DNA of 64,000 bases from an uncultured Spirochaetota bacterium. Its GTDB lineage: Bacteria > Spirochaetota > UBA4802 > UBA5550. A model generated the notes under the pieces. The model searched no databases. It saw only the letters and a program-made list of their open reading frames with translations, and was not told the origin of the DNA. Shown here one piece after another: positions 1-64,000 of this stretch; position 1 is the first letter of the stretch; every line of letters begins with the position of its first letter. The DNA is taken from assembly GCA_937872225.1 (NCBI GenBank), contig CALMRZ010000016.1:124001-188000 (forward strand), read 5' to 3'. The translations under genes were made by a program, and so were the position numbers.

Positions 1-1805
1 AAGTCGAGCCTGACCGATTTCGGGAAGCTGCCCCTGCAGATTTTCAGCACGTTGGTGAGGGCCCTGTTGACGTCAACCGGGGCCAGGTTCAGCTCCTTTT
101 TGCGGGAAAGGGTCAGGAGCCTCCGGGTCAGGTCTGCCGCGCGGCGGGTGGAATCAAGGGCGGTGTCGAGGTAATTCCGTATCGCCTCCCCCTGACTGAG
201 CTCCTCTTTTTTCAGGAGGATGCTGACCAGGTCCAGGCTTCCCATGATGCCGCCCAGCATGTTGTTGAAATCGTGGGCGAGGCCGCCGGCGAGTGTCCCC
301 ACGGCCTCCATCTTCTGCGCCTGGACCAGCTGGTTCTGGACGCGCTCCCGCTCGGCCTCGGCCTCCTTGCGGTCGTGGATATCGGTGATGATGCCGTTGA
401 TGCCCTGGAACTCGCCGTTGACGATTATGGCGTTGCTGTAGCTCATGACCCACCGGGTCTGCCCGGACCTGGTCACGATGCGGTATTCCAGCGGCATCCG
501 TATGTTCTCGGAAAGTTCGACAAACCGCCTGGTTATGACAGGTATGTCCTCGGGATGTATGAAGGATAGAAAATTCTTTCCCAGGAGCTCCGCCGGCGTG
601 AATTCGGCAACGCGCGTGATGGCATGGGTGATATAGGTGAAGTACCCGGCGGCATCGACCGAAAATATGACCTCGTTGATGTTCTCCACCAGGTTCCGGT
701 ATTGCTCCTCGCTCTGGCGCAGGGCCTCTTCCATTTCCACCTGCATGGTTATGTCGGTGCAGAAGCCCTCCACGCCCACCGTCCTGCCGCCCTCGTCGCG
801 CAGTATCACGTTGCGCTGCTCGATCCACCGGAGTTCGCCCGACTTGTGGATGATGGGATACCTGATGGCGTCGACGGAGTTCCCCTTCTCCAGGTTCTTC
901 CAGTACGACTTGAGGGTGTCCTTCCATTCGTCGGGGACCAGCTTTTTAAACAGGTTCCTGCCGGTGGCGGTCTCCTCCAGGGTGTACCCGGTCAGGTTTA
1001 CGGACCCCGGGCTCGCGAATTCCATCAGCCCCGTCGTGAGGTTGAGCCTGAATATGACCGCCGGCGCGTTCTCGACGATGCGCCTGATGAAGGTCTCCTT
1101 CGCGCTCAGCTCCTGCTCCGAGCGCACCAGTTCCTCGTTCTGAGCCTCGAATTCCTCGTTGGTGGCCTGCAGTTCCTCCATGGCGGCCTCGAGCTCTTCC
1201 AGCGTGGCGGACTGCTCCTCCTTGGCCTGCCGCTCGTTCTGCAATGACCTGTTCAGGTTTATGATGAGATACCCGACGGGGATGCCGATGCTCAGCGAGA
1301 TGAAGCCGCTGTTGACGATGAACATGGTCCAGCTGCCGAAGCTCATCTGCCGGACGGCGTTCCATGCCGCGCTGCTGTCCGGCATGAATCGGTAGAGCGT
1401 TATAAGCATCAGCGCGTTGAAGGCGGTGGATGCAATGGCCGCGCGGGTCCCGAAGAAAATCGAGGCCATGGCCACGCACAGTATCATCCAGGCGACCCGG
1501 GCATAGTTCGGTCCCAGATATATGACAAAGGAGATGGTCAGCATGTAGAGCATGGCGAGCCAGATGATGCTGCTGATCCGGTAGCCGATGGACGGGACCA
1601 TGACGCGTATGAGCAGGGCGATCCATAACACGATATCAAGAGCGCTGAGCAGGAAATACCTTTCGCTGAAGAAAAACGGGAAGCTGACGGCGTAGCTGAC
1701 GGGCAGGGCGATGACGTATATCAGGGCGAGGATGTCTATTAATCTGATCCTCAGCGCGGTCAGGTCAAGGGGGCTGTCGGCGGGCCTTTTGAAGCGCTCT
1801 AACAT
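1..1805 (-). CDS. Membrane-bound PAS sensor histidine kinase (3' end beyond window)
   Basis: About 601 residues are visible. The start at 1805 is preceded by a strong GGGGAGG ribosome site. The N-terminus has several hydrophobic segments (about residues 15-165), then a Glu/Gln-rich coiled coil, two PAS domains (about 215-335 and 345-465, the second ending in the usual D-I-x-D-R-K junction) and a HisKA domain with H-box GGLAHDFNN, where His is the autophosphorylation site. The ATPase domain lies outside the window, so it is unknown whether a receiver follows. Its role is sensing through the membrane and PAS domains and phosphotransfer to a response regulator. It points away from the glycosyltransferase and is separated from it by about 300 bases. 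Confidence 0.9.
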
Positions 1806-2048
1806 CGGGGGAACCTCCCCTCAATGACCGCGAAATGCCGTTGTGCGGGCAGGGCGCTGTCATGGTGGCCCCGGGCGCACCCTGCCGCGTGCCGTGAAAC
1901 CGCGCTATGGTTACCCGACATAACCCGGATTCTGCTCTTTATGTTTCTCATACCTTATGCTGAATGCAAGTGTAAAAGGAAATCAGATGAAAGGCAACCA
2001 TATTTCTTAAAAAAGTAATTGATCGCCCGCCGTCTTGCGGTATAGTGA

Positions 2049-2076
2049 TTGACATAACCGGCCGCTGCCGTGCATT
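2049..2076 (+). promoter_or_regulatory. Weak candidate promoter for the glycosyltransferase gene
   Basis: A perfect TTGACA (2049-2054) lies 57 bases upstream of the ATG at 2112. The best -10 at normal spacing is only TGCATT (2071-2076, spacer 16). I see nothing else in the 1806-2111 gap except AT-rich sequence near 1980-2010. Confidence 0.25.
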
Positions 2077-2111
2077 GAAGTGACTCTCTCTGACAGGCGG
2101 ATGTCATCAGC

Positions 2112-3374
2112 ATGAAAAACATCGGAATCATATCGACCCGTATTTCCGGGACCGACGGCGTGAGCCACGAGATTGAAAAATGGGCCTGGGCCCTTGAGCG
2201 GAACGGCTTTTCCTGCTTCTACTGCGCCGGCGAAGTGGACCGGCCCGGGGAACGGTGCATGGTCGTAGACGAGGCCCACTTCAAGCATCCTGACATCGCG
2301 GCGATAAACCGGAGCGTGTTCGGGAGCCATGTCAGGAAGAGGGAGGTCACGCGGCTGATACATGCCATGACCGCCCATCTCAGGCAGGAACTGGCGCGCT
2401 TCATCCAGACCTTCGACATTGACTGCGTCATCGCGGAAAACACCCTGGCCATCCCGATGAACATCCCCCTGGGGGTCGCCATGACGGAGCTCGTCGCCGA
2501 GACCGGTATCCCCGCGGTGGCCCACCACCATGATTTCGCGTGGGAGCGGGAGCGGTACCTGGTCAACGCCGCCGGCGATTTCATCCAGATGAGCTTTCCC
2601 CCGGTGCTGCCGTCGGTGCATCACGTGGTGATCAACTCACTGGCGCAGGCCTCCCTGGCCCACCGGCGCGGCGTGACCAGCACGGTCATACCCAACACCT
2701 TCGATTACGGTAATCCGCCGGCGGCGCCCGATACCGCGGTCGTTGAGAGCCTCCGCCGGGAGGCCGGCGTCGGGCCCGGTGAGCTCCTGGTGCTGCAGCC
2801 GACCAGGGTCGTCCCGCGGAAATGCATCGAGCGCGCCGTTGACCTGGTGGGCGGCCTTGCCGGCGCCGGGAAGAGGCTCGTCATTTCGCACCCCTCCGGC
2901 GACGAGGGGGACGAGTATGAGCGGCGCCTCAGGGAGTACGCGGAAATGCGCGGCGTGACCCTGGCCTTCATAGACCACATCGTGTCCCCGGGCAGGGCGG
3001 CCTCAAAGGACCGTCCCTATACCATCGGGGACGTGTACCGGGCAGCAGACCTGGTGACCTATCCATCCTCCTACGAGGGTTTCGGGAACGCCTTCCTGGA
3101 AACCGTGTATTTCGGGAAGCCCATCGTGATGAACCGCTACCCGGTCTTCATCGCGGACATCGAGCCGAAAGGCTTCGACCTCTGCCTCATCAACGGCATG
3201 GTGACCGGCGCAACGATTCGCGAGGTCGAGGGGCTCCTTGCCGATGCCGGTTCGCGCGCAAGAAGGGCGGAGCACAATTACCGCGTCGCGAAAGAGAATT
3301 TTTCCTATGAAAAGCTGGAGGAGCTCCTGCTGGGGGTGATGCGCGGCCTCAGACCTCTATCTCCCGGCAGATGA
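2112..3374 (+). CDS. Glycosyltransferase family 4 (GT-B fold)
   Basis: A 420-residue protein of normal GT4 length. The N-terminal Rossmann half begins with NIGIISTRISGTDGVSHEIEKW, reading as a Gly-rich acceptor-side loop, and contains a His-rich patch (VAHHHDF, about 140-146). The C-terminal half has the donor-binding pattern SYEGFGNAFLE (about 320-330), the EX7E signature of retaining GT4 enzymes. It probably transfers a sugar from a nucleotide-sugar to a small molecule or lipid; the substrate cannot be read from sequence. The DGVSxEIxKW start resembles enzymes making glucosylglycerate-type compatible solutes, which is a weak inference. Its last 26 bases overlap the convergent nitrilase gene. 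Confidence 0.85.
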   Translation: MKNIGIISTRISGTDGVSHEIEKWAWALERNGFSCFYCAGEVDRPGERCMVVDEAHFKHPDIAAINRSVFGSHVRKREVTRLIHAMTAHLRQELARFIQTFDIDCVIAENTLAIPMNIPLGVAMTELVAETGIPAVAHHHDFAWERERYLVNAAGDFIQMSFPPVLPSVHHVVINSLAQASLAHRRGVTSTVIPNTFDYGNPPAAPDTAVVESLRREAGVGPGELLVLQPTRVVPRKCIERAVDLVGGLAGAGKRLVISHPSGDEGDEYERRLREYAEMRGVTLAFIDHIVSPGRAASKDRPYTIGDVYRAADLVTYPSSYEGFGNAFLETVYFGKPIVMNRYPVFIADIEPKGFDLCLINGMVTGATIREVEGLLADAGSRARRAEHNYRVAKENFSYEKLEELLLGVMRGLRPLSPGR

Positions 3375-4062
3375 TCATGGAGGAGTTTTCCTCTTCGGGC
3401 CTGACGCGGAAGATGACGCCGTGCCGGTCCGCGATGAGGCTCCGCGCCTGCAGGAAATCCCGGAATTCCGATTTCACGCCGCACACCTTAACGATGACCG
3501 CGCCCGACAGCGCGGCCCCGCGCACGTACAGTTCGTTGTCGCGCCTGAATTTCTCCTCCACGGTCTCTTCTTTTCTCGGGGAAAACACCGGTGAAAAGAT
3601 GATGCGCGCGCCGTTATCGCGCATGAAATGGAAACCCTCGTCGTCGAACACGTCGGCGCAGATGATCACCCCGAAGGTCACGCCGTGGGCCTCGAAGACC
3701 CGGTACGAGTCACCCGGCGTTATCCGCGCCTTTTCCGGGGCGTAGAGGTTTTTCTTCCGGTAACTGCCCAGGAGCTTCCCTTCCCGGAACACGAAGGCGG
3801 TGTTGTATACCACGCCGTCGCCGAGCTCCGGCATGGTGCCGCCGATGACCACGGCGGAGAGCTCCCGGGAAAGGGTCTCGATGCGGCAGAGCTGGCGTGC
3901 CTGGTTATGGGGGGTCTGCACCTGGGTCCCCAGGGACGTGTTTACGAAAAAATACTCCGGAAAGCAGATGAAGTGCGGCCGGAAGCGACGCATCGCGTCC
4001 GCTTCATCATGGGTCACGGGAACGCCCAGCTGTTTCTGGCAGAGGACCACGCGGAATTTCAT
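3349..4062 (-). CDS. Carbon-nitrogen hydrolase (nitrilase superfamily)
   Basis: A 237-residue protein with all three catalytic residues of the family in order: Glu in FPEYFF (about 36), Lys in YRKKNLYAPEK (about 105) and Cys in IICADVF (about 136). Members hydrolyse amides, nitriles or carbamoyl groups; the substrate is not evident. It is slightly shorter than the usual 260-300 residues, but the core looks intact. It lies 70 bases downstream of the FecR lipoprotein gene on the same strand and overlaps the 3' end of the glycosyltransferase gene tail to tail, so it may be co-transcribed with the lipoprotein. Confidence 0.85.
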   Translation of the reverse strand: MKFRVVLCQKQLGVPVTHDEADAMRRFRPHFICFPEYFFVNTSLGTQVQTPHNQARQLCRIETLSRELSAVVIGGTMPELGDGVVYNTAFVFREGKLLGSYRKKNLYAPEKARITPGDSYRVFEAHGVTFGVIICADVFDDEGFHFMRDNGARIIFSPVFSPRKEETVEEKFRRDNELYVRGAALSGAVIVKVCGVKSEFRDFLQARSLIADRHGVIFRVRPEEENSSMIICREIEV

Positions 4063-4132
4063 GGGCGCATTATGCGCCTCTTTCCGCGGGGGGCAACCTT
4101 TTTTTGCGGTCCCGGTATCGGGCGGCCTGTTT

Positions 4133-5236
4133 CTATTTGCCGCCGAGCCTTTTTTTCAGGGCTTCTTCGCGCTTTTTCTGGAGGTCTTCCTTCTTTTCTT
4201 TCCTTTTTGCGGCTGCTTCTTTCTGCTTTTCGCGGAGCTTTTCGAACAGGTTGTTTTTTTTCTCAGGGCGCAGCTCGGTACGGTTTTCTTTTTTTTCTTT
4301 GATTTTTTCGGCCCGTTCCTTCTTTTTTTCCCGGCGCTTTTCATCGATCTCCTTTTGCTTCTCGCGGAGCCTGTCGAACAGCGACGGTTTACCCTGCTGC
4401 GCCTGGCGCTTTTCCATGAAGCGCGCCCTGATCCGGGCGCCTTCCTGCTTTTTCTTTTCGAAGAACTTCTTGATCCGCTCGTCCCTCTGCTTTTCCATCA
4501 TTTCGTAGCGGTCCTGCCTCATCTGGAGCACCTTCATGCGGAATTCCTTCCGGAGTCCCGGATTCAGCCGGTCGACGACGGCATGGTCGATGCGGTTCAG
4601 GTCGTCGCGCAGTTTTTGCATGCGGGCCGCGTTGATGGCGGCGACGGCGATCTTCCTGTTCTTTATGATCTCGCGGACCTGGTCCCGCTTGATCTCGGCG
4701 CGGCTGTTCTCGCCGACAAGGTTGGTGACCTCGCTGACCACCCTGCCGCCCTGGACCGGGTTGACCTTGACCGTGCCGGAAAGGACGTCCGTGTCGGAAG
4801 AGTTCGCGTCGGTGCTCACCCGGAAGCTGGTCCCCCGCACCGCGACGACCATCGTCGGCGTGCTGACGCTGAAGGATTCATTCTCCTTCAGCTTCGAGAC
4901 CGTGTTGAATACCGATCCCTTCTGGAGGGACAGATCGGTCGATTTTTTCATGCCGGCGATGACGGAGTCGACGCGGACCGTGGTGTTTTCGTTTATCCTG
5001 ACCAGGGCGGTCTGATTGTACACCAGATCCACCGAAGAGATGCCGGCGGTCACTATGGTCTCGCCTGCCGCAACGGGAGCGCCGATTTCGGCTGCACGGG
5101 TTCCGCCGCCTCCCTGGATCGATACGGTGCCTATGTAGTTCTGGATGACCAGGGTATTGGCACCCTCCTCGGATTTTCCGCAGCCGAGCAGGGCGGCGAG
5201 TATCGCAGGGGTGAAGAACATCAACGCTTTTTTCAT
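4133..5236 (-). CDS. FecR-domain lipoprotein with long Lys/Glu/Arg-rich tail
   Basis: A 367-residue protein. The signal peptide ends in a lipobox-like LLGC (Cys19), so it is probably a lipid-anchored periplasmic or outer-membrane protein. Residues about 30-195 form a FecR-type beta domain (SVDLVYNQTALVRINENTTVRV; MVVAVRGTSFRVS), common in spirochaete lipoproteins, where it is not usually linked to iron transport. The rest is almost uninterrupted charged helix or coiled coil, with a duplicated unit LF-[DE]-[RK]-LREKQKE near 285 and 325 separated by KREKK blocks. The DNA there is poly-purine on the coding strand. A structural or envelope-attachment role is possible; function is unknown. Confidence 0.85.
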   Translation of the reverse strand: MKKALMFFTPAILAALLGCGKSEEGANTLVIQNYIGTVSIQGGGGTRAAEIGAPVAAGETIVTAGISSVDLVYNQTALVRINENTTVRVDSVIAGMKKSTDLSLQKGSVFNTVSKLKENESFSVSTPTMVVAVRGTSFRVSTDANSSDTDVLSGTVKVNPVQGGRVVSEVTNLVGENSRAEIKRDQVREIIKNRKIAVAAINAARMQKLRDDLNRIDHAVVDRLNPGLRKEFRMKVLQMRQDRYEMMEKQRDERIKKFFEKKKQEGARIRARFMEKRQAQQGKPSLFDRLREKQKEIDEKRREKKKERAEKIKEKKENRTELRPEKKNNLFEKLREKQKEAAAKRKEKKEDLQKKREEALKKRLGGK

Positions 5237-5375
5237 TTCATTTTCCTCGCAATCGGTATGTGATGTTTATTTTCCCGAACAGGGTAGCGATGGGATTAAA
5301 AAACGGAATCCGATTAATGTCAAGGAAGAAACGGGGGATGCTCAACGGGCAGGTTATATGGTGAAGGACGCATTT

Positions 5376-5404
5376 CCCCGGCCGCTGTAATGCAACAGCC
5401 GGGG
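5376..5404 (-). terminator. Hairpin just downstream of the SpoIIE phosphatase gene
   Basis: CCCCG/CGGGG outer stem (5376-5380 with 5400-5404) and GCTGT/ACAGC inner stem (5384-5388 with 5395-5399), with a 3-base bulge. It lies four bases beyond the stop of the gene at 5409. No T-run follows in the direction of transcription, so termination is uncertain. Confidence 0.35.
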
Positions 5405-5408
5405 TGGA

Positions 5409-6959
5409 TCACAGCTTTTTCAGAACAATGACGGTCGCATCGTCTCTCAGGAGGTTCAGGCCGCCGGTAAAATCCGCGAGGCCGGCAACAAGATGGTCCA
5501 GGACAGCTGACGCGCTGCCTGCCGGTGCTCCGGCAAGGATCGATCGAAGCCGCTCATCTCCCAGTATGGCCCCGCTTTCGTCGGCCGCCTCGATGACGCC
5601 ATCCGAATACAGGACGATGCAGTCGCCGGGTGAGCAGTCGAAGGAGACGGTCTCGTATTCCCGGTGGTCCGGGAACATGCCGATGAAGAAGCCGCTGTTG
5701 TTTACGATCCTGTCCGCTGACGCACCTCTCTTCAGCAGGAGCTGCGGATGGTTTGCGTTGGCGTATTCGACCCGCCCCCCCGACAGCCGCAGCAGTATTC
5801 CGGTAAGGTAGAAGCCTGACATTCCTATTTCATGGTATAATTCATGATTGGACCGGTCGAATACACCGCCGAGACCGGGTCCCGTGCGCTTCTTGAAGTT
5901 GCGGAATATGATTGATTTTGCTATCATGGTGACAAGAGCCGATGCGATGCCGTGGCCTGAAACATCGAAGATGCCGACGCCCGCAAGCCTGCCGTCCAGG
6001 ACATAAAAATCGTAGAAGTCGCCGGAAACTCCGGCCATGGGATGCAGGAAATACGACAGCTCCCATTCATCGGAGACAGGGGCTTCTGAAGGAAGAAACG
6101 TCCTCTGGACATTGACCGCCATGTTCAGGTCCCGCTGCGCGACCTCCTGCGCCGCGAGGAGCTTGCCGTTTGCGGCGGTCAGCTCCAGGTTCGCCTGCGC
6201 GAGCTTTGCCTCCCGGTCGCGGATCACATCGAGGAGGTACTCGATGGTCCAGGCGCGTTGCCGCACGATGGAAAAACCGATGAGAATGATGGAAGCCGTC
6301 AGGATCAGGGAAACTGATTCTCCCTTTGTCGATGACCCCAGGAGGGTCATGATGTTTACTGTCACCAGGAGTGCCGGCACGGTGAGAACCAGGACGGAGA
6401 ATATCCAGATATTTCTTTTCCGCGCGGGAGGGTCTTTTTCCTTGACGCAGGAGAGGCCGATGATGACAAGGCCGGCGAGGAACGTGGCAATCAGGTTGGC
6501 GCTGTACAGCGCGTACAGGGCGTCCGGTTTTCTTGTCAGCGCGAAATTGGTCACGGCTACGGTGGCCCGGTACCGTTCGAGCAAGGCCGGATCCATGAGA
6601 ATGAAAATATTGTGTCCGATGATGATCGCCGGCGGCATGAAGAGGAGATACTCGACGGGTCGTATGGAGTAGTCGGAGCGGTAAATGGCCCGCGAGAAGA
6701 AATAGAACATGGTCCCAAGGAGCGACCCGGGCATCATCTGGAACAGTATCAGTTCCGCGACGGAGATGCCGAACGAAATGTACACTGCGGCCGGGGCCAG
6801 CCAGCCGATGAGGAGAAACAGATACAGTGAAAAGAGCTGGTTTACCCTGCTGCGGCGGTTGTGGAAATAGACCGTTAAGGATATGGCCCCCACCAGGATG
6901 ATGGAGACCGCGCTGACCAGAAAGATGGTCAGATTCTGCTGCGTAAGGTGTATGTTCAT
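5409..6959 (-). CDS. Membrane-anchored PP2C/SpoIIE-type serine phosphatase
   Basis: A 516-residue protein. The N-terminal half (about 10-235) has seven or so hydrophobic segments resembling a 7TM sensor module. A coiled coil (about 240-280) leads into a PP2C_SIG/SpoIIE domain (about 290-515) with metal-binding acidic motifs: GDFYDF, GIFDVSGHG, YSDGVIEA and RDDATVIVL. RsbU/SpoIIE-like enzymes dephosphorylate anti-anti-sigma STAS proteins in partner switching. No anti-sigma kinase or classical RsbV-like STAS gene lies next to it; the only STAS domain in the window is in the receiver protein at 27440. It is flanked by a hairpin on its 3' side and is probably monocistronic. Confidence 0.9.
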   Translation of the reverse strand: MNIHLTQQNLTIFLVSAVSIILVGAISLTVYFHNRRSRVNQLFSLYLFLLIGWLAPAAVYISFGISVAELILFQMMPGSLLGTMFYFFSRAIYRSDYSIRPVEYLLFMPPAIIIGHNIFILMDPALLERYRATVAVTNFALTRKPDALYALYSANLIATFLAGLVIIGLSCVKEKDPPARKRNIWIFSVLVLTVPALLVTVNIMTLLGSSTKGESVSLILTASIILIGFSIVRQRAWTIEYLLDVIRDREAKLAQANLELTAANGKLLAAQEVAQRDLNMAVNVQRTFLPSEAPVSDEWELSYFLHPMAGVSGDFYDFYVLDGRLAGVGIFDVSGHGIASALVTMIAKSIIFRNFKKRTGPGLGGVFDRSNHELYHEIGMSGFYLTGILLRLSGGRVEYANANHPQLLLKRGASADRIVNNSGFFIGMFPDHREYETVSFDCSPGDCIVLYSDGVIEAADESGAILGDERLRSILAGAPAGSASAVLDHLVAGLADFTGGLNLLRDDATVIVLKKL

Positions 6960-7313
6960 CGGTTTCTCGAAAAATGGTCAAACATGAACGACGGGGCCCG
7001 CCGTGAAAAGGCACCGTAAACCCGCTGTGCGCATAAAGCTTTCATGTATCCGTCCATGATGCTATACCAATCATAAAAGAGTTCAAGTAAAAAATAATAT
7101 GCGGAAGCCGTCCCGATGGCCGATAGGGAGGAACAATGGCAGGGATGGTTGCCGCGCGTTATTGCGCAATTATTGCGTATGCACTGTTAACCATGGCCGC
7201 CAATGATAAGTGATAGAACGAAGAAGCATCCTGGCCGGCAGAGAAGGCGAGGATCAGCATCCTCGCCTTCATCTGTAAGAGTCTCGCGCCGGTTCGGTTT
7301 TGGTCAGAAGGAT
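6960..7313. other. Intergenic region with a perfect 12-bp hairpin
   Basis: No gene is apparent. A 12-bp perfect inverted repeat (GAAGGCGAGGAT at 7243-7254, complement at 7259-7270, loop CAGC) lies 43 bases past the stop of the minus-strand receiver pseudogene. It could be its terminator, although no T-run flanks it on either side. The rest (6960-7240) holds no recognisable signal. Confidence 0.5.
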
Positions 7314-8155
7314 TTACGCCCGGAGGCCCCTCCTCCTCATGCGCCTCGTGGCTAGTATGAGCCCCAGGGGCAGCGCCATCATGGCGAAGAGTCCCGTGAC
7401 CTCGGACGCGTGACCGGCGTCGGTGCCGCGGTATGGGGCCGCCGACGCGACGGAGCCGCAGCCGGTCTTGCCGCCGTTCAGGAGATGGTTATCGGCGTCC
7501 TCGTTGCTGCCGATCATCTTACAGGTCGAGCCTTCGCCCGCGGTGTTTGTTGCCGTGAAGTCAAGCTTCGCCGGGTGTTCTGCGTCGATCACGATGAAAT
7601 TATAACCGTTGCCCACGACCCCGAGGGATAGCCGCCGGATGGTCTGTTCGGCCGGTTTTTTTTCCTCGATCTCTTTTCTCAATGTTTCATTGACGCCGCG
7701 CAGCTCCCTCGTCTGCTCGAGGACCTTATACTCCAGTTCGGTATTCATTTTCTGAAGCTCGCGCTTCATGTGGCTGAGCGTAAGATGTGTCCGGACCCGG
7801 ACCAGCAGCTCCTCGACGTCAATGGGTTTGCGATGTAATCCGACGCGCCGCACTGGACCCCCTTCACCTTATCGAAGATCCCTGACGCAGCCGTTATAAA
7901 TATAACCGGTATACCCATCGACGCCGGATCCGACTTGATGCGCTTGCATATCTCGAACCCGTTTTCGCCGGGCATCATGACGTCAAGCGGTATCAGATCG
8001 ACCGCCTCGCTGCCGATTGTTTTCAGCGACTCCGCGCCGTTCGCTGCGGTGACCGGGCCATAATCCTTGCGCGACAGGAATTCTTTGACCAGGTTGCGGC
8101 TTTCGATTTCGTCATCCACGCACAGGATTTTTTTCTTTTCTGCTGGTTCCGTCAT
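7314..8155 (-). pseudogene. Frameshifted response regulator fused to a foreign secreted-protein tail
   Basis: Reading from 8155, a normal receiver domain appears (ILCVDDE; phosphoacceptor in LDVMMPGENG; FITAASG) up to GASDYIANP near 7833, after which this frame drifts and stops at 7766. The neighbouring frame continues the domain exactly (KPIDVEELLVRVRTHLTLSH). Restoring one A in the AAA run at about 7831-7834 would give the expected YIAKPID, so this is a one-base deletion. A coiled coil (KRELQKMNTELEYKVLEQTREL) follows. After TIRRLSL the sequence changes to an unrelated stretch ending in NGGKTGCGS, a hydrophobic segment and RRMRRRG, like a C-terminal sorting signal. A cytoplasmic receiver should not carry such a tail, so this looks like a decayed fusion. 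Confidence 0.75.
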
Positions 8156-8428
8156 GGCAACTCCCTGAGAATTTCAAAAACCTCACCCTGGAGTTTTCAG
8201 GTGGAATTTCTGCTTCCCGGAATCTGCGGACCGTGTCGCCGGCTGTTTATCGCAGTTGCAATATATGGAGGTGCCGGGGCTAAATCATCCATAAAATCAG
8301 GAGCAGACGAAATACAACAGTCGTTGTGTGACGCTTTGAGCGGGCAGCCGGTACGGTGCGGACGCGACCGCGGTGCGTTCAAGCAAACATCAGGCGCTTC
8401 GGTCCATGCCGGTCCGGGGGTGTCCTGG

Positions 8429-8848
8429 TTATTCCTGGAACGGCCTCCCGACGATGCCGGCGACCCTCTTGACCACCGTATCGCGGTCATAGGGCTTCTT
8501 AATGTATCCGTTTACTCCAAGCTTCAGAAGCTCCGTGACCATTTCCTTCTCGCCATGCGCTGTTACCATGATAATGCGCGACGATTGAAGTATGGGCTTG
8601 ATCCGCTTTATTGTTTCTATCCCGTCCATGAGGGGCATTTCCATGTCGATGAAAATAAAATCGGGGGCCATTTTTGAAGCCGTGATTTTATTGATGGCGA
8701 TTTCACCGTTGTCAGCCTCGTCAATGATCTTGAACTGGAGTGACAGCAATATGCGCTTCAATATTTCCCGTGCCGTCAGTGAATCGTCAATGAGAAAAAC
8801 AGTATAGGGGGTGCCGTTGGGTTTGTGGCCTATGGGAAAGGTGCTCAT
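8429..8848 (-). CDS. Single-domain response regulator (CheY-like)
   Basis: A 139-residue protein made only of a receiver domain: acidic pocket in FLIDDS, phosphoacceptor Asp in FIFIDMEMPLMDG, Thr in MVTAHG and Lys in YIKKPYD. The first 15 residues are a short extension. With no output domain it should act by protein contact, as in chemotaxis or phosphorelay. It stands alone on the minus strand between the receiver pseudogene and the divergent regulator at 9216. The 273 bases between it and the pseudogene hold nothing I can identify. Confidence 0.9.
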   Translation of the reverse strand: MSTFPIGHKPNGTPYTVFLIDDSLTAREILKRILLSLQFKIIDEADNGEIAINKITASKMAPDFIFIDMEMPLMDGIETIKRIKPILQSSRIIMVTAHGEKEMVTELLKLGVNGYIKKPYDRDTVVKRVAGIVGRPFQE

Positions 8849-8979
8849 TTGTCGTGCTCCTCTGGATCATAAGATCAATGCCGGCTGTTTCTGTATGAAC
8901 AAGGAACAAGGTAACACCAGTAAACCAGAATATCAAGAAATTTTTCCGGGTGACCTGAAAAGAGCAGTTCCTATTAATA

Positions 8980-9008
8980 TTGACATTTTCCCGCTATTTC
9001 AGTATATC
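8980..9008 (+). promoter_or_regulatory. Candidate promoter for the response regulator at 9216
   Basis: TTGACA (8980-8985), a 17-base spacer and TATATC (9003-9008), in a markedly AT-rich patch within the 367-base gap 8849-9215. The predicted start site leaves a leader of about 200 bases before the ATG at 9216. Nothing else is visible in that gap. Confidence 0.45.
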
Positions 9009-9215
9009 TTATAATATCTAAATCAATTGTTGACGGGCCGTTCAGCCGGAAGTTCTTTACTTCAATATCGGCCAGGAAAACAGCTTGCCGGCGGCGTCTG
9101 TAGCGTATACAGAAATAAGGCGGCGGCGTGCGCAAGAGGGGATGGGCGGACATTATCCGAAGAGCAAGCCATGGCAGTACATATGAATACAGAAACAAAT
9201 GACCGGGAGGTCTCC

Positions 9216-9581
9216 ATGGGCATGAAGACGATCCTTGTGGTCGACGACGAACCGGACATATGCTCCGAACTAAGCCTTTACCTGACACGTAAAGGGTATC
9301 AGGTCGTAACCGCGCCAAACGGGAAAGAAGCCCTCGCGGTATATAAAAAGCTCAAGCCTGACATCGTCATATCCGACTACAAAATGCCGGTCATGAACGG
9401 ATTTGACCTGCTCCTGAACATTAAAAGAACCAATAAGTCGGCGGCGGTGATTCTTATGAGCGCTGTGGTTGACCTTGATCCATTTATCATGACTAAAAAC
9501 AGCGCGGCCTATGAATTCATTCACAAACCTGTTGATTTAAATGAATTATTAACAATAATACAAAAAAAAATCCCCGATTGA
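9216..9581 (+). CDS. Single-domain response regulator
   Basis: A 121-residue receiver. I chose ATG 9216 (MGMKTILVVDDE) because GGGAGG lies five bases before it and receiver homology begins there; an open frame runs further upstream without a ribosome site. Key residues: DDE acidic pair, phosphoacceptor Asp in IVISDYKMPVMNG, Ser in LMSAV and Lys in FIHKPVD. The receiver closely resembles that of the receiver-STAS protein at 27440 (same VVDDEPDIC and SDYKMPVMNG signatures), which suggests paralogues that may share a kinase. It has no output domain. Confidence 0.9.
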   Translation: MGMKTILVVDDEPDICSELSLYLTRKGYQVVTAPNGKEALAVYKKLKPDIVISDYKMPVMNGFDLLLNIKRTNKSAAVILMSAVVDLDPFIMTKNSAAYEFIHKPVDLNELLTIIQKKIPD

Positions 9582-9645
9582 CGAACCTGAAATAACGTGC
9601 GCGCAATGCCGTGCTGTTTCAGCCGGCCGTCAGAAGGGGTTGTCA

Positions 9646-9984
9646 TTACGATTTTTCATGGTTTTTGATTACCTGGATAACCTCCCGTATGCGGGCGAAT
9701 TTACAGCGGGCCGGACAGGGGCCCAGTTCATCTTCCCTGAGGCAGAGACCCGGGCATTCAGGGCCCCCGGTTTTGGTGTCCGGATATATGGGCCCTGTAG
9801 AAAGATCGGCGAACAGGCCGGCCTGGATTGCTAGGGTTGTCCTGCATGAGTGATTGAAGAGAAACAGGCCCGGCCGGGTATCGTCAAAGCTCGCCTGGTA
9901 TCCGACAATCGTTATGCCTCTGTCCCTGAGAAAATCGGACCGCGCTGCCCATGAATGATTGCAGCAGGTGCATGTTTTAAACAT
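9646..9984 (-). CDS. Small Cys-rich conserved protein, putative metal-binding
   Basis: A 112-residue protein. ATG 9984 is chosen because GGGAGGAG precedes it closely; the frame could open further upstream at 10050 without a ribosome site. The N-terminus CTCCNHSW looks like a zinc knuckle half. The middle is GYQASFDDTRPGLFLFNH, and the C-terminus is Cys-rich (ECPGLCLREDELGPCPARC, about 83-101), ending in a helical IREVIQVIKN. I recall similar proteins of unknown function in deltaproteobacteria and other anaerobes. The eight to nine Cys and two His could bind zinc or Fe-S. It lies within the signalling island on the opposite strand. Confidence 0.7.
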   Translation of the reverse strand: MFKTCTCCNHSWAARSDFLRDRGITIVGYQASFDDTRPGLFLFNHSCRTTLAIQAGLFADLSTGPIYPDTKTGGPECPGLCLREDELGPCPARCKFARIREVIQVIKNHEKS

Positions 9985-10136
9985 CTTGCTCCTCCCGGCG
10001 CTTAGTGTTTGCTCTTTCTCTGCCGGTAATATACTGAAAATACCTGGCACAGGACGAAAAAAAATATTAACAGTTGCCGGAAAATCCTCAGGTTTCCATC
10101 AAGCGTCCGGCCCGTGGTGTTTCCGGGGCCCTGATA

Positions 10137-10165
10137 TTGACTTTGACCAAATTTTTGTATAGATT
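10137..10165 (+). promoter_or_regulatory. Candidate promoter for the interrupted sensor kinase
   Basis: TTGACT (10137-10142), 17-base spacer, TAGATT (10160-10165), about 150 bases before the ATG at 10318. An overlapping TTGACC/TATAGA pairing is also possible. Located in an AT-rich dip. Confidence 0.35.
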
Positions 10166-10317
10166 GATGTTACACGCCTGTTATTCGCCGTGACGGCGCG
10201 TTCTTGTCTCCCCGGGGCTGCGGCGCGTGTCCCGCCGCAGGCCATGCGAGCGCATTTCAGGCGGGCCTGTGGTCCGTGTTCGATGAACGAATACAATCAG
10301 GGAGGGGCGGTCCGGAA

Positions 10318-11679
10318 ATGAGCATTCGGTGTAACGTGTTTCACTCTCCCGGCATCAAGACCTACGGAGCGGGCTTCTTCGTGGCCTGGACCTGTTGTGT
10401 GGCTGCGTCCCTGGCGCTGAACTTCGCCCACCAAAGAAAAGAAATACTCCAGCTGGCCCGCATAAGGGCCGAGCTCGCGATCAATAAAGACATGGTGTAC
10501 CGGAAATGGGCGGCGTCTAAGGGGGGCGTGTATGTCCCCGCTTCGACCACGCCTTCAAACCCCTATCTCAAGGTCCCGGGCTGGGATCTGTCAGCTCCCG
10601 GGCACTACCTCACCCTGGTGAATCCCGCGTACATGACCCGTCAGGTAAACGAGATGGCGAAGGAAGCGGGGCTCGATGTGGGCCATATCACAAGCCTCAG
10701 GCCGCTCCGTCCCGAGAACCTTCCCGACGCCTGGGAGAGAACGGCCCTGCTGGGCTTCGAAGCGGGGAAGAAGGAGTCGTCCGGTCTTGATTATATATCC
10801 GGCGCCGAATATTTTCGTCTGATGAGGCCCTTTCTGGTCGAAGCGAGCTGTCTCAAATGCCACGCTTCGCAGGGGTACCGGGTTGGTGAAATCAGGGGCG
10901 GCATCAGCTCTTCGGTTCCCATGGCCCCCCTGTACGCGGTCGAGAAGCGCGTCCGCACGCGGCTGTCCCTTGCCCACGGCTTCATCTGGCTCGTGGGGCT
11001 GGCCGGGATCGTCTTCGCCATCGGCCGTCTGTCCGCCCGCGTGAGGCAGGCCAGGTCGGCGGAGCTCCGGGCGGACCGGGAGCGCGAAAAATCCGAACGC
11101 TATCTCGCCATTGCGGCTGAAATCATCCTCGCCCTCGACCCTGACGGGAAGGTCGCATTGCTGAACGAGAGCGGGTATCGCCTGCTGGGACATGAGACGG
11201 GGACGCTTGACGGAAAGGACTGGTTTGCCGCGTGCCTGCCGGAAGCATCGCGGCGGGAAACGGCGGATTATTTCGGCAAACTGAGACGGGGGGAGACCGA
11301 TGAAATGGTCCGCGAGGGCCCCGTCGTGACGAACGAGGGGGCGGTACGGCAGGTCCTCTGGCGCACTGTCGCGCTCCGGGACGGCGACGGCGGTTTCGCC
11401 GGGACCCTGAGCTCGGGAACGGACATCACCGAGCGCAGGCAGGCGGAGGAAGCGATCAGCGAAAGCGAAAAACGGTTCCGCTCCCTATTTGAGAACATGC
11501 TGGAAGGGTTCGCCTACTGTAAAATGCTGTATGACGGCGGCGTCCCGGTCGATTTCATCTATCTTGAAGTGAACGCCGCCTTTAAGACGCTCACGGGGCT
11601 GAAAGACGTCACGGGGAAAAAGGCGTCCCATGTCATTCCGGGCGTACGCGATTCCGACCCGGAACTGTTTGAGATCTAG
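10318..11679 (+). CDS. N-terminal part of a heme-type sensor histidine kinase, ended by an in-frame TAG
   Basis: ATG 10318 follows GGAGGGG by ten bases. The 453-residue product has a TM helix (about 15-36), a periplasmic DUF3365/Tll0287-type sensor region with a c-type heme motif CLKCH (178-182), a second TM (about 220-238), a PAS domain (about 255-375) and the start of a second PAS. Translation stops at TAG 11677-11679 right after DPELFEI. The same frame continues as GRVARTGTPESFELYL, exactly how this PAS type normally proceeds (EI-Y-GRVA), so the stop most likely replaced a Tyr codon. As read it has no kinase domain. See the entry at 11686. Confidence 0.8.
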   Translation: MSIRCNVFHSPGIKTYGAGFFVAWTCCVAASLALNFAHQRKEILQLARIRAELAINKDMVYRKWAASKGGVYVPASTTPSNPYLKVPGWDLSAPGHYLTLVNPAYMTRQVNEMAKEAGLDVGHITSLRPLRPENLPDAWERTALLGFEAGKKESSGLDYISGAEYFRLMRPFLVEASCLKCHASQGYRVGEIRGGISSSVPMAPLYAVEKRVRTRLSLAHGFIWLVGLAGIVFAIGRLSARVRQARSAELRADREREKSERYLAIAAEIILALDPDGKVALLNESGYRLLGHETGTLDGKDWFAACLPEASRRETADYFGKLRRGETDEMVREGPVVTNEGAVRQVLWRTVALRDGDGGFAGTLSSGTDITERRQAEEAISESEKRFRSLFENMLEGFAYCKMLYDGGVPVDFIYLEVNAAFKTLTGLKDVTGKKASHVIPGVRDSDPELFEI

Positions 11680-11685
11680 GGCAGG

Positions 11686-12528
11686 GTGGCCCGCACGGGC
11701 ACTCCGGAGTCCTTTGAACTGTACCTCAAAGCCCTCGACATGTGGCTGGCCATATCCGTATACAGCCCCGGAAAGGAACATTTCGTGGCCGTCTTCGATG
11801 TGATTACCGAGCGCAAACGCGCCGAGGAAAACATCCGGTCGCTTCTTTCCGAAAAGGAGATCCTCCTCAAAGAGGTACACCACCGCGTCAAGAACAACAT
11901 GGCCATGATCGGGGGGCTCCTTGCGCTCCAGGCGACGCGGCTTTCGGACCCCGGGGCGGTCAAGGCCCTGCAGGAGTCCTCCGGCCGCGTGAACGGCATG
12001 GCCATGATGTACGATCTGCTGTATCAATCGCGCGATTTCAGGTACGTCAAGGCGCGGGAGTATATCGGCCAGATCGTGTGCGGGATCGCACAATCGCTGC
12101 CCCCGGTCCCGGGTGTGAAGGTGGAACAGCGGGTCGAAGACTTCATCATGGACTCAAGGGTCCTTTTCCCGATCGGTATTATAATAAATGAGCTTGTCAC
12201 CAACGCGTACAAGTACGCCTTCCCTGAAGGGAGAACGGGAACGATCACCGTCTCGATGTCGCGGCTCCCGGATAATCACGTCAGGCTGTCCGTCCTCGAT
12301 GACGGCATCGGCGTCCCGGAATCGTTTGATTGTAACGGCCAGACAGGCTTTGGCATGAAAATGGTGGGCCTGATGGCCAGACAGATTGAAGGGACGCTGG
12401 AATGCGTCCGGGGCAAAGGGACCGAGTTCCGGGTGGATTTTCAATACGGCGATTCGCTCCACGGCGGTACGGGGGACCCCCGGAATTCTCCCTTAAACGA
12501 CTCCCGGGTCTCCCGTAGTGGGGGCTGA
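11686..12528 (+). CDS. C-terminal part of the interrupted kinase: half PAS, HisKA_2, ATPase
   Basis: In frame with the gene at 10318 and separated from it only by the TAG. It contains the rest of the second PAS, then a HisKA_2 H-box (KEVHHRVKNNMAMI) and a HATPase domain (NELVTNAYKYAFPEG; DDGIGVP; GFGMKMVGLMARQ). The C-terminal 25 residues are low-complexity and may be degenerate. The only initiator near the break is GTG 11686 with a poor ribosome site, so independent synthesis is doubtful. Without the TAG the whole protein would be about 736 residues. It is probably a recent pseudogene, or a real gene carrying a sequence error. Confidence 0.75.
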   Translation: MARTGTPESFELYLKALDMWLAISVYSPGKEHFVAVFDVITERKRAEENIRSLLSEKEILLKEVHHRVKNNMAMIGGLLALQATRLSDPGAVKALQESSGRVNGMAMMYDLLYQSRDFRYVKAREYIGQIVCGIAQSLPPVPGVKVEQRVEDFIMDSRVLFPIGIIINELVTNAYKYAFPEGRTGTITVSMSRLPDNHVRLSVLDDGIGVPESFDCNGQTGFGMKMVGLMARQIEGTLECVRGKGTEFRVDFQYGDSLHGGTGDPRNSPLNDSRVSRSGG

Positions 12529-12666
12529 TACGGGCAGAACGAAGTTAAAAAAGCCTTCCCTTGGGGAAGCTGTGGGGCTTCTGAGGCGGTCCGGAGTGGT
12601 GGCCCTCCTTGAGGAAGATGAAAATCCTCCCCTGATGGATTAAAGGATTTGGCAAGGCAAAACAAC

Positions 12667-12786
12667 ATGACCTGGCAGCTTGCAGTGTACCTTATCTCCA
12701 TAATCAGTTCCGTCATTGTCATGGCGGTCATCGCCTGATATTCCCGGCGCCGTCGCCATGACCTTCCTGCTGCAGGCGTATTCGGC
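12667..12786 (+). pseudogene. Severed N-terminus (first TM helix) of the following kinase
   Basis: ATG 12667 opens MTWQLAVYLISIISSVIVMAVIA, then an in-frame TGA (12736-12738), then YSRRRRHDLPAAGVFG running directly into the large kinase frame. Together these are the typical first helix and Arg-rich loop of the histidine-kinase N-terminal 7TM domain (WQL.Y...YAWRRR..PGA), so the TGA is a premature stop inside one original gene. The upstream stretch 12529-12666 has a small hairpin near 12554-12583 and no gene. Confidence 0.65.
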
Positions 12787-15700
12787 TTGATAGCCGTATT
12801 CGTCGGTCTGCTGTCGCTGTTTCAGGGGCTCTCCATGGCGGGCCCCACGGTGGAATGGGCCCGCTTATGGTTCAACATGCGCTTCTTCTGCGTTTCGGCA
12901 TCGTCGGTACTCTGGTTCATTTTCGTCTTGCAGTATACAGGGATGTCCAGGGCCCTCACGAAAACACGCATGGCTTTGCTTTTCGCTGTTCCGGCCGCAG
13001 TCCAGGCGATGCTCTGGACCAACCCGCTGCACGGGCTCTGGCTGGTCCGCGACGTGATGTTCATCAGGACGGGGCCTTTTTTCGTTCCGGAGCATTCGGT
13101 GCGGGTATTGGGCCCTTTTAATTATGTCCATGTCCTCTATTCATATTTTATGCTGATCGCGGGGCTCGTGATTCTCATGGTGATGGCGGCACGGATGGGG
13201 CACGGTCAACGCCGTCAGGCGGCGTGGATCGGCGGGGGTACGCTTGTCATGGTCGTCGGCGCTCTGTTCCCCACAATTAACCTGCTGCCGGGGATGCGGT
13301 TGAATCCCCTGCCGCCGGCTTATGCCATCGGCTCGGTCATGATGGCCTGGGGGATTTTCCGCCACCGGTGGTTTGCCGACCGGCCCGGGATTGGCCGTAA
13401 CGGACCGGCGCCCCTGAAGCTCATCGGCCTCTTCATCGCGCTGACCGCCGGCATTCTGTCGGCCGGGTTTATTCTGTACCGACAGTACGTCATCCAGCAC
13501 CGAAACCAGGCGGAGCTCCAGCTCTCATCGATTGCAGAATTGAAGGTCAATGAGCTGGACCAGTGGCGCCGGGAGCGTCTCGGCGACGGAGCGGCGCATT
13601 TCTGCAATAGCCTCTTCAACGGCCTGGCCCGTGCATGCCTCTCGGGTCCCGATGACGCGGCCCCCTGCCGGCAGGCCTATTACTGGCTCGGCATGGTGCG
13701 GACCGCATACCGGTACGACTCGATATTGCTTGTGGACGCCCGGGGCGCCCTCCGCCTGTGTTCGGCGGGCGGCGGCGGGTCGATCGTCCGCGCCCCGGAA
13801 TGGCGATACCTTGATGACGCGCGGCGTTCCGGGAAAGCGGTCATGTCAGACTTCCACCGTGATGGGCCCGGCAGGCCGGTCCATCTGTCCGTGGTCGTGC
13901 CCCTCTTGGACATGACCGGCGGAGGGGGGCCTTTCGGGTTTGTCGTCATGGTCATCGACCCCGACGCCTACCTGTACCCGCTGATGAAGCTGTGGCCCGT
14001 GCCGAGCCGGACCGCGGAGACCCTCCTGGTGCGCCGGGAGGGAAATGACGCGCTTTTTTTGAACGAGCTCAGGTTCCGGAAAAACAGCGCCTTGAATCTG
14101 AGGATCCCCCTTTCGAAAACCATGGTCCCGGCCGTCATGGCGGTCCTTGGGAAGGAAGGCGTCGTGGACGGCGTCGACTACCGCGGCGTGCCGGTCATCG
14201 CCGCCCTGAAGGCGGTTCCCGGGTCCACCTGGTCCCTGGTTGCGCGCGTCGACGCAGAGGAGGTGTACGCGCCGGTTCGCGAACGCTTCTGGTTCATGGT
14301 GGCCGTCATGGCGGGGCTCGTCATCGCCGCGGGGGCCGTTACCTTGGACCTCTGGCGGCGGAGGGAACAGGCGCATGAACGCGCCAGCGCGGCGTTCCGG
14401 GACATGGTCGAGCGGAGCCTGACCGAGGTTTACCTGTTTGACCCCCTGACCCTGCGCTTCACCTATGTCAACTTTGGCGCACGCCGCAACCTGGGCTATT
14501 CCATGGAGGAACTTGCGCGGCTGGGCCCGCCGGACATCAAGCCGGAATACACGGAAGATGGATTCCGCGCGAAAATCGCGCCGCTGGCCGCCGGAGAAAT
14601 GGAGACGCTGGTGTTCCAGACCGTGCACCGTCGCAGGGACGGCTCCGAATATCCCGTTGAGGTCCATCTCCAGCTTATGGAGACCGGTGAGGGCCGGTTC
14701 TACCTCGCGCTGATCAACGACATCACAGAACGGGTGCGCGCGGAGAAGGCCCTGCGCGAGAGCGAAGAGAAATTTCGCGGCATATTCGAATATTCGACCG
14801 TAGGAATGTCCCTTACCGCCCCGGACGGAAGATTGCTTCTGGTAAACCGCGCCCTTGCCGACATGCTGGGCTGCACGGTGGAGAAGCTCCGTCGGACTAC
14901 GTTCGTCGAACTCACGCACCCCGACGATCTCGCCGAAAGCAGGGAATGCATCCGCTGTCTTCTGGCCGGTGAACGGAAAGCCTACCGGATGGAGAAGAGA
15001 TACATTCATAAAAACGGCAACGTCGTTTGGGCGGACGTGAGCACGTATCTGTATCGCGATGCGGAAGGAATGCCGGAATACTTCATAACCAGCATCGTCA
15101 ATATCACCGACCGCAAGCGGGCGGAGGACGCGATCGGGCGGCTGAATGAATCGCTGGAAAAACGCGTGCGGGAGCGCACGGCAGAGCTTGAGGAAGCAAA
15201 CCGGGATATAGAGTCGTTCGCCTATTCCGTGTCCCACGACCTGCGCGCGCCGCTCCGCGCGATCGACGGGTTCAGCCAGGCCGCGCTGGAGGACTATGCG
15301 GACCGTCTTGACCCCAGGGGAAGGGACTACCTGGAGCGTATCAGGAAGGGGAGCCAGCGGATGGGCCGGCTCATCGACGACATCCTGCGGCTCTCTCGCG
15401 CCGGCCGGCAGGGGCTCGCCAGGGAGGAGGTGGACCTCAGCGCCATGGCGGGGTCCGTCCTGAGGGACCTGGCGCTCCGGGAGCCGGGGCGCATGGTGGA
15501 GACCGTCGTCAGGGAGGGCGTCGGCGCGGACGGCGATCCGGCGCTCCTCCGCATCGTGCTGGAGAACCTGCTGGGCAACGCCTGGAAATTCACCTCGAAG
15601 CGGGACGGCGCGCGCATCGAGTTCGGCGCCGCGGAGGGAGAGGAAGCCGGCGGCCGCGTCTTCTTCGTGCGTGACAACGGCGCCGGTTTCGACATGAAAT

Positions 15701-15870
15701 ACGCGGACCGGCTCTTCGCCCCGTTCCAGCGGCTCCACGGCGCCGATGAATTCGAGGGGAACGGCATCGGCCTTGCGCTGGTGAAGCGGATCATCGGCCG
15801 TCACGGGGGAAGGGTGTGGGCCGAGGGAGATGCGGGCAGGGGCGCGACGTTCTATTTTACGCTAGCATAA
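12787..15870 (+). CDS. 7TM/Cache/PAS hybrid-sensor histidine kinase, N-terminally truncated
   Basis: 1027 residues from the TTG at 12787, the first usable initiator after the TGA; the true start is unclear. It has the remainder of an N-terminal 7TM sensor (about 1-205; FVLQYTG and GIFRHRWF are typical), a TM at about 215-235, an extracytoplasmic Cache-like domain (about 240-490, starting KVNELDQWRRERLGD), a TM (about 500-520), two PAS domains (about 535-655 and 665-785), a phytochrome-type HisKA (YSVSHDLRAPLRAIDGF) and HATPase (ENLLGNAWKFTS; DNGAGFD; GNGIGLALVKRI). The kinase core resembles Cph1-type kinases, and an Rcp1-like regulator follows immediately, its probable phosphate acceptor. Loss of the first helix may disturb insertion. 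Confidence 0.85.
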   Translation: MIAVFVGLLSLFQGLSMAGPTVEWARLWFNMRFFCVSASSVLWFIFVLQYTGMSRALTKTRMALLFAVPAAVQAMLWTNPLHGLWLVRDVMFIRTGPFFVPEHSVRVLGPFNYVHVLYSYFMLIAGLVILMVMAARMGHGQRRQAAWIGGGTLVMVVGALFPTINLLPGMRLNPLPPAYAIGSVMMAWGIFRHRWFADRPGIGRNGPAPLKLIGLFIALTAGILSAGFILYRQYVIQHRNQAELQLSSIAELKVNELDQWRRERLGDGAAHFCNSLFNGLARACLSGPDDAAPCRQAYYWLGMVRTAYRYDSILLVDARGALRLCSAGGGGSIVRAPEWRYLDDARRSGKAVMSDFHRDGPGRPVHLSVVVPLLDMTGGGGPFGFVVMVIDPDAYLYPLMKLWPVPSRTAETLLVRREGNDALFLNELRFRKNSALNLRIPLSKTMVPAVMAVLGKEGVVDGVDYRGVPVIAALKAVPGSTWSLVARVDAEEVYAPVRERFWFMVAVMAGLVIAAGAVTLDLWRRREQAHERASAAFRDMVERSLTEVYLFDPLTLRFTYVNFGARRNLGYSMEELARLGPPDIKPEYTEDGFRAKIAPLAAGEMETLVFQTVHRRRDGSEYPVEVHLQLMETGEGRFYLALINDITERVRAEKALRESEEKFRGIFEYSTVGMSLTAPDGRLLLVNRALADMLGCTVEKLRRTTFVELTHPDDLAESRECIRCLLAGERKAYRMEKRYIHKNGNVVWADVSTYLYRDAEGMPEYFITSIVNITDRKRAEDAIGRLNESLEKRVRERTAELEEANRDIESFAYSVSHDLRAPLRAIDGFSQAALEDYADRLDPRGRDYLERIRKGSQRMGRLIDDILRLSRAGRQGLAREEVDLSAMAGSVLRDLALREPGRMVETVVREGVGADGDPALLRIVLENLLGNAWKFTSKRDGARIEFGAAEGEEAGGRVFFVRDNGAGFDMKYADRLFAPFQRLHGADEFEGNGIGLALVKRIIGRHGGRVWAEGDAGRGATFYFTLA

Positions 15871-15888
15871 ATTATTGCGGAGGACGGC

Positions 15889-16302
15889 ATGATAAAAAAA
15901 ATACTGCTCGTGGAAGACAACCCGGACGACGTGGAGCTGACGCGACGGGCCTTCGTGAAAAGCCGGCTGGCCAACGATCTTGTGGTGGCCGCCGACGGGG
16001 AGGCGGCGCTCGAGCTGCTCCAGGGGGAAAACAGGATCGCGCCCGCGCTGGTGCTCCTGGACCTGAAGCTCCCGAAGATCGACGGGCTGGAGGTCCTGCG
16101 GCGCATACGGGCCGACGAACGGACCATGCTCCTGCCGGTGGTGATCCTCACCTCGTCCAGGGAGGAAAGCGATTTGATGCGGGGGTACCAGAACGGCGCG
16201 AACAGCTATATCCGCAAACCGGTCGATTTCGAGCGGTTCGTGGAGGCGGTGGGGATTCTGGGCCTGTACTGGCTGGTGCTTAACGAGCCCCCGGTGCCGT
16301 GA
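15889..16302 (+). CDS. Rcp1-like single-domain response regulator
   Basis: A 137-residue receiver: VEDNPDDVELT, phosphoacceptor Asp in LVLLDLKLPKIDG, Thr/Ser in ILTSS, Lys in YIRKPVDFERF. The LTSSREESD and ILGLYWLVLNEPP ending are hallmarks of Rcp1-type regulators that partner phytochrome-like kinases with no DNA-binding output. It begins 18 bases after such a kinase, the arrangement expected for a cognate pair, and is preceded by GGAGG. Confidence 0.92.
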   Translation: MIKKILLVEDNPDDVELTRRAFVKSRLANDLVVAADGEAALELLQGENRIAPALVLLDLKLPKIDGLEVLRRIRADERTMLLPVVILTSSREESDLMRGYQNGANSYIRKPVDFERFVEAVGILGLYWLVLNEPPVP

Positions 16303-16325
16303 TTGAAACAACAACGGAGGAGGCC

Positions 16326-17243
16326 ATGAAAAAACCGCTGAGGGTCCTGATCGTCGAGGATTCCGAAGAAGACGCCCTTCTCGTGGCGCGCATGCTGTCG
16401 CAGGGTTGGGGCGACGTGTCGTTCCGGCGGGTGAAGACCGCCGAAGAAATGCGCGCCGCCCTGGCAGAGGAGGAGTGGGACGCCGTCCTGTCCGACCACG
16501 CCATGCCGCGCTTTGATTCGCTGGGCGCTCTGGAGGTCCTGAAGGAAAGCGGGAAGGACGTCCCGTTCATTGTCGTGTCCGGTTCAATCGGCGATGAAAC
16601 CGCGATCGCAGTAATGAAGGCTGGCGCCCACGACTACATCATGAAGGACGGCCTGAATCGCCTGAAGCCTGCCCTCGAACGGGAACTCGCCGACGCGGCC
16701 GACCGTCGCGAGAAAAAGAGGGCGGAAGAGCGGTTTGCGGAAAGCGAGGCACGGTACCGCACCCTCGTCGAGGAACAGTTCGAAGCGGTGTGCCGCTGGC
16801 TCCCGGACACCACCCTTACCTTCGTGAACCGGGCGTACTGCCGTCTGATGGGGAAATCGAAAGAAGAACTGGTGGGCATGAAATGGATCGCGTTCATCCC
16901 GGAAAACCGACGGGCGGAGGTGCTTGACACGTACGCGAAGGCCGCGGCGGCCAAGCGGACGGTAACGTACGTGCATGAGGTGGAAAGCGCCTCCGGCGTG
17001 CGCTGGTTCCGTTGGAACGATGTCCCCCTCTTCAACGGGGACGGGGCCCTTCTGGAGTTCCAGTCCGTCGGCCACGATGTCACGGAAGAGCGGAAGGTGC
17101 AGGAAAATCTGCTCCGCCAGCTCGACGAGCTCCGCAGCTGGCATGAGGTTATGCTGAACCGCGAAGAGAGGATCATTGAACTGAAACGAGAGATTAATGG
17201 CCTGCTCCGGGAGCTGGGCAGACCTGAAAAATACCATATTTGA
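16326..17243 (+). CDS. Response regulator with PAS domain and conserved C-terminal tail
   Basis: 305 residues from ATG 16326, which sits behind GGAGGAG; the open frame reaches further back but only into the upstream gene. Receiver domain about 5-125 (IVEDSEEDA; phosphoacceptor in VLSDHAMP; the usual Lys-Pro is replaced by Lys-Asp in YIMKDGL, as in a known receiver subfamily). A PAS domain follows (about 140-255, ending GHDVTEERK). The last 45 residues form a helix ending NREERIIELKREINGLLRELG with a terminal RPEKY. There is no kinase or DNA-binding domain. The tail is repeated in the regulator at 20319. Confidence 0.88.
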   Translation: MKKPLRVLIVEDSEEDALLVARMLSQGWGDVSFRRVKTAEEMRAALAEEEWDAVLSDHAMPRFDSLGALEVLKESGKDVPFIVVSGSIGDETAIAVMKAGAHDYIMKDGLNRLKPALERELADAADRREKKRAEERFAESEARYRTLVEEQFEAVCRWLPDTTLTFVNRAYCRLMGKSKEELVGMKWIAFIPENRRAEVLDTYAKAAAAKRTVTYVHEVESASGVRWFRWNDVPLFNGDGALLEFQSVGHDVTEERKVQENLLRQLDELRSWHEVMLNREERIIELKREINGLLRELGRPEKYHI

Positions 17244-17307
17244 CGGCGCCGTCCCGCTCCGGCGGCATTGTTTCCTGACGATGAATCCAGGGAGGATGGA
17301 AACCCAG

Positions 17308-19929
17308 ATGACTGACACGTCCTATGCAGGCGGCGGGTTGTCGCGGTGTAAAACGGTCGTTGCAATGATTCTGACCGCTGTTGTGTATTTTGCGGCAAGC
17401 AAGCTGTCGTTACTGCTGGCGGTCGGCGCTACCAACGTCACGTCGGTGTGGCCCCCTTCGGGCATCGCCCTGGCCGTCATACTGTTCCGGGGATACCGGA
17501 TGGGGCCGGCTGTTTTTATCGGGGCCTTTTTCGCCAACGTTCTGGCATTGAAGGGCGCCGGGCTCGCGCCGGCTTATTATCTTTCAGCTTCAATCACAAC
17601 CGCGATCGGCAACATGCTCGAGGGCCTGGCCGGGGCGTATCTGATCAGGCGCTTGACCGCGGACCATGAACCGTTTGATGCCGTAAAGAACCTTTTCGTC
17701 TTCATTGTTTTCGGGGGCCTCGCCAGCACCATGATCAGCGCAACGCTCGGCGTTGCCAGCTATTGTTCCGTTACGGGGGAATGGCCGCTATTTGTCCGCC
17801 TCTGGGTCACCTGGTGGCTGGGCGATGCATCGGGGATATTAATTGTTTCTCCGCTGATCATCATGCTGAAAAGAAAGCCGCCGAGGCCGGAAACCGGGGC
17901 GTCCTGGGCCGAGGCGGTCGGCGTGTTTGTTTTCTTGGCGGCGTCTTCCATGGCGATATTCTGGAAGAACTACCGGCTTGAGTACGTGATCATCCCGCCG
18001 CTCCTCTGGATCGCGTTGCGGTTCGGGAGGCTGTATTCAGCGCTGGCCGTTTTCCTCGTATCGGGTATCGCGGTTATCTGCACGGTCAGCGGCGCCGGTC
18101 CACTGGCCGAACCGGCATCGCGCAACTCCCTCATGTATCTCCAGACGTTCATAGGCGTGATTTCGATTATTACTCTTTGCCTGTCGGTGCTGACCCACGA
18201 GCGGAGCGAAGCGGACAAGGCGCGCCGGGCTTCGCAGAAACAGTTGTACTTTATTGTTGAATTTTTGCCTGACGCCACCTTCGCCATTGATAAAGACGGT
18301 AAAGTGATCGCCTGGAACCGGGCAATGGAAGAGCTGAGCGGGGTGTTAAAAAAGGACATGCTGGGAAAAGCCGATTACGGATACGCGGCACCCTCCTTCG
18401 GCGACCGACAACCCATACTGGTTGACCTGGTAATGAAAAGCAGCGACCCGGCCCGGTGCGAAGCCTATGACTATATTGAGAAAAGGGGGAACACGCTATT
18501 CGCCGAATGGTATAACCCGAAGATCAACCGCTACCTTTCCGGCGCAGCCTCGGCGCTTGTCGACAGCAAGGGGAACGTGTATGGCGCGATAGAATCAATA
18601 CGGGACATCACGGACCGCAAAGTCGCCGAGCGCGACCTGCAACATTACAAGGAGCACCTTGAAGAGATCGTCAGGGAGAGAAGCGAAGAACTGGTCCGCG
18701 CCAACGAACAGCTTGTCAGACGCATAGAAGATCAGGACCGGGTCGAGATGGCCCTGGCCGAAAGCGAAAAAAAATACCGCGACCTGGTGGAAAGCGCGAA
18801 CAGCGTAATCATGAGATGGAAGCCGGACGGAACGGTCACCTTTTTTAACGCCTATGCCCAGAAATTTTTCGGCTTCACCGAGGCGGAAATAATCGGCAGC
18901 AATGTCGTCGGCACCATCGTTCCGGCCGTGGAGTCTTCGGGAAGGGACCTCGCGGCGTTGATGAAAGATATAGAGCGGAGGCCGGATTTGTTCGCGTTCA
19001 ATGAAAATGAAAACGTCAGGAAAAACGGCGAAAAGGTCTGGATCGCCTGGACGAACAAACCGGTCTACAATCAATCCGGGGACATGGTTGAAATCCTGTC
19101 CGTCGGCAATGACATTACCCCGCGGAAGACGATGGAGGAATCCTTGAAGAAGACCCTCAAGGAGCTGGCTGAGGCGAAGGAACGCGCGGAGGCCGCCGAT
19201 CGCATCAAGTCGGCGTTTCTCGCGACCATGTCCCACGAACTGCGCACGCCGCTCAACTCGATCATAGGATTCACCGGCATCCTTCTGCAAAACCTCGCCG
19301 GCCCCCTCAACGACGAGCAGAAAAAACAGATGGGCATGGTGCGGGGCAGCGCGCAGCACCTTTTATCGCTCATCAACGACGTCCTTGACATTTCCAAGAT
19401 TGAGGCGGGCCAGTTCGAGGTGCACGCGGAGCCCTTCGACCTGCGGGGCGTCATCGAAAAGGCCGCCGCCGTTATGAAGCCGGCGGCGGAGAAGAAGGGG
19501 GTGGCGCTGACCGTTGCGGTCGGCCCGGGAGTGGGAAGCATCATTGGCGACCGTCGGCGGGTGGAGCAGGTTCTGCTGAACCTCCTCAGCAACGCCGTCA
19601 AATTCACGGAACGGGGCTCCGTCGCGCTTTCGGCTGCCGTGGTTCCTGAATACCGGCCGCCCGGCGCGGACCCGGCGTCAAAGCCGGTGCCGGCGGTGCG
19701 GTGCACGGTCGCCGACACCGGCATCGGCATACGCCCCGAAGACCTGAAAGGGCTGTTCCAGCCGTTCCGCCAGATCGACACCGGCCTGGCGCGGAAGAAC
19801 GAAGGCACGGGCCTGGGCCTTGCCATCTGCCGGCGACTGGCCGATTTAATGGGGGGAGAAATAATCGCGGAAAGCGCCCCGGGACAGGGCAGCACATTTG
19901 CATTTACGCTTCCATCGGGAGGTGCTTAA
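17308..19929 (+). CDS. MASE1-type membrane sensor histidine kinase with two PAS domains
   Basis: 873 residues from ATG 17308, preceded by GGGAGG at 12-base spacing; earlier ATGs at 17281 and 17296 are badly placed relative to it. Residues about 10-300 form an eight-helix MASE1 domain (KLSLLLAVGATNVTSVWPPSGIALA; WWLGDASGILIVSPL). Two PAS domains (about 315-430 and 490-610) are separated by a coiled coil and followed by HisKA (FLATMSHELRTPLNSIIGF) and HATPase (LNLLSNAVKFTERG; DTGIGI; GTGLGLAICRRL). The ligand is unknown. It ends three bases before the receiver gene at 19933, so the two are surely co-translated and that receiver is its likely partner. Confidence 0.92.
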   Translation: MTDTSYAGGGLSRCKTVVAMILTAVVYFAASKLSLLLAVGATNVTSVWPPSGIALAVILFRGYRMGPAVFIGAFFANVLALKGAGLAPAYYLSASITTAIGNMLEGLAGAYLIRRLTADHEPFDAVKNLFVFIVFGGLASTMISATLGVASYCSVTGEWPLFVRLWVTWWLGDASGILIVSPLIIMLKRKPPRPETGASWAEAVGVFVFLAASSMAIFWKNYRLEYVIIPPLLWIALRFGRLYSALAVFLVSGIAVICTVSGAGPLAEPASRNSLMYLQTFIGVISIITLCLSVLTHERSEADKARRASQKQLYFIVEFLPDATFAIDKDGKVIAWNRAMEELSGVLKKDMLGKADYGYAAPSFGDRQPILVDLVMKSSDPARCEAYDYIEKRGNTLFAEWYNPKINRYLSGAASALVDSKGNVYGAIESIRDITDRKVAERDLQHYKEHLEEIVRERSEELVRANEQLVRRIEDQDRVEMALAESEKKYRDLVESANSVIMRWKPDGTVTFFNAYAQKFFGFTEAEIIGSNVVGTIVPAVESSGRDLAALMKDIERRPDLFAFNENENVRKNGEKVWIAWTNKPVYNQSGDMVEILSVGNDITPRKTMEESLKKTLKELAEAKERAEAADRIKSAFLATMSHELRTPLNSIIGFTGILLQNLAGPLNDEQKKQMGMVRGSAQHLLSLINDVLDISKIEAGQFEVHAEPFDLRGVIEKAAAVMKPAAEKKGVALTVAVGPGVGSIIGDRRRVEQVLLNLLSNAVKFTERGSVALSAAVVPEYRPPGADPASKPVPAVRCTVADTGIGIRPEDLKGLFQPFRQIDTGLARKNEGTGLGLAICRRLADLMGGEIIAESAPGQGSTFAFTLPSGGA

Positions 19930-19932
19930 CGC

Positions 19933-20298
19933 ATGAAACGGACCATCCTTCTAATTGAAGACAATGAGCAGAACCGCTACCTGACGACATTTCTTCTGGA
20001 GAACCGGGGCTATGAAGTGGTGTCGGCCGAGGACGGACCGCAGGGCTTGGAAATAGCCGCGAAGCGGAAATTCGACCTGATCCTGCTTGATATCCAACTG
20101 CCCCTGATGGACGGATACCAGGTCGCCCGGGCATTGCGCGGCAGGGCCGAGACCGGCGCCGTCCCGATCGTGGCGATAACCTCATATGCCATGGCAGGCG
20201 ACCGCGAAAAGGCCCTTGCCGCCGGGTGCGACGGGTATATCGAGAAGCCGATTAATCCGGAAACGTTCGTGTCCGAGGTTGAACGGTTTTTGGGATAA
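19933..20298 (+). CDS. DivK-like single-domain response regulator
   Basis: A 121-residue receiver: LIEDNEQNRYLTTFLLENRGYEV, phosphoacceptor Asp in LILLDIQLPLMDG, Thr in AITSYAM, Lys in YIEKPINPETF. This signature is typical of the DivK/phosphorelay type often encoded behind hybrid kinases. It follows the MASE1 kinase with a three-base gap and has no output domain. Confidence 0.93.
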   Translation: MKRTILLIEDNEQNRYLTTFLLENRGYEVVSAEDGPQGLEIAAKRKFDLILLDIQLPLMDGYQVARALRGRAETGAVPIVAITSYAMAGDREKALAAGCDGYIEKPINPETFVSEVERFLG

Positions 20299-20318
20299 TT
20301 CGAAAAGGAAGGTTGACC

Positions 20319-20996
20319 ATGATGCGGATCCTGATAGTCGATGACTTGGAAGAGAACCGGTATCTCCTGCGGGCGCTCCTCGAGGGCCACGGGTACGATG
20401 TGGAAGAGGCGCGAAACGGCGGCGAAGCGCTTGCCAGGGCGAAGGCGCTCGTGCCGGACATGATCATTTCCGACATCCTCATGCCGGAAATGGACGGCTT
20501 CACGTTCTGCACCATCCTGAAAAAGGACGAAACGCTGAAGCAGGTCCCCTTTCTGTTCTACACGGCAACGTATACCGACGCCAGGGACGAGAAACTCGCC
20601 CTCGCCATGGGGGCCGATGCGTTCATCGTAAAACCGACGGAGCCGGAGGTTTTTCTAAGTCGGGTGGAAGCAATTCTCAAGACAGCCAAAAACGGGAAGT
20701 TGATTCCGCCGCAACAACATCAAGTGGAAGACGAGGTAATACTCAAGGAGTACAATGAGGCCTTGATACGAAAGCTGGAGCATAAGATGCTCCTGCTTGA
20801 AAAGACGAACAGGGAGCTTGAAGCCGAAATCGGGGCGCGCAAGCAGACCGAGGAAGAATTGAAGGGGAAGCTGAAAGAGCTCCAGCAATGGTATGCCGCC
20901 ACGCTGGACCGCGAGGACCGTGTCATTGAGCTGAAAAAGGAAGTCAACGATCTTCTAAGAAAGGCCGGCCTGCCGGCCAAATACGGCGACTCATAA
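20319..20996 (+). CDS. Response regulator with coiled-coil and conserved C-terminal tail
   Basis: 225 residues from ATG 20319, six bases after AAGGAAGG. Receiver (1-125; VDDLEENRYLLRALLEG; phosphoacceptor in MIISDILMPEMDGFTFC; Lys in FIVKPTEPEVF), then a coiled coil (EYNEALIRKLEHKMLLLEK...). The end is a tail nearly identical in pattern to that of 16326 (DREDRVIELKKEVNDLLRKAG, then LPAKY). The receiver and coiled coil are clearly paralogous to the first 185 residues of the kinase at 28273, as if that protein's PAS and kinase domains had been swapped for the tail. Output is unknown. Confidence 0.9.
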   Translation: MMRILIVDDLEENRYLLRALLEGHGYDVEEARNGGEALARAKALVPDMIISDILMPEMDGFTFCTILKKDETLKQVPFLFYTATYTDARDEKLALAMGADAFIVKPTEPEVFLSRVEAILKTAKNGKLIPPQQHQVEDEVILKEYNEALIRKLEHKMLLLEKTNRELEAEIGARKQTEEELKGKLKELQQWYAATLDREDRVIELKKEVNDLLRKAGLPAKYGDS

Positions 20997-21010
20997 GGCG
21001 GGAGGACGGG

Positions 21011-23758
21011 ATGCCGGATAGGAAAAAGTCGGGCAACAGGGAAAAGCCGGGCCGCGTTCCGAATAAAGCGGCCGGCGCGGACGGGGAACGGCTCCTGCGG
21101 CTGGTCTTCGAATCAGGCCTGGTGGGCGTCATTTTTTGGGACATCGACGGCCGGATCACGGAGGCGAACGATGCGTTTCTCGCCATGGTCGGCTACACGC
21201 GGGACGATCTTACGGCAGGCCGGGTCAACGGGTACGCGCTGACGCCGCCTGAATACGGCCCTATCGAAAACGCCGCGGTGGCGGAACTAATGGCCGCCGG
21301 GGTCACCAGGGCGCCCTACGAGAAAGAGTATGTCCGCAAAGACGGGGCGCGGATACGGGTGATTTTGACGGGCGCCATGCTGGACCGGGCGCGCACCCGC
21401 GGCGTCGCTTTCGTCATGGACGTCACCGGGCGCAGGCGGATGGAGGAAGAATTTCAGAAGAACAATGAATATCTGGATCGGATGAAAGGGGAATTGAAGA
21501 GGATGGCTGAAACCCATGACCGCGCCCGCCTTGCGCTTCTCAGCATCCTTGAGGACGAGAAGATCGTCCGTCAGGAGCTTCGGGAGAGCGAAGAGAAATA
21601 CCGCCTCCTGATCGATTCGGCCCCCTGCATCATCTGCAGGCTGGGGGTCGACGGCACCACGCTGTTCGTCAACTCCTACGTGAAGCACGTGACCGGTTAT
21701 GCCGCGGACGAGATCATCGGCCGCAACTGGTGGGACCTGTTCTATCCCGGCGACCTGCGGGCCCAGGTGGCCGCCCTGTTCGAATGTTTCGGGAATGGGG
21801 ATGTGCACAATCATGAAATGGTCCTTGCGGTCCGCGACGGATCGACGAGGATCGTCCGGTGGGACTCCTTCAACGCGCGCCGGGCGGACGGGGAACCGGT
21901 CGAAATCAACGGCGTAGGCATTGACGTGACCGAACGCCGCAAGGCCGAGGACGCCGCGCGTTTCCGGCTCCGGTTTTTGTACACGGTCATTGACGCCATC
22001 AACGCGCCGGTGTTCTTCACGGACCGGGAGGGGCGGCTCACCGGATGCAACACCGCCTTCGAGGATATGACGGGCCTTCCCCTGAGCGAACTGGTCGGGA
22101 AAACCGCCCATGATCTGTGGCCGCGGGAAAGGGCCGGGCTCTTCGGCGCCAGGTTCCGGGAAATCATCGCCGGCCAGACCAGGTGCATCTACGAGGGACC
22201 GGTGCGGTTCGCCGACGGCACCGACCGTCCGGTCATGCACCACCTGTCCGCCTTCAGCGACGAAACCGGCGTGACGGAGGGGGTCGTAGGCGTCCTCTTC
22301 GACATGACGGAACTCAAAAAGGCGGAGGAAGGGCTCCGGCTCCGCGGCGAGGCCCTGGAAAACGCCGCCAACGCCGTCCTGATCACGGACCAAACGGGCG
22401 CCATCGGGTGGACGAACCGGGCCTTCACCGAACTGACCGGGTACGGCCCTGAGGAGGCCGCGGGCAAAAACCCGCGCGACCTGCTGAAGTCCGGACGCCA
22501 GGACGAAGCGTTTTACCGCGCTATGTGGGACACCATCCTCGCCGGCCGCGTGTGGCACGGCGAGCTGGTCAACCGCCGTAAGGGCGGGGCGCTCTACGAC
22601 GAGGAGATGACGATCGCGCCCTTCGCCGGCGCCGACGGCGTCATCAGGAACTTCATTGCGATCAAGCAGGACATAACGGAACGCAAGCGGGCTGAACAGG
22701 CGGTGCGCGAATCGGAGCGGTTCGCGCTGGGGACGGTAAACGCCCTTGATTCGAGCATCGCGATCCTTGACGGGGACGGCGAGATCGTCTCGGTAAACAG
22801 CGCCTGGCGGACGTTCGCCTTCGAAAACATGCGGGACCCGACGGACGTGTTCGAGGGGATAAACTATCTGGCCGTGTGCGACGCGGCGCGGGGTGACTGG
22901 TCCGCGGGGGCCGCCGAGTTCGCGGCCGGGATCAGGGCGGTCATGAAGGGCGACATGAAGACATATGAACAGGAATACCCGTGCCACTCGGCGTCGGAAC
23001 AGCGATGGTTTGTCGGGAAAGTCACCCGCTTTCCCGGCTCCGGCCCCGTCAGGGTGGTCGTGGCGCACACCGAAATCACGGAGCGGAAGATCGCCGAAGA
23101 GAAGATGGCGGCGTCCCTCCGGAAAAAAGAGGTCTTGCTGAAGGAGGTGCACCACCGGGTGAAGAACAACATGCAGGTCATTTCAAGCCTGATAGGCCTC
23201 CAGGCAAACTATCTGGAGAAGGGTGCCAACGTCCGCGCGGCCCTCGACGCGATGCAGAACCGGATAAAATCCATGGCCTTTGTCCATGAACGGCTGTATC
23301 AGTCGGAAGATTTCGCGCGGATTAATTTCCGAGAATACGTCACGATCCTTGCCACGTCCGTTTTCCAGTCGTTCAACGTGGACCAAGACCGTGTCGGCCT
23401 CCGGCTTGATGTCGGCCCGCTGACCATGGGCGTCGATATGGCCGTCCCCTGCGGTCTCATGCTGAACGAGCTGATATCTAACGCGCTGGAACACGGATTT
23501 CCGGACGGCAGAAGGGGTTTTATAACCGTATCCATGGAAGACGCCGGCGGGGGCTTCTGCCGCATTTCCGTCAAGGACGACGGGGTCGGCCTTCCCGCGG
23601 CGTTCGATGCCGGATCATCCGGATCGCTGGGGCTCAGGCTCGTCAACATACTGGCCAGGCAGATCGACGGCAGGTTTGAAGTGGTGAGCGGCGCCGGCGC
23701 GGAATTCATTGTAACATTCCCGATGGAAGGAGGTTGCGCGCCTGATGAGGGGAAGTAA
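21011..23758 (+). CDS. Soluble multi-PAS histidine kinase (HisKA_2 type)
   Basis: 915 residues without membrane segments. About five PAS domains: 28-150, 195-318, 325-440, 447-562 and 575-695, each ending in a D[MIV]TxxRxxxE/ITERK-type junction. A HisKA_2 H-box (KEVHHRVKNNMQVISSLIGLQ) and a HATPase domain (NELISNALEHGFPDG; DDGVGLP; SLGLRLVNILARQIDG) follow. It should sense cytoplasmic ligands or redox through PAS and donate phosphate to a separate receiver. Its 3' end overlaps the HD-GYP regulator by 14 bases, implying translational coupling and probable partnership. Confidence 0.92.
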   Translation: MPDRKKSGNREKPGRVPNKAAGADGERLLRLVFESGLVGVIFWDIDGRITEANDAFLAMVGYTRDDLTAGRVNGYALTPPEYGPIENAAVAELMAAGVTRAPYEKEYVRKDGARIRVILTGAMLDRARTRGVAFVMDVTGRRRMEEEFQKNNEYLDRMKGELKRMAETHDRARLALLSILEDEKIVRQELRESEEKYRLLIDSAPCIICRLGVDGTTLFVNSYVKHVTGYAADEIIGRNWWDLFYPGDLRAQVAALFECFGNGDVHNHEMVLAVRDGSTRIVRWDSFNARRADGEPVEINGVGIDVTERRKAEDAARFRLRFLYTVIDAINAPVFFTDREGRLTGCNTAFEDMTGLPLSELVGKTAHDLWPRERAGLFGARFREIIAGQTRCIYEGPVRFADGTDRPVMHHLSAFSDETGVTEGVVGVLFDMTELKKAEEGLRLRGEALENAANAVLITDQTGAIGWTNRAFTELTGYGPEEAAGKNPRDLLKSGRQDEAFYRAMWDTILAGRVWHGELVNRRKGGALYDEEMTIAPFAGADGVIRNFIAIKQDITERKRAEQAVRESERFALGTVNALDSSIAILDGDGEIVSVNSAWRTFAFENMRDPTDVFEGINYLAVCDAARGDWSAGAAEFAAGIRAVMKGDMKTYEQEYPCHSASEQRWFVGKVTRFPGSGPVRVVVAHTEITERKIAEEKMAASLRKKEVLLKEVHHRVKNNMQVISSLIGLQANYLEKGANVRAALDAMQNRIKSMAFVHERLYQSEDFARINFREYVTILATSVFQSFNVDQDRVGLRLDVGPLTMGVDMAVPCGLMLNELISNALEHGFPDGRRGFITVSMEDAGGGFCRISVKDDGVGLPAAFDAGSSGSLGLRLVNILARQIDGRFEVVSGAGAEFIVTFPMEGGCAPDEGK

Positions 23759-24806
23759 AATCCTTGTTATCGAGGACGAACTGATAACCGCGGAGAGCAT
23801 CCGGGAAAGCCTGGGCAGGGCCGGTTATGCCGTGACGGGGGTCGCAACGACGGCCGACGAGGCCTTCGCCCTGGTCCGGGAGGACCCGCCCGACCTCTCC
23901 CTTGTCGATATCAGGATCAGGGGCGGGACGGACGGCATCGAGGTAGCCCGGCGTCTGGCCGCCGACTTCGACATTCCCGTGATTTTCCTTACCGCATATT
24001 CCGATAACGACGTGGTATCGCGGGCGCGGGACAGCCTTTCCTACGGGTATCTGCTCAAACCCTTCGAGGACCGCGAACTGTACAGCAATATCGAGATTGC
24101 GATCCATAAGCACCGCGCGGACCGGGCCGTTCGGGAAAGCGAGGCACGCCTCAGGGAGAGCAACGAGAAGCTCAGGGCGACCGTCATCGGCATCGCCGCG
24201 GCCATGGCCGTCGCGGTCGAAACCAGGGACCCTTACACGGCCGGCCACCAGCGCCGCGTGGCGGAGCTTGCCGCGGCCATGGCGCGCCGCCTGGACCTGC
24301 CCGGCGACACGATCGACGGGATCAGGATAGCCGCCTCGATCCACGACATCGGGAAGCTTGGCGTGCCGGCAGAGCTCCTGGTGAAACCGACGCGCCTGAC
24401 GGCCCTGGAACTCGAGCTGATAAAAACGCATGCCCGCGCCGGATACGACATACTGAAGAACATAGACTTCCCGTGGCCGATAGCGGAGACCGTGTACCAG
24501 CACCATGAAAGGATCGACGGCTCAGGCTATCCCCGGGGGCTGAAGGGCGATGACATATTGACGGAGGCCCGCATCATCGCCGTGGCGGACGCCGTGGAAG
24601 CCATCGCGTCGCACCGTCCCTACCGGCCGGCGCTGGGCATCGATGCCGCCGTCGCGGAACTGGGCGCCAGCCGCGGAAAATTGTTCGATCCCGGTATCGT
24701 CGACGCCTGCGTTTCCCTTCTGAAAACGGGGTTTGGGTTCACGACGGAGACGGGAAATGAAGCGGCCGGATGCGGGCCGATGGAAGGGGGCAACGAAGAG
24801 ACATGA
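23745..24806 (+). CDS. Response regulator with HD-GYP c-di-GMP phosphodiesterase domain
   Basis: 353 residues. Receiver 1-125 (VIEDELITAESI; phosphoacceptor in LSLVDIRIRGGTDG; FLTAYSD; YLLKPF), a short coiled coil, and an HD-GYP domain (about 145-325) with the metal ligands in GHQRRV, SIHDIGKLGVP, TVYQHHERIDGSGYPRGLKG and AVADAVEAI. The GYP motif is complete, so active cyclic-di-GMP hydrolysis is expected, controlled by phosphorylation. It overlaps the kinase upstream by 14 bases and the kinase downstream by an ATGA, so it sits inside a coupled three-gene chain. This is the clearest catalytic output of the signalling island. Confidence 0.93.
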   Translation: MRGSKILVIEDELITAESIRESLGRAGYAVTGVATTADEAFALVREDPPDLSLVDIRIRGGTDGIEVARRLAADFDIPVIFLTAYSDNDVVSRARDSLSYGYLLKPFEDRELYSNIEIAIHKHRADRAVRESEARLRESNEKLRATVIGIAAAMAVAVETRDPYTAGHQRRVAELAAAMARRLDLPGDTIDGIRIAASIHDIGKLGVPAELLVKPTRLTALELELIKTHARAGYDILKNIDFPWPIAETVYQHHERIDGSGYPRGLKGDDILTEARIIAVADAVEAIASHRPYRPALGIDAAVAELGASRGKLFDPGIVDACVSLLKTGFGFTTETGNEAAGCGPMEGGNEET

Positions 24807-27421
24807 AGGACGTGAAAGTTTTTATCGTCGAGGACGAGCTGGTAACTGCTGAGATGATCCGTGACGTTCTGACCGGCCGCGGGTACCATATCGCCGGTTC
24901 TGCCGCGGAGGGGGGGGACGCTCTTGACTTGATAGAGCGGGGGAAGCCGGACATCGTTCTCATGGACATTAACATTAAAGGAAAAATCGACGGCATCGGT
25001 CTGGCGAACATCGTGAACGAGCGTTACCGGATCCCGGTTATTTACCTGACCGCCTTTGCCGACCGCGAAACCGTGGAGCGGGCCAAGATGACGGAGTCGT
25101 ACGGGTATTTAATTAAGCCCTTCAGCGAATTGGAACTGGTGACGAACATTGAAATCGCCCTGTACAAGCATTCGTTCGACCGGAAGCTGAAGGACAGCGA
25201 GTTGCGGTACCGCACCCTGTTTGAAACGATGAGGGACGCGGTGTACATGCATGATATGGCCGGCAAGATCATCGATTTCAATCCCGCGCTGGAGAAGATG
25301 TTGGGCTATTCCCGTGAAGAGGTTTTTTCAATAAGCCCGAGGGATGTTTTCGTCGCCGGTGACGACCCGGACAGGTTTCTGGTGGAGATAAAGAAAAGCG
25401 GTTTTATCAAGGATTTTTCCACGCGACTCCGACGAAAGGACGGCAGTGTCATCCACTGCCTTATAACGGCGAACCTGGAACGCAATCCCGTGGACGACGG
25501 GAAGGTGATACGCGGCGTCATCCGCGATATCACTGAAACTGAAAAAACGCGGCAGGCCCTCCAGGAACAAAGGGATTTCATCGACGCCGTTCTCAACAGC
25601 CTGCCGACGGTATTTTACGCCATAAACCGGGACGGACAGTTTGTGAGATGGAACCGTAAATTGGAAGAACTATACGGGTTTTCGGTAGACCAGATGGTCG
25701 GCGTCAACGTGCTGGATGTGATGGATGAGAAAAACCGCGATATATTCAGCCGCATGCTGGAGGAAGGCTTTTCCAAGGGGTACGTCAACTTTGAGGCCCG
25801 GTTGCGGCAGGCCAGCTCCGGCGGCGATCTGCGCGATTACTTCATCACCGGGCGGCGGGTTTCGATAAACGGCGCCGAATACCTTGTGGGGTCGGGCCTT
25901 GACATCACCGAGCGGAAGAAAACGGAAGAAGCCCTCCGTGAAAGCGAACTGCGGTACCGCGCCATTTTCGACTGCTCGTTAAACCTCGTCTACCTGCACG
26001 ACCTGGAGGGCCGCTTTATAGACGCCAATGACGCCGCTCTGTCCCTCCTGGGGTATGAACGAAGCGACATTCCCGCCCTCACTATCGCCGATCTGGTCGC
26101 GGGAGACGATCTGGAAAAGGCCGCGGGTCAGATCAAAAGCATGGTCGAAACGGGCGGCCAGGACCGGGTTGTTGAGTATTCTGTAAAAACCAAATCGGGA
26201 AGTTGCCGGTCCATCGAAGCCTCGACGTCGCTCCTGTATCATGAAGGCGCGCCCGTCGCCATCCTCGGCGTGGCCCGGGACATCACCGAACAGAAGCGGT
26301 TCATCGAAGAGATCAATTACGCCTACACGGAAAACAAGTATATTCTTAACTCCATCACGTCAATCCTGATAGGCGTCTCGACGAACGACACAATAACCCA
26401 CTGGAACAACGAGGCGGAGAGAGTCTTCGGGATTACGGCCCCTGAAGCACTGGGGAAAAATATCAACGGGTTCGACATCAACTGGGATTGGCCCGGGATA
26501 TACACCGGCATATCCACCTGCATCATCAATAGGGAGCCGGTCAATCTTCTTGACATAACGTTCACCGATAAAAAAGGGAGAAAGGGCCTTCTCGGTATAA
26601 CCATCAATCCGATCATCGGGGACGGCGGCATGCTGCGCGGCTTCCTTGTTCACGGAAAAGACATCACGGACCGCAGGATGGTGGAGCAGCAGCTCCTCCA
26701 ATCGAGTAAGATGGCCACGGTAGGGGAGATGGCCACCGGCGTGGCCCACGAGCTGAACCAGCCGCTCAACATCATAAAAATGGCCTCCCAGTTCATGCTG
26801 GACGGCATCAATGAGAAATACGCTACCGCAGAGTTCATCCGCGAGCGCACGGAAAAAATCGTCGCCCAGGTGGACCGCGCGGCCCATATAATAAACCACC
26901 TGAGGGAGTTTGGGAGGAAAAGCGACTATGACTTCGCCGTCATCGACCCCAATATGCCGGTCAGGGTCGCCTTTGACATGCTGGGTGAACAATTGAGGCT
27001 CCACAACATCAACGCGGTCCTCGATCTTGACGATACGGTGCCCCGGGTCAATGGAGACCTGCACAAGCTCGAGCAGGTGTTCATCAACTTGATCGTAAAC
27101 GCCAAGGACGCCATTGAAAGCGTGAAAAATCCTTTACAGGAGAATACCGTAGTGGTAAGATCATTCCTTGACGGGCGCGCCAACGCCGTGGTGATCAAAT
27201 TCAGCGACAGCGGCCCGGGCATACCGGATGACATCCGGGACCGCATCTTCGAGCCTTTTTTCACGACCAAGGAAGTGGGGAAGGGGACCGGCCTGGGGCT
27301 GTCGATAAGCTACGGAATTATCAAGGCGCATCACGGGTCCATTGATGTTGCGTCAGACGCATCGGGGACGACCTTTACGATAACCCTGCCGGCCGCGGGC
27401 GGCCGAAGCGGACACGCATGA
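24803..27421 (+). CDS. Receiver-PAS4-histidine kinase
   Basis: 872 residues from ATG 24803, which overlaps the previous stop as ATGA. Receiver at the N-terminus (about 1-120; [12 protein letters not shown]; phosphoacceptor in [20 protein letters not shown]), paralogous to the receiver of the preceding gene. Four PAS domains follow (about 130-255, 260-375, 380-500 and 510-630), then HisKA of NtrB-like type ([19 protein letters not shown]) and HATPase ([46 protein letters not shown]). It is soluble. An N-terminal receiver on a kinase indicates control by another kinase, that is, a multi-step relay with its neighbours. Confidence 0.92.
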
Positions 27422-27439
27422 TACGTGACGGAGGAATAT

Positions 27440-28204
27440 ATGAATGAGAGACTGATACTGGTGGTGGACGACGAACCTGACATTTGCGGGGAGGTCAGCG
27501 GATTTTTATCCGCCAAAGGCTACCAGGTCATAATCGCCCATAACGGCAAGGACGCCATAAAACTCTTTACGCAGCACAAACCGATCCTGGTCCTTTCGGA
27601 TTACAAGATGCCGGTCATGAACGGCATCGAACTGCTCAAGTCCATCAAGTCCATCAATAAAGATATCCACGTCGTGCTCATCAGCGGGGCCGCTGAATCA
27701 AAGACGATCGTCGAGGCGATGAAGGAGGACGCCTTCGATTTTCTCCTCAAGCCCATTGATCTGAAAAATCTGCTCGATATAGTCACTTCCGCGATAGCCA
27801 AAACACAGGCCAGGTTTATGCAAGAAAACGTCAGGCGGGTGGGGATGACGTTTGTTTCAGAGATCACGGAAGTGGAAAACTGCGCCACCATACTCTATTT
27901 CAGCAATGATCTTGACGAATACACCGCCCCCAAGTATGACACCTATATTAAAAAGATCATCAATGAACGCGTCGCCAAAAATAACGTCGTTTTCTATCTC
28001 AAAAACGTGAAATATATCAACAATATCGGGTTGAATCTTCTCATCAACCTGAATGATTTCATGAAAGACAAAGGCTATACGTTATACCTCTGTAATCCGT
28101 CGTCGCAGGTCGATTTTTATCTCCGCTCTCTCGGGTACCTAAACTATTTCAACGTAGACAATTCCGTTGAAAGCATCGTGGAGCGGATACGCCTGGCGAA
28201 ATGA
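27440..28204 (+). CDS. Response regulator with STAS (anti-anti-sigma-like) output domain
   Basis: 254 residues from ATG 27440, behind GGAGG at five bases. Receiver 1-120 (VVDDEPDIC; phosphoacceptor in LVLSDYKMPVMNG; LISGAA; FLLKPIDL) and a STAS domain (about 135-250; VVFYLKNVKYINNIGLNLLINL; LYLCNPSSQVDFYLRSLG). The loop that in RsbV/SpoIIAA carries the phosphorylated Ser (DSSGL) reads NNIGL here, so it cannot be phosphorylated in the usual way. Control would instead come from the receiver. The target, perhaps an anti-sigma kinase or a stressosome-like partner, is not in the window. Co-directional with the kinases on both sides. Confidence 0.9.
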   Translation: MNERLILVVDDEPDICGEVSGFLSAKGYQVIIAHNGKDAIKLFTQHKPILVLSDYKMPVMNGIELLKSIKSINKDIHVVLISGAAESKTIVEAMKEDAFDFLLKPIDLKNLLDIVTSAIAKTQARFMQENVRRVGMTFVSEITEVENCATILYFSNDLDEYTAPKYDTYIKKIINERVAKNNVVFYLKNVKYINNIGLNLLINLNDFMKDKGYTLYLCNPSSQVDFYLRSLGYLNYFNVDNSVESIVERIRLAK

Positions 28205-28272
28205 CCCGGGGGACATTATCATCCGTCCGTCGATGCCGGAGGTTTTTTTGAAATGCCAAAGAGGATCGTCCC

Positions 28273-29847
28273 ATGAAGCGTATTCTGGTCGTCGACGATA
28301 ATGACGATAATCTCTACCTGCTGAGGTCGCTCCTGGAGGGGCGGGGATACGAAGTGGATGAAGCGTCCAACGGCGCGGAGGCCCTTTCCCGGTTCCGCGC
28401 GGACGCACCGGACATGATTATCTCCGATATTTTAATGCCGGAAATGGACGGCTTCACTTTTTGCCGTACAATCAAAAAGGACGGGGCCCTGAAAGATATT
28501 CCCTTCATTTTTTACACTGCGACCTATACCGATTCGCGTGATGAAGACTTGGCCATTGATATGGGTGCTGACGCCTTCATTGTAAAACCTGTTGAACCTG
28601 ATGTATTCCTGGAACGCCTCACCGCCGTTCTCGCCGCGAGGGAAGGCGGGGCATTGCCGGCCGCTCCGCGGCCGCCCGCGGAAGAAGGGATCGTGCTCAG
28701 GGAGTACAATGAGGCCTTGATCCGCAAGCTGGAACATAAAATGCTGGAACTCGAACAGGCCAACAGGGACCTCGAGGCTGAAATAGGCGTCCGGAAAAAG
28801 ACGGAGGACGCCCTGCGCGACAGCGAGGAACGCTACCGTTCTCTATTTGAAAACAGCATGGATGGAGTGCTGCTGACGGAGCCGAACGGGAGCATATTGA
28901 AGGCCAATCCATCGGCTTGCCTTATTTTCGGGAGGAACGAAGAGGATATACGCAGGGCCGGGAGGTCAGGCCTTATTGACGCCTCCGATCCCCGGCTGGG
29001 GCCGGCGCTTGAAGAGCGGGAAAGGACCGGCAGGTTTTTCGGGGAGCTTACCGGCCTGCGCGGCGACGGATCGAAATTCCCCTGCGAGATTTCTTCGGTG
29101 GTGTTCAGGGACCACAAGGGAAAATCAATGACCAGCATGATTCTCCGCGATATTACCGAAAGAAAGAAAGCCGAAGAAAAACTGCTCAGGGCATCTGAGG
29201 ATAAGGACGCGTTATTGAAGGAAATTCACCACCGGGTGAAGAACAACATGCAGATTATCAACAGTATGATAAACCTCCATTTGAATGAAAGCATAGCGTC
29301 GCTGACCCATGATGAAATCATCGCCATCTCCAGGGAACTGCAAAACCGCATCCGCTCCATGGCGCTGGTCCACGAACTCCTCTATTCTTCAAAGAGCCTT
29401 TCCCGGGTCAATTTCAACGAATATATGAAGAGTCTCGTTGAATCGCTGTCCCGCGCATACCATGTTTTTTGCAGTGGAACCAGCATTATACTGCGGGTGA
29501 CGGAAAGGCCGGTCCATATATCCATGGCGGTTCCGATCGGGCAGATAGCGAACGAACTGCTTACCAATGCGCTAAAATATGCCTTTCCTGCCGGCAGGGA
29601 AGGAGAAATAACGATAACGATGACGGTCGACGACAATATGTTCTATCATCTTACGGTATGCGACAACGGCATCGGTCTTCCGCGAAATTTTGACGTCAAT
29701 ACGGTGAAATCCTTCGGGCTGCGCTTGGTTTCGCTGTTGGTCAAACAGCTGGGCGGATCAATGGAGTGCCGCAACGACAACGGGGCGGTGTTCGATATAT
29801 GGTTTTCCGGCGGCAACGGCAAGAGTGGCAGTCCCTCGCTGGAATAA
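28273..29847 (+). CDS. Receiver-PAS-histidine kinase (HisKA_2 type)
   Basis: 524 residues. Receiver 1-120 (VDDNDDNLYLLRSLLEG; phosphoacceptor in MIISDILMPEMDGFTFC; FIVKPVEPDVF), coiled coil 138-185 (EYNEALIRKLEHKMLELEQ), PAS about 190-302, a HisKA_2 H-box (KEIHHRVKNNMQIINSMI) and HATPase (NELLTNALKYAFPAG; DNGIGLP; FGLRLVSLLVKQLGG). The receiver and linker duplicate those of 20319. It is the last gene of the plus-strand signalling run; the 235 bases after it contain no recognisable gene. Confidence 0.92.
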   Translation: MKRILVVDDNDDNLYLLRSLLEGRGYEVDEASNGAEALSRFRADAPDMIISDILMPEMDGFTFCRTIKKDGALKDIPFIFYTATYTDSRDEDLAIDMGADAFIVKPVEPDVFLERLTAVLAAREGGALPAAPRPPAEEGIVLREYNEALIRKLEHKMLELEQANRDLEAEIGVRKKTEDALRDSEERYRSLFENSMDGVLLTEPNGSILKANPSACLIFGRNEEDIRRAGRSGLIDASDPRLGPALEERERTGRFFGELTGLRGDGSKFPCEISSVVFRDHKGKSMTSMILRDITERKKAEEKLLRASEDKDALLKEIHHRVKNNMQIINSMINLHLNESIASLTHDEIIAISRELQNRIRSMALVHELLYSSKSLSRVNFNEYMKSLVESLSRAYHVFCSGTSIILRVTERPVHISMAVPIGQIANELLTNALKYAFPAGREGEITITMTVDDNMFYHLTVCDNGIGLPRNFDVNTVKSFGLRLVSLLVKQLGGSMECRNDNGAVFDIWFSGGNGKSGSPSLE

Positions 29848-30082
29848 TGCCGCCGCTGTTCCCGTCCTGCAGACGACAATGGCTTTGATTTTTCATCACC
29901 TCTTCTGCCTCGGGGAGAGGGTTTCGGGCCGGCGCCTTTCACTGCCATCGGAAAATTGCGCGGGCCAAATCACCCTCTGCTTCCGGTACGGCCCGGCGGT
30001 CGGTATGAAGCGGCTGTTTTTAATCTTAAAAAAACATTCCGGTGAACTACTTGATGCTGAAAAGCGTTCCGCCGGGGGCCGG

Positions 30083-32653
<2,571 letters not shown>

Positions 32654-32698
32654 GGCGCTCCCCGCTGGAATGTGTCAGATCATTTTTCAGTCAATTTT

Positions 32699-32716
32699 TT
32701 TGACACCTTTGTCAAA
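32699..32716. promoter_or_regulatory. 18-bp perfect inverted repeat, candidate operator
   Basis: TTTGACA (32699-32705), four-base spacer, TGTCAAA (32710-32716), in the divergent gap between the ATPase and the sigma-factor gene, 46 bases upstream of the ATPase start. Each arm also contains a TTGACA-like -35, but no convincing -10 follows on either strand. Confidence 0.4.
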
Positions 32717-32925
32717 TAATATTTCATCCGCGAAAGCCTTCTTTTTCGTGCGGGGCAGAGTGTCGTTCATGGCCCCGACGGTGTCATTTGTTCGGCTCAT
32801 CTTGCGATGTTAGGCGATTGCAGTAGTATTCATGGAGACTTTCCCGCGTCCCGCCTGAAGGAGGTGCGCCCTCCCCGGGCATGGGGATGCGGATGAAATA
32901 GTAATATCGCTATGGAGGGCTTATC

Positions 32926-33513
32926 GTGAATGCGAAAACAAACAGTGCCGATTTCGACGAGGTTTTTTCGGTCAATTACCGGCTTTATGCCGCGGCCGTC
33001 ATCAGGTTTCTCAGGCGTATCGTGCATGACCTGCATGTATCTGAGGAGATATGCCAGGATGTGTTTCTCCGGGTCTACGAGAAGCGGATCGATCTTGATC
33101 CGGAGTCGCCGCAGACCCTGAACTTCTTCTTCACCGCGGCGAAAAACGCCGCCATAGACTTCATCCGGAGGAAGAGGTGCGAGGAGGAAAAGCTCCGGAG
33201 CATCCAGGTGGAGGAGGCGGTGCTGGACCGGCAGTTTTACGAGGACATCGAGAACATGTGCCTGCGCGGCGAGGTGTTGTCGACCCTGAGCGACGTCATC
33301 AGCGGCTTTCCCGAGAACAGGAGGGCCGTGGTCGCGGCCCGGTGCATAGACGGCAGGCCGGCAGCTTCCCTGGCGCGTGAGAGCGGCATGTCCGCTTACC
33401 ATGTCCGAAAGATCGAGCGGGAGGCGCACCGGAAGATACGGAGCGCCATGGAACGGTATTTCGGCGACACCAATGCTCAAAACAGGCTTGACAGGAAAAA
33501 ATACTCGAGATAA
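32926..33513 (+). CDS. ECF-type RNA polymerase sigma factor
   Basis: 195 residues from GTG 32926, six bases after GGAGGG. Region 2 is about 15-90 (VSEEICQDVFLRVYEKRIDL; LNFFFTAAKNAAIDFIRRKR) and region 4 is about 120-182 with a helix-turn-helix (RPAASLARESGMSAYHVRKIEREAHRKI). It should redirect RNA polymerase to a small regulon. No anti-sigma gene adjoins it, unlike most ECF systems; the next gene is a TetR regulator whose promoter begins inside the last codons of this one. Confidence 0.85.
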   Translation: MNAKTNSADFDEVFSVNYRLYAAAVIRFLRRIVHDLHVSEEICQDVFLRVYEKRIDLDPESPQTLNFFFTAAKNAAIDFIRRKRCEEEKLRSIQVEEAVLDRQFYEDIENMCLRGEVLSTLSDVISGFPENRRAVVAARCIDGRPAASLARESGMSAYHVRKIEREAHRKIRSAMERYFGDTNAQNRLDRKKYSR

Positions 33514-33516
33514 TGT
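33488..33516 (+). promoter_or_regulatory. Strong sigma-70-like promoter of the TetR gene
   Basis: TTGACA (33488-33493), exactly 17 bases, TAATGT (33511-33516). It overlaps the end of the sigma-factor gene and lies about 115 bases before the TetR start at 33632. Confidence 0.6.
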
Positions 33517-33519
33517 TGA

Positions 33520-33535
33520 CCGAGCGCTCGTTCGG
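33520..33535. promoter_or_regulatory. Probable TetR operator over the transcription start
   Basis: CCGAGCGCTCGTTCGG fits the dyad CCGAnCGnnCGnTCGG (12 of 16 positions symmetric), typical of TetR regulators of acyl-CoA and branched-chain catabolism. It sits four bases after the -10, where a repressor would block its own gene, and contains a perfect core CGAGCGCTCG (33521-33530). Confidence 0.55.
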
Positions 33536-33631
33536 AACTATATTGAAGGTGGGGTCGGGCGGCCGGTGTTCCATTGCCGCATGGCCGGTCCCGGGCGCTT
33601 TTTTTGGACAAAAACCAACAAAAAGGCTTGC

Positions 33632-34279
33632 ATGAAAAAGAAAGAAAAATCAAGAAATGTTCCCACGCAGATAAAAAACCAGGAGCTGGTGGAAAAGAGG
33701 CGGCGCCAGATCATCGATGCCGCGGTCCGGCTTTTCGTGGAAAAGGGCTTCCATAAGACCACGACGCGGCAGATCGCGTCGGCCGCGAAGATGCCCATCG
33801 GCTCGATGTACGAATACGTGGCCTCCAAAGAGGACATTCTCTACCTGGTCTGCGACGCGATCCATGCCGAGGTCGAGCGGGGGGTGATCGAGGCCATGGC
33901 CAGGGCAACGAAGGTAAAAAACGTGCTTGCCGGGGCCATCCGGGAATACTTCCTGGTGTGCGACCGCATGAGCGACCACATACTCCTTATTTACCAGGAG
34001 ACCCAGTCGCTCCCGCGGCAGTGGCGCAAGAAGGTGCTCGAGAACGAGGTCCGCATCACCGGCATTTTCATCACCCTGATAAAGGTCCTTATCTCGTCCG
34101 GCGACCTGGCCCATCTCGACGACAGCGCCGTGGAGGTTGCGGCCCACAACATAACCGTGCTGGGCCACATGTGGACCTTCCGGCGATGGTTTTTCGGACG
34201 CAAGTACGGCATCGATGATTATATTCGGCTCCAGACCGATTTTATCCTGGGGATTTATAAAATGAAGGAAAAGAAATAG
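33632..34279 (+). CDS. TetR-family regulator (probably of acyl-CoA metabolism)
   Basis: 215 residues from ATG 33632 (MKKKEKSRNVPTQIKN); the open frame runs back to 33377, but that part overlaps the sigma gene. The N-terminal HTH is canonical (RRQIIDAAVRLFVEKGFHKTTTRQIASAAKMPIGSMYEYVASKEDILYLV, about 23-72). The C-terminal ligand domain resembles those of fatty-acid-type TetR proteins. A promoter with an operator-like dyad precedes it, suggesting autorepression. The IcmF gene follows in the same direction, so the ligand may be a branched-chain acyl-CoA; this is inference. Confidence 0.88.
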   Translation: MKKKEKSRNVPTQIKNQELVEKRRRQIIDAAVRLFVEKGFHKTTTRQIASAAKMPIGSMYEYVASKEDILYLVCDAIHAEVERGVIEAMARATKVKNVLAGAIREYFLVCDRMSDHILLIYQETQSLPRQWRKKVLENEVRITGIFITLIKVLISSGDLAHLDDSAVEVAAHNITVLGHMWTFRRWFFGRKYGIDDYIRLQTDFILGIYKMKEKK

Positions 34280-34402
34280 ACGTTTTGAAATCGCTTATAA
34301 TAACCAGCAGACCCCTTGAATACCCCCCCTGTCCCCCGGAGGGGGCATGAATGAAGTGATAAAAAGTGTGGTTATTATAAAGTTGACGTGAGAACGTCTT
34401 AT
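34276..34402. repeat. Long AT-rich inverted repeat enclosing a GC-rich palindrome
   Basis: TTATAATAACCA (34295-34306) pairs perfectly with TGGTTATTATAA (34369-34380). The similarity continues imperfectly outward (AGACGTT at 34277-34283 versus AACGTCT near 34393-34399). The interior holds a CCCCC-GGA-GGGGG hairpin (about 34333-34345). It starts at the end of the TetR gene, so it may act as a terminator or be a small non-autonomous element. The rest of the gap to 34522 has another CCCCCTGAGGGGG palindrome (about 34473-34485) and no gene. Confidence 0.5.
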
Positions 34403-34522
34403 TATGCAGGATATTGATTTAGTTACAGGGAACATGTAATCCGGGTAATTACGATACGATTGTTCTCACGCGCCCCCTGAGGGGGACGGGGGGCGTCGAA
34501 ACACACAGGGAGCGGACTGGCC

Positions 34523-37500
34523 ATGAAACAGGCGACATCAACCGAAACACTGAAAAGCCCGGCTGGGGCATCATCACTGGAGCCCGGAATATACGCTCCG
34601 AAAAACCGGATCCGGGTGGTGACCGCCACCTCCCTCTTCGACGGCCATGACGTGTCCATAAATATTTTCAGGCGCATCCTCCAGGAATCCGGCGCCGAGG
34701 TGGTGCACCTGGGCCACAACCGCTCGGTTGACGAGATCGTGAGCGCCGCCATAGAGGAGGACGTCCAGGGAATAGCCGTGTCGTGCTACCAGGGCGGCCA
34801 CATGGAATTCTTCAAGTACATGATCGACCTGCTGAAAGAGCGCGGCGCGCCTCACATCCGGGTATTCGGCGGGGGCGGCGGCGTGATCGTCCCCGAAGAG
34901 GCGCGGGAGCTCGAGGAATACGGGGTCGCGAAGATCTACACTCCGGAGCACGGGACCCGGTGGGGCCTCCAGGGCATCATCAACCACCTGATGGGCCGCA
35001 TCGATTTTCCTGTCCCCGACGCCGCTGATGCCGACGTCAGCGGCCTCGCGCCGGAACAGAAACAGACCATTGCCCGCCTCATAACCATGACGGAAGGCGC
35101 GGCCCCGCGCGATGCCGGCGCATACGCCCGGCTGATGGAGCGGGTCAGGGAGAGGGCGGCCGGCAGCGACATGGCCGTCATCGGCATCACCGGCACGGGC
35201 GGCGCCGGCAAGTCGTCGCTCATCGACGAGATAGTCATGCGCCTGCTCCGCGATTTCGACGACATCCACATCGCGGTCCTCTGCAGCGACCCGGCCAAGC
35301 GCCGGAGCGGCGGCGCCCTCCTGGGCGACCGGATCCGCATGAACGCCATTACCGGCCGGCGCACGTACATGCGCTCCTTCGCGGCGAACCACCGTAACAC
35401 CGATTTCTCCGCGGCCCTGTCGGACGCCCTGGCCGTGGTGAAGGCGGCCGGCTTCGACCTGGCCATTGCGGAGACCGCCGGCGTGGGGCAGGGGAGCGCC
35501 GGCCTCACCGATATCGCCGACTGCTCGGTGTACGTGATGACCAGCGAGTACGGAGCCGCGTCTCAGCTGGAAAAGATAACCATGCTCGACTACGCCGACG
35601 CCGTCGCCGTGAACAAGTTCGAGAAGGAGGGGGCCGACGACGCCCTCCGCGACGTGCGCAAGCAGGTGCAGCGGAACCGGAAGGCCTTCGAAAGCTCGAT
35701 CGAGGAAATGCCGGTCTTCGGCACCATAGCCTCGCGCTTCAACGACGACGGGGTCACGGCGTTGTACCACCACATCCTGGACGCGGTGAACGCGAAGCGG
35801 AAAAACCGCTTCGTGTCCTCAATCCCCCGGACGGGGGTGAAGGCGTCATCGTCCAAGACCATCATCATACCTCCCCGGCGGACGCGCTATCTCGCTGAAA
35901 TTGCCGAGACCGTGCGGGACTATCACCGGCGCACGGGGGAGCAGGCGGACATCGTGCGCAACCTCTGGCACCTGCGCGAGGCGGCGGCGCGCCTCGGCGA
36001 GCGGAAAGACGCGGCCGGGGCCGTGGACCGGCTCACGGAAGAGGCCGCCGTCCTTGAGAAGAAGATCGAAAGCGAGACGACCTACCTCCTGTACCAGTGG
36101 GACACGATCAGGGAGGACTACGGGAGGGACGAGCTCGTCTACATCGTCCGCGACAAAGAGATACGGACGCCCCTTTACTATGAATCGCTGTCGCGCAAGA
36201 AGATACCGAAAATCTCATTGCCTCGCTTCACCGACCCGGGCGAGGTGTACCGGTGGATGCGCGAGGAGAACGTCCCCGGGCATTTCCCCTACACCGCGGG
36301 CGTGTTCCCCCTCAAGCGCGTGGACGAGGACCCGACCAGGATGTTCGCCGGCGAGGGCGACCCGGCCCGTACCAACGCCCGGTTCAGGCTCCTCTCGGCG
36401 TCCTTCGAAGCGAAGCGCCTGAGCACGGCCTTTGACTCGGTCACGCTCTACGGGCGGGACCCGGACCCGCAGCCCGACGTGTACGGCAAGGTCGGGACCT
36501 CGGGCGTGAGCGTGTGCACCCTCGACGACGTGAAGGTGCTCTACGGCGGCTTCGACCTATGCTCGCCCAACACCTCGGTGTCCATGACTATCAACGGGCC
36601 CGCTCCCATCATGCTGGCCATGTTCCTGGACACCGCCATCGACCAGCAAGAGGACCGGTTCGAGGCGCGGCACGGGCGCAGGCCTAACAGGGAGGAGAAG
36701 GAGAGGATCCGCGCGGACGTGCTTTCATCCGTCCGGGGGACGGTCCAGGCGGACATCCTCAAGGAGGACCAGGGTCAGAACACCTGCATCTTTTCCATCG
36801 ACTTCGCACTGAAGATGATGGGGGACATACAGCAGTTTTTCATAGAGAACAACGTGCGGAACCTCTACTCGGTGTCGATCTCCGGGTACCATATCGCCGA
36901 GGCCGGGGCCAACCCCATCTCGCAGCTCGCCTTCACCCTGGCCAACGGCTTTACCTACGTGGAATACTACCTGTCCCGGGGCATGGCGATTGACAGCTTC
37001 GCGCCCAACCTTTCGTTTTTCTTTTCCAACGGCATGGACCCGGAGTACACGGTCATCGGACGGGTGGCGCGGCGCATCTGGGCCGTGGCCATGCGCGAGA
37101 AGTACAAGGCCGGGCCGCGCTCGCAGATGCTCAAGTACCACATCCAGACATCGGGGCGGTCCCTGCACAGCCAGGAGATACAGTTCAACGACATACGCAC
37201 GACCCTCCAGGCCCTCTGCGCGGTCTACGACAACTGCAACAGCCTCCACACCAACGCCTACGACGAGGCGATCACCACGCCGAGCCGCGAGTCGGTGCGG
37301 CGGGCGCTGGCCATCCAGCAGATCATCAACCGCGAGTGGGGCCTGGCCCGGTGCGAGAACCCGGAGCAGGGGAGCTTTATCGTCGAGGAGCTGACCCGCC
37401 TCGTCGAGGAGGCGGTGCTGGCCGAGTTCGACCGCATTACCGAGCGGGGCGGCGTGCTGGGGGCCATGGAAAAGGGATACCAGCGGAGCCAGATCCAGGA

Positions 37501-37840
37501 GGAATCGATCTACTACGAGCACCGGAAGCACACCGGGGAGCTTCCCATCGTGGGGGTGAACACCTTCATCGACGCGGAGGCGAAGCCGGAAGAGGCGGTG
37601 GCCAGGGTCGAGCTGGCGCGGGCCACGGAGGAGGAGAAACGGTCGCAGCTCGCGCGCCTCGCGGCCTTCCACCGGCGGAACGAAAAAGAGGCGCCCGCGG
37701 CGCTGAAGCGTCTCCAGGAGGCGGCCCTCGCCGGGAAGAACGTCTTCGCGGAGCTCATGGAGACCGTGCGCTATTGCAGCATCGGGCAGATCACGAACGC
37801 GCTCTACGAGGTGGGCGGACAGTACCGGCGCAGCATGTAG
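34523..37840 (+). CDS. icmF: Fused isobutyryl-CoA mutase IcmF (B12 domain + G-protein + mutase)
   Basis: 1105 residues, the full length of IcmF. A B12-binding domain (about 28-165) has DGHD (40-43), whose His is the cobalt ligand. A MeaI/MeaB-like GTPase chaperone follows, with P-loop GITGTGGAGKSS (about 218-229), then a linker and a mutase TIM barrel (about 565-1000; DLCSPNTSVSMTINGPAP; SISGYHIAEAGANPISQLAF). It interconverts isobutyryl-CoA and n-butyryl-CoA (possibly also isovaleryl/pivalyl-CoA) using adenosylcobalamin, with repair by its own GTPase. The ATG has AGGGAGCGG upstream. It follows a TetR regulator, plausibly its controller. I see no cobalamin riboswitch upstream. Confidence 0.93.
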   Translation: MKQATSTETLKSPAGASSLEPGIYAPKNRIRVVTATSLFDGHDVSINIFRRILQESGAEVVHLGHNRSVDEIVSAAIEEDVQGIAVSCYQGGHMEFFKYMIDLLKERGAPHIRVFGGGGGVIVPEEARELEEYGVAKIYTPEHGTRWGLQGIINHLMGRIDFPVPDAADADVSGLAPEQKQTIARLITMTEGAAPRDAGAYARLMERVRERAAGSDMAVIGITGTGGAGKSSLIDEIVMRLLRDFDDIHIAVLCSDPAKRRSGGALLGDRIRMNAITGRRTYMRSFAANHRNTDFSAALSDALAVVKAAGFDLAIAETAGVGQGSAGLTDIADCSVYVMTSEYGAASQLEKITMLDYADAVAVNKFEKEGADDALRDVRKQVQRNRKAFESSIEEMPVFGTIASRFNDDGVTALYHHILDAVNAKRKNRFVSSIPRTGVKASSSKTIIIPPRRTRYLAEIAETVRDYHRRTGEQADIVRNLWHLREAAARLGERKDAAGAVDRLTEEAAVLEKKIESETTYLLYQWDTIREDYGRDELVYIVRDKEIRTPLYYESLSRKKIPKISLPRFTDPGEVYRWMREENVPGHFPYTAGVFPLKRVDEDPTRMFAGEGDPARTNARFRLLSASFEAKRLSTAFDSVTLYGRDPDPQPDVYGKVGTSGVSVCTLDDVKVLYGGFDLCSPNTSVSMTINGPAPIMLAMFLDTAIDQQEDRFEARHGRRPNREEKERIRADVLSSVRGTVQADILKEDQGQNTCIFSIDFALKMMGDIQQFFIENNVRNLYSVSISGYHIAEAGANPISQLAFTLANGFTYVEYYLSRGMAIDSFAPNLSFFFSNGMDPEYTVIGRVARRIWAVAMREKYKAGPRSQMLKYHIQTSGRSLHSQEIQFNDIRTTLQALCAVYDNCNSLHTNAYDEAITTPSRESVRRALAIQQIINREWGLARCENPEQGSFIVEELTRLVEEAVLAEFDRITERGGVLGAMEKGYQRSQIQEESIYYEHRKHTGELPIVGVNTFIDAEAKPEEAVARVELARATEEEKRSQLARLAAFHRRNEKEAPAALKRLQEAALAGKNVFAELMETVRYCSIGQITNALYEVGGQYRRSM

Positions 37841-37924
37841 GACGGGGCCGGGGATTGCTTCCGATTGTCATGGGGGCTGTCGAACTAGCCGCCTATGTTT
37901 TTGTGTTGGGATACGGGCGCTTCA

Positions 37925-39868
37925 TCACTTGCCTGTTTCCGAAGCGGTTGCCCCGTGGACGGAAACGCTTCCGGGGCGCGAAGAGATTTTAAACCTGCTC
38001 ATCAAAGCGATCATTTCCTGGGCCTGATTGACCATGCCTTCGCTCGTTGATGTGGTTTCCTCGACAAGGGCCGCGTTTTGCTGAGTCATGCTCTCAAGCT
38101 CAATGACGGCCTTGTTTATCTGTTCCATGCCGAGCCTCTGCTCGTCGCTGGCCGCAGCGATTTCGGAGATTATGTTCGCGGATGACTGCGCCGTATCGGC
38201 AATTTCCTTGAGAAATTCGCTTGATTCGACCACCAGCCGGGTTCCGTTTTCGACCGTCTCCACCGATTCTATTATCAACTGTTCGATCTGTTTTGCCGCG
38301 TCGCCCGACCGCTGGGCCAGGTTCCTTACTTCTCCGGCGACAACGGCGAATCCTCTGCCCTGCTCTCCGGCCCGGGCCGCCTCAACGGCGGCATTGAGGG
38401 CCAGCAGATTCGTTTGAAAGGCTATCTCGTTTATTACCGAAATAATCTCGGAAATTTTTTTGCTCGAATCATTGATTTCATTTATCGATTGTATCGCTAT
38501 CAGCGCCTGCTTGCTTCCCAATGACGACTTGCGGGCCCCTTCCTGGGTGAGCTCCCGGGCTTTTTTTGAATTTTCCGCGTTTCTTTCCACGGTCGAGGTG
38601 TTTTCTTCAATGGTTGACGCGATTTCCTCAAGGGCCGAGGCCTGTTGCGTTGTCCTGTGTGACAGGTTCATGTTTCCCCTGGTTATCTGTTCAACGGAGA
38701 GGCCCAGGTTCCGGGCCGAGTCGATTACCCGTGAAATCAGTTCTTCCAGGTTGTCCGCCGATGAATTAAGCGCCCGGGCCAGATTGCCGATCTCGTCTTT
38801 CTGGACGACGGAGACCCTCTGGGTGAAATCTCCTTCGGCGATTTTATCCGCGAAATCGCTCATCAGGCGTACCGGGTTGGATATTTTCCCCGATATGTAG
38901 ATACTGGCCAAAAAACATATGCCGATCGCGGCAATCGAGATAAGAATCGTGGCGAGAATGATCTTGGTCATCGGCGCGAATAACCTGCTTTTGGAAACGG
39001 TCAATACGAGAATCCAACCCGTCTGCGCTATCTCGTTGAAGTAAACCATTTTCGTGTCGCCGCTGAGGTCGAGAGACGCCGTGCCCTTTTTATCGGCCAG
39101 TATCCGGGCCCCGAGGGAGGAGAATCCCGGGTCCGGGTGCTCCGTTATCTTTTTCTTCATGATAAGCTTTTTATCTTCGAACGAGATAAACATTCCGTCG
39201 GAATCGATGAGGAAGGCCTTCATGCCAATTTTTTCGTCATGGATGCCGTTGATGAAGTTCTGAATCATGACTATGTCATAATCACCGCTGGCGACGCCGA
39301 GAAGGCGGTTTTGATCGTCAAAGAAGGGGGACACCGCCGATATCATGGTTACACCCGTGGCGTCATCGAAAAAAGGCCGCGACCACGCGACCCGGTTTTC
39401 CGTGATGACCGTTCCCGTTTTATACCACATCTGGTTGTGAAAATCATATGACGGTTTTTCATATTCATCCGTAAATATAATTTTTTCCCCGTCCTTGTAT
39501 ACGTAGGGTCCGAAGTATCTGATTGCCGGACTGTAGCGGTAGGGTTCAAACCAGATACCGAACCCGAAGCTCTGGGGGCTGTCCAGGTTCAGGTTCTTGA
39601 AATATCTGACAAATGATTCCCGGGAGGTCATGTTTTTATTGCTCTGTCCGAGGGACGCGATTGATCTGACAATCGATGAATGAGTGTTCAGTTTGTCTGT
39701 GATATCGAGGGACACTGCTTCGAGCCTCTGCGGCATTTTCTGGTTGATTTCATCAATGATGGTGAAATAGGTAATCAATATCGAAGTCAGTGAAATAGTA
39801 AGTATGGCTCCGAAAACAATAAGGGTGATGTAGCTCATTATTTTGAATTTAAAGGAATGGATGTTCAT
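37925..39868 (-). CDS. Methyl-accepting chemotaxis protein with dCache sensor
   Basis: 647 residues: TM1 (about 12-35), periplasmic dCache-type ligand domain (about 40-300; FGFGIWFEPYRY, SRPFFDDATGVTMISAVSPFFDD, LGVASGDYDI), TM2 (about 305-328), HAMP (about 330-385) and a cytoplasmic signalling domain with the conserved hairpin tip (EIAFQTNLLALNAAVEAARAGEQGRGFAVVA, near 495-525). The Cache domain suggests a small organic ligand such as an amino or carboxylic acid. No other chemotaxis genes are nearby. GAGGAG precedes the start at 39868. The 300 bases to the next gene hold no feature I recognise. Confidence 0.93.
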   Translation of the reverse strand: MNIHSFKFKIMSYITLIVFGAILTISLTSILITYFTIIDEINQKMPQRLEAVSLDITDKLNTHSSIVRSIASLGQSNKNMTSRESFVRYFKNLNLDSPQSFGFGIWFEPYRYSPAIRYFGPYVYKDGEKIIFTDEYEKPSYDFHNQMWYKTGTVITENRVAWSRPFFDDATGVTMISAVSPFFDDQNRLLGVASGDYDIVMIQNFINGIHDEKIGMKAFLIDSDGMFISFEDKKLIMKKKITEHPDPGFSSLGARILADKKGTASLDLSGDTKMVYFNEIAQTGWILVLTVSKSRLFAPMTKIILATILISIAAIGICFLASIYISGKISNPVRLMSDFADKIAEGDFTQRVSVVQKDEIGNLARALNSSADNLEELISRVIDSARNLGLSVEQITRGNMNLSHRTTQQASALEEIASTIEENTSTVERNAENSKKARELTQEGARKSSLGSKQALIAIQSINEINDSSKKISEIISVINEIAFQTNLLALNAAVEAARAGEQGRGFAVVAGEVRNLAQRSGDAAKQIEQLIIESVETVENGTRLVVESSEFLKEIADTAQSSANIISEIAAASDEQRLGMEQINKAVIELESMTQQNAALVEETTSTSEGMVNQAQEMIALMSRFKISSRPGSVSVHGATASETGK

Positions 39869-40168
39869 GCGGTTACTCCTCTCGATTGTGTCGGAAAATA
39901 ATTGAGCGGCGAAACTCTACCGCGAAAATGCCGTTGATCCAAAACAACGAACGTCGTGCATGAGAGAATTTATTCCATAATGACCTCCGTATTCTGCGGC
40001 ATCTGACGGTCAGCCCGGTGGCGTTATGCAGACCGGCAATGGCCGGAGGATGCAAATCAGGCGAAACACTGATATGGTGAATATAGCACCAATGTTTTGA
40101 TAAAATCAAGTAAAAGTGTTCAAAGCCAGGGGCTATTTGAGAGAATGATATAACGGTGCCGGGCGCCG

Positions 40169-40798
40169 TCAGGCGAGCATTTTTTTCAGTTCCGCCATCA
40201 GGGCCGGGATCGGGTCCTCAGGGCTTTGCGAAAAATGGACGTCATGCTTCTTCTTCTGGAATTCGGACATGTTGTAGCGCAGCAGCTGGGATGCCATGGC
40301 GTTCAGCATGAAGGCGGCCGCGTCGATGTCGATATCGGCGCGGATGTCGCCCCCGGCGATCCCCTTTTTAAGTATGCTCTTCCATTCGATGACCCCCAGC
40401 CGGAAGAGCTCCGACGTGTGTTCCGCATATTGAGCGTTGTACGGCAGGCTCATCTCGTGCCACAGGCAGATGAGCTCCGGCTGTTCCCTGCCCAGCTTCA
40501 GGGACCGCTCCAGGACCGCCTCGATGTGCGGGAAGGTGTCCCGGTGTTCGACCGGCTGCGCGAAGGTCTTCCGCTGTATCTCGATGCCCATGGTGATGAT
40601 GGTGTGCGCCAGGTCCTCCTTGGTGGCGAAGTAGGAGTAGATCGAGCCGTAGGACACGCCCATCTCCCGGGCGATGTCCTCGATCTTGGCGTTGGAAATG
40701 CCCTTCCTGCCCATCACCCGGATGGTGGTTTCAATGAGGCGCAGCCGTTTTTCCTCGGGTATGTTGTCGAAGGTTTCCTTGTGATATTTCTTTTTCAT
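40169..40798 (-). CDS. TetR-family transcriptional regulator
   Basis: 209 residues from ATG 40798 (MKKKYHKETFDNIPEEK). The frame extends to a TTG at 40873, but those bases form a TTGACA promoter element, so I reject that start. HTH at about 15-60 (RLIETTIRVMGRKGISNAKIEDIAREMGVSYGSIYSYFATKEDLAHTI). The C-terminal part is a divergent ligand domain. It is preceded by the cytochrome gene on the same strand and may regulate it or the MCP; there is no direct evidence. Confidence 0.85.
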   Translation of the reverse strand: MKKKYHKETFDNIPEEKRLRLIETTIRVMGRKGISNAKIEDIAREMGVSYGSIYSYFATKEDLAHTIITMGIEIQRKTFAQPVEHRDTFPHIEAVLERSLKLGREQPELICLWHEMSLPYNAQYAEHTSELFRLGVIEWKSILKKGIAGGDIRADIDIDAAAFMLNAMASQLLRYNMSEFQKKKHDVHFSQSPEDPIPALMAELKKMLA

Positions 40799-40844
40799 CG
40801 GCGGCGCAAACCGGGCATCCCGCGTAAATTGAACATCGTGTCTT

Positions 40845-40873
40845 AACCTGGTTTCCGATCGGGATAATGTCAA
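40845..40873 (-). promoter_or_regulatory. Candidate promoter of the second TetR gene
   Basis: TTGACA on the minus strand at 40873-40868. The base-17 position offers only CAGGTT as a -10 (40850-40845). The perfect -35 and its location 70 bases before the ATG are the main support. Confidence 0.3.
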
Positions 40874-40926
40874 GTCATTTCAAAAGTCACGGCGGCCGGG
40901 CGGTCGGCGGCCTCGGTGCCATGGGC

Positions 40927-41313
40927 CTACTGTCTGTGGCATGCCGCGCACTGCGCCTGCTTCGGCGCCGTTGCCGCCGTGAGATGGCATTCGCCGTAGC
41001 ATTTTTTGTGCACGAGCTTTTCCGCCCCCGGGCCGAAGTGGCACCCCTTGTTCGAGCATTTCTCGTTTATCTTTCCCTTGTGGTGGCAGGTTGTGCAGTT
41101 TTTTCCCAGGGCCGCGGCGCTTTTCTTGTGCGCCGCATGGTTGAAGGTCACCGCCTTCTGCTGAGGCGCTGCTGAAACCGGCGATATGATCACGGGTTTT
41201 GCCGCTTCTTCGAGCGCCTGGCCCTCTTCTTTCGGGGCCTCTTCTTTTTTACAGGTCACCGTGAAGGCAACGCACGCGGCAATGAGGATGAAAAGAGGTA
41301 AGTATTTTTTCAT
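40927..41313 (-). CDS. Small multiheme c-type cytochrome lipoprotein (class III-like)
   Basis: 128 residues. The signal peptide ends at a lipobox-like TVTC (Cys21), so it is probably anchored in the periplasm. Four heme-attachment motifs can be read: CTTCH (73-77), CSNKGCH (Cx4CH, 86-92), CYGECH (Cx3CH, 105-110) and CAACH (122-126), with extra His (59, 62, 78) as possible second axial ligands. Cx2CH and Cx4CH are usual in cytochrome c3/c7; Cx3CH is rare. It is a likely periplasmic electron carrier. AAGGAGA precedes the ATG. It follows two other envelope genes on the same strand. Confidence 0.85.
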   Translation of the reverse strand: MKKYLPLFILIAACVAFTVTCKKEEAPKEEGQALEEAAKPVIISPVSAAPQQKAVTFNHAAHKKSAAALGKNCTTCHHKGKINEKCSNKGCHFGPGAEKLVHKKCYGECHLTAATAPKQAQCAACHRQ

Positions 41314-41368
41314 GACATGTCTCCTTGTTGTGTGATTTGTATGTATGGCATGGGCTTATATCCGCCTG

Positions 41369-41776
41369 TTATTTCCTCGCCCTTATCAGGGAGAAGAGGG
41401 CGGCCGCCGCAAGAGAAAGTCCGAGAACCAGGTATGGATACAGGGTGTAATGATAACTGTTCCACCCTGGACCGCTCATTCTATGAATGGCAAAGGACAT
41501 GGCGGTCCCGATCTCGCCGCCGATAAGGGACCCGCTATAGGAGCGCATGAATCCAGGTGAATATCCACGCGCAGCTTTTTTCACGACAAGGTTCACCAGG
41601 GCGGCCGGTACAAGGGCGATCACCCCGTAGGCCAGGCCGAAGAGTATGAAAAGGGCCGGGACGGCGAGCTCACTGATGCGGTTGTAGCCGTTGGCGAGGA
41701 GCTCTCCGCACGAAAGCAGGAGAAGGGCGGCCGCAGCCGCGCCGGATGTTGCGTGTCGTGACGATGTCATGATCAT
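41369..41776 (-). CDS. Small integral membrane protein of unknown function
   Basis: 135 residues with an Ala/Leu-rich N-terminal segment (possible signal peptide, with a Cys in LLLLSCGELL), a long hydrophobic stretch (about 35-65) and another near the C-terminus (about 112-130). I do not recognise a family. It lies 55 bases upstream of the cytochrome gene on the same strand and may be co-transcribed. The start is uncertain because no good ribosome site precedes ATG 41776. Confidence 0.55.
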   Translation of the reverse strand: MIMTSSRHATSGAAAAALLLLSCGELLANGYNRISELAVPALFILFGLAYGVIALVPAALVNLVVKKAARGYSPGFMRSYSGSLIGGEIGTAMSFAIHRMSGPGWNSYHYTLYPYLVLGLSLAAAALFSLIRARK

Positions 41777-41863
41777 ACATCATGCAGACATTGCCGGCAA
41801 AATCAAGAGTTTTTTGCCGGGAAGCCTGCCGCGCGATGGGGGAACGGCCGTTGAGCAGTTACG

Positions 41864-43075
41864 TCAGGGCACCACCGGCAGTGCCAGGTACGCTTCCCAC
41901 AGGCCCAGGACCGGGCGCCTGAAGCCGAACTCGTCGTAAAATTCGGTGTCGCGCCACGCCTTGTTGATGTCCTCCGGCGCACCCAGGGTCGTGCGCCACA
42001 GGGTATCGTAATCCCGCACGAGAAAGTTCACCACAAAGACCAGGTTGAGGCGGTGCGCCTCGTCCAGGAGGAGGGTGAAGTACTCCTTCTGCTTCGCCGC
42101 GGTGCCGGCAAGGGTAATGTCCGGGTCGTAGGCGGTCATGGTGAGACGCTGCGCCGGGAAGCTCGTCTCGGTGATGCAGACGGGCTTCGCGTCCGTGTTA
42201 AGGGTGGAGGAGAATATCTTAGCGAACATGTCCGCCGGGATCGCGGCGCCGGGTTGCTCCGCGAAGAAGGGGTGCAGCGATATGGCATAGTAATCAGTAA
42301 AGGGCGTGATGTCCGCCAGTGCCGCCATCTGGTCAGTGTGATTCGCGCTGGAATAGCCTTCGACCAGGTCGATCCCGGTGAGGGTGACGAATTTGGGAAG
42401 GGCCGGGTATTCACTCTCCAGCGTGGCATAGGTCTCGCTCTGGAGCTCCACGTAGGCGGCCCACTGGGCCGGGATCAGGTGCTTCACCAGATTCACCTCC
42501 ACGCCGATGGCGATATAGTCCGGATTGAAATAATTGATCACGCTTCTGCAGTAATTGAGATAGGCGGTTTTTACGTCGGCATGATTGAAGCTGTATCCGC
42601 TCCACGGCGTTGTCAGGGGTTGGTTGTCACCGGTATCGTTCCATAGCGGCGCCAGGCCGTTCCGCATGCTGTTGATGGGAGTAATGGCGACATAGAGCTT
42701 GTGCCCCGCCGGAATATGGCTTTTACGGAAAGCCCAGTCGTCCGTGACTTTTGTTGGATAGGTCGTGTAATCGTAGCTCGCCAGGGCCTGGTCCCACGGT
42801 ATGCCGTTGTCGAAGTGATGGCAGATCAGGTCCGCGTCAGTGCGGATCCTTTCATACACGTATTCGATTTTATCCATGCCCGAAATATCATAGGGAAAGG
42901 GCGTCAGGCCCAGGTAGAAGGGCCGGGACGTGTGGTTGATGGTGACATCGCCGGGCAGCAGCGCGGTCAGGGCCAGGCCGGCAGGGTCGGCCTGTTCCTC
43001 GGTTTTTTTGCAAGATAGGGCGAAGGACAACGCGGCTATAAAAATGAAAATCAAAGTAATTTTTGTTTTATTCAT
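41864..43075 (-). CDS. TIM-barrel-like lipoprotein, possible glycoside hydrolase
   Basis: 403 residues from ATG 43075, chosen because AAGGAG lies eight bases before it; an ATG two codons earlier is too close. The signal peptide ends in LSFALSC, so it is a probable lipoprotein. The body has features of a (beta/alpha)8 glycosidase: PFYLGLTPFPYDISGMDKIE, YVAITPINSMRNG, DYIAIGVEVNL (Glu near the end of strand 4), YYAISLHPFF and PVCITETSFPAQ (Glu near strand 7), the order expected for two catalytic acids in clan GH-A. Substrate and family are unassigned; a similarity to GH53-like enzymes is only a guess. Confidence 0.7.
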   Translation of the reverse strand: MNKTKITLIFIFIAALSFALSCKKTEEQADPAGLALTALLPGDVTINHTSRPFYLGLTPFPYDISGMDKIEYVYERIRTDADLICHHFDNGIPWDQALASYDYTTYPTKVTDDWAFRKSHIPAGHKLYVAITPINSMRNGLAPLWNDTGDNQPLTTPWSGYSFNHADVKTAYLNYCRSVINYFNPDYIAIGVEVNLVKHLIPAQWAAYVELQSETYATLESEYPALPKFVTLTGIDLVEGYSSANHTDQMAALADITPFTDYYAISLHPFFAEQPGAAIPADMFAKIFSSTLNTDAKPVCITETSFPAQRLTMTAYDPDITLAGTAAKQKEYFTLLLDEAHRLNLVFVVNFLVRDYDTLWRTTLGAPEDINKAWRDTEFYDEFGFRRPVLGLWEAYLALPVVP

Positions 43076-43195
43076 GGTCATGGCTCCTTGGGGCAATCCT
43101 GTCAATAATACAAAATATCAGGGGATCCGGCAAATTAATTGATGAATTAATTACCGCGCATATGCCCAGGGTTTTGATGAGTTCTATGTTTTATA

Positions 43196-43291
43196 TTATA
43201 GATGCTCTATCGCCAGCCGGTTGAACCGCTCCGCGTGCTCGTCATGGGGGCAGTGGCCGGCCTTATCGAAAATAACAAGCTTCGCGATGAA
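43196..43291 (-). pseudogene. Relic of an alpha/beta-hydrolase C-terminus
   Basis: On the minus strand 43291-43196 reads as FIAKLVIFDKAGHCPHDEHA, continuing ERFNRLAIEHL and a stop. This is the typical end of an alpha/beta hydrolase, including the catalytic-His segment AGHCPHDE. Upstream of it the sequence becomes AT-rich and unrelated, so the rest of the gene is missing. It borders the MNT-HEPN pair, whose arrival may have removed it. Confidence 0.65.
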
Positions 43292-43336
43292 TAAAAATAT
43301 GCTTTACTTTCAGGAATATGGCATTACATTCATTAC

Positions 43337-43648
43337 ATGATCAATCAAACCCTGAACGACATCAAGCAAACCGTCGCTTTCTTTAGTCCTGATAACGAGA
43401 TAATACTGTTCGGGTCCAGGGCGCGGAATGACCATACCGAAACAAGCGATTACGATATAATGGTCATAATACCCGGTTCCATTTCCATTGAGGAAAAAAT
43501 AAAACTTTCAGGGATGATAACGCGCGCCCTCGCCAAGAAAAAAATATCCGCTGACGTTTTGATAGAGAGCAGGGAGGAAATAGATATTAAAAAAGCGTTA
43601 CCTGGGACCATTGTACGGGAGGCGGTTCGGGAGGGGATACGGATTTGA
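43337..43648 (+). CDS. MNT-type nucleotidyltransferase (antitoxin of MNT-HEPN pair)
   Basis: 103 residues. The minimal nucleotidyltransferase signature is complete: ILFGSRARNDHTETSDYDIMVI, with GSR (26-28) and the metal-binding Asp residues (38, 40). In such modules the MNT protein neutralises the HEPN RNase by AMPylation and/or binding. The DNA is clearly AT-richer than the surroundings, suggesting horizontal arrival. It overlaps the HEPN gene. Confidence 0.88.
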   Translation: MINQTLNDIKQTVAFFSPDNEIILFGSRARNDHTETSDYDIMVIIPGSISIEEKIKLSGMITRALAKKKISADVLIESREEIDIKKALPGTIVREAVREGIRI

Positions 43649-44034
43649 CTCCTTCCGGGCTTGAATATGTCAGAAATTGGCTTATCAAGGCAAATAACGA
43701 TATAAAGGTCGCTGAACGCGAATTAAATTCAGCCGATCCGGTTACTGATGCGGTTTGTTTTCATTGCCAGCAGGCTGTGGAGAAGTTCCTTAAAACATAC
43801 CTGATTTTTCATAGTCGTGAAGTTGGCAAAACGCATAATGTATATATACTTCTTGAGGATTGTGGCGAGATTGATGCTGAGTTTGTCGAAGTTGATTTGA
43901 AAAATATAAACTTTTTCGGGGTCAATGTAAGATATCCTGATGAGTTCTATACCCCAACGATCGATGAATCACGTGAATACCTTGATATCGCAAAAAAGAT
44001 CAAGAGCATGGTTGAGGATAGATTGCAATTATAG
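43645..44034 (+). CDS. HEPN-domain protein (putative RNase toxin)
   Basis: 129 residues from a TTG (43645) that overlaps the preceding stop, so translation is coupled. The HEPN core is FHCQQAVEKFLKTYLIFHSREVGKTHNVYILLEDC. Arg58 and His64 form an RX5H motif within the RX4-6H catalytic consensus of HEPN ribonucleases. Together with the preceding MNT gene it makes a complete type VII-like toxin-antitoxin or defence module. The base composition is AT-rich. Confidence 0.87.
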   Translation: MTPSGLEYVRNWLIKANNDIKVAERELNSADPVTDAVCFHCQQAVEKFLKTYLIFHSREVGKTHNVYILLEDCGEIDAEFVEVDLKNINFFGVNVRYPDEFYTPTIDESREYLDIAKKIKSMVEDRLQL

Positions 44035-44163
44035 AACCCAACCAGACATAATAATTACCCGGTAATTCCTTCTTTAATACCGCAAGCTGAAAAAATTTCT
44101 TATTGAAAAAAAAGGGCACCCCTGTAGTGTGTGTCTTACTTTTTGTCCGATACGGGTCAATGC

Positions 44164-44388
44164 ATGACGAAAACAGCGGTAAAACATATAGTCAAAATCA
44201 ACACCGAGATGTGCAAGGGGTGCGGTCTCTGCGTCGCCTACTGTCCGAAGAAGGTCCTGAAAGAGTCCGAGCACCTGAACAAGGCCGGTTACCATTACGC
44301 GGAGCCGGGAGACATGGACCAGTGCACCGGGTGCCTCATCTGCACCCTGGTCTGCCCCGAGGTGGTGATCGAGGTGTACGATGAATAA
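44164..44388 (+). CDS. 2-oxoacid:ferredoxin oxidoreductase, ferredoxin (delta) subunit
   Basis: 74 residues from ATG 44164. Two [4Fe-4S] motifs: [11 protein letters not shown] (17-27, then P) and [11 protein letters not shown] (54-64, then P). It carries electrons from the TPP subunit to external ferredoxin. The stop overlaps the next gene by eight bases. A longer frame opens at 44131, but family alignment favours the later ATG; no strong ribosome site is visible. Confidence 0.9.
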
Positions 44389-45442
44389 GATCTTCATAAG
44401 CGGCAACCACGCCTTTGCCGAGTCGGCCATACGGGCCGGGTGCAGGTGCTATTTCGGCTATCCCATCACCCCGCAGAACGAGCTGGGCGAGTACATGGCC
44501 GACCACATGCGGCGCGAGGGCCGCGTCTTCATACAGTCCGAAAGCGAAACAGCGGCCATCAACATGGTCATCGGCGCAGCTGCCACCGGCTCCCGGGTCA
44601 TGACCTCGTCGTCGAGCCCCGGCGTGAGCCTCAAGCAGGAGGGGATATCCTTCCTGGCCGGGTTCGAGCTCCCGGCGGTCATCGTGAACGTGATGCGCGG
44701 CGGCCCGGGCCTCGGCAACATCGCGCCGGCCCAGGGCGACTACTTCCAGGCGACCCGCGGCGGCGGCCACGGCGACTACCGCACCCCGGTGTTCGCGCCG
44801 GCATCGGTCCAGGAGATCGCGGACCTCACCTACCACGCCTTCGACGTGGCGGACCGGTACCGCACGCCGGTCATGATGCTCTCCGACGGCATGATGGGCC
44901 AGATGAAGGAGCCGGTCGTGTTCCCGGAGAGGATCGCGGAGCTCCCGGCGAAGGAATGGGCCCTGGGGGGACGGGGCGACGGCCCCAGCCGGTACCTCTG
45001 CTCCCTCATCCTGGACGCCATGGAGATGGAGCGCCACAACTGGAAGCTGGTGCGCAAATACAATGAAATCGAGAAGAACGAGATACGCTTCGAAGAATAC
45101 ATGACCGACGACGCGGAGATCATCGTCATCGCCTACGGCACCACGGCGCGAATCGCCAAGGGCGCCATCAAGCGGGTGCGGAAGGACGGCGTGCGCGCCG
45201 GCATGATACGGCCCATCACCCTCTGGCCCTTCCCGAAGCAGGTCCTGAACGACCTGGCCTCGCGGGTCAAGACCTTCGTGGTCTTCGAGATGAGCACCGG
45301 CCAGATGCTGGAGGACGTGCAGATAGCCCTGGAGGGCAAGGCGGACATCATCTTCCACGGCAGGCCGGGAGGCGTTGTGCCCACGCCGGTCGAATTCGCC
45401 CGGATCATTTACCGGGAATACCAGAAAACAGCGAAGTCATAA
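44381..45442 (+). CDS. vorB: 2-oxoacid:ferredoxin oxidoreductase alpha subunit, VorB type
   Basis: 353 residues. Characteristic segments: [90 protein letters not shown] and [11 protein letters not shown]. These match the form annotated as 3-methyl-2-oxobutanoate (2-ketoisovalerate) oxidoreductase VorB, which decarboxylates branched-chain 2-oxoacids to acyl-CoA with reduced ferredoxin. A 2-oxoglutarate or other 2-oxoacid specificity is not excluded. The isobutyryl-CoA product would be the substrate of IcmF encoded nearby. Confidence 0.9.
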
Positions 45443-45444
45443 CC

Positions 45445-46194
45445 ATGAAACTCAAGAACCCATGGCCGAAATATTACAAGAAAGACGTGGTCACCCACTA
45501 CTGCCCCGGGTGCGGCCACGGCATCGTGCACCGCATCGTGGCCGAGGTGCTGGAGGAGCTTGACCTGGGCAAGCGCGCCATCTGCGTGAACCCGGCGGGC
45601 TGCGCCGTGCTGGCGTACCTCTACTTCGATTTCGACGTGATCGAGTCGGCCCACGGCCGCGGCACCGCCATCGCCACCGGCGTCAAGCGCTCGCGGCCGG
45701 ACCTGTTTGTGTTCACCTACCAGGGCGACGGCGACCTCTCCGCCATCGGCACGGCGGAGACGATCCACTCAGCGAACCGCGGCGAGAACATCTGCGTTAT
45801 CTTCATAAACAACGCGGTATACGGCATGACCGGCGGCCAGCTGGCGCCGACCACGCTCCTTGAGATGAAGACCACCACCACGCCCCTGGGACGCGACCCG
45901 AAATACGACGGGTATCCGCTCCACATAACGGACGTCGTGGCCCAGTTTCCCGGCGTCGTGTACGCGGAGCGGGTGGCCGTGGACGGGCCGGCTGGTATCC
46001 GCAAGACCAAGAAGGCCATCACCACCGCCTTTCAGACCCAGGTGGACGGCCTCGGCTATTCCATCATCGAGGTGCTGTCGCCCTGCCCGACGAACTGGAA
46101 GCTGTCCCCGGTGGATTCCTTCAAGTGGGTCACGGACGTGATGATGAAGGAATTCCCGACCGGCGTACTGACAGACAAGAGGAAGAAGGTTTGA
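45445..46194 (+). CDS. 2-oxoacid:ferredoxin oxidoreductase beta subunit (TPP-binding)
   Basis: 249 residues. HYCPGCGHGIVHRI supplies Cys for the proximal cluster. The TPP/Mg motif is YQGDGDLSAIGTAETIHSANRGENICVIFINNAVYGMTGGQ (GDG..NN, about 91-127). It binds thiamine pyrophosphate and performs decarboxylation together with the alpha subunit. It starts two bases after the upstream stop and ends one base before the gamma subunit, so the four genes form one translation unit. Confidence 0.92.
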   Translation: MKLKNPWPKYYKKDVVTHYCPGCGHGIVHRIVAEVLEELDLGKRAICVNPAGCAVLAYLYFDFDVIESAHGRGTAIATGVKRSRPDLFVFTYQGDGDLSAIGTAETIHSANRGENICVIFINNAVYGMTGGQLAPTTLLEMKTTTTPLGRDPKYDGYPLHITDVVAQFPGVVYAERVAVDGPAGIRKTKKAITTAFQTQVDGLGYSIIEVLSPCPTNWKLSPVDSFKWVTDVMMKEFPTGVLTDKRKKV

Positions 46195-46195
46195 T

Positions 46196-46738
46196 ATGCT
46201 GCTGAAACTACTGATCGCCGGTTCCGGGGGGCAGGGAGTGCTCACCATAGGCAACGTGCTCGGCAACGCCGCGATGCTCGATAATTTTCATGTGACCTAC
46301 CTGCCTTCCTACGGGGCGGCCATGCGGGGCGGGACTGCCAACTGCACCATCTGCATATCGGACGAGGAAGTGGCGTCTCCCGTGGCGTCCACGCCGGACA
46401 TACTGGTCGCCATGAACCAGCCGTCCCTCATGACCTTCATCACCAGGCTTGAGGCCGGAGGACAGCTCCTGTATAACATGGATCTCGTGGACTCCGTTCC
46501 CGAGCGTCATGACGTCGACATTTTCGGCGCGCCGGTCAACAGGGTCGGCCGCGAACTCGGCAGCGAGCGCGGGGCCAACATGGTCATGCTGGGCTCCCTG
46601 GTGAAGCTGATCAAGATCATAAAGATCGAAACCGTCATGCAGAGCATCGAGATGATGATGGGTTCCAAGAAAAAGCTCGCCGAGTCTAGCCTGAAGGCCC
46701 TGCAGGCGGGGTACGACGGATTTCCGTTCGAGAAATAA
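46196..46738 (+). CDS. 2-oxoacid:ferredoxin oxidoreductase gamma subunit
   Basis: 180 residues with the CoA-binding gamma fold: GSGGQGVLTIGNVLGNAA near the N-terminus, YLPSYGAAMRGGTANCTICISDEEVASP and DILVAMNQPS. This subunit organises CoA binding. It is the last structural gene of the operon; a palindromic repeat and then a tandem-ACT gene follow. Confidence 0.92.
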   Translation: MLLKLLIAGSGGQGVLTIGNVLGNAAMLDNFHVTYLPSYGAAMRGGTANCTICISDEEVASPVASTPDILVAMNQPSLMTFITRLEAGGQLLYNMDLVDSVPERHDVDIFGAPVNRVGRELGSERGANMVMLGSLVKLIKIIKIETVMQSIEMMMGSKKKLAESSLKALQAGYDGFPFEK

Positions 46739-46740
46739 CC

Positions 46741-46797
46741 CTCACCCCCCCGTCCCCCTCTCCCACAAGTATGGGAGAAATGAGAGGGGGTGAGAAA
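46741..46797. repeat. GC-rich palindromic intergenic repeat
   Basis: Begins CCCTCACCCC, has a CCCTCTCCCA/TGGGAGA hairpin in the middle and ends GAGAGGGGGTGAG. It belongs to the same loose family as the copies at 49998-50034 and 53535-53668, and lies between the gamma subunit and the ACT gene. Confidence 0.5.
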
Positions 46798-46812
46798 TAA
46801 AGAGGTAACACC

Positions 46813-47241
46813 ATGCCAGTCACCCAGGTTTCCATAGCCGTTGAGAATAATCCCGGCAGCCTTTACAAGGCGACATCGCTCCTTGAGAAGGAGCAGATAA
46901 ACATCAAGGCCATCATGGCTTCTTCGGGGCTGAACCCGGTGCAGGTGCACATGATCGTCGACGATCCGGAACGGGCGGTGAAGGTCCTTGAGATGAACAA
47001 GTTCACGGTCTCCACCAGGGAGGTCGTGGCGGTCGCGGCGCCGGACCACCCGGGGGGCCTCAATGCAATATTGCGCCCCCTCATCGAGGCTAAAGTCAAT
47101 ATCGACTGCATGTATCCCTTCATTTACCTCAAGGGGGACGAGGCCATCATCATCCTGGAAGTCGACAAGATCAAGGAAGCCAAGGCGGTGCTAAAGAAGC
47201 ACTGGGTGAAGACCTATGACAGGGAAATTTTCAAGTCATAG
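46813..47241 (+). CDS. Tandem ACT-domain protein
   Basis: 142 residues with two ACT domains (about 3-68: QVSIAVENNPGSLYKATSLLEKEQINIKAIM; about 72-135: VVAVAAPDHPGGLNAILRPLIEAKVNIDCMY). ACT pairs bind amino acids as small regulatory modules. Such stand-alone proteins commonly accompany 2-oxoacid oxidoreductase or CoA-ligase operons in anaerobes, so an amino-acid-sensing role over branched-chain 2-oxoacid oxidation is likely but inferred. AGAGGT precedes the ATG. Confidence 0.85.
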   Translation: MPVTQVSIAVENNPGSLYKATSLLEKEQINIKAIMASSGLNPVQVHMIVDDPERAVKVLEMNKFTVSTREVVAVAAPDHPGGLNAILRPLIEAKVNIDCMYPFIYLKGDEAIIILEVDKIKEAKAVLKKHWVKTYDREIFKS

Positions 47242-47288
47242 GGCCTTGAGTATCTTTCTTCAATTTAAATTCACATCACCGCCGTTAG

Positions 47289-47508
47289 TTATCGGTTCTT
47301 TCCCGTACTTCACTTGCTCTGACACCCATTCCTTTCCTCTGTTTGCTCTGACCCTTAAGATGGGCCGGGAATTCCGATAATTATCGGTTATCTTTTGACT
47401 TTTTTGGCTTTGTTGCTCTGACCCCTTCTTTAATTGTGTAGTATATTACAATTCACAGATACTTATCGGTCCTCCCTGCCGTTTATGATGTTTGCTCTGA
47501 CCCCATTC
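47289..47508. repeat. Cluster of four TTGCTCTGACCC repeats with TTATCGGT boxes
   Basis: TTGCTCTGACACCC at 47314, TTTGCTCTGACCC at 47342, TTGCTCTGACCCC at 47413 and TTTGCTCTGACCCC at 47491, all in the same orientation. TTATCGGT occurs at about 47289, 47381 and 47463, the middle copy being half of a perfect palindrome CCGATAATTATCGG (47374-47387). The 376-base gap 47242-47617 contains no gene. The complement GGGGTCAGAGCAA is a motif I recall around REP-like elements linked to Y1 transposases; none is present here. Confidence 0.6.
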
Positions 47509-47617
47509 ACACAACCGTTTTAATGATTGAGTTTTTGTATACAATATGCGAGTATGACCGGATAAATGTACTTCTTAACAAACAGTCCCCAATAAAATAA
47601 CTATTAAGGAGGCCTCA

Positions 47618-48007
47618 ATGACATCTCGCATACTTTCCGGTTTTATGGTATTTGCCCTGGCCCTGACCCTTGTCGCCGGCATCGGCTGCAAAGGCGGAAT
47701 GGATAAGAAAATCATCGGGACGTGGTCCTATGACCACACGGAGTCGAAGATGTTTTCCGACAGGGCCATAACAATGAAGGTTTTCAACGAATGGACCATC
47801 ACCTTCAAGGCCGACGGCACGTATGAAGAAAGAGCGGTCATGGACGCGGCAAAGGCCCCGGATGTCGCCAGCGGCACCTACACGTTCAAGGACAACAAGA
47901 TAATCCGGAGCAAGAACCCGATGCCGCTGGAAATCATCAGGGTCACGGGGGACGAGCTCGTGTTCTCCAGCGTGAAAAATGTGAACCAGTTTTTTAAAAA
48001 GAAGTAG
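47618..48007 (+). CDS. Small lipoprotein, lipocalin-like
   Basis: 129 residues. The signal peptide ends in AGIGCKGG (lipobox-like, Cys24). The mature part KKIIGTWSYDHTES..., EWTITFKADGTYEER, SGTYTFKDNKIIRSK and LEIIRVTGDELVFSS resembles the short beta-barrel lipoproteins (lipocalin-like) common in bacteria, whose ligand is unknown. AAGGAGG gives a good ribosome site. It stands alone. Confidence 0.75.
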   Translation: MTSRILSGFMVFALALTLVAGIGCKGGMDKKIIGTWSYDHTESKMFSDRAITMKVFNEWTITFKADGTYEERAVMDAAKAPDVASGTYTFKDNKIIRSKNPMPLEIIRVTGDELVFSSVKNVNQFFKKK

Positions 48008-48080
48008 CGTCCGGAAGCCTGCTGACTATCGTGTGCCTGAAGTTTCGGGCACACGAAACCAATCGTTCAGGATCAAACCC

Positions 48081-48848
48081 ATGTACACCCTCGGCATCGA
48101 TATCGGCTCAATCACCACCAAGGCGGCTGTCATGAAGGACGGCGCTTTCGTGGGCGCCCACGTCGGCTTCACCGGCTACAACGTGGGCAAGGCATGGCGC
48201 CACGTCACGGACGAGCTCCTCTCCGCCCTGGCCCTGGACTTCTCGGCCATGGAGAAGATCGTGTCCACCGGCTACGGCAGGAACGGCGTCGAAGCCGCGC
48301 ACAAATCGGTCACGGAGATCACCTGCCACGCGGCAGGGGTCCATTACAGCGCGCCCCATATCCGCTCCATAATCGACATCGGCGGGCAGGACTCGAAGTC
48401 GATCGTCCTTGACGAAAACGGCAGGGTGAAGGATTTCGTGATGAACGACAAGTGCGCCGCCGGCACCGGCCGCTTCCTCGAGGTGATGGCGCGGGCCCTC
48501 CAGGTCGACCTGGAGGACTTCGGCGAGATATCGCTCCAGGCGGTCAGGCCGGGCAAGATATCCAGCCTCTGCACGGTCTTCGCCGAATCCGAGGTCATAT
48601 CCCTCATCTCCAAGGGAGAGGGGCGGGAGAACATCATCGCCGGGATACACGAGTCGATCGCCACGCGCATATCCGCCATGGCCACCCGCGTGGGCGTGAA
48701 GCCGCCCCTGATGATGACCGGCGGCGTGGCAAAGAACATCGGCGTGGTGAAGGCACTCGAGGACAAGCTCGGCATGAAGATCGAGGTGTCGCCGTCGGCC
48801 CAGGTGATGGGGGCCATCGGCGCTGCCGCCATAGCGGCCACCCTGTAA
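48081..48848 (+). CDS. 2-hydroxyacyl-CoA dehydratase activase (HgdC/BcrD family)
   Basis: 255 residues from ATG 48081 (MYTLGIDIGSITTK), the usual start of the family. ASKHA ATPase fold with phosphate loops (GIDIGSITTKAAV; DIGGQDSKSIVL; MTGGVAKNIGV). Cys125 (NDKCAAGTG) and Cys164 (SSLCTVFAESEV) correspond to the two Cys per subunit that hold the [4Fe-4S] cluster bridging the dimer. It uses ATP to inject a low-potential electron into a dehydratase or benzoyl-CoA-reductase-type partner. No such partner is in the window, so it is an orphan here; a flavodoxin gene follows. Confidence 0.9.
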   Translation: MYTLGIDIGSITTKAAVMKDGAFVGAHVGFTGYNVGKAWRHVTDELLSALALDFSAMEKIVSTGYGRNGVEAAHKSVTEITCHAAGVHYSAPHIRSIIDIGGQDSKSIVLDENGRVKDFVMNDKCAAGTGRFLEVMARALQVDLEDFGEISLQAVRPGKISSLCTVFAESEVISLISKGEGRENIIAGIHESIATRISAMATRVGVKPPLMMTGGVAKNIGVVKALEDKLGMKIEVSPSAQVMGAIGAAAIAATL

Positions 48849-48878
48849 GGCCGTTCAAGCTGGATTGGGAAAAAGGCC

Positions 48879-49367
48879 ATGGGCACTCTTATCGTCTACA
48901 TGTCAAAGCACGGCTGCGCCGAAAAGGCCGCCCGCATCATCTCCGAAAGTCTTGCCGACGGCGATGTGACCGCCGTTGACCTGAAATCCAGAGCGGACAT
49001 TGACCTTTCCCGGTACGACACGGTCATTATCGGCGGTTCCATCTACCTCGGCTCAATCCAGAAGGGCCTCCGTAAATTCTGCGAAAAAAACCTCCCGGAA
49101 CTGCTGACGAAGCGGATCGGCCTCTTCATCTGCTGCATGAACCAGGATGAGGCGGCGCGGAAACACTATGAGGCGGTCTTCGATGAGGCGCTTCGGACCC
49201 ATGCCGCGGCCGCGGGCATCTTCGGCGGCGAGCTCGACTTCGACCAGCTGAGCCTTCTCGAGAAAAGCGTTCTCAGCCAGGCGGTGAACATCACCGAGAG
49301 CGTGTCGCGCTTCGACAAGTCGGCGGTGCGTAAGTTCGCGGCGAAGTTAACTCGAGCTTTGGGGTGA
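48879..49367 (+). CDS. Flavodoxin-domain protein (HemG-like)
   Basis: 162 residues. N-terminal FMN phosphate loop variant VYMSKHGCAEKAARII, then DTVIIGGSIYLGSIQKGLRKFC and the Cys pair GLFICCMNQDEAARKHYEAVF, typical of the flavodoxin-like family that includes HemG-type protoporphyrinogen oxidase. The function may be electron transfer, perhaps to the activase encoded 30 bases upstream, or protoporphyrinogen oxidation. There is no heme-synthesis gene nearby. Confidence 0.83.
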   Translation: MGTLIVYMSKHGCAEKAARIISESLADGDVTAVDLKSRADIDLSRYDTVIIGGSIYLGSIQKGLRKFCEKNLPELLTKRIGLFICCMNQDEAARKHYEAVFDEALRTHAAAAGIFGGELDFDQLSLLEKSVLSQAVNITESVSRFDKSAVRKFAAKLTRALG

Positions 49368-49475
49368 TTCTCCAATTATTTTATAATTTCGTAATCCCGC
49401 CAAAATTTTTATCTCTTGGATATCCCCGCTCGTATACATAATGAATGAAATAAACCGAATTTTCGGGTGATGTTA

Positions 49476-49972
49476 ATGAAAGAGATGATGGAATCAGATG
49501 CTATTTTGCGTAAAATCCATGTAATTCGTGATCAGAAGGTCATGTTAGATCGTGACCTGGCGGTTCTGTACGAAGTTGAAACAAGGGTGCTGAACCAGGC
49601 GGTCGGCAGAAATATCACCCGGTTTCCCGCCGATTTCATGTTTCAGTTTGACGATACGGAGTTCAAGAAATTGATATCACAAATTGTGATATCAAACCGC
49701 GGAGGTACCCGGAAGCGTCCGTATGCCTTTACCGACAGGGCGTGGCCATGCTTTCAAGTGTTCTTAAAAGCGAGCGCGCTATCCAGGTGAACATTCAGAT
49801 TATGCGGGCTTTCACAAGGCTCCGGCAAATGATATCCTCCCATGAGGATCTGCGTAAGAAAATCGAGGCCATGGAAGAAAAATATGACGGGCAATTCAGG
49901 GTCGTTTTTGAAGCTATAAAGGAACTGCTCGATATAAAATCGAAACCGGGGGAAAAGATTGGTTTTAAATAG
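49476..49972 (+). pseudogene. Frameshifted ORF6N (KilA-N-like) domain gene
   Basis: The first part (MKEMMESDAILRKIHVIRDQKVMLDRDLAVLYEVETRVLNQAVGRN...) is an ORF6N DNA-binding domain of the phage/mobile-element type. The frame breaks after PYAFTD near 49735. The next frame resumes with [28 protein letters not shown], the normal continuation. Restoring one base at about 49733-49736 recovers the conserved [13 protein letters not shown]. Intact members are about 165-200 residues. The AT-rich composition fits mobile origin; it lies next to a palindromic repeat. Confidence 0.75.
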
Positions 49973-49997
49973 GACCACGGTTTCGATTCCCACGCCA

Positions 49998-50034
49998 CCC
50001 CTCTCCATTTCATGGAGAGGGGCCAGGGGTGAGG
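49998..50034. repeat. Palindromic repeat, copy A
   Basis: An 11-bp perfect stem (CCCCTCTCCAT at 49998-50008, complement at 50012-50022, loop TTC) followed by CCAGGGGTGAGG. An identical stem with loop TTT and the same flank occurs at 53633-53669. Confidence 0.7.
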
Positions 50035-50068
50035 AGGGATAGGAGAGAGGACGGCGTGGGTTGCGCCT

Positions 50069-51640
50069 TTACTCCGGATACCCGGTAATATCCCTGATTC
50101 TCTTAAAGAGCGGCTCCAGGCGCGGGTATATATCCAGGTATACCTTCGTATAGAGGTCGTCATAGAGCCGGTGGTTGGCCGCGATCGGCTCGAACACTTC
50201 CTTAACCCTGGTCATGGCCTTCACCGCGGACGGAAAGTCCGGATAGAGTCCCAGGCCCACGGCAGCGTCGATGGCCGCTCCCAGGGCCGAGGTCTCGTAG
50301 GTGTGGGGGCGCTCAGCCGGAAGGCCGAATACGTCCGCCGTGATCCGCATCGCCATGTCGCTCTGCGATCCCCCGCCTGACACCCGGAGCTGCGTGACCG
50401 GGACCCCGGTTTTGCGTTGGGTGTACTCCGCCCCCTCGCGCAGGGCGTATATCAGACCCTCGAGGATCGCCCGGTACAGGTAGGCCCTGTTATGCACGTC
50501 GCCGAACCCGATGATCGATCCCTTGGCGTAATGCTCGGTGTTGATGCCGGGCGACCAGTAGGGCTGCAGCATGAGCCCCATTGAGCCCGGGGGGGTGTTC
50601 CGGATGAGGGCGTCAAAGAGCTTTTCCGGGACCTGGCGCTTCTTCTTCGCGATCTCGCGCTCGACCAGGCCGAACTCTTCCTTGAACCAGCTCACCATCC
50701 AGAAGCCCCGGAACACCATGTACTCGGTGTAGTAGGAATCAGGCACCGAGAAGGGATAGGGCGGCCTCATGGGAAATATCTCGATGTACTTCTTCGTTGC
50801 GGTGTTGAAGGTCGCGGTGGTGCCGAAGCTCAGACACCCTGTCTCCGGCGTGAGGCAGCCCGCGCCGAGCATCTCGCACCCCTTGTCCGTGCCCGCCGCG
50901 ATCACGGGGAGCCCCTCCGGTATGCCGGTCTCCCCGGAGGCCCGGCGGGTGATCCGTCCCAATACCTCGGCCGGCTTCACCAGGTCCGGGAGCTTTTCCC
51001 TCTCGATGGGGAACAGGAGGCGCTTGACGTCGAACCTGCCGATGTCCCACCGGTATGTCTTGCTGTTGAAGGGAAGGTATCCCACGTTGCACCCGACCGA
51101 GTCCGTGTGCTCTCCCGTAAGCTTGTAGGTGAAGAACCCGGAGAGGAGCAGGTACTTATGGGTCTTTTCCCATATTTCCGGCTGGTTCTGGCGGATCCAG
51201 TTCGCCTCGCAGGTCCCCATAGCCTCCTCGACTGTATGAAGGAGGCCGGCCGCCTTCAGCACAGGCCGCATGGCAGCCGGGAGCATGCGGGACGGGTCGG
51301 CCATCCGCTGGTCAAGCCAGGTGATCGCCGGCCGGAGCGGCTTGCCGTCCGCGCCCAGGTTGATCACCGTCGCCCGCTGGGTGGTCAGCGTAACGCCGGC
51401 CAGCTTCTCCTTCGCCCTGCCAGCGCCGCGCAGGAGCCCGCGGCAGGCCTCGCAGACCGTCTTCCAGTAGTAGTCCGGGTGCTGTTCCGCCCACCCCGGA
51501 TGATCGGAGAAATAGGGCTCTATCGCCTTCTTGACGATGCGGAGAATGTCGCCCTTCGTGTCGATCAGGGCCGCGCGGATCGACTGGGTCCCCGCGTCTA
51601 TTGACAGGATTAATTCGCCGGTTGATTTTTTCGTTTTCAT
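50069..51640 (-). CDS. FGGY-family carbohydrate/polyol kinase
   Basis: 523 residues from ATG 51640, eight bases after AAGGAGAG; the open frame extends 11 codons further without support. N-terminal ATPase domain starts LSIDAGTQSIRAALID; TTQRATVINL, WLDQRM and GTDKGCEMLGAG lie in the middle; the C-terminal nucleotide site includes RVSGGGSQSDMAMRITADVFG and ETSALGAAIDAAVGLG. Glycerol kinases usually begin with IDQGTTSSRA, so this is a different FGGY subgroup with an unknown sugar or polyol substrate. It is the last gene of the GntR-led operon, so its product probably feeds the dehydrogenase or flavoprotein encoded upstream. Confidence 0.88.
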   Translation of the reverse strand: MKTKKSTGELILSIDAGTQSIRAALIDTKGDILRIVKKAIEPYFSDHPGWAEQHPDYYWKTVCEACRGLLRGAGRAKEKLAGVTLTTQRATVINLGADGKPLRPAITWLDQRMADPSRMLPAAMRPVLKAAGLLHTVEEAMGTCEANWIRQNQPEIWEKTHKYLLLSGFFTYKLTGEHTDSVGCNVGYLPFNSKTYRWDIGRFDVKRLLFPIEREKLPDLVKPAEVLGRITRRASGETGIPEGLPVIAAGTDKGCEMLGAGCLTPETGCLSFGTTATFNTATKKYIEIFPMRPPYPFSVPDSYYTEYMVFRGFWMVSWFKEEFGLVEREIAKKKRQVPEKLFDALIRNTPPGSMGLMLQPYWSPGINTEHYAKGSIIGFGDVHNRAYLYRAILEGLIYALREGAEYTQRKTGVPVTQLRVSGGGSQSDMAMRITADVFGLPAERPHTYETSALGAAIDAAVGLGLYPDFPSAVKAMTRVKEVFEPIAANHRLYDDLYTKVYLDIYPRLEPLFKRIRDITGYPE

Positions 51641-51660
51641 GACGTTCACTCTCCTTTTGT

Positions 51661-51736
51661 TGCCCCCCGACACCCCGGAGGGGGGCTTAATTGGTTTATC
51701 CAGAGAAGTAAGTACCCCTCAGGGGGATTTAGGGGA
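51661..51736. repeat. Two GC-rich palindromes between kinase and oxidase genes
   Basis: CCCCCC-GACACCCCGG-GGGGGG type hairpin (about 51664-51686) and CCCCTCAGGGGG (about 51716-51727), like those before icmF (34333-34345, 34473-34485). Also found in the terminator-like leader at 57775. Confidence 0.5.
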
Positions 51737-51747
51737 TTTCAGTCTAT

Positions 51748-53439
51748 TCAATCCAGGTCCAGTATGCCCCCCGGGTTCATGATCCTGTTCGGGTCAAAAT
51801 GCTTTTTAAGGGCGCGGATAACGGCCATCTGGTTCTTCCCGATATGGGGCTCGAGCCATGGGGCGAGCATGCGGCCCATGCCGTGGTGGTGGCTCGGGGA
51901 GCCGCCGTGCTTCGTGATGGCGTCGATGATCCCGCTCTGGAAGGCGAGGTACGATTTCACGCTGTCCAGCTTCATGATGAAAATGAAATAGAGGTTCGTG
52001 CCCTGGGGATAGAAGTGCGACGCGTGGGTCATGCAGATGGTGCCGGGACGCTTCTTGATGAAGGCGCGCACACCCTGGTGCAGGCGGTGCAGGTTGTCCC
52101 AGGTAACGGCCGACTCGAGGGTATCGACCACGATGCCGTAGTCCATGAGGTCCTCCCGCATGTAGGGCTCCTTGTACCGGGTCTTCTCCCATTTCTTCGT
52201 CGCGTATCCCGTGAGGGACATGGCGCCGTGCTTTTTGAATATCTTCCCTATCATTTTCCTCACGTGCTTTGCGTATCCCTTTTCGCCCTCGGCCGTGCCG
52301 ATGAAGAGGCACCGCTCCATCGGCCTGTAGCCGCGGAGGCGCATGAAGGTGTCAACGGCCGTGCCGTGGATGCCGAAGAGCTTGAGGCCCACCTCGGTCT
52401 CCTCCGGGTCGGATATCCGGTAGACCGCGGGCATGCCGAACTCGCCCTGCATCACCTCGCGGCTCGCCTCGACCGCCGCCTCCCACGTGGGGAACATGTA
52501 GGCGTAGCGCTGGCGGTTCTCCGGCATGTATTTGAATATCCTCATGGTCACTTCCACCAGGATGCCGAAGGCGCCCTCGCTCCCCTTCATGATGTCGTTC
52601 ACCTTCGGGCCGGTCGCCGTGCCCGGGTAGTCGAGGGTCCTGATGTCGCCGACCGGCGTCACGTACTCCCCGCTCAGCGCGATGTGGTAGGCGTCGCCGT
52701 AGTAGGTGGACGCCTGGCCGGAGCCCAAGGTCACGACCCATCCCCCGACCGATGAGAATTCGAAGGACTGGGGAAAGTGCCCGCAGGTATAGTTGTGCTT
52801 GGTCCCGAAGTTTTTGACCGCGTTGTTCAGGGCCTCCTCGTAGGCCGGGCCCATCATGCCCGGCTGGACCAGGGCGGTCTGGTTCGTCTCGTTAATGGAG
52901 AGCAGTTTATTCATGTGCGTCTGCAGCACCAGGGTCACGCCGGGCTTCTTCGGCCTGAGGCCCAGCGTGACCGACGAGCCGCCGCCGTAGGTGTAGACCG
53001 GGATCTTCCTTTTATTGCACCGGGCCACGATGGCGCGCACCTCATCCTTGGAGCGGGGATGGAGCACCACGTCCGTCACGGTGCCGATCTTCCCGCTGCG
53101 GAGCTCGGAGGCCTCTTCCATGGTCTTGCCGCGGCTGAAACGGAGGCGGCTGTACCCGTCGAGGGCGACGTTTTCTTTGCCGACGATGGCCTCGAAGGCC
53201 CTGATATCGGGCTTGCCGATCCGAATCTTCTGGGTGACCGATACCGGTTCCAGGCCCTCGAGCCTCTTCGTCCTGAAGTCGTCGTCGGTCATGCCGAATT
53301 CTTCCTTCATCATCTCGTACCATTCGTCGCTCGGGTGCTTGAATTCGTCCGGCGCCCCCCACTTGAAGATCGACCGGTACGATCCGGCCGGCGCCGCTGT
53401 TTCGGTCCAGTCCGGTATGAATCCTTTATGCCTGGTCAT
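51748..53439 (-). CDS. FAD-binding oxidase of the alkyl-DHAP synthase type
   Basis: 563 residues, close to the length of alkyldihydroxyacetonephosphate synthases. FAD-binding PCMH-type domain (about 120-300) with PVYTYGGGSSVTLG; cap domain; C-terminal SHHHGMGRMLAPWL (about 515-530), matching the His-rich active-site motif of ADPS, and FDPNRIMNPGGIL. In ADPS the enzyme replaces the acyl chain of acyl-DHAP by a fatty alcohol to start ether-lipid synthesis. Many bacterial relatives are oxidases of glycolate/lactate-like compounds, so the reaction is unproven. AAGGAG precedes the ATG. Encoded with a G3P dehydrogenase and FGGY kinase. Confidence 0.85.
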   Translation of the reverse strand: MTRHKGFIPDWTETAAPAGSYRSIFKWGAPDEFKHPSDEWYEMMKEEFGMTDDDFRTKRLEGLEPVSVTQKIRIGKPDIRAFEAIVGKENVALDGYSRLRFSRGKTMEEASELRSGKIGTVTDVVLHPRSKDEVRAIVARCNKRKIPVYTYGGGSSVTLGLRPKKPGVTLVLQTHMNKLLSINETNQTALVQPGMMGPAYEEALNNAVKNFGTKHNYTCGHFPQSFEFSSVGGWVVTLGSGQASTYYGDAYHIALSGEYVTPVGDIRTLDYPGTATGPKVNDIMKGSEGAFGILVEVTMRIFKYMPENRQRYAYMFPTWEAAVEASREVMQGEFGMPAVYRISDPEETEVGLKLFGIHGTAVDTFMRLRGYRPMERCLFIGTAEGEKGYAKHVRKMIGKIFKKHGAMSLTGYATKKWEKTRYKEPYMREDLMDYGIVVDTLESAVTWDNLHRLHQGVRAFIKKRPGTICMTHASHFYPQGTNLYFIFIMKLDSVKSYLAFQSGIIDAITKHGGSPSHHHGMGRMLAPWLEPHIGKNQMAVIRALKKHFDPNRIMNPGGILDLD

Positions 53440-53534
53440 GTGGTTTCTCCTTAATTAATGGAAGTTATTATTTCGCACTGTCTGGTTTCTACAGGCTCAA
53501 TCTATCGCCCGCTGGGGGTACGACGTCACTGCCG

Positions 53535-53669
53535 GCCCCAACCCTCACTCTGCTATTTTGACCTCACCCCGCCTTCGGCGCGCCCTTTCCTTAAAAGGAG
53601 AGGGCTTCCGTATAAGCTTCTTTTCTCAGGCTCCCCTCTCCATTTTATGGAGAGGGGCCGGGGGTGAGG
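53535..53669. repeat. Palindromic repeat cluster, copy B
   Basis: Contains CCCTCAC (53541), CCTCACCCCGCC (about 53562), an imperfect CCCTTTCC/GGAGAGGG hairpin (53583-53604), then the perfect 11-bp stem CCCCTCTCCAT (53633-53643)/53647-53657 with loop TTT and GGGGGTGAGG after it. It fills most of the 270-base gap between the oxidase and DUF362 genes, and may be several nested insertions of the same element. Confidence 0.65.
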
Positions 53670-53709
53670 TTGCTTGCTCCGTCACTCCTCACAATGGCAA
53701 ATTTAAAAA

Positions 53710-55167
53710 CTATCTCAATTTAAACAAATGCGCCGCCGGGTTGACCAGCTTCCCGTGGGTCTTGTTCATGAAGGCCCGCGCAATGCAATAGAGCGATACG
53801 ACGGGATTTACCGGCGCCATCTTCATGGGGTTCACCTTCATGAGGCGGCACATCGATTCCGTCGTGGCCTGGAGGTCGTTGCAAAGGCCGCTCCGGTACA
53901 CCAGCCTCGTTCCCAGGCGCCGGATAAGCGCGTCGCCCAGCTCCTCGATAGCGCAGTGGCCCGCGATAAGGACCGGCCCCTGTATTGAATCTATCTCGCG
54001 CCGGTCGAATCCCTTGCCCATCACCAGGGTCCATCCGCCCCGTCCCCTGAAATCCTTCGACAGCGTCTGAAGAACGGCGAGGGGATTGTTGACGCATCCC
54101 TCGCGGCACGCCATTTCTTTTCCTTTGATGATCCTCACGTCGGAGGGGAATTCCTGGAACAGGTCGAAGGGATATTTCCCGCCGAACTTCTTTAAATCGC
54201 CGATGACGTCGAAGCTCCTCATGTCGCGGTAATCGCCGTGTATGGTGATATCGACCAGTTTCGCCACGCCGTCCCCGAGCTTTCGTTCGACGGCCAGCCT
54301 GAGGTGTGGCACGTCCTTGACGTCATAGCCGAAGACGCGCGCTCCCACGATGTCCGCCGCCACCACGTTGGGGCTCCCGATGAGGAGGCCGAAGGGTTTG
54401 ACGCAGGTGTCCGCCAGGGCCAGGGCGTTGTAGTGGCCGTAGATGCTGCCTTCCACGCCGTCTATCAGGGTGAAGTCCGGCCTGATCCGGGCCAGGACAT
54501 CGGCAAGCTTGCTGTGGAGGTTGTAGTTGTGGTCATAGCCCCGGTCCTCGTGGCGCGGGAAGGCCCACTGGTTCTTGATGCCCAGGGTCACGACGCCCAT
54601 GGAGTGGGTCTTCAGCTTCGGGAGGTTGATGTACAGGACCTCGTTTCTCCGGGCGATGATGTCCGCCACGGTCTTCGATATCCGGTAGGTGTTCCGGTCG
54701 TAGACGACCCGGGATCCCCCGGAACCGGGCTTGTCCGAGAAGGCGACCTCGACGGTTTCCTCCTCGTCGAGATAGACCGGGATGGCGCCGAGCTTTCGGC
54801 ATATCTTCGCATACCCGGTAATCTCGAAGACCAGGCGCGTGATGTTGCACTGGGTCGAGTTTTCAAAGACATAGATGTTCCCCGCGCCGGCTTCCTTCCA
54901 GTAGCGGACAGCCGCCTCCAGGACTTCCGGTCGGGTGAAGGCGTAGGGCTTGGAATCGACGGCGTTCGGCTTGATGTAGACGTCGCCGCCGGGCTTCAGC
55001 ATCTTTTTGCCGCCGTAAAAATCGAAAATTTCCCTCACGCCGGCATCGACCTCCGTGCGAAGGGGTTCCGCCAGCGGCCGGAACTCGGTGAAGGTCTTCT
55101 GGCCGTGGCCGGCCCCGAGCTTCTTTATGTAGGCGCTTTTCAACGGGTCGAAGGATTTCTTTGCCAT
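53710..55167 (-). CDS. DUF362-domain protein
   Basis: 485 residues. The DUF362 core shows in VYIKPNAVDSKPYAFTRPEVLEAAVRYWKEAGA, YVFENSTQCNITRLVFEITGY, VLYINLPKLKTHSMGVVTLGIKNQWAFP and LIDGVEGSIYGHYNALALA. The family is thought to include Fe-S or metal proteins, but this one has no ferredoxin domain; Cys occur in CREGCVNNP (about 345) and near the C-terminus. Biochemical function is unknown. It sits between glpD and the alkyl-DHAP-synthase-like gene in the same operon, which suggests a step in the same pathway. Confidence 0.85.
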   Translation of the reverse strand: MAKKSFDPLKSAYIKKLGAGHGQKTFTEFRPLAEPLRTEVDAGVREIFDFYGGKKMLKPGGDVYIKPNAVDSKPYAFTRPEVLEAAVRYWKEAGAGNIYVFENSTQCNITRLVFEITGYAKICRKLGAIPVYLDEEETVEVAFSDKPGSGGSRVVYDRNTYRISKTVADIIARRNEVLYINLPKLKTHSMGVVTLGIKNQWAFPRHEDRGYDHNYNLHSKLADVLARIRPDFTLIDGVEGSIYGHYNALALADTCVKPFGLLIGSPNVVAADIVGARVFGYDVKDVPHLRLAVERKLGDGVAKLVDITIHGDYRDMRSFDVIGDLKKFGGKYPFDLFQEFPSDVRIIKGKEMACREGCVNNPLAVLQTLSKDFRGRGGWTLVMGKGFDRREIDSIQGPVLIAGHCAIEELGDALIRRLGTRLVYRSGLCNDLQATTESMCRLMKVNPMKMAPVNPVVSLYCIARAFMNKTHGKLVNPAAHLFKLR

Positions 55168-55210
55168 GACAGCCTCCTCGGGGTGATTCCGCTATCGGTC
55201 TGCCCCCGGC

Positions 55211-56836
55211 CTAGCGCGGCAGCGCCAGCAGGGCCGAGGCTTTTTGTGTTTCATCCGCCTTTTTCGCGCTGTCCCACCCGAGTTCGGTTGCGGCGACATC
55301 CGCGACTTTCCGCAGCACATCGTCGCCGGGATGCCCCAGGGTGCCGATGCCCGTGCGCCTGAGCATGATATCGGCAAGCGTCCGCGCCATTTCCTCGCGG
55401 ACCGCGTACACGACCTCGGCGAGTATTTCGCCGTCGGCGTTCAGCGGCTCCGAAAGCTTCGGATCGGTTCTGGCTATGTCAAGGACGGCGCGGTATTCGG
55501 TGCCGTAGGCGGTGCCCAGGTATTCCATGCCCGGCATGGATGTCCCGGCGCGGAGCGACGCCATGAAGGCCCTGATGTCGGGGATGTCGCAGCCGGCCAG
55601 GCGCTGCTTCGCCGTGACGCAGGGGCCGTGTCTGCGGCCGGATTTTCTTCTCACAAGCTCCATGACCTTTTCTGCGAGGTTCCGGCTGGTCGTGTACTTG
55701 CCCCCCTCGACGGAGATCAGCCCCTCGACCCCGTCGTCCGCGTTGTCGTATATCTCGTAGCGCCGCGACTGGGAGTAGGTGCCGGCGGTCTGGTCCTCCA
55801 CCAGGGGCCTGAGGCCGCCGTAGACGTGCTGGATGTCTTCGTGCCGCAGGGTCCCGTCGCCGAAGGATTCGTTCACCTCCTCGAGAAATTCCGTGACGCT
55901 CTCCCGCGATACGCGGTATTCGTCGGGGTTTCCCACGTATTCCCGGTCGGTGGTGCCGATGAGGGTGTGGCCCCGCCAGGGGATGAAGAAGATATGGCGG
56001 CCCCGGGCGGTCCTGAGTCCCACCATGTGCTCGTTCACCATTTTTTTCGTTATCAGGTGTATACCCTCGGAGCGGCGGATGTGGCGTTCGGCCTCGCGCT
56101 TCAGCGCCCTCGAAAGGACGATGTCGGCCCAGGGTCCGGTGCAGTTTACCACCAGGGAGGCGTTGATCCGCACGGCGGCGCCGGTGAGGAGGTCCGTCAC
56201 CGAAAGTCCCGTCACCTTTTTCCCGTCAATGATGAAGTCGTCGACACGGGCGTAGTTCGCCGTCCGGGCGCCGCGCTCCACCGCGGATCTGATGAAGGCC
56301 AGGGTGAGCCGCTCGGGAAAGGCGCTCAGGCAGTCGTAGTAGACGAAACCGCCGTTGAGCCGGTCGGGGCGCACGCTTCCCTCGCGGCGGAGCACCTCCT
56401 TCCGTGAGAGGGCGCGGTGAAGGGGAAGGGCCTTCCCCTTGTCCCAGGTGCGCCCTTTGTCGTAGGAAAGGATATCGTACAGGATCATGCCAGCCCTCAT
56501 CGCCTCGCGGCCGTTCATCAGGCCCTGGCCGGAGTAGGTCGCGATGAGCGACGGCAGGGGGTGCACCAGGTTGGGCGCGATGTTCTCGAGGGTCTGCCGC
56601 TCCCGCAGCGACTCGCGCACCAGGCCGAACTCGGCGTTGGCCAGGTAGCGGAGGCCGCCGTGGATCAGCTTCGATGTCGCCGAAGACGTGGCGCCGCCGA
56701 AGTCGCCCTTTTCCAGGAGGGCCACGGAATAGCCCCGGGCCGCCGCGTCATAGGCCACGGCGGCTCCCGTAATGCCGCCGCCGATGATCGCCAGGTCAAA
56801 AACTTCGCCGTTATATTGCTCGATAAACCGTTTCAT
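55211..56836 (-). CDS. glpD: FAD-dependent glycerol-3-phosphate dehydrogenase
   Basis: 541 residues. FAD-binding Rossmann start LAIIGGGITGAAVAYDAAARGYSVALLEKGDFGGATSSATSKLIHGGLRYL (about 16-66) is the GlpD/GlpA signature; MNGREAMRAGMILYD, HIFFIPWRGHTLIGTTD and LISVEGGKYTTSRNLAEKVM follow. The C-terminal all-helical domain (about 395-530) is present. It oxidises glycerol-3-phosphate to dihydroxyacetone phosphate at the membrane, passing electrons to quinone. Its start overlaps the GntR stop by four bases (ATGA), so the two are translated together. DHAP is also the backbone used by alkyl-DHAP synthases. Confidence 0.92.
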   Translation of the reverse strand: MKRFIEQYNGEVFDLAIIGGGITGAAVAYDAAARGYSVALLEKGDFGGATSSATSKLIHGGLRYLANAEFGLVRESLRERQTLENIAPNLVHPLPSLIATYSGQGLMNGREAMRAGMILYDILSYDKGRTWDKGKALPLHRALSRKEVLRREGSVRPDRLNGGFVYYDCLSAFPERLTLAFIRSAVERGARTANYARVDDFIIDGKKVTGLSVTDLLTGAAVRINASLVVNCTGPWADIVLSRALKREAERHIRRSEGIHLITKKMVNEHMVGLRTARGRHIFFIPWRGHTLIGTTDREYVGNPDEYRVSRESVTEFLEEVNESFGDGTLRHEDIQHVYGGLRPLVEDQTAGTYSQSRRYEIYDNADDGVEGLISVEGGKYTTSRNLAEKVMELVRRKSGRRHGPCVTAKQRLAGCDIPDIRAFMASLRAGTSMPGMEYLGTAYGTEYRAVLDIARTDPKLSEPLNADGEILAEVVYAVREEMARTLADIMLRRTGIGTLGHPGDDVLRKVADVAATELGWDSAKKADETQKASALLALPR

Positions 56837-57558
56837 CTGATTCCATCCTTGTTCATTTTTTCATTGAGGATTCGAATTGTTTTGTCTTCAGCGAATACGA
56901 GGAGATCGTACATGATCTTTTTCGATTTGTCGGGCCTGCGTTCCCTGATCGCATCGACTATCTCGCCATAGAAGCGTGTCGTGCGCTTCAGGTTGAACGG
57001 ATCGGCGAAATAGAGGGTCAGGAGCTCCGCCACCAGGCCGCTGTTGTTGAAGAAGTTCAGGATGATGACAAAGGGGATGTTCCTGCTGGCCCGGCCGATG
57101 GCGCGGTACAACAGCATGTCGCGGTCGTTCAGGGTGAGGCTGCCGTCGCCGATGACCCGCTCCATTTCCGCGAGGTCGCCGTCGGTCCTGTTCAGGGCCG
57201 CCTGGAAGGCCACGTCGGGGAGGATGAGGCGCCTGAGGTCCAGGAGGCCCTTCAGTATCGTGACGTCGTAACTGCCGCCGCTCCTCATGAGGGCGGGGAG
57301 GAGCTCCAGGCTCCCGCTGTCAAGGTAGTCCTTGACGTACACGCCGTCGCCGTGGCGGATCTCCACCAGGTCCAGCATCTCCAGCTTCTTGAAGGCCTCC
57401 CGGAGGGTTGACCGGTTCACGTCGAGGCTCTCGGCAAGGTCGCGCTCCGGCGGGAGCTTGTCCCCAGACCGGAATTGTCCGGACAGAATCTTCTCCTGGA
57501 GCTGCTCGACGATTCCCTCATGGAGCCTTGTTTTCTGGAGCGGTGCGAGAGTGGCCAT
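56833..57558 (-). CDS. FadR-type GntR transcriptional regulator
   Basis: 241 residues. The winged helix (about 10-75) is canonical: GQFRSGDKLPPERDLAESLDVNRSTLREAFKKLEMLDLVEIRHGDGVYV. The C-terminal part (about 90-230) is a mostly helical FadR/FCD-type effector domain. It leads the operon and lies behind a promoter whose start site is covered by a TGGTCCGACCA dyad, so it probably represses itself and the downstream metabolic genes until its effector appears. The effector is unknown; candidates are a phosphorylated polyol or an acyl/alkyl compound. Confidence 0.9.
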   Translation of the reverse strand: MATLAPLQKTRLHEGIVEQLQEKILSGQFRSGDKLPPERDLAESLDVNRSTLREAFKKLEMLDLVEIRHGDGVYVKDYLDSGSLELLPALMRSGGSYDVTILKGLLDLRRLILPDVAFQAALNRTDGDLAEMERVIGDGSLTLNDRDMLLYRAIGRASRNIPFVIILNFFNNSGLVAELLTLYFADPFNLKRTTRFYGEIVDAIRERRPDKSKKIMYDLLVFAEDKTIRILNEKMNKDGIR

Positions 57559-57593
57559 TGTTCCTTCCCTGGCGGATACTTATGATACATATA

Positions 57594-57647
57594 GTGGTCG
57601 GGTGGTCCGACCAATTTTAATATACTATATAATGTGCTATGCGTCAA
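57594..57647 (-). promoter_or_regulatory. Promoter and FadR-like operator of the GntR-glpD operon
   Basis: Minus-strand -35 TTGACG (57647-57642), exactly 17 bases, -10 TATATT (57624-57619). Five bases further lies the perfect dyad TGGTCCGACCA (57613-57603), identical to the core of FadR-class operators, covering the expected start site. A second half-site GTGGTCG is at 57594-57600. The arrangement predicts repression by the GntR protein. Confidence 0.65.
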
Positions 57648-57697
57648 GGGGGAGGGGGTGATTTTTTTTTCGAAACGTCATTATTTACAAAAAGTGC

Positions 57698-57726
57698 TTG
57701 CACTTTTTTTGCGATCAGCATATTAT
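57698..57726 (+). promoter_or_regulatory. Promoter of the SNF2 helicase gene
   Basis: TTGCAC (57698-57703), 17 bases of T-rich spacer, TATTAT (57721-57726). It is divergent from the GntR promoter, about 50 bases away, and leaves a leader of about 135 bases before ATG 57867. Confidence 0.55.
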
Positions 57727-57774
57727 GTCTCATCAGCTATATTTCGATACCTCCTTTTGATAACTTTTTAACTT

Positions 57775-57806
57775 AATCCCCCCTTGGGGCACGGGGGGAT
57801 TTTTTA
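57775..57806 (+). terminator. Terminator-like hairpin in the helicase leader (possible attenuator)
   Basis: AATCCCCCC (57775-57783) pairs with GGGGGGATT (57793-57801), directly followed by a T-run to 57805. This is a textbook intrinsic terminator shape, located between the promoter at 57698-57726 and the start codon at 57867, so it would end a transcript of about 75 bases unless bypassed. Confidence 0.6.
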
Positions 57807-57866
57807 ACGCGGTAATCCAAAAAAATTCCTGGAGATGCGGGCCGGTTCGAACGGGGTAGTGATTGC

Positions 57867-60680
57867 ATGGATGAAACACTTTCAGAACGGAGCGGCGAAG
57901 AGGCCGATCTTTTTTCGTACCGCGCGCCGGTCGTTGAAACTGAAGACGAGGCAATAGCCGGCGAGACCTTCATCCGTCGGCTTCTCGAAAACGGCACTCC
58001 GGCGTACAATGTCAATTTCCTCCTCCGCCTTGAGGCCTATTCCCTCCAGCTCGCCTACTCGCATAACAAGATACTGTCCCTGTCCAACTCGCGGACCCGG
58101 ATCCTCGCGCACCAGGTGGAGAGCACCCACCGCGTGCTGAGCGCCCTGAACCAGCGGTTCCTCATTGCCGACGAGGTGGGCCTCGGCAAGACCATCGAGG
58201 CGGGACTCATCATCAAGGAGCTCGAGTACCGGTACCGGTACCGCCGCATGCTCATCGTGTGCCCGGCTTCCCTCATGTGCCAGTGGCAGAACGAGATGCA
58301 GAGCAAGTTCAACGACCGCTTCGCCATCATGGACCGCAGGGAACTCCGGCGGATAGCGCAGTCGAAGCGGGGCGCGAACCCCTGGGAGGCCCATGACAAG
58401 ATCATATGCTCCCTCGACTTCATCAAGAACCGGCGCTACCTGAAGATTCTGCAGAACACGTCGTGGGACGCGGTGATCTTCGACGAGGCGCACCGCCTGC
58501 GGAGGGACGCAAAGCGCGCCACCCTCGCCTACGAGGCCGCGCAGGTGATAGCCGGGCGGACCAGGGCGCTCCTGCTCCTCACGGCGACCCCCTTCCGGGG
58601 CGTCCTCGAAGAGCTCTATTACCTCATCGCGCTCCTGGACCCTAATATCCTGGGCCCCTTCCAGTCCTATCACCATGACTACTGCATCGACAATGCTGAT
58701 CTGTCGACCCTCCGCGGGAAGATCGCCCCCGTGCTGATACGCCGCACGAAACAGGAGGTCGGGGGCTTCACCCGGCGCTGCGCCCGCACCGTCCGGTTCG
58801 ATCTTTACCCCGACGAGCGGGAGCTGTACGACGCGACCACCCAGTACGTGGCCGAGGAATTCAACCGCGCCATGCAGAGCGAGAACCGCGCCGTGGGTTT
58901 CGTCATGACCATATTCCAGAAGCTCCTCGATTCCTCGACGCACGCCCTGGGGTGCGCCCTGGAGCGGCGGATGAGACGCCTGCGGGAGCTCGCGGACAGG
59001 GTGGAGCTTTCACAGCGCCTCGACCGCGTTGCGGCCATGGACGAACCGGACCTGATCGACTGCGCCGAGGAGGTGGACGACCTGGTCTGCATGACTTCCC
59101 GCTCGACCGTCGCCGAGATGCGGAAGGAGGCCGACACCCTGGAGCGACTGGTGGGCCTTTCGAAGGCCATCGCCGTCAACAAGAAGGCGGAGAAGCTCGC
59201 GGACCTCATACGTTCCCTTAAAAGAAAAGGCTTCAAGAAATTCCTCATCTTCACGCAGTTCAGGACCACGCAGGATTACCTGGCGGAGTTCCTGAAGGGG
59301 CATGACATCGAGGTGTTCCACGGCTCCCTGGGCCGCGACGAGAAGGAGCGGGCCATCGCGCGCTTCAAGGACGAGGCGCAGATACTCATTTCCACCGAGG
59401 CGGGCGGCGAGGGGAGGAACATGCAGTTCTGCAATATCCTCATCAACTACGACCTGCCCTGGTCGCCCCTGAAGATCGAACAGCGCATCGGCAGGCTCCA
59501 CCGGTTCGGCCAGGCCGACGACGTGTACATCTACAACTTTTCCACCAAGGACACCGTTGCCGAGCGCGTGCTGGAGATCCTGGCGCGCAAGCTCCGGCTC
59601 TTCGAAGAGTCGATCGGCGCGCCGGACGTGCTCCTGGGGCAGATCGAGGACGAGCTCAAGCTCGGGTCGCTCTTCATGGAGATGGCCGCCGGCCTGCGAA
59701 GCGCCACCGCGGTGGACGACGAGGTGGAACGGCGCCTCGAGCTGGCCCGCAGGGGATACGAGAAAATCTCGGAGCTCACCGTCGCCGACCGGATCGACTT
59801 CAACTACGATGAATACTACCGCGTCACCCTGAAGGAGCGCAGGTTCTCCAACCGGAGGATCGAGAACTTCGTGAACATCCTCATGGAGGCCGACGACGAC
59901 ACGGCGCGGTGCCTCGCCCGTGACCGGGACGGCCTCTACCGCGTCGCCTGCGAAGGCGAGGGGAAAGAACCGGTCTGGCGCCCGGGGACCTTCGACAGCG
60001 TCACCGCCCTTGACCGGGAACAGCTGGAGTTCCTCGCCTTCGGGCACCCGGTCATCGACCGCCTGGTGGCCCACTGCCAGGACCGCGCCTTCGGCGGCTT
60101 CACCGGCATACAGTCCGTGCGTCACCCGGTCCCCTTCACCGGCATGGTCTTCTATTACCTGGTGACCTTCACGTCGGTGGCCCGCACAAGGGAGATCATC
60201 GCCGTGGCGGTGGTCCCCGATGCGGGACTCTCCCCCGCGGACATAGAGGACATCGAAGCGGAGCTGTGCGTCCAGGAATGCTCCGGCGTCGGTGCCGGCG
60301 CCGATGCAGGCGCCGTCGGCGCCATCGCGCGGCGCGGTTATTGCTTTGCGGAGGCCCGGGCGCGGATCAACGAAAAGATCAAGGCCCGCAAGGCGGCGCT
60401 GAGCGAGGGCCTTGACGTCAGCATCGACCCGGAGATCGAAAAGATACGCGAATCCTATGACCGCCGGATAGCGGAGCTCGCGGAAAAACTAGATCTCCTC
60501 GAGGCCCAGTTCAAGTGGTACGGCAGAAATCTCAAGAGCACCATCACCCGCACGAAAAACCTCATAGAAAAGGCGAAAAATGACCGGGATTCCCTCCTTT
60601 TGAAATACAAGGGATTCCTCGGCATCGGCCATGAAATCGAGCTTCTCTGCGCCGGGATACTGGTTTCAAACCAGGATTGA
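57867..60680 (+). CDS. RapA/HepA-like SNF2 helicase
   Basis: 937 residues. SNF2 motor motifs: I ADEVGLGKTIEAGL (101-114), II DEAH (about 207), III LTATPF, IV-VI FLIFTQFRTTQDYL, ISTEAGGEGRNMQFC and EQRIGRLHRFGQ (about 540). The long C-terminus (about 560-937) has a RapA-like character and ends in a Lys/Glu-rich coiled coil (about 840-915). RapA recycles RNA polymerase; related helicases also occur in restriction and anti-phage clusters such as DISARM. No methyltransferase, nuclease or DISARM partner is adjacent, so a defence role is not supported here. A possible attenuator lies in the leader. Confidence 0.9.
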   Translation: MDETLSERSGEEADLFSYRAPVVETEDEAIAGETFIRRLLENGTPAYNVNFLLRLEAYSLQLAYSHNKILSLSNSRTRILAHQVESTHRVLSALNQRFLIADEVGLGKTIEAGLIIKELEYRYRYRRMLIVCPASLMCQWQNEMQSKFNDRFAIMDRRELRRIAQSKRGANPWEAHDKIICSLDFIKNRRYLKILQNTSWDAVIFDEAHRLRRDAKRATLAYEAAQVIAGRTRALLLLTATPFRGVLEELYYLIALLDPNILGPFQSYHHDYCIDNADLSTLRGKIAPVLIRRTKQEVGGFTRRCARTVRFDLYPDERELYDATTQYVAEEFNRAMQSENRAVGFVMTIFQKLLDSSTHALGCALERRMRRLRELADRVELSQRLDRVAAMDEPDLIDCAEEVDDLVCMTSRSTVAEMRKEADTLERLVGLSKAIAVNKKAEKLADLIRSLKRKGFKKFLIFTQFRTTQDYLAEFLKGHDIEVFHGSLGRDEKERAIARFKDEAQILISTEAGGEGRNMQFCNILINYDLPWSPLKIEQRIGRLHRFGQADDVYIYNFSTKDTVAERVLEILARKLRLFEESIGAPDVLLGQIEDELKLGSLFMEMAAGLRSATAVDDEVERRLELARRGYEKISELTVADRIDFNYDEYYRVTLKERRFSNRRIENFVNILMEADDDTARCLARDRDGLYRVACEGEGKEPVWRPGTFDSVTALDREQLEFLAFGHPVIDRLVAHCQDRAFGGFTGIQSVRHPVPFTGMVFYYLVTFTSVARTREIIAVAVVPDAGLSPADIEDIEAELCVQECSGVGAGADAGAVGAIARRGYCFAEARARINEKIKARKAALSEGLDVSIDPEIEKIRESYDRRIAELAEKLDLLEAQFKWYGRNLKSTITRTKNLIEKAKNDRDSLLLKYKGFLGIGHEIELLCAGILVSNQD

Positions 60681-60706
60681 GGGTTGCGCCATATCCTATT
60701 TTTTTA

Positions 60707-60736
60707 TTGACAATGGAAGTGCAGTTATTGTATTGC
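60707..60736 (+). promoter_or_regulatory. Candidate promoter of the MBOAT operon
   Basis: TTGACA (60707-60712), 18-base spacer, TATTGC (60731-60736), 35 bases before the ATG at 60771. Confidence 0.45.
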
Positions 60737-60770
60737 TTGTTATCTTTTTTACCGGGGTACGGTCCAGGCA

Positions 60771-62378
60771 ATGTCATTAGTTTCGTTTCAATATCTCGTT
60801 TTTTTCGTGGTCGTGGTGGCGTTCTTTTTCGCCGTTCCCCAGCGCTTCCGGTGGGTCTATCTCCTGGTCGCCAGCTATGTCTTCTACATGTGGTGGGACC
60901 CCAAGTACGCGATCCTGATCATGACAACCACGGTGACCGTGTATGGCACCGCGCTCCTGATGCACAACCGACCGGTATCAATCAAGAAGCTCTGCGTCGC
61001 CCTGAGCGTGGCGGTCAACCTGGGCATCCTCTTCATGTTCAAGTATTTTGCCTTTTTCAACAACAGCATACGCGATGTCATGGCCTTCTTCGGCCAGACC
61101 TACACGCCGCCGGTGCTGAACCTGCTCTTTCCCGTGGGCATGTCCTTTTACACCTTCCAGGCCCTCTCCTATACCGTTGACGTGTACCGCGGCACCAGGG
61201 AGCCGGAGCGGCGTTTCGGCATGTTCGCCCTGTACGTGAGTTTTTTCCCGACCCTTCTTTCGGGACCCATCGAGCGTTCCACGAGACTCCTGCCCCAGCT
61301 CTACCGTAAGGTCGAATTCAACTACGACAGGGTCGTGAGCGGCCTTATCCTCATGGGATGGGGCTTCTTTCAGAAGCTGGTCATCGCCGACCGGCTCGGC
61401 CAGTATGTGAACATGATCTATAACCAGCCCCAGTATTTCAACGGGCTCCCGGTCCTGATGGCTATCTATTTCCTGGGCATCCAGGTCTACTGTGATTTTT
61501 CGGGCTACACCGACATCGCCATCGGCACCGCCCTGGTCATGGGGTACGAGCTCATGCCCAATTTCAAAAGGCCTTTCCTTGCCGCTTCCATCGGCGACCT
61601 GTGGCGGCGGTGGCACATATCCCTTATCTCCTGGTTCAGGGACTATCTCTATATCCCCCTGGGCGGCAACAAGGTGAGCAGGTTCCGCTGGCACCTGAAC
61701 ACGGTCATCGTCTTTACCCTGAGCGGCCTCTGGCACGGCGCCCTGTGGCCCCTGGTGGTCTGGGGGGCGCTAAACGGCGTGCTCATCGTCATAAGCCGGG
61801 TCACCTCCAGGGTCCGCGCCGCCGTCAGGGAGACCGTCTTCGGCGCCCTGGCAAAGGTCCACCCGGCGGTCTATTTCACCATTGCCGCCATCGCGGTCGC
61901 CCTTACCGTTTTCGGGAAGCCGATCGGCCTGGGCCTCGGCGGCAGGGTAGGGACCGGCTTCGCCGCCCTGCTGGTGCTGCCGGTGGCGGTCCTGAGCACC
62001 AGGAAAGAGAGGTTCCCCCGCTTTCTCGAGGGCGTGAAGAGCGCCCTGATGATAGTGATCACGTATCATCTTTTTGTCTTCGGCGGCATTTTCTTCAGGG
62101 TCAAGTCCATGTCCGACGGATGGTACATGCTCACCCATTTCTGGGGCACCAATTTCATGCAGCTGCCCCTCTTCTTCGACCTCGGTGAATTCATCCTCAT
62201 GCTCCTGATGGTCCTCTTAATATGCGCGGTGAACTATATACAGGAAAGGCACGGCAGCATCAGGGAGATGATCAGGACGAAGCCATGGCCGGTGCGGTGG
62301 GCCCTCTATTATCTCCTGGCCATCTCGATAGTGGCCGGCATGCAGAAGACTTCCCAGTTTATTTATTTCCAATTTTAA
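60771..62378 (+). CDS. MBOAT-family O-acyltransferase (AlgI/DltB-like)
   Basis: 535 residues with about 11-12 TM helices. It contains the MBOAT core: LFPVGMSFYTFQALSYTVDVYRG, FFPTLLSGPIERSTRLLPQL, YCDFSGYTDIAIGTALVMGYELMPNFKRPF, WRRWHISLISWFRDYLYIPLGG and SGLWHGALWP, where the His of LWHG (about 322) is the catalytic residue. It moves acyl groups (usually acetyl) across the membrane onto a polysaccharide or other envelope acceptor. The next gene encodes an SGNH-like partner, the standard pairing. Confidence 0.93.
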   Translation: MSLVSFQYLVFFVVVVAFFFAVPQRFRWVYLLVASYVFYMWWDPKYAILIMTTTVTVYGTALLMHNRPVSIKKLCVALSVAVNLGILFMFKYFAFFNNSIRDVMAFFGQTYTPPVLNLLFPVGMSFYTFQALSYTVDVYRGTREPERRFGMFALYVSFFPTLLSGPIERSTRLLPQLYRKVEFNYDRVVSGLILMGWGFFQKLVIADRLGQYVNMIYNQPQYFNGLPVLMAIYFLGIQVYCDFSGYTDIAIGTALVMGYELMPNFKRPFLAASIGDLWRRWHISLISWFRDYLYIPLGGNKVSRFRWHLNTVIVFTLSGLWHGALWPLVVWGALNGVLIVISRVTSRVRAAVRETVFGALAKVHPAVYFTIAAIAVALTVFGKPIGLGLGGRVGTGFAALLVLPVAVLSTRKERFPRFLEGVKSALMIVITYHLFVFGGIFFRVKSMSDGWYMLTHFWGTNFMQLPLFFDLGEFILMLLMVLLICAVNYIQERHGSIREMIRTKPWPVRWALYYLLAISIVAGMQKTSQFIYFQF

Positions 62379-62404
62379 GGTAGGGACGGACGCAGGGTTC
62401 ACAC

Positions 62405-63379
62405 ATGAAAAAGTTCGTTATCAAAGCCGTTGTATTCTTGCTGCTCATCCTGTCCACGATCTTCGCGGTCATATACCTTCAGCCGGTGGACCCGGACAAA
62501 TATCTCATGGTCATACTCGACAAGCACCGGCTGCTCAAAACGACGCCCCAGCCCCGGGTCATCCTTGTCGGCGATTCCAGCCTTGCCTTCGGCATGGACA
62601 GCGCCATGATACAAAAGGCGACCGGTTACAATGTCGTCAACATGGGGCTCCACGGCGGGCTGGGCCTCATCTATATCATGGACGAACTCAAACCGTATCT
62701 CAAGAAGGACGACATCGTCATCTTCGCCCTTGATTACACCCATTACATGGGGATCGGCACCGGCGACAACACCCTCATCGAGGTGACCATCGTCATGCCC
62801 TGGATCATCAAGTACTATTCCAGGGAGAACTATATGCCCTTCATCAATAGTATCCCCCTCACGTTCCAGCGGCGCCTCAAGGGCCTGTTCAATCCGAGCA
62901 AGGAAGGCGTCGGCCACCGTCGGTCCGGCTTCAACGAATACGGCGACAACATCGGCCACATCGGTCTCAAGTCCGATTACTTCAAGGGCATGGATTTCAT
63001 CGCCAAGTATATCCCCCAGGCGCGGGAATTGAACATGACCCGCTTTCTGCCGGACCGCGTGAACGATGTCGTGGTCGACAAGCTGAACTGGTTCGCGTCC
63101 TACTGGGGGAGGCGCGGGGTGAAGGTATACCTGGCCTTTTCACCCCTCCTGGAAAACGACCGCCCCAGGCAGGAGAAGATCCTCCGGAGCCTTGACCGCG
63201 ACATACGGAAGCGGGTAAAAATCAAGGTGATCGGCAGCCCGCTGACGTATATCTATCCTCAGAAATATTTCTTCGACAATGAATTCCATTTGAACGGGGA
63301 GGGACGGGAGCTGCGCTCCCGGCAGATGGTGGAAGACATGAAGACCGACCCGGTTCTTTCCCATGCCCCAGGACGCTGA
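62405..63379 (+). CDS. SGNH-hydrolase-like membrane-anchored protein, MBOAT partner
   Basis: 324 residues. One N-terminal TM/signal anchor (about 5-25), then an extracytoplasmic SGNH fold: block I ILVGDSSLAFGMDSAMI (Ser nucleophile near 58), MGLHGGLGLIYIMDELKPYL (Gly block), and the Asp/His pair in FFDNEFHLNGEGRELRS (about 288-300). It resembles the AlgJ/AlgX and DltD class that completes O-acetylation started by MBOAT proteins. It lies 26 bases after the MBOAT gene and ahead of a terminator, giving a two-gene operon whose acceptor polymer is not identified. Confidence 0.85.
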   Translation: MKKFVIKAVVFLLLILSTIFAVIYLQPVDPDKYLMVILDKHRLLKTTPQPRVILVGDSSLAFGMDSAMIQKATGYNVVNMGLHGGLGLIYIMDELKPYLKKDDIVIFALDYTHYMGIGTGDNTLIEVTIVMPWIIKYYSRENYMPFINSIPLTFQRRLKGLFNPSKEGVGHRRSGFNEYGDNIGHIGLKSDYFKGMDFIAKYIPQARELNMTRFLPDRVNDVVVDKLNWFASYWGRRGVKVYLAFSPLLENDRPRQEKILRSLDRDIRKRVKIKVIGSPLTYIYPQKYFFDNEFHLNGEGRELRSRQMVEDMKTDPVLSHAPGR

Positions 63380-63429
63380 CCGCGCGTCAGAAAATACTTC
63401 CCGATCATAACTCTCCGCTGTATGGGGCC

Positions 63430-63458
63430 ATGCCTGCGGCCGTGCCGGCATTTTTTTT
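63430..63458 (+). terminator. Intrinsic terminator of the MBOAT-SGNH operon
   Basis: ATGCC (63430-63434) pairs with GGCAT (63447-63451), with further GC pairing inside, followed by a run of eight T ending at 63458; located 50 bases after the SGNH stop. Confidence 0.6.
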
Positions 63459-63753
63459 GACTAAAAAAGCCGATCTGTACAGTAATTGAAAATTATTGAA
63501 AACTTTTCACGTTCAGCCGCGGTCAAAGAGACGCAGGGATGAAGGGAAAACCTGTGCTAAAAAAATACTTTTTTATAAAAAATGTTTGCCTGCTGATTAT
63601 TTTGTATTATAAGAAAGATTCTAACGGACGTTTCAACAATTATCAGGCAAGGGCGCACGGCTGCCATGATTGGTGGCGGGTCATCAAAAGAAATCATCCG
63701 TCATCGGGAGAGCGTCTATAACATATGACAAAATCCATCCAAGGGGAACGATT
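63459..63753. other. AT-rich intergenic region before the last gene
   Basis: Strikingly AT-rich around 63480-63620. A possible promoter TTGCCT (63586-63591), 16 bases, TATAAG (63608-63613) points toward the gene at 63754. A 60-codon open frame at 63539-63721 has no ribosome site or recognisable domain and is not called. Confidence 0.4.
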
Positions 63754-64000
63754 ATGATGCGAATAGCTGTCAGGAAGTATCGCTTTGTGGTCATTGCTGC
63801 CGCGGCGCTGGTGCTGGCTCTCTTGTTGAGCGACACGACGTGGACCGGGACCAGGAACGGGAATTCCCCGGCCCAGCTGAGGGCGCAGACAAACATAGAG
63901 AAAAAGAAAGATGAAATATTCAGGAAGTTCAACGAGAAAAAGGAACAGCTCGTCCGCAGTCCCGAAGAAATGAAGCAGATACTGGCGGATGTCCAGAAGA
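63754..64000 (+). CDS. N-terminus of a secreted or membrane-anchored protein (cut by window end)
   Basis: 82 codons are visible from ATG 63754, six bases after AAGGGGAA. The product starts MMRIAVRKYRFVVIAAAALVLALLLSD, a signal peptide or single TM helix, followed by a Thr/Asn-rich stretch and a highly charged helix (IEKKKDEIFRKFNEKKEQLV) that suggests a coiled coil. The family cannot be told from this part. Confidence 0.7.
   Translation, partial: MMRIAVRKYRFVVIAAAALVLALLLSDTTWTGTRNGNSPAQLRAQTNIEKKKDEIFRKFNEKKEQLVRSPEEMKQILADVQK

Follow-up and report, generated by a model that had tools for sequence, protein, structure and literature searches.

A family of probable receiver-STAS response regulators in Spirochaetota, most with asparagine at the usual serine phosphorylation site

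In the 64,000-nucleotide stretch of DNA from an uncultured Spirochaetota bacterium analysed here (the window), a gene at 27440..28204 on the forward strand encodes a protein in which an intact receiver is fused to a STAS domain, the serine of the STAS loop is replaced by a family-specific asparagine, and the gene is coupled genetically to a histidine kinase. In partner switching, the STAS protein is normally the substrate of a serine kinase and of a PP2C phosphatase, and its binding is usually turned off by serine phosphorylation. From comparison of its sequence with those of its homologues, the protein of the window may be read as a two-component response regulator whose STAS domain serves as a protein-binding output that would no longer be switchable by serine phosphorylation at the usual site, a reading held tentatively and with a little less than even confidence. 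Control has probably moved from serine phosphorylation to phosphorylation of the receiver by the neighbouring sensor kinase. The protein is a new version of something already known, a STAS regulator linked to a sensor or receiver.

The open reading frame runs from an ATG at 27440, preceded at a distance of 5 nucleotides by the Shine-Dalgarno sequence GGAGG (27430-27434), to a stop codon ending at 28204, giving a product of 254 residues with full-length homologues. The initial annotation had placed a phosphoreceiver in front of the STAS domain, and this organization is borne out by Pfam, with the receiver (PF00072, residues 6-115, 27455..27784, forward strand, E 5e-27) and the STAS domain (PF01740, residues 142-245, 27863..28174, forward strand, E 1.9e-11) both above their curated cut-offs. 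The receiver retains the acidic pair, phospho-acceptor aspartate, Ser/Thr, and lysine that typify response regulators, as D11, E12, D54 (the phospho-acceptor), S82, and K104 are present in all 15 aligned homologues and D10 in 14 of the 14 rows that reach that position. The STAS part modelled alone is predicted to adopt the fold of the RsbV/SpoIIAA antagonists (pLDDT 94.9, pTM 0.85), in agreement with the Pfam assignment, and most closely matches TM1442 (Z 17.7, 1.1 Å over 100 residues), followed by TM1081 (Z 17.0) and the SpoIIAA chain of 1th8 (Z 15.3, 107 residues). The model of the full-length protein has a pTM of 0.50, and Foldseek searches with it return mostly receivers. The nearest named relatives are the spirochaete metagenome-assembled genomes RBG_13_51_14 and RBG_16_49_21.

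Alignment to the phospho-serine loop of SpoIIAA places the sequence YINNIGLN (residues 192-199, 28013..28036, forward strand) opposite that loop, so that Asn194 corresponds to Asp57, Asn195 to the phosphorylated Ser58, Ile196 to Ser59, and Asn199 to Gly62. The initial reading of this loop as NNIGL without its serine thus holds, the whole loop containing neither serine nor threonine. As the phosphorylatable Ser/Thr of the DSSG loop was tested for and Asn195 found instead, the protein does not qualify as an RsbV/SpoIIAA antagonist, although it may well act like one that is permanently unphosphorylated. Among the 15 aligned spirochaete homologues (the window protein counted), asparagine occupies the Asp57 and Gly62 sites in every row and the Ser58 site in 13, a pattern that makes the change in the loop more than a matter of chance; simple decay of the loop is ruled out because the replacing residues Asn194 and Asn199 are conserved throughout. 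Comparison of the loop in homologues, proposed at the outset as a check, therefore establishes loss of the Ser/Thr as a trait of the family but not of all of its members: two rows, L083 and L084, both from genome G105, carry serine at the aligned site while retaining asparagine at the other two positions, and they count against the main reading. A Ser/Thr at this position in homologues had been named at the outset as a refuting result, and these two rows bear it out in part. Within the genome of the window, 40 STAS domains are found at E <= 0.001, the window protein among them; 36 of the 39 others have serine at the Ser58 site. Proline, alanine, and cysteine occur there once each, in L105, L106, and L113, so that the window protein is one of four such domains rather than a unique case.

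The proteins that share these features make up a small and patchy family that was found, in these searches, only in Spirochaetota. When 392 genomes of the phylum were searched with the STAS alignment, scoring the best 12 candidates at most in each, at least 16 places in 10 genomes matched at E <= 4.6e-34, and the next match lay at 2.5e-19; all 20 of the weaker matches examined beyond this gap have serine at the site. A full-length profile at E <= 1e-35 finds the gene in 4 of the 20 genomes of the family to which the window belongs and in 7 of the 22 of a second family, one of these seven matches being the divergent L086, and the distribution is on this account described as patchy. Some genomes (G105, G152) carry four copies. 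The 15-row alignments omit L086 (25% identity, loop GIDRTGMA) and the L085 copy (G152:C1), whose receiver is split in two pieces, and retain L075, which begins within the receiver and has no start codon, and L073, which stops at a contig end. A scan of genome contigs with one peptide pattern gave 32 stretches, of which the 10 confirmed are all spirochaete or L122 (genome G193, of the same phylum); as this pattern misses known members such as L075, L079, and L082, absence outside the Spirochaetota is not established. No record in a plasmid search covered 80% of the protein.

The serine of these two rows may be ancestral, with one later loss in the family, or may have been regained after a loss. 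In a tree of STAS domains built without the loop columns, the 15 receiver-STAS rows form one clade (100/98) and the two serine rows are nested inside the asparagine rows (98/90 for a set of four), but a tree holding the 13 asparagine rows together is not rejected by the AU test (p 0.168). Rooting a full-length tree on L086, the divergent member, already puts all 13 asparagine rows on one side (65/93, not firm). The trees therefore differ as to whether the serine rows are basal or nested, and the AU test does not choose between an ancestral and a regained serine. The row closest to the clade in the STAS tree (94/68) is a STAS protein at L101:787-1749 (minus strand) with CxxC pairs near its C terminus and weak zinc-ribbon matches below the cut-off.

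The coupling to a histidine kinase is apparent from the neighbourhoods of these genes. In the window, a kinase with REC, PAS, HisKA, and HATPase_c domains (24770..27421, forward strand) ends 18 nucleotides upstream of the receiver-STAS gene; it is the likely cognate kinase, with homologous kinases beside homologous genes. In 12 of the 15 loci the receiver-STAS gene has a histidine kinase gene next to it, which lies upstream in 10 and downstream in two (L124, L125). The upstream kinase is directly adjacent in seven of these (the window, L118, L119, L120, L126, L127, and L079), and the other three, all from the second family, have a lone receiver gene in between (L121:7097-7528, L122:7093-7485, and L082:5829-6236). 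Another receiver, at L123:3-446, lies just upstream of a receiver-STAS copy at a contig end and may represent the terminal part of a hybrid kinase. Since 40 HisKA matches are present in the genome of the window (E <= 0.001), chance alone would not be expected to put a kinase beside the gene at most loci. Eight of the 11 neighbouring kinases match the core of the window kinase at 198-343 bits, better than its best paralogue in the same genome (179 bits).

Weighing against the main reading, the three others (L079, L124, L125) score 96-155 bits, below this paralogue, and three loci have no adjacent kinase, two of them near contig ends (L075, L078) and one not (L084). The assignment of a cognate kinase is by gene neighbourhood, in 12 of 15 loci. 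Because the loop lacks Ser/Thr family-wide, the receiver is intact, and the kinase is adjacent in most loci, two-component control is the natural reading, and for the receiver-STAS protein itself, as judged from gene order and conserved residues, such control appears well supported. The initial annotation went further in proposing that two-component control replaces serine-kinase control of partner switching. The intact receiver and adjacent kinase uphold two-component control, but no RsbW-like gene could be recognised beside the module within the stretches covered, and a takeover of RsbW partner switching is no more than plausible.

Several other signalling genes lie in the window. The 3' end of a receiver-HD-GYP gene (23745..24806, forward strand) overlaps the kinase gene, and a receiver-HD-GYP gene occupies the same place in G122 (L118:3807-5180). 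A receiver-PAS-HisKA_2 kinase gene (28273..29847, forward strand) lies downstream of the receiver-STAS gene; it was not seen downstream of that gene in the two nearest relatives. The nearest paralogue of the fused receiver is a single-domain receiver at 9216..9581 (forward strand, 48% identity). The idea that this lone receiver is a conserved partner is not supported, as the only other matches to it at E <= 1e-24 in 20 genomes of the family are the receivers of receiver-STAS proteins. At 7314-8160 (minus strand), the reading frame changes between a receiver and its C-terminal extension, apparently through a frameshift or an error in the sequence. The SpoIIE-type phosphatase noted initially is real (5409-6959, PF07228, E 1.6e-34) and lies about 20 kb from the receiver-STAS gene; given the residue at the site, it is reasonable to suppose, as was first proposed, that it would not act on this protein.

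The residues through which STAS antagonists bind their kinases provide a further view of what the output may contact. A study of SypA places the counterparts of its Asp20, Asp22, and Phe53 among the SpoIIAA/RsbV residues that matter either for binding the kinase or for phosphorylation (PMC10120452); by the alignment made here, these correspond to Glu21, Asp23, and Phe55 of SpoIIAA. The equivalent of Asp23 in the window protein, Asp159, is present in 15 of 15 receiver-STAS proteins, compared with 14 of the genome's 39 other STAS domains, and that of Phe55, Tyr192, is tyrosine in all 15 as against 16 tyrosines and 6 phenylalanines among the 39. The site of Glu21, however, is acidic in just 5 of the 15, which counts against the main reading, and Tyr90, Leu94, Gly95, and Tyr96 of helix 3 (SpoIIAA numbering) are invariant in the family. 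The kinase-binding face thus appears half kept and half rebuilt, as would be compatible with an RsbW-type partner in modified form and equally with a new partner.

The second of these possibilities is the strongest rival to the main reading and, although somewhat doubtful, must be taken seriously: the rebuilt face may bind a protein that is not of the RsbW type, with the serine lost because no serine kinase is involved. It would account for the fact that Asn57 and Asn62, like the four helix residues, are both family-specific and present in 15 of 15 rows, for the loss of the acidic residue at Glu21 in most members, and for the lack of a recognised linked RsbW gene; SypA, too, is proposed to act on a target besides its kinase (PMC10120452). 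Retention throughout the family of Asp23 and of an aromatic residue at 55, both kinase-binding contacts, argues in the other direction.

RsbW homologues, whose presence in the genome the initial annotation had proposed as a check, do exist, encoded elsewhere than in the receiver-STAS module. HATPase_c_2 gives 40 matches in the genome of the window at E <= 0.001; many are ordinary sensor kinases, and stand-alone proteins include those of L011, L013, L015, L016, and L036. Beside the module, no RsbW-like or REC-RsbW gene was recognised in the stretches read (4.5-16 kb), and this is counted against the main reading. A search for a conserved stand-alone RsbW partner by co-occurrence was also unproductive, since 18 of 20 family genomes have RsbW-like proteins (E <= 1e-10), irrespective of whether the receiver-STAS gene is present. 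In G097, which carries the gene, short RsbW-like proteins are absent at E <= 1e-10, a further point against the main reading; all six of its HATPase_c_2 matches at this threshold lie in frames of at least 308 residues, and three weaker RsbW-like matches lie in frames of 162, 173, and 203 residues. The genome of the window also encodes REC-HATPase_c_2 fusions, including L012:994-1908 and L037:1423-2466, that have the architecture of TciR. Orthologues of the L012 fusion (66-86% identity) are found in G122, G097, G107, and G180; because G107 has the fusion but lacks the receiver-STAS gene, the fusion is not dependent on that gene.

Under the main reading, the kinase of 24770-27421 would phosphorylate Asp54, and the resulting change in the receiver, by dimerisation or by release of the STAS face, would switch binding on or off. 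The face formed by Asp159, Tyr192, the NN loop, and the YLxxLGY helix would then bind an RsbW/SpoIIAB-type HATPase_c_2 protein encoded elsewhere. For want of the serine, a bound kinase of this type could not eject the receiver-STAS protein, and resetting would then depend solely on loss of phosphate from Asp54. The evidence counted for the main reading comprises the invariant receiver residues, the adjacency and core scores of the kinases, Asn194 and Asn199, Asp159 and Tyr192, the presence of HATPase_c_2 proteins, and the activity of non-phosphorylatable SypA-S56A of Vibrio fischeri (PMC10120452). A stronger form, in which aspartate phosphorylation in the fused receiver wholly replaces serine phosphorylation and the protein defines a spirochaete-specific output class with a rebuilt, conserved face (YINNxGLN, YLxxLGY), is unlikely but not negligibly so.

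Comparison with known systems locates the protein among several partial precedents. With RsbV and SpoIIAA it shares the STAS fold and the two retained contacts of the binding face; it differs from them in lacking the phosphorylatable serine, in the change of Asp57 and Gly62 to asparagine, in the receiver in front, and in that no linked anti-sigma gene was seen. TciR of Vogesella indigofera is a REC-RsbW protein with its own histidine kinase, and its authors state that no protein of this architecture had been characterised earlier (PMC12826045). Both proteins thus join a receiver to part of a partner switch, but the output of TciR is the HATPase_c_2 (kinase/anti-sigma) half and that of the window protein the STAS half. 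In Mycobacterium smegmatis, a histidine kinase and a receiver protein, RsfS and RsfR, likewise feed a partner-switching system; RsfR, however, combines a receiver with a phosphatase and has the serine of a separate STAS protein as its target (PMC10950880), whereas the window protein carries receiver and STAS domain on a single chain. In the SypA/SypE system, too, the unphosphorylated STAS protein is the output, although SypA has the serine and is under the kinase/phosphatase control of SypE (PMC10120452). YtvA (LOV-STAS) similarly has an input domain ahead of a STAS output, with a light sensor where the window protein has a receiver. A characterised receiver-STAS protein was not found in the literature search, but the architecture as such may well have been published already; in P2CS, STAS is named as accessory to two-component proteins.

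The likeness to YtvA also bears on a distinctly improbable alternative, that the STAS domain assembles with other STAS proteins in a stressosome or similar scaffold, the receiver being its sensory module as are the N-terminal domains of RsbR and YtvA. The predicted STAS fold does match RsbS (Z 14.6) and a Listeria stressosome chain (Z 14.3), as it does SpoIIAA and TM1442, but TM1442 and TM1081 score higher, the RsbS match is no better than those to antagonists, and the neighbourhoods read contained no recognisable RsbS/RsbT-like pair next to the gene. Even less probable is a degenerate output, the STAS domain being a leftover that serves only for dimerisation or folding while the protein acts through its receiver as a phosphate sink. 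The lost serine speaks for it, as do closely related lone receiver genes, which lie beside the receiver-STAS gene in three loci and elsewhere in the window. Against it, the residues of the loop and helix stay invariant even in sequences whose STAS identity to that of the window is as low as about 23%, a pattern that decay does not produce.

On the stronger form of the main reading, with aspartate phosphorylation wholly in place of that of serine, if the partner were the conserved REC-HATPase_c_2 protein of the L012 type, two-component signalling would govern the switch in both of its halves. The receiver-STAS proteins also offer a comparison point for REC-RsbW regulators such as TciR. As a family that is linked to kinases and lacks the serine, they represent a natural test of whether the state of a receiver alone can run a partner switch, and of what a STAS face that is never phosphorylatable needs for binding.
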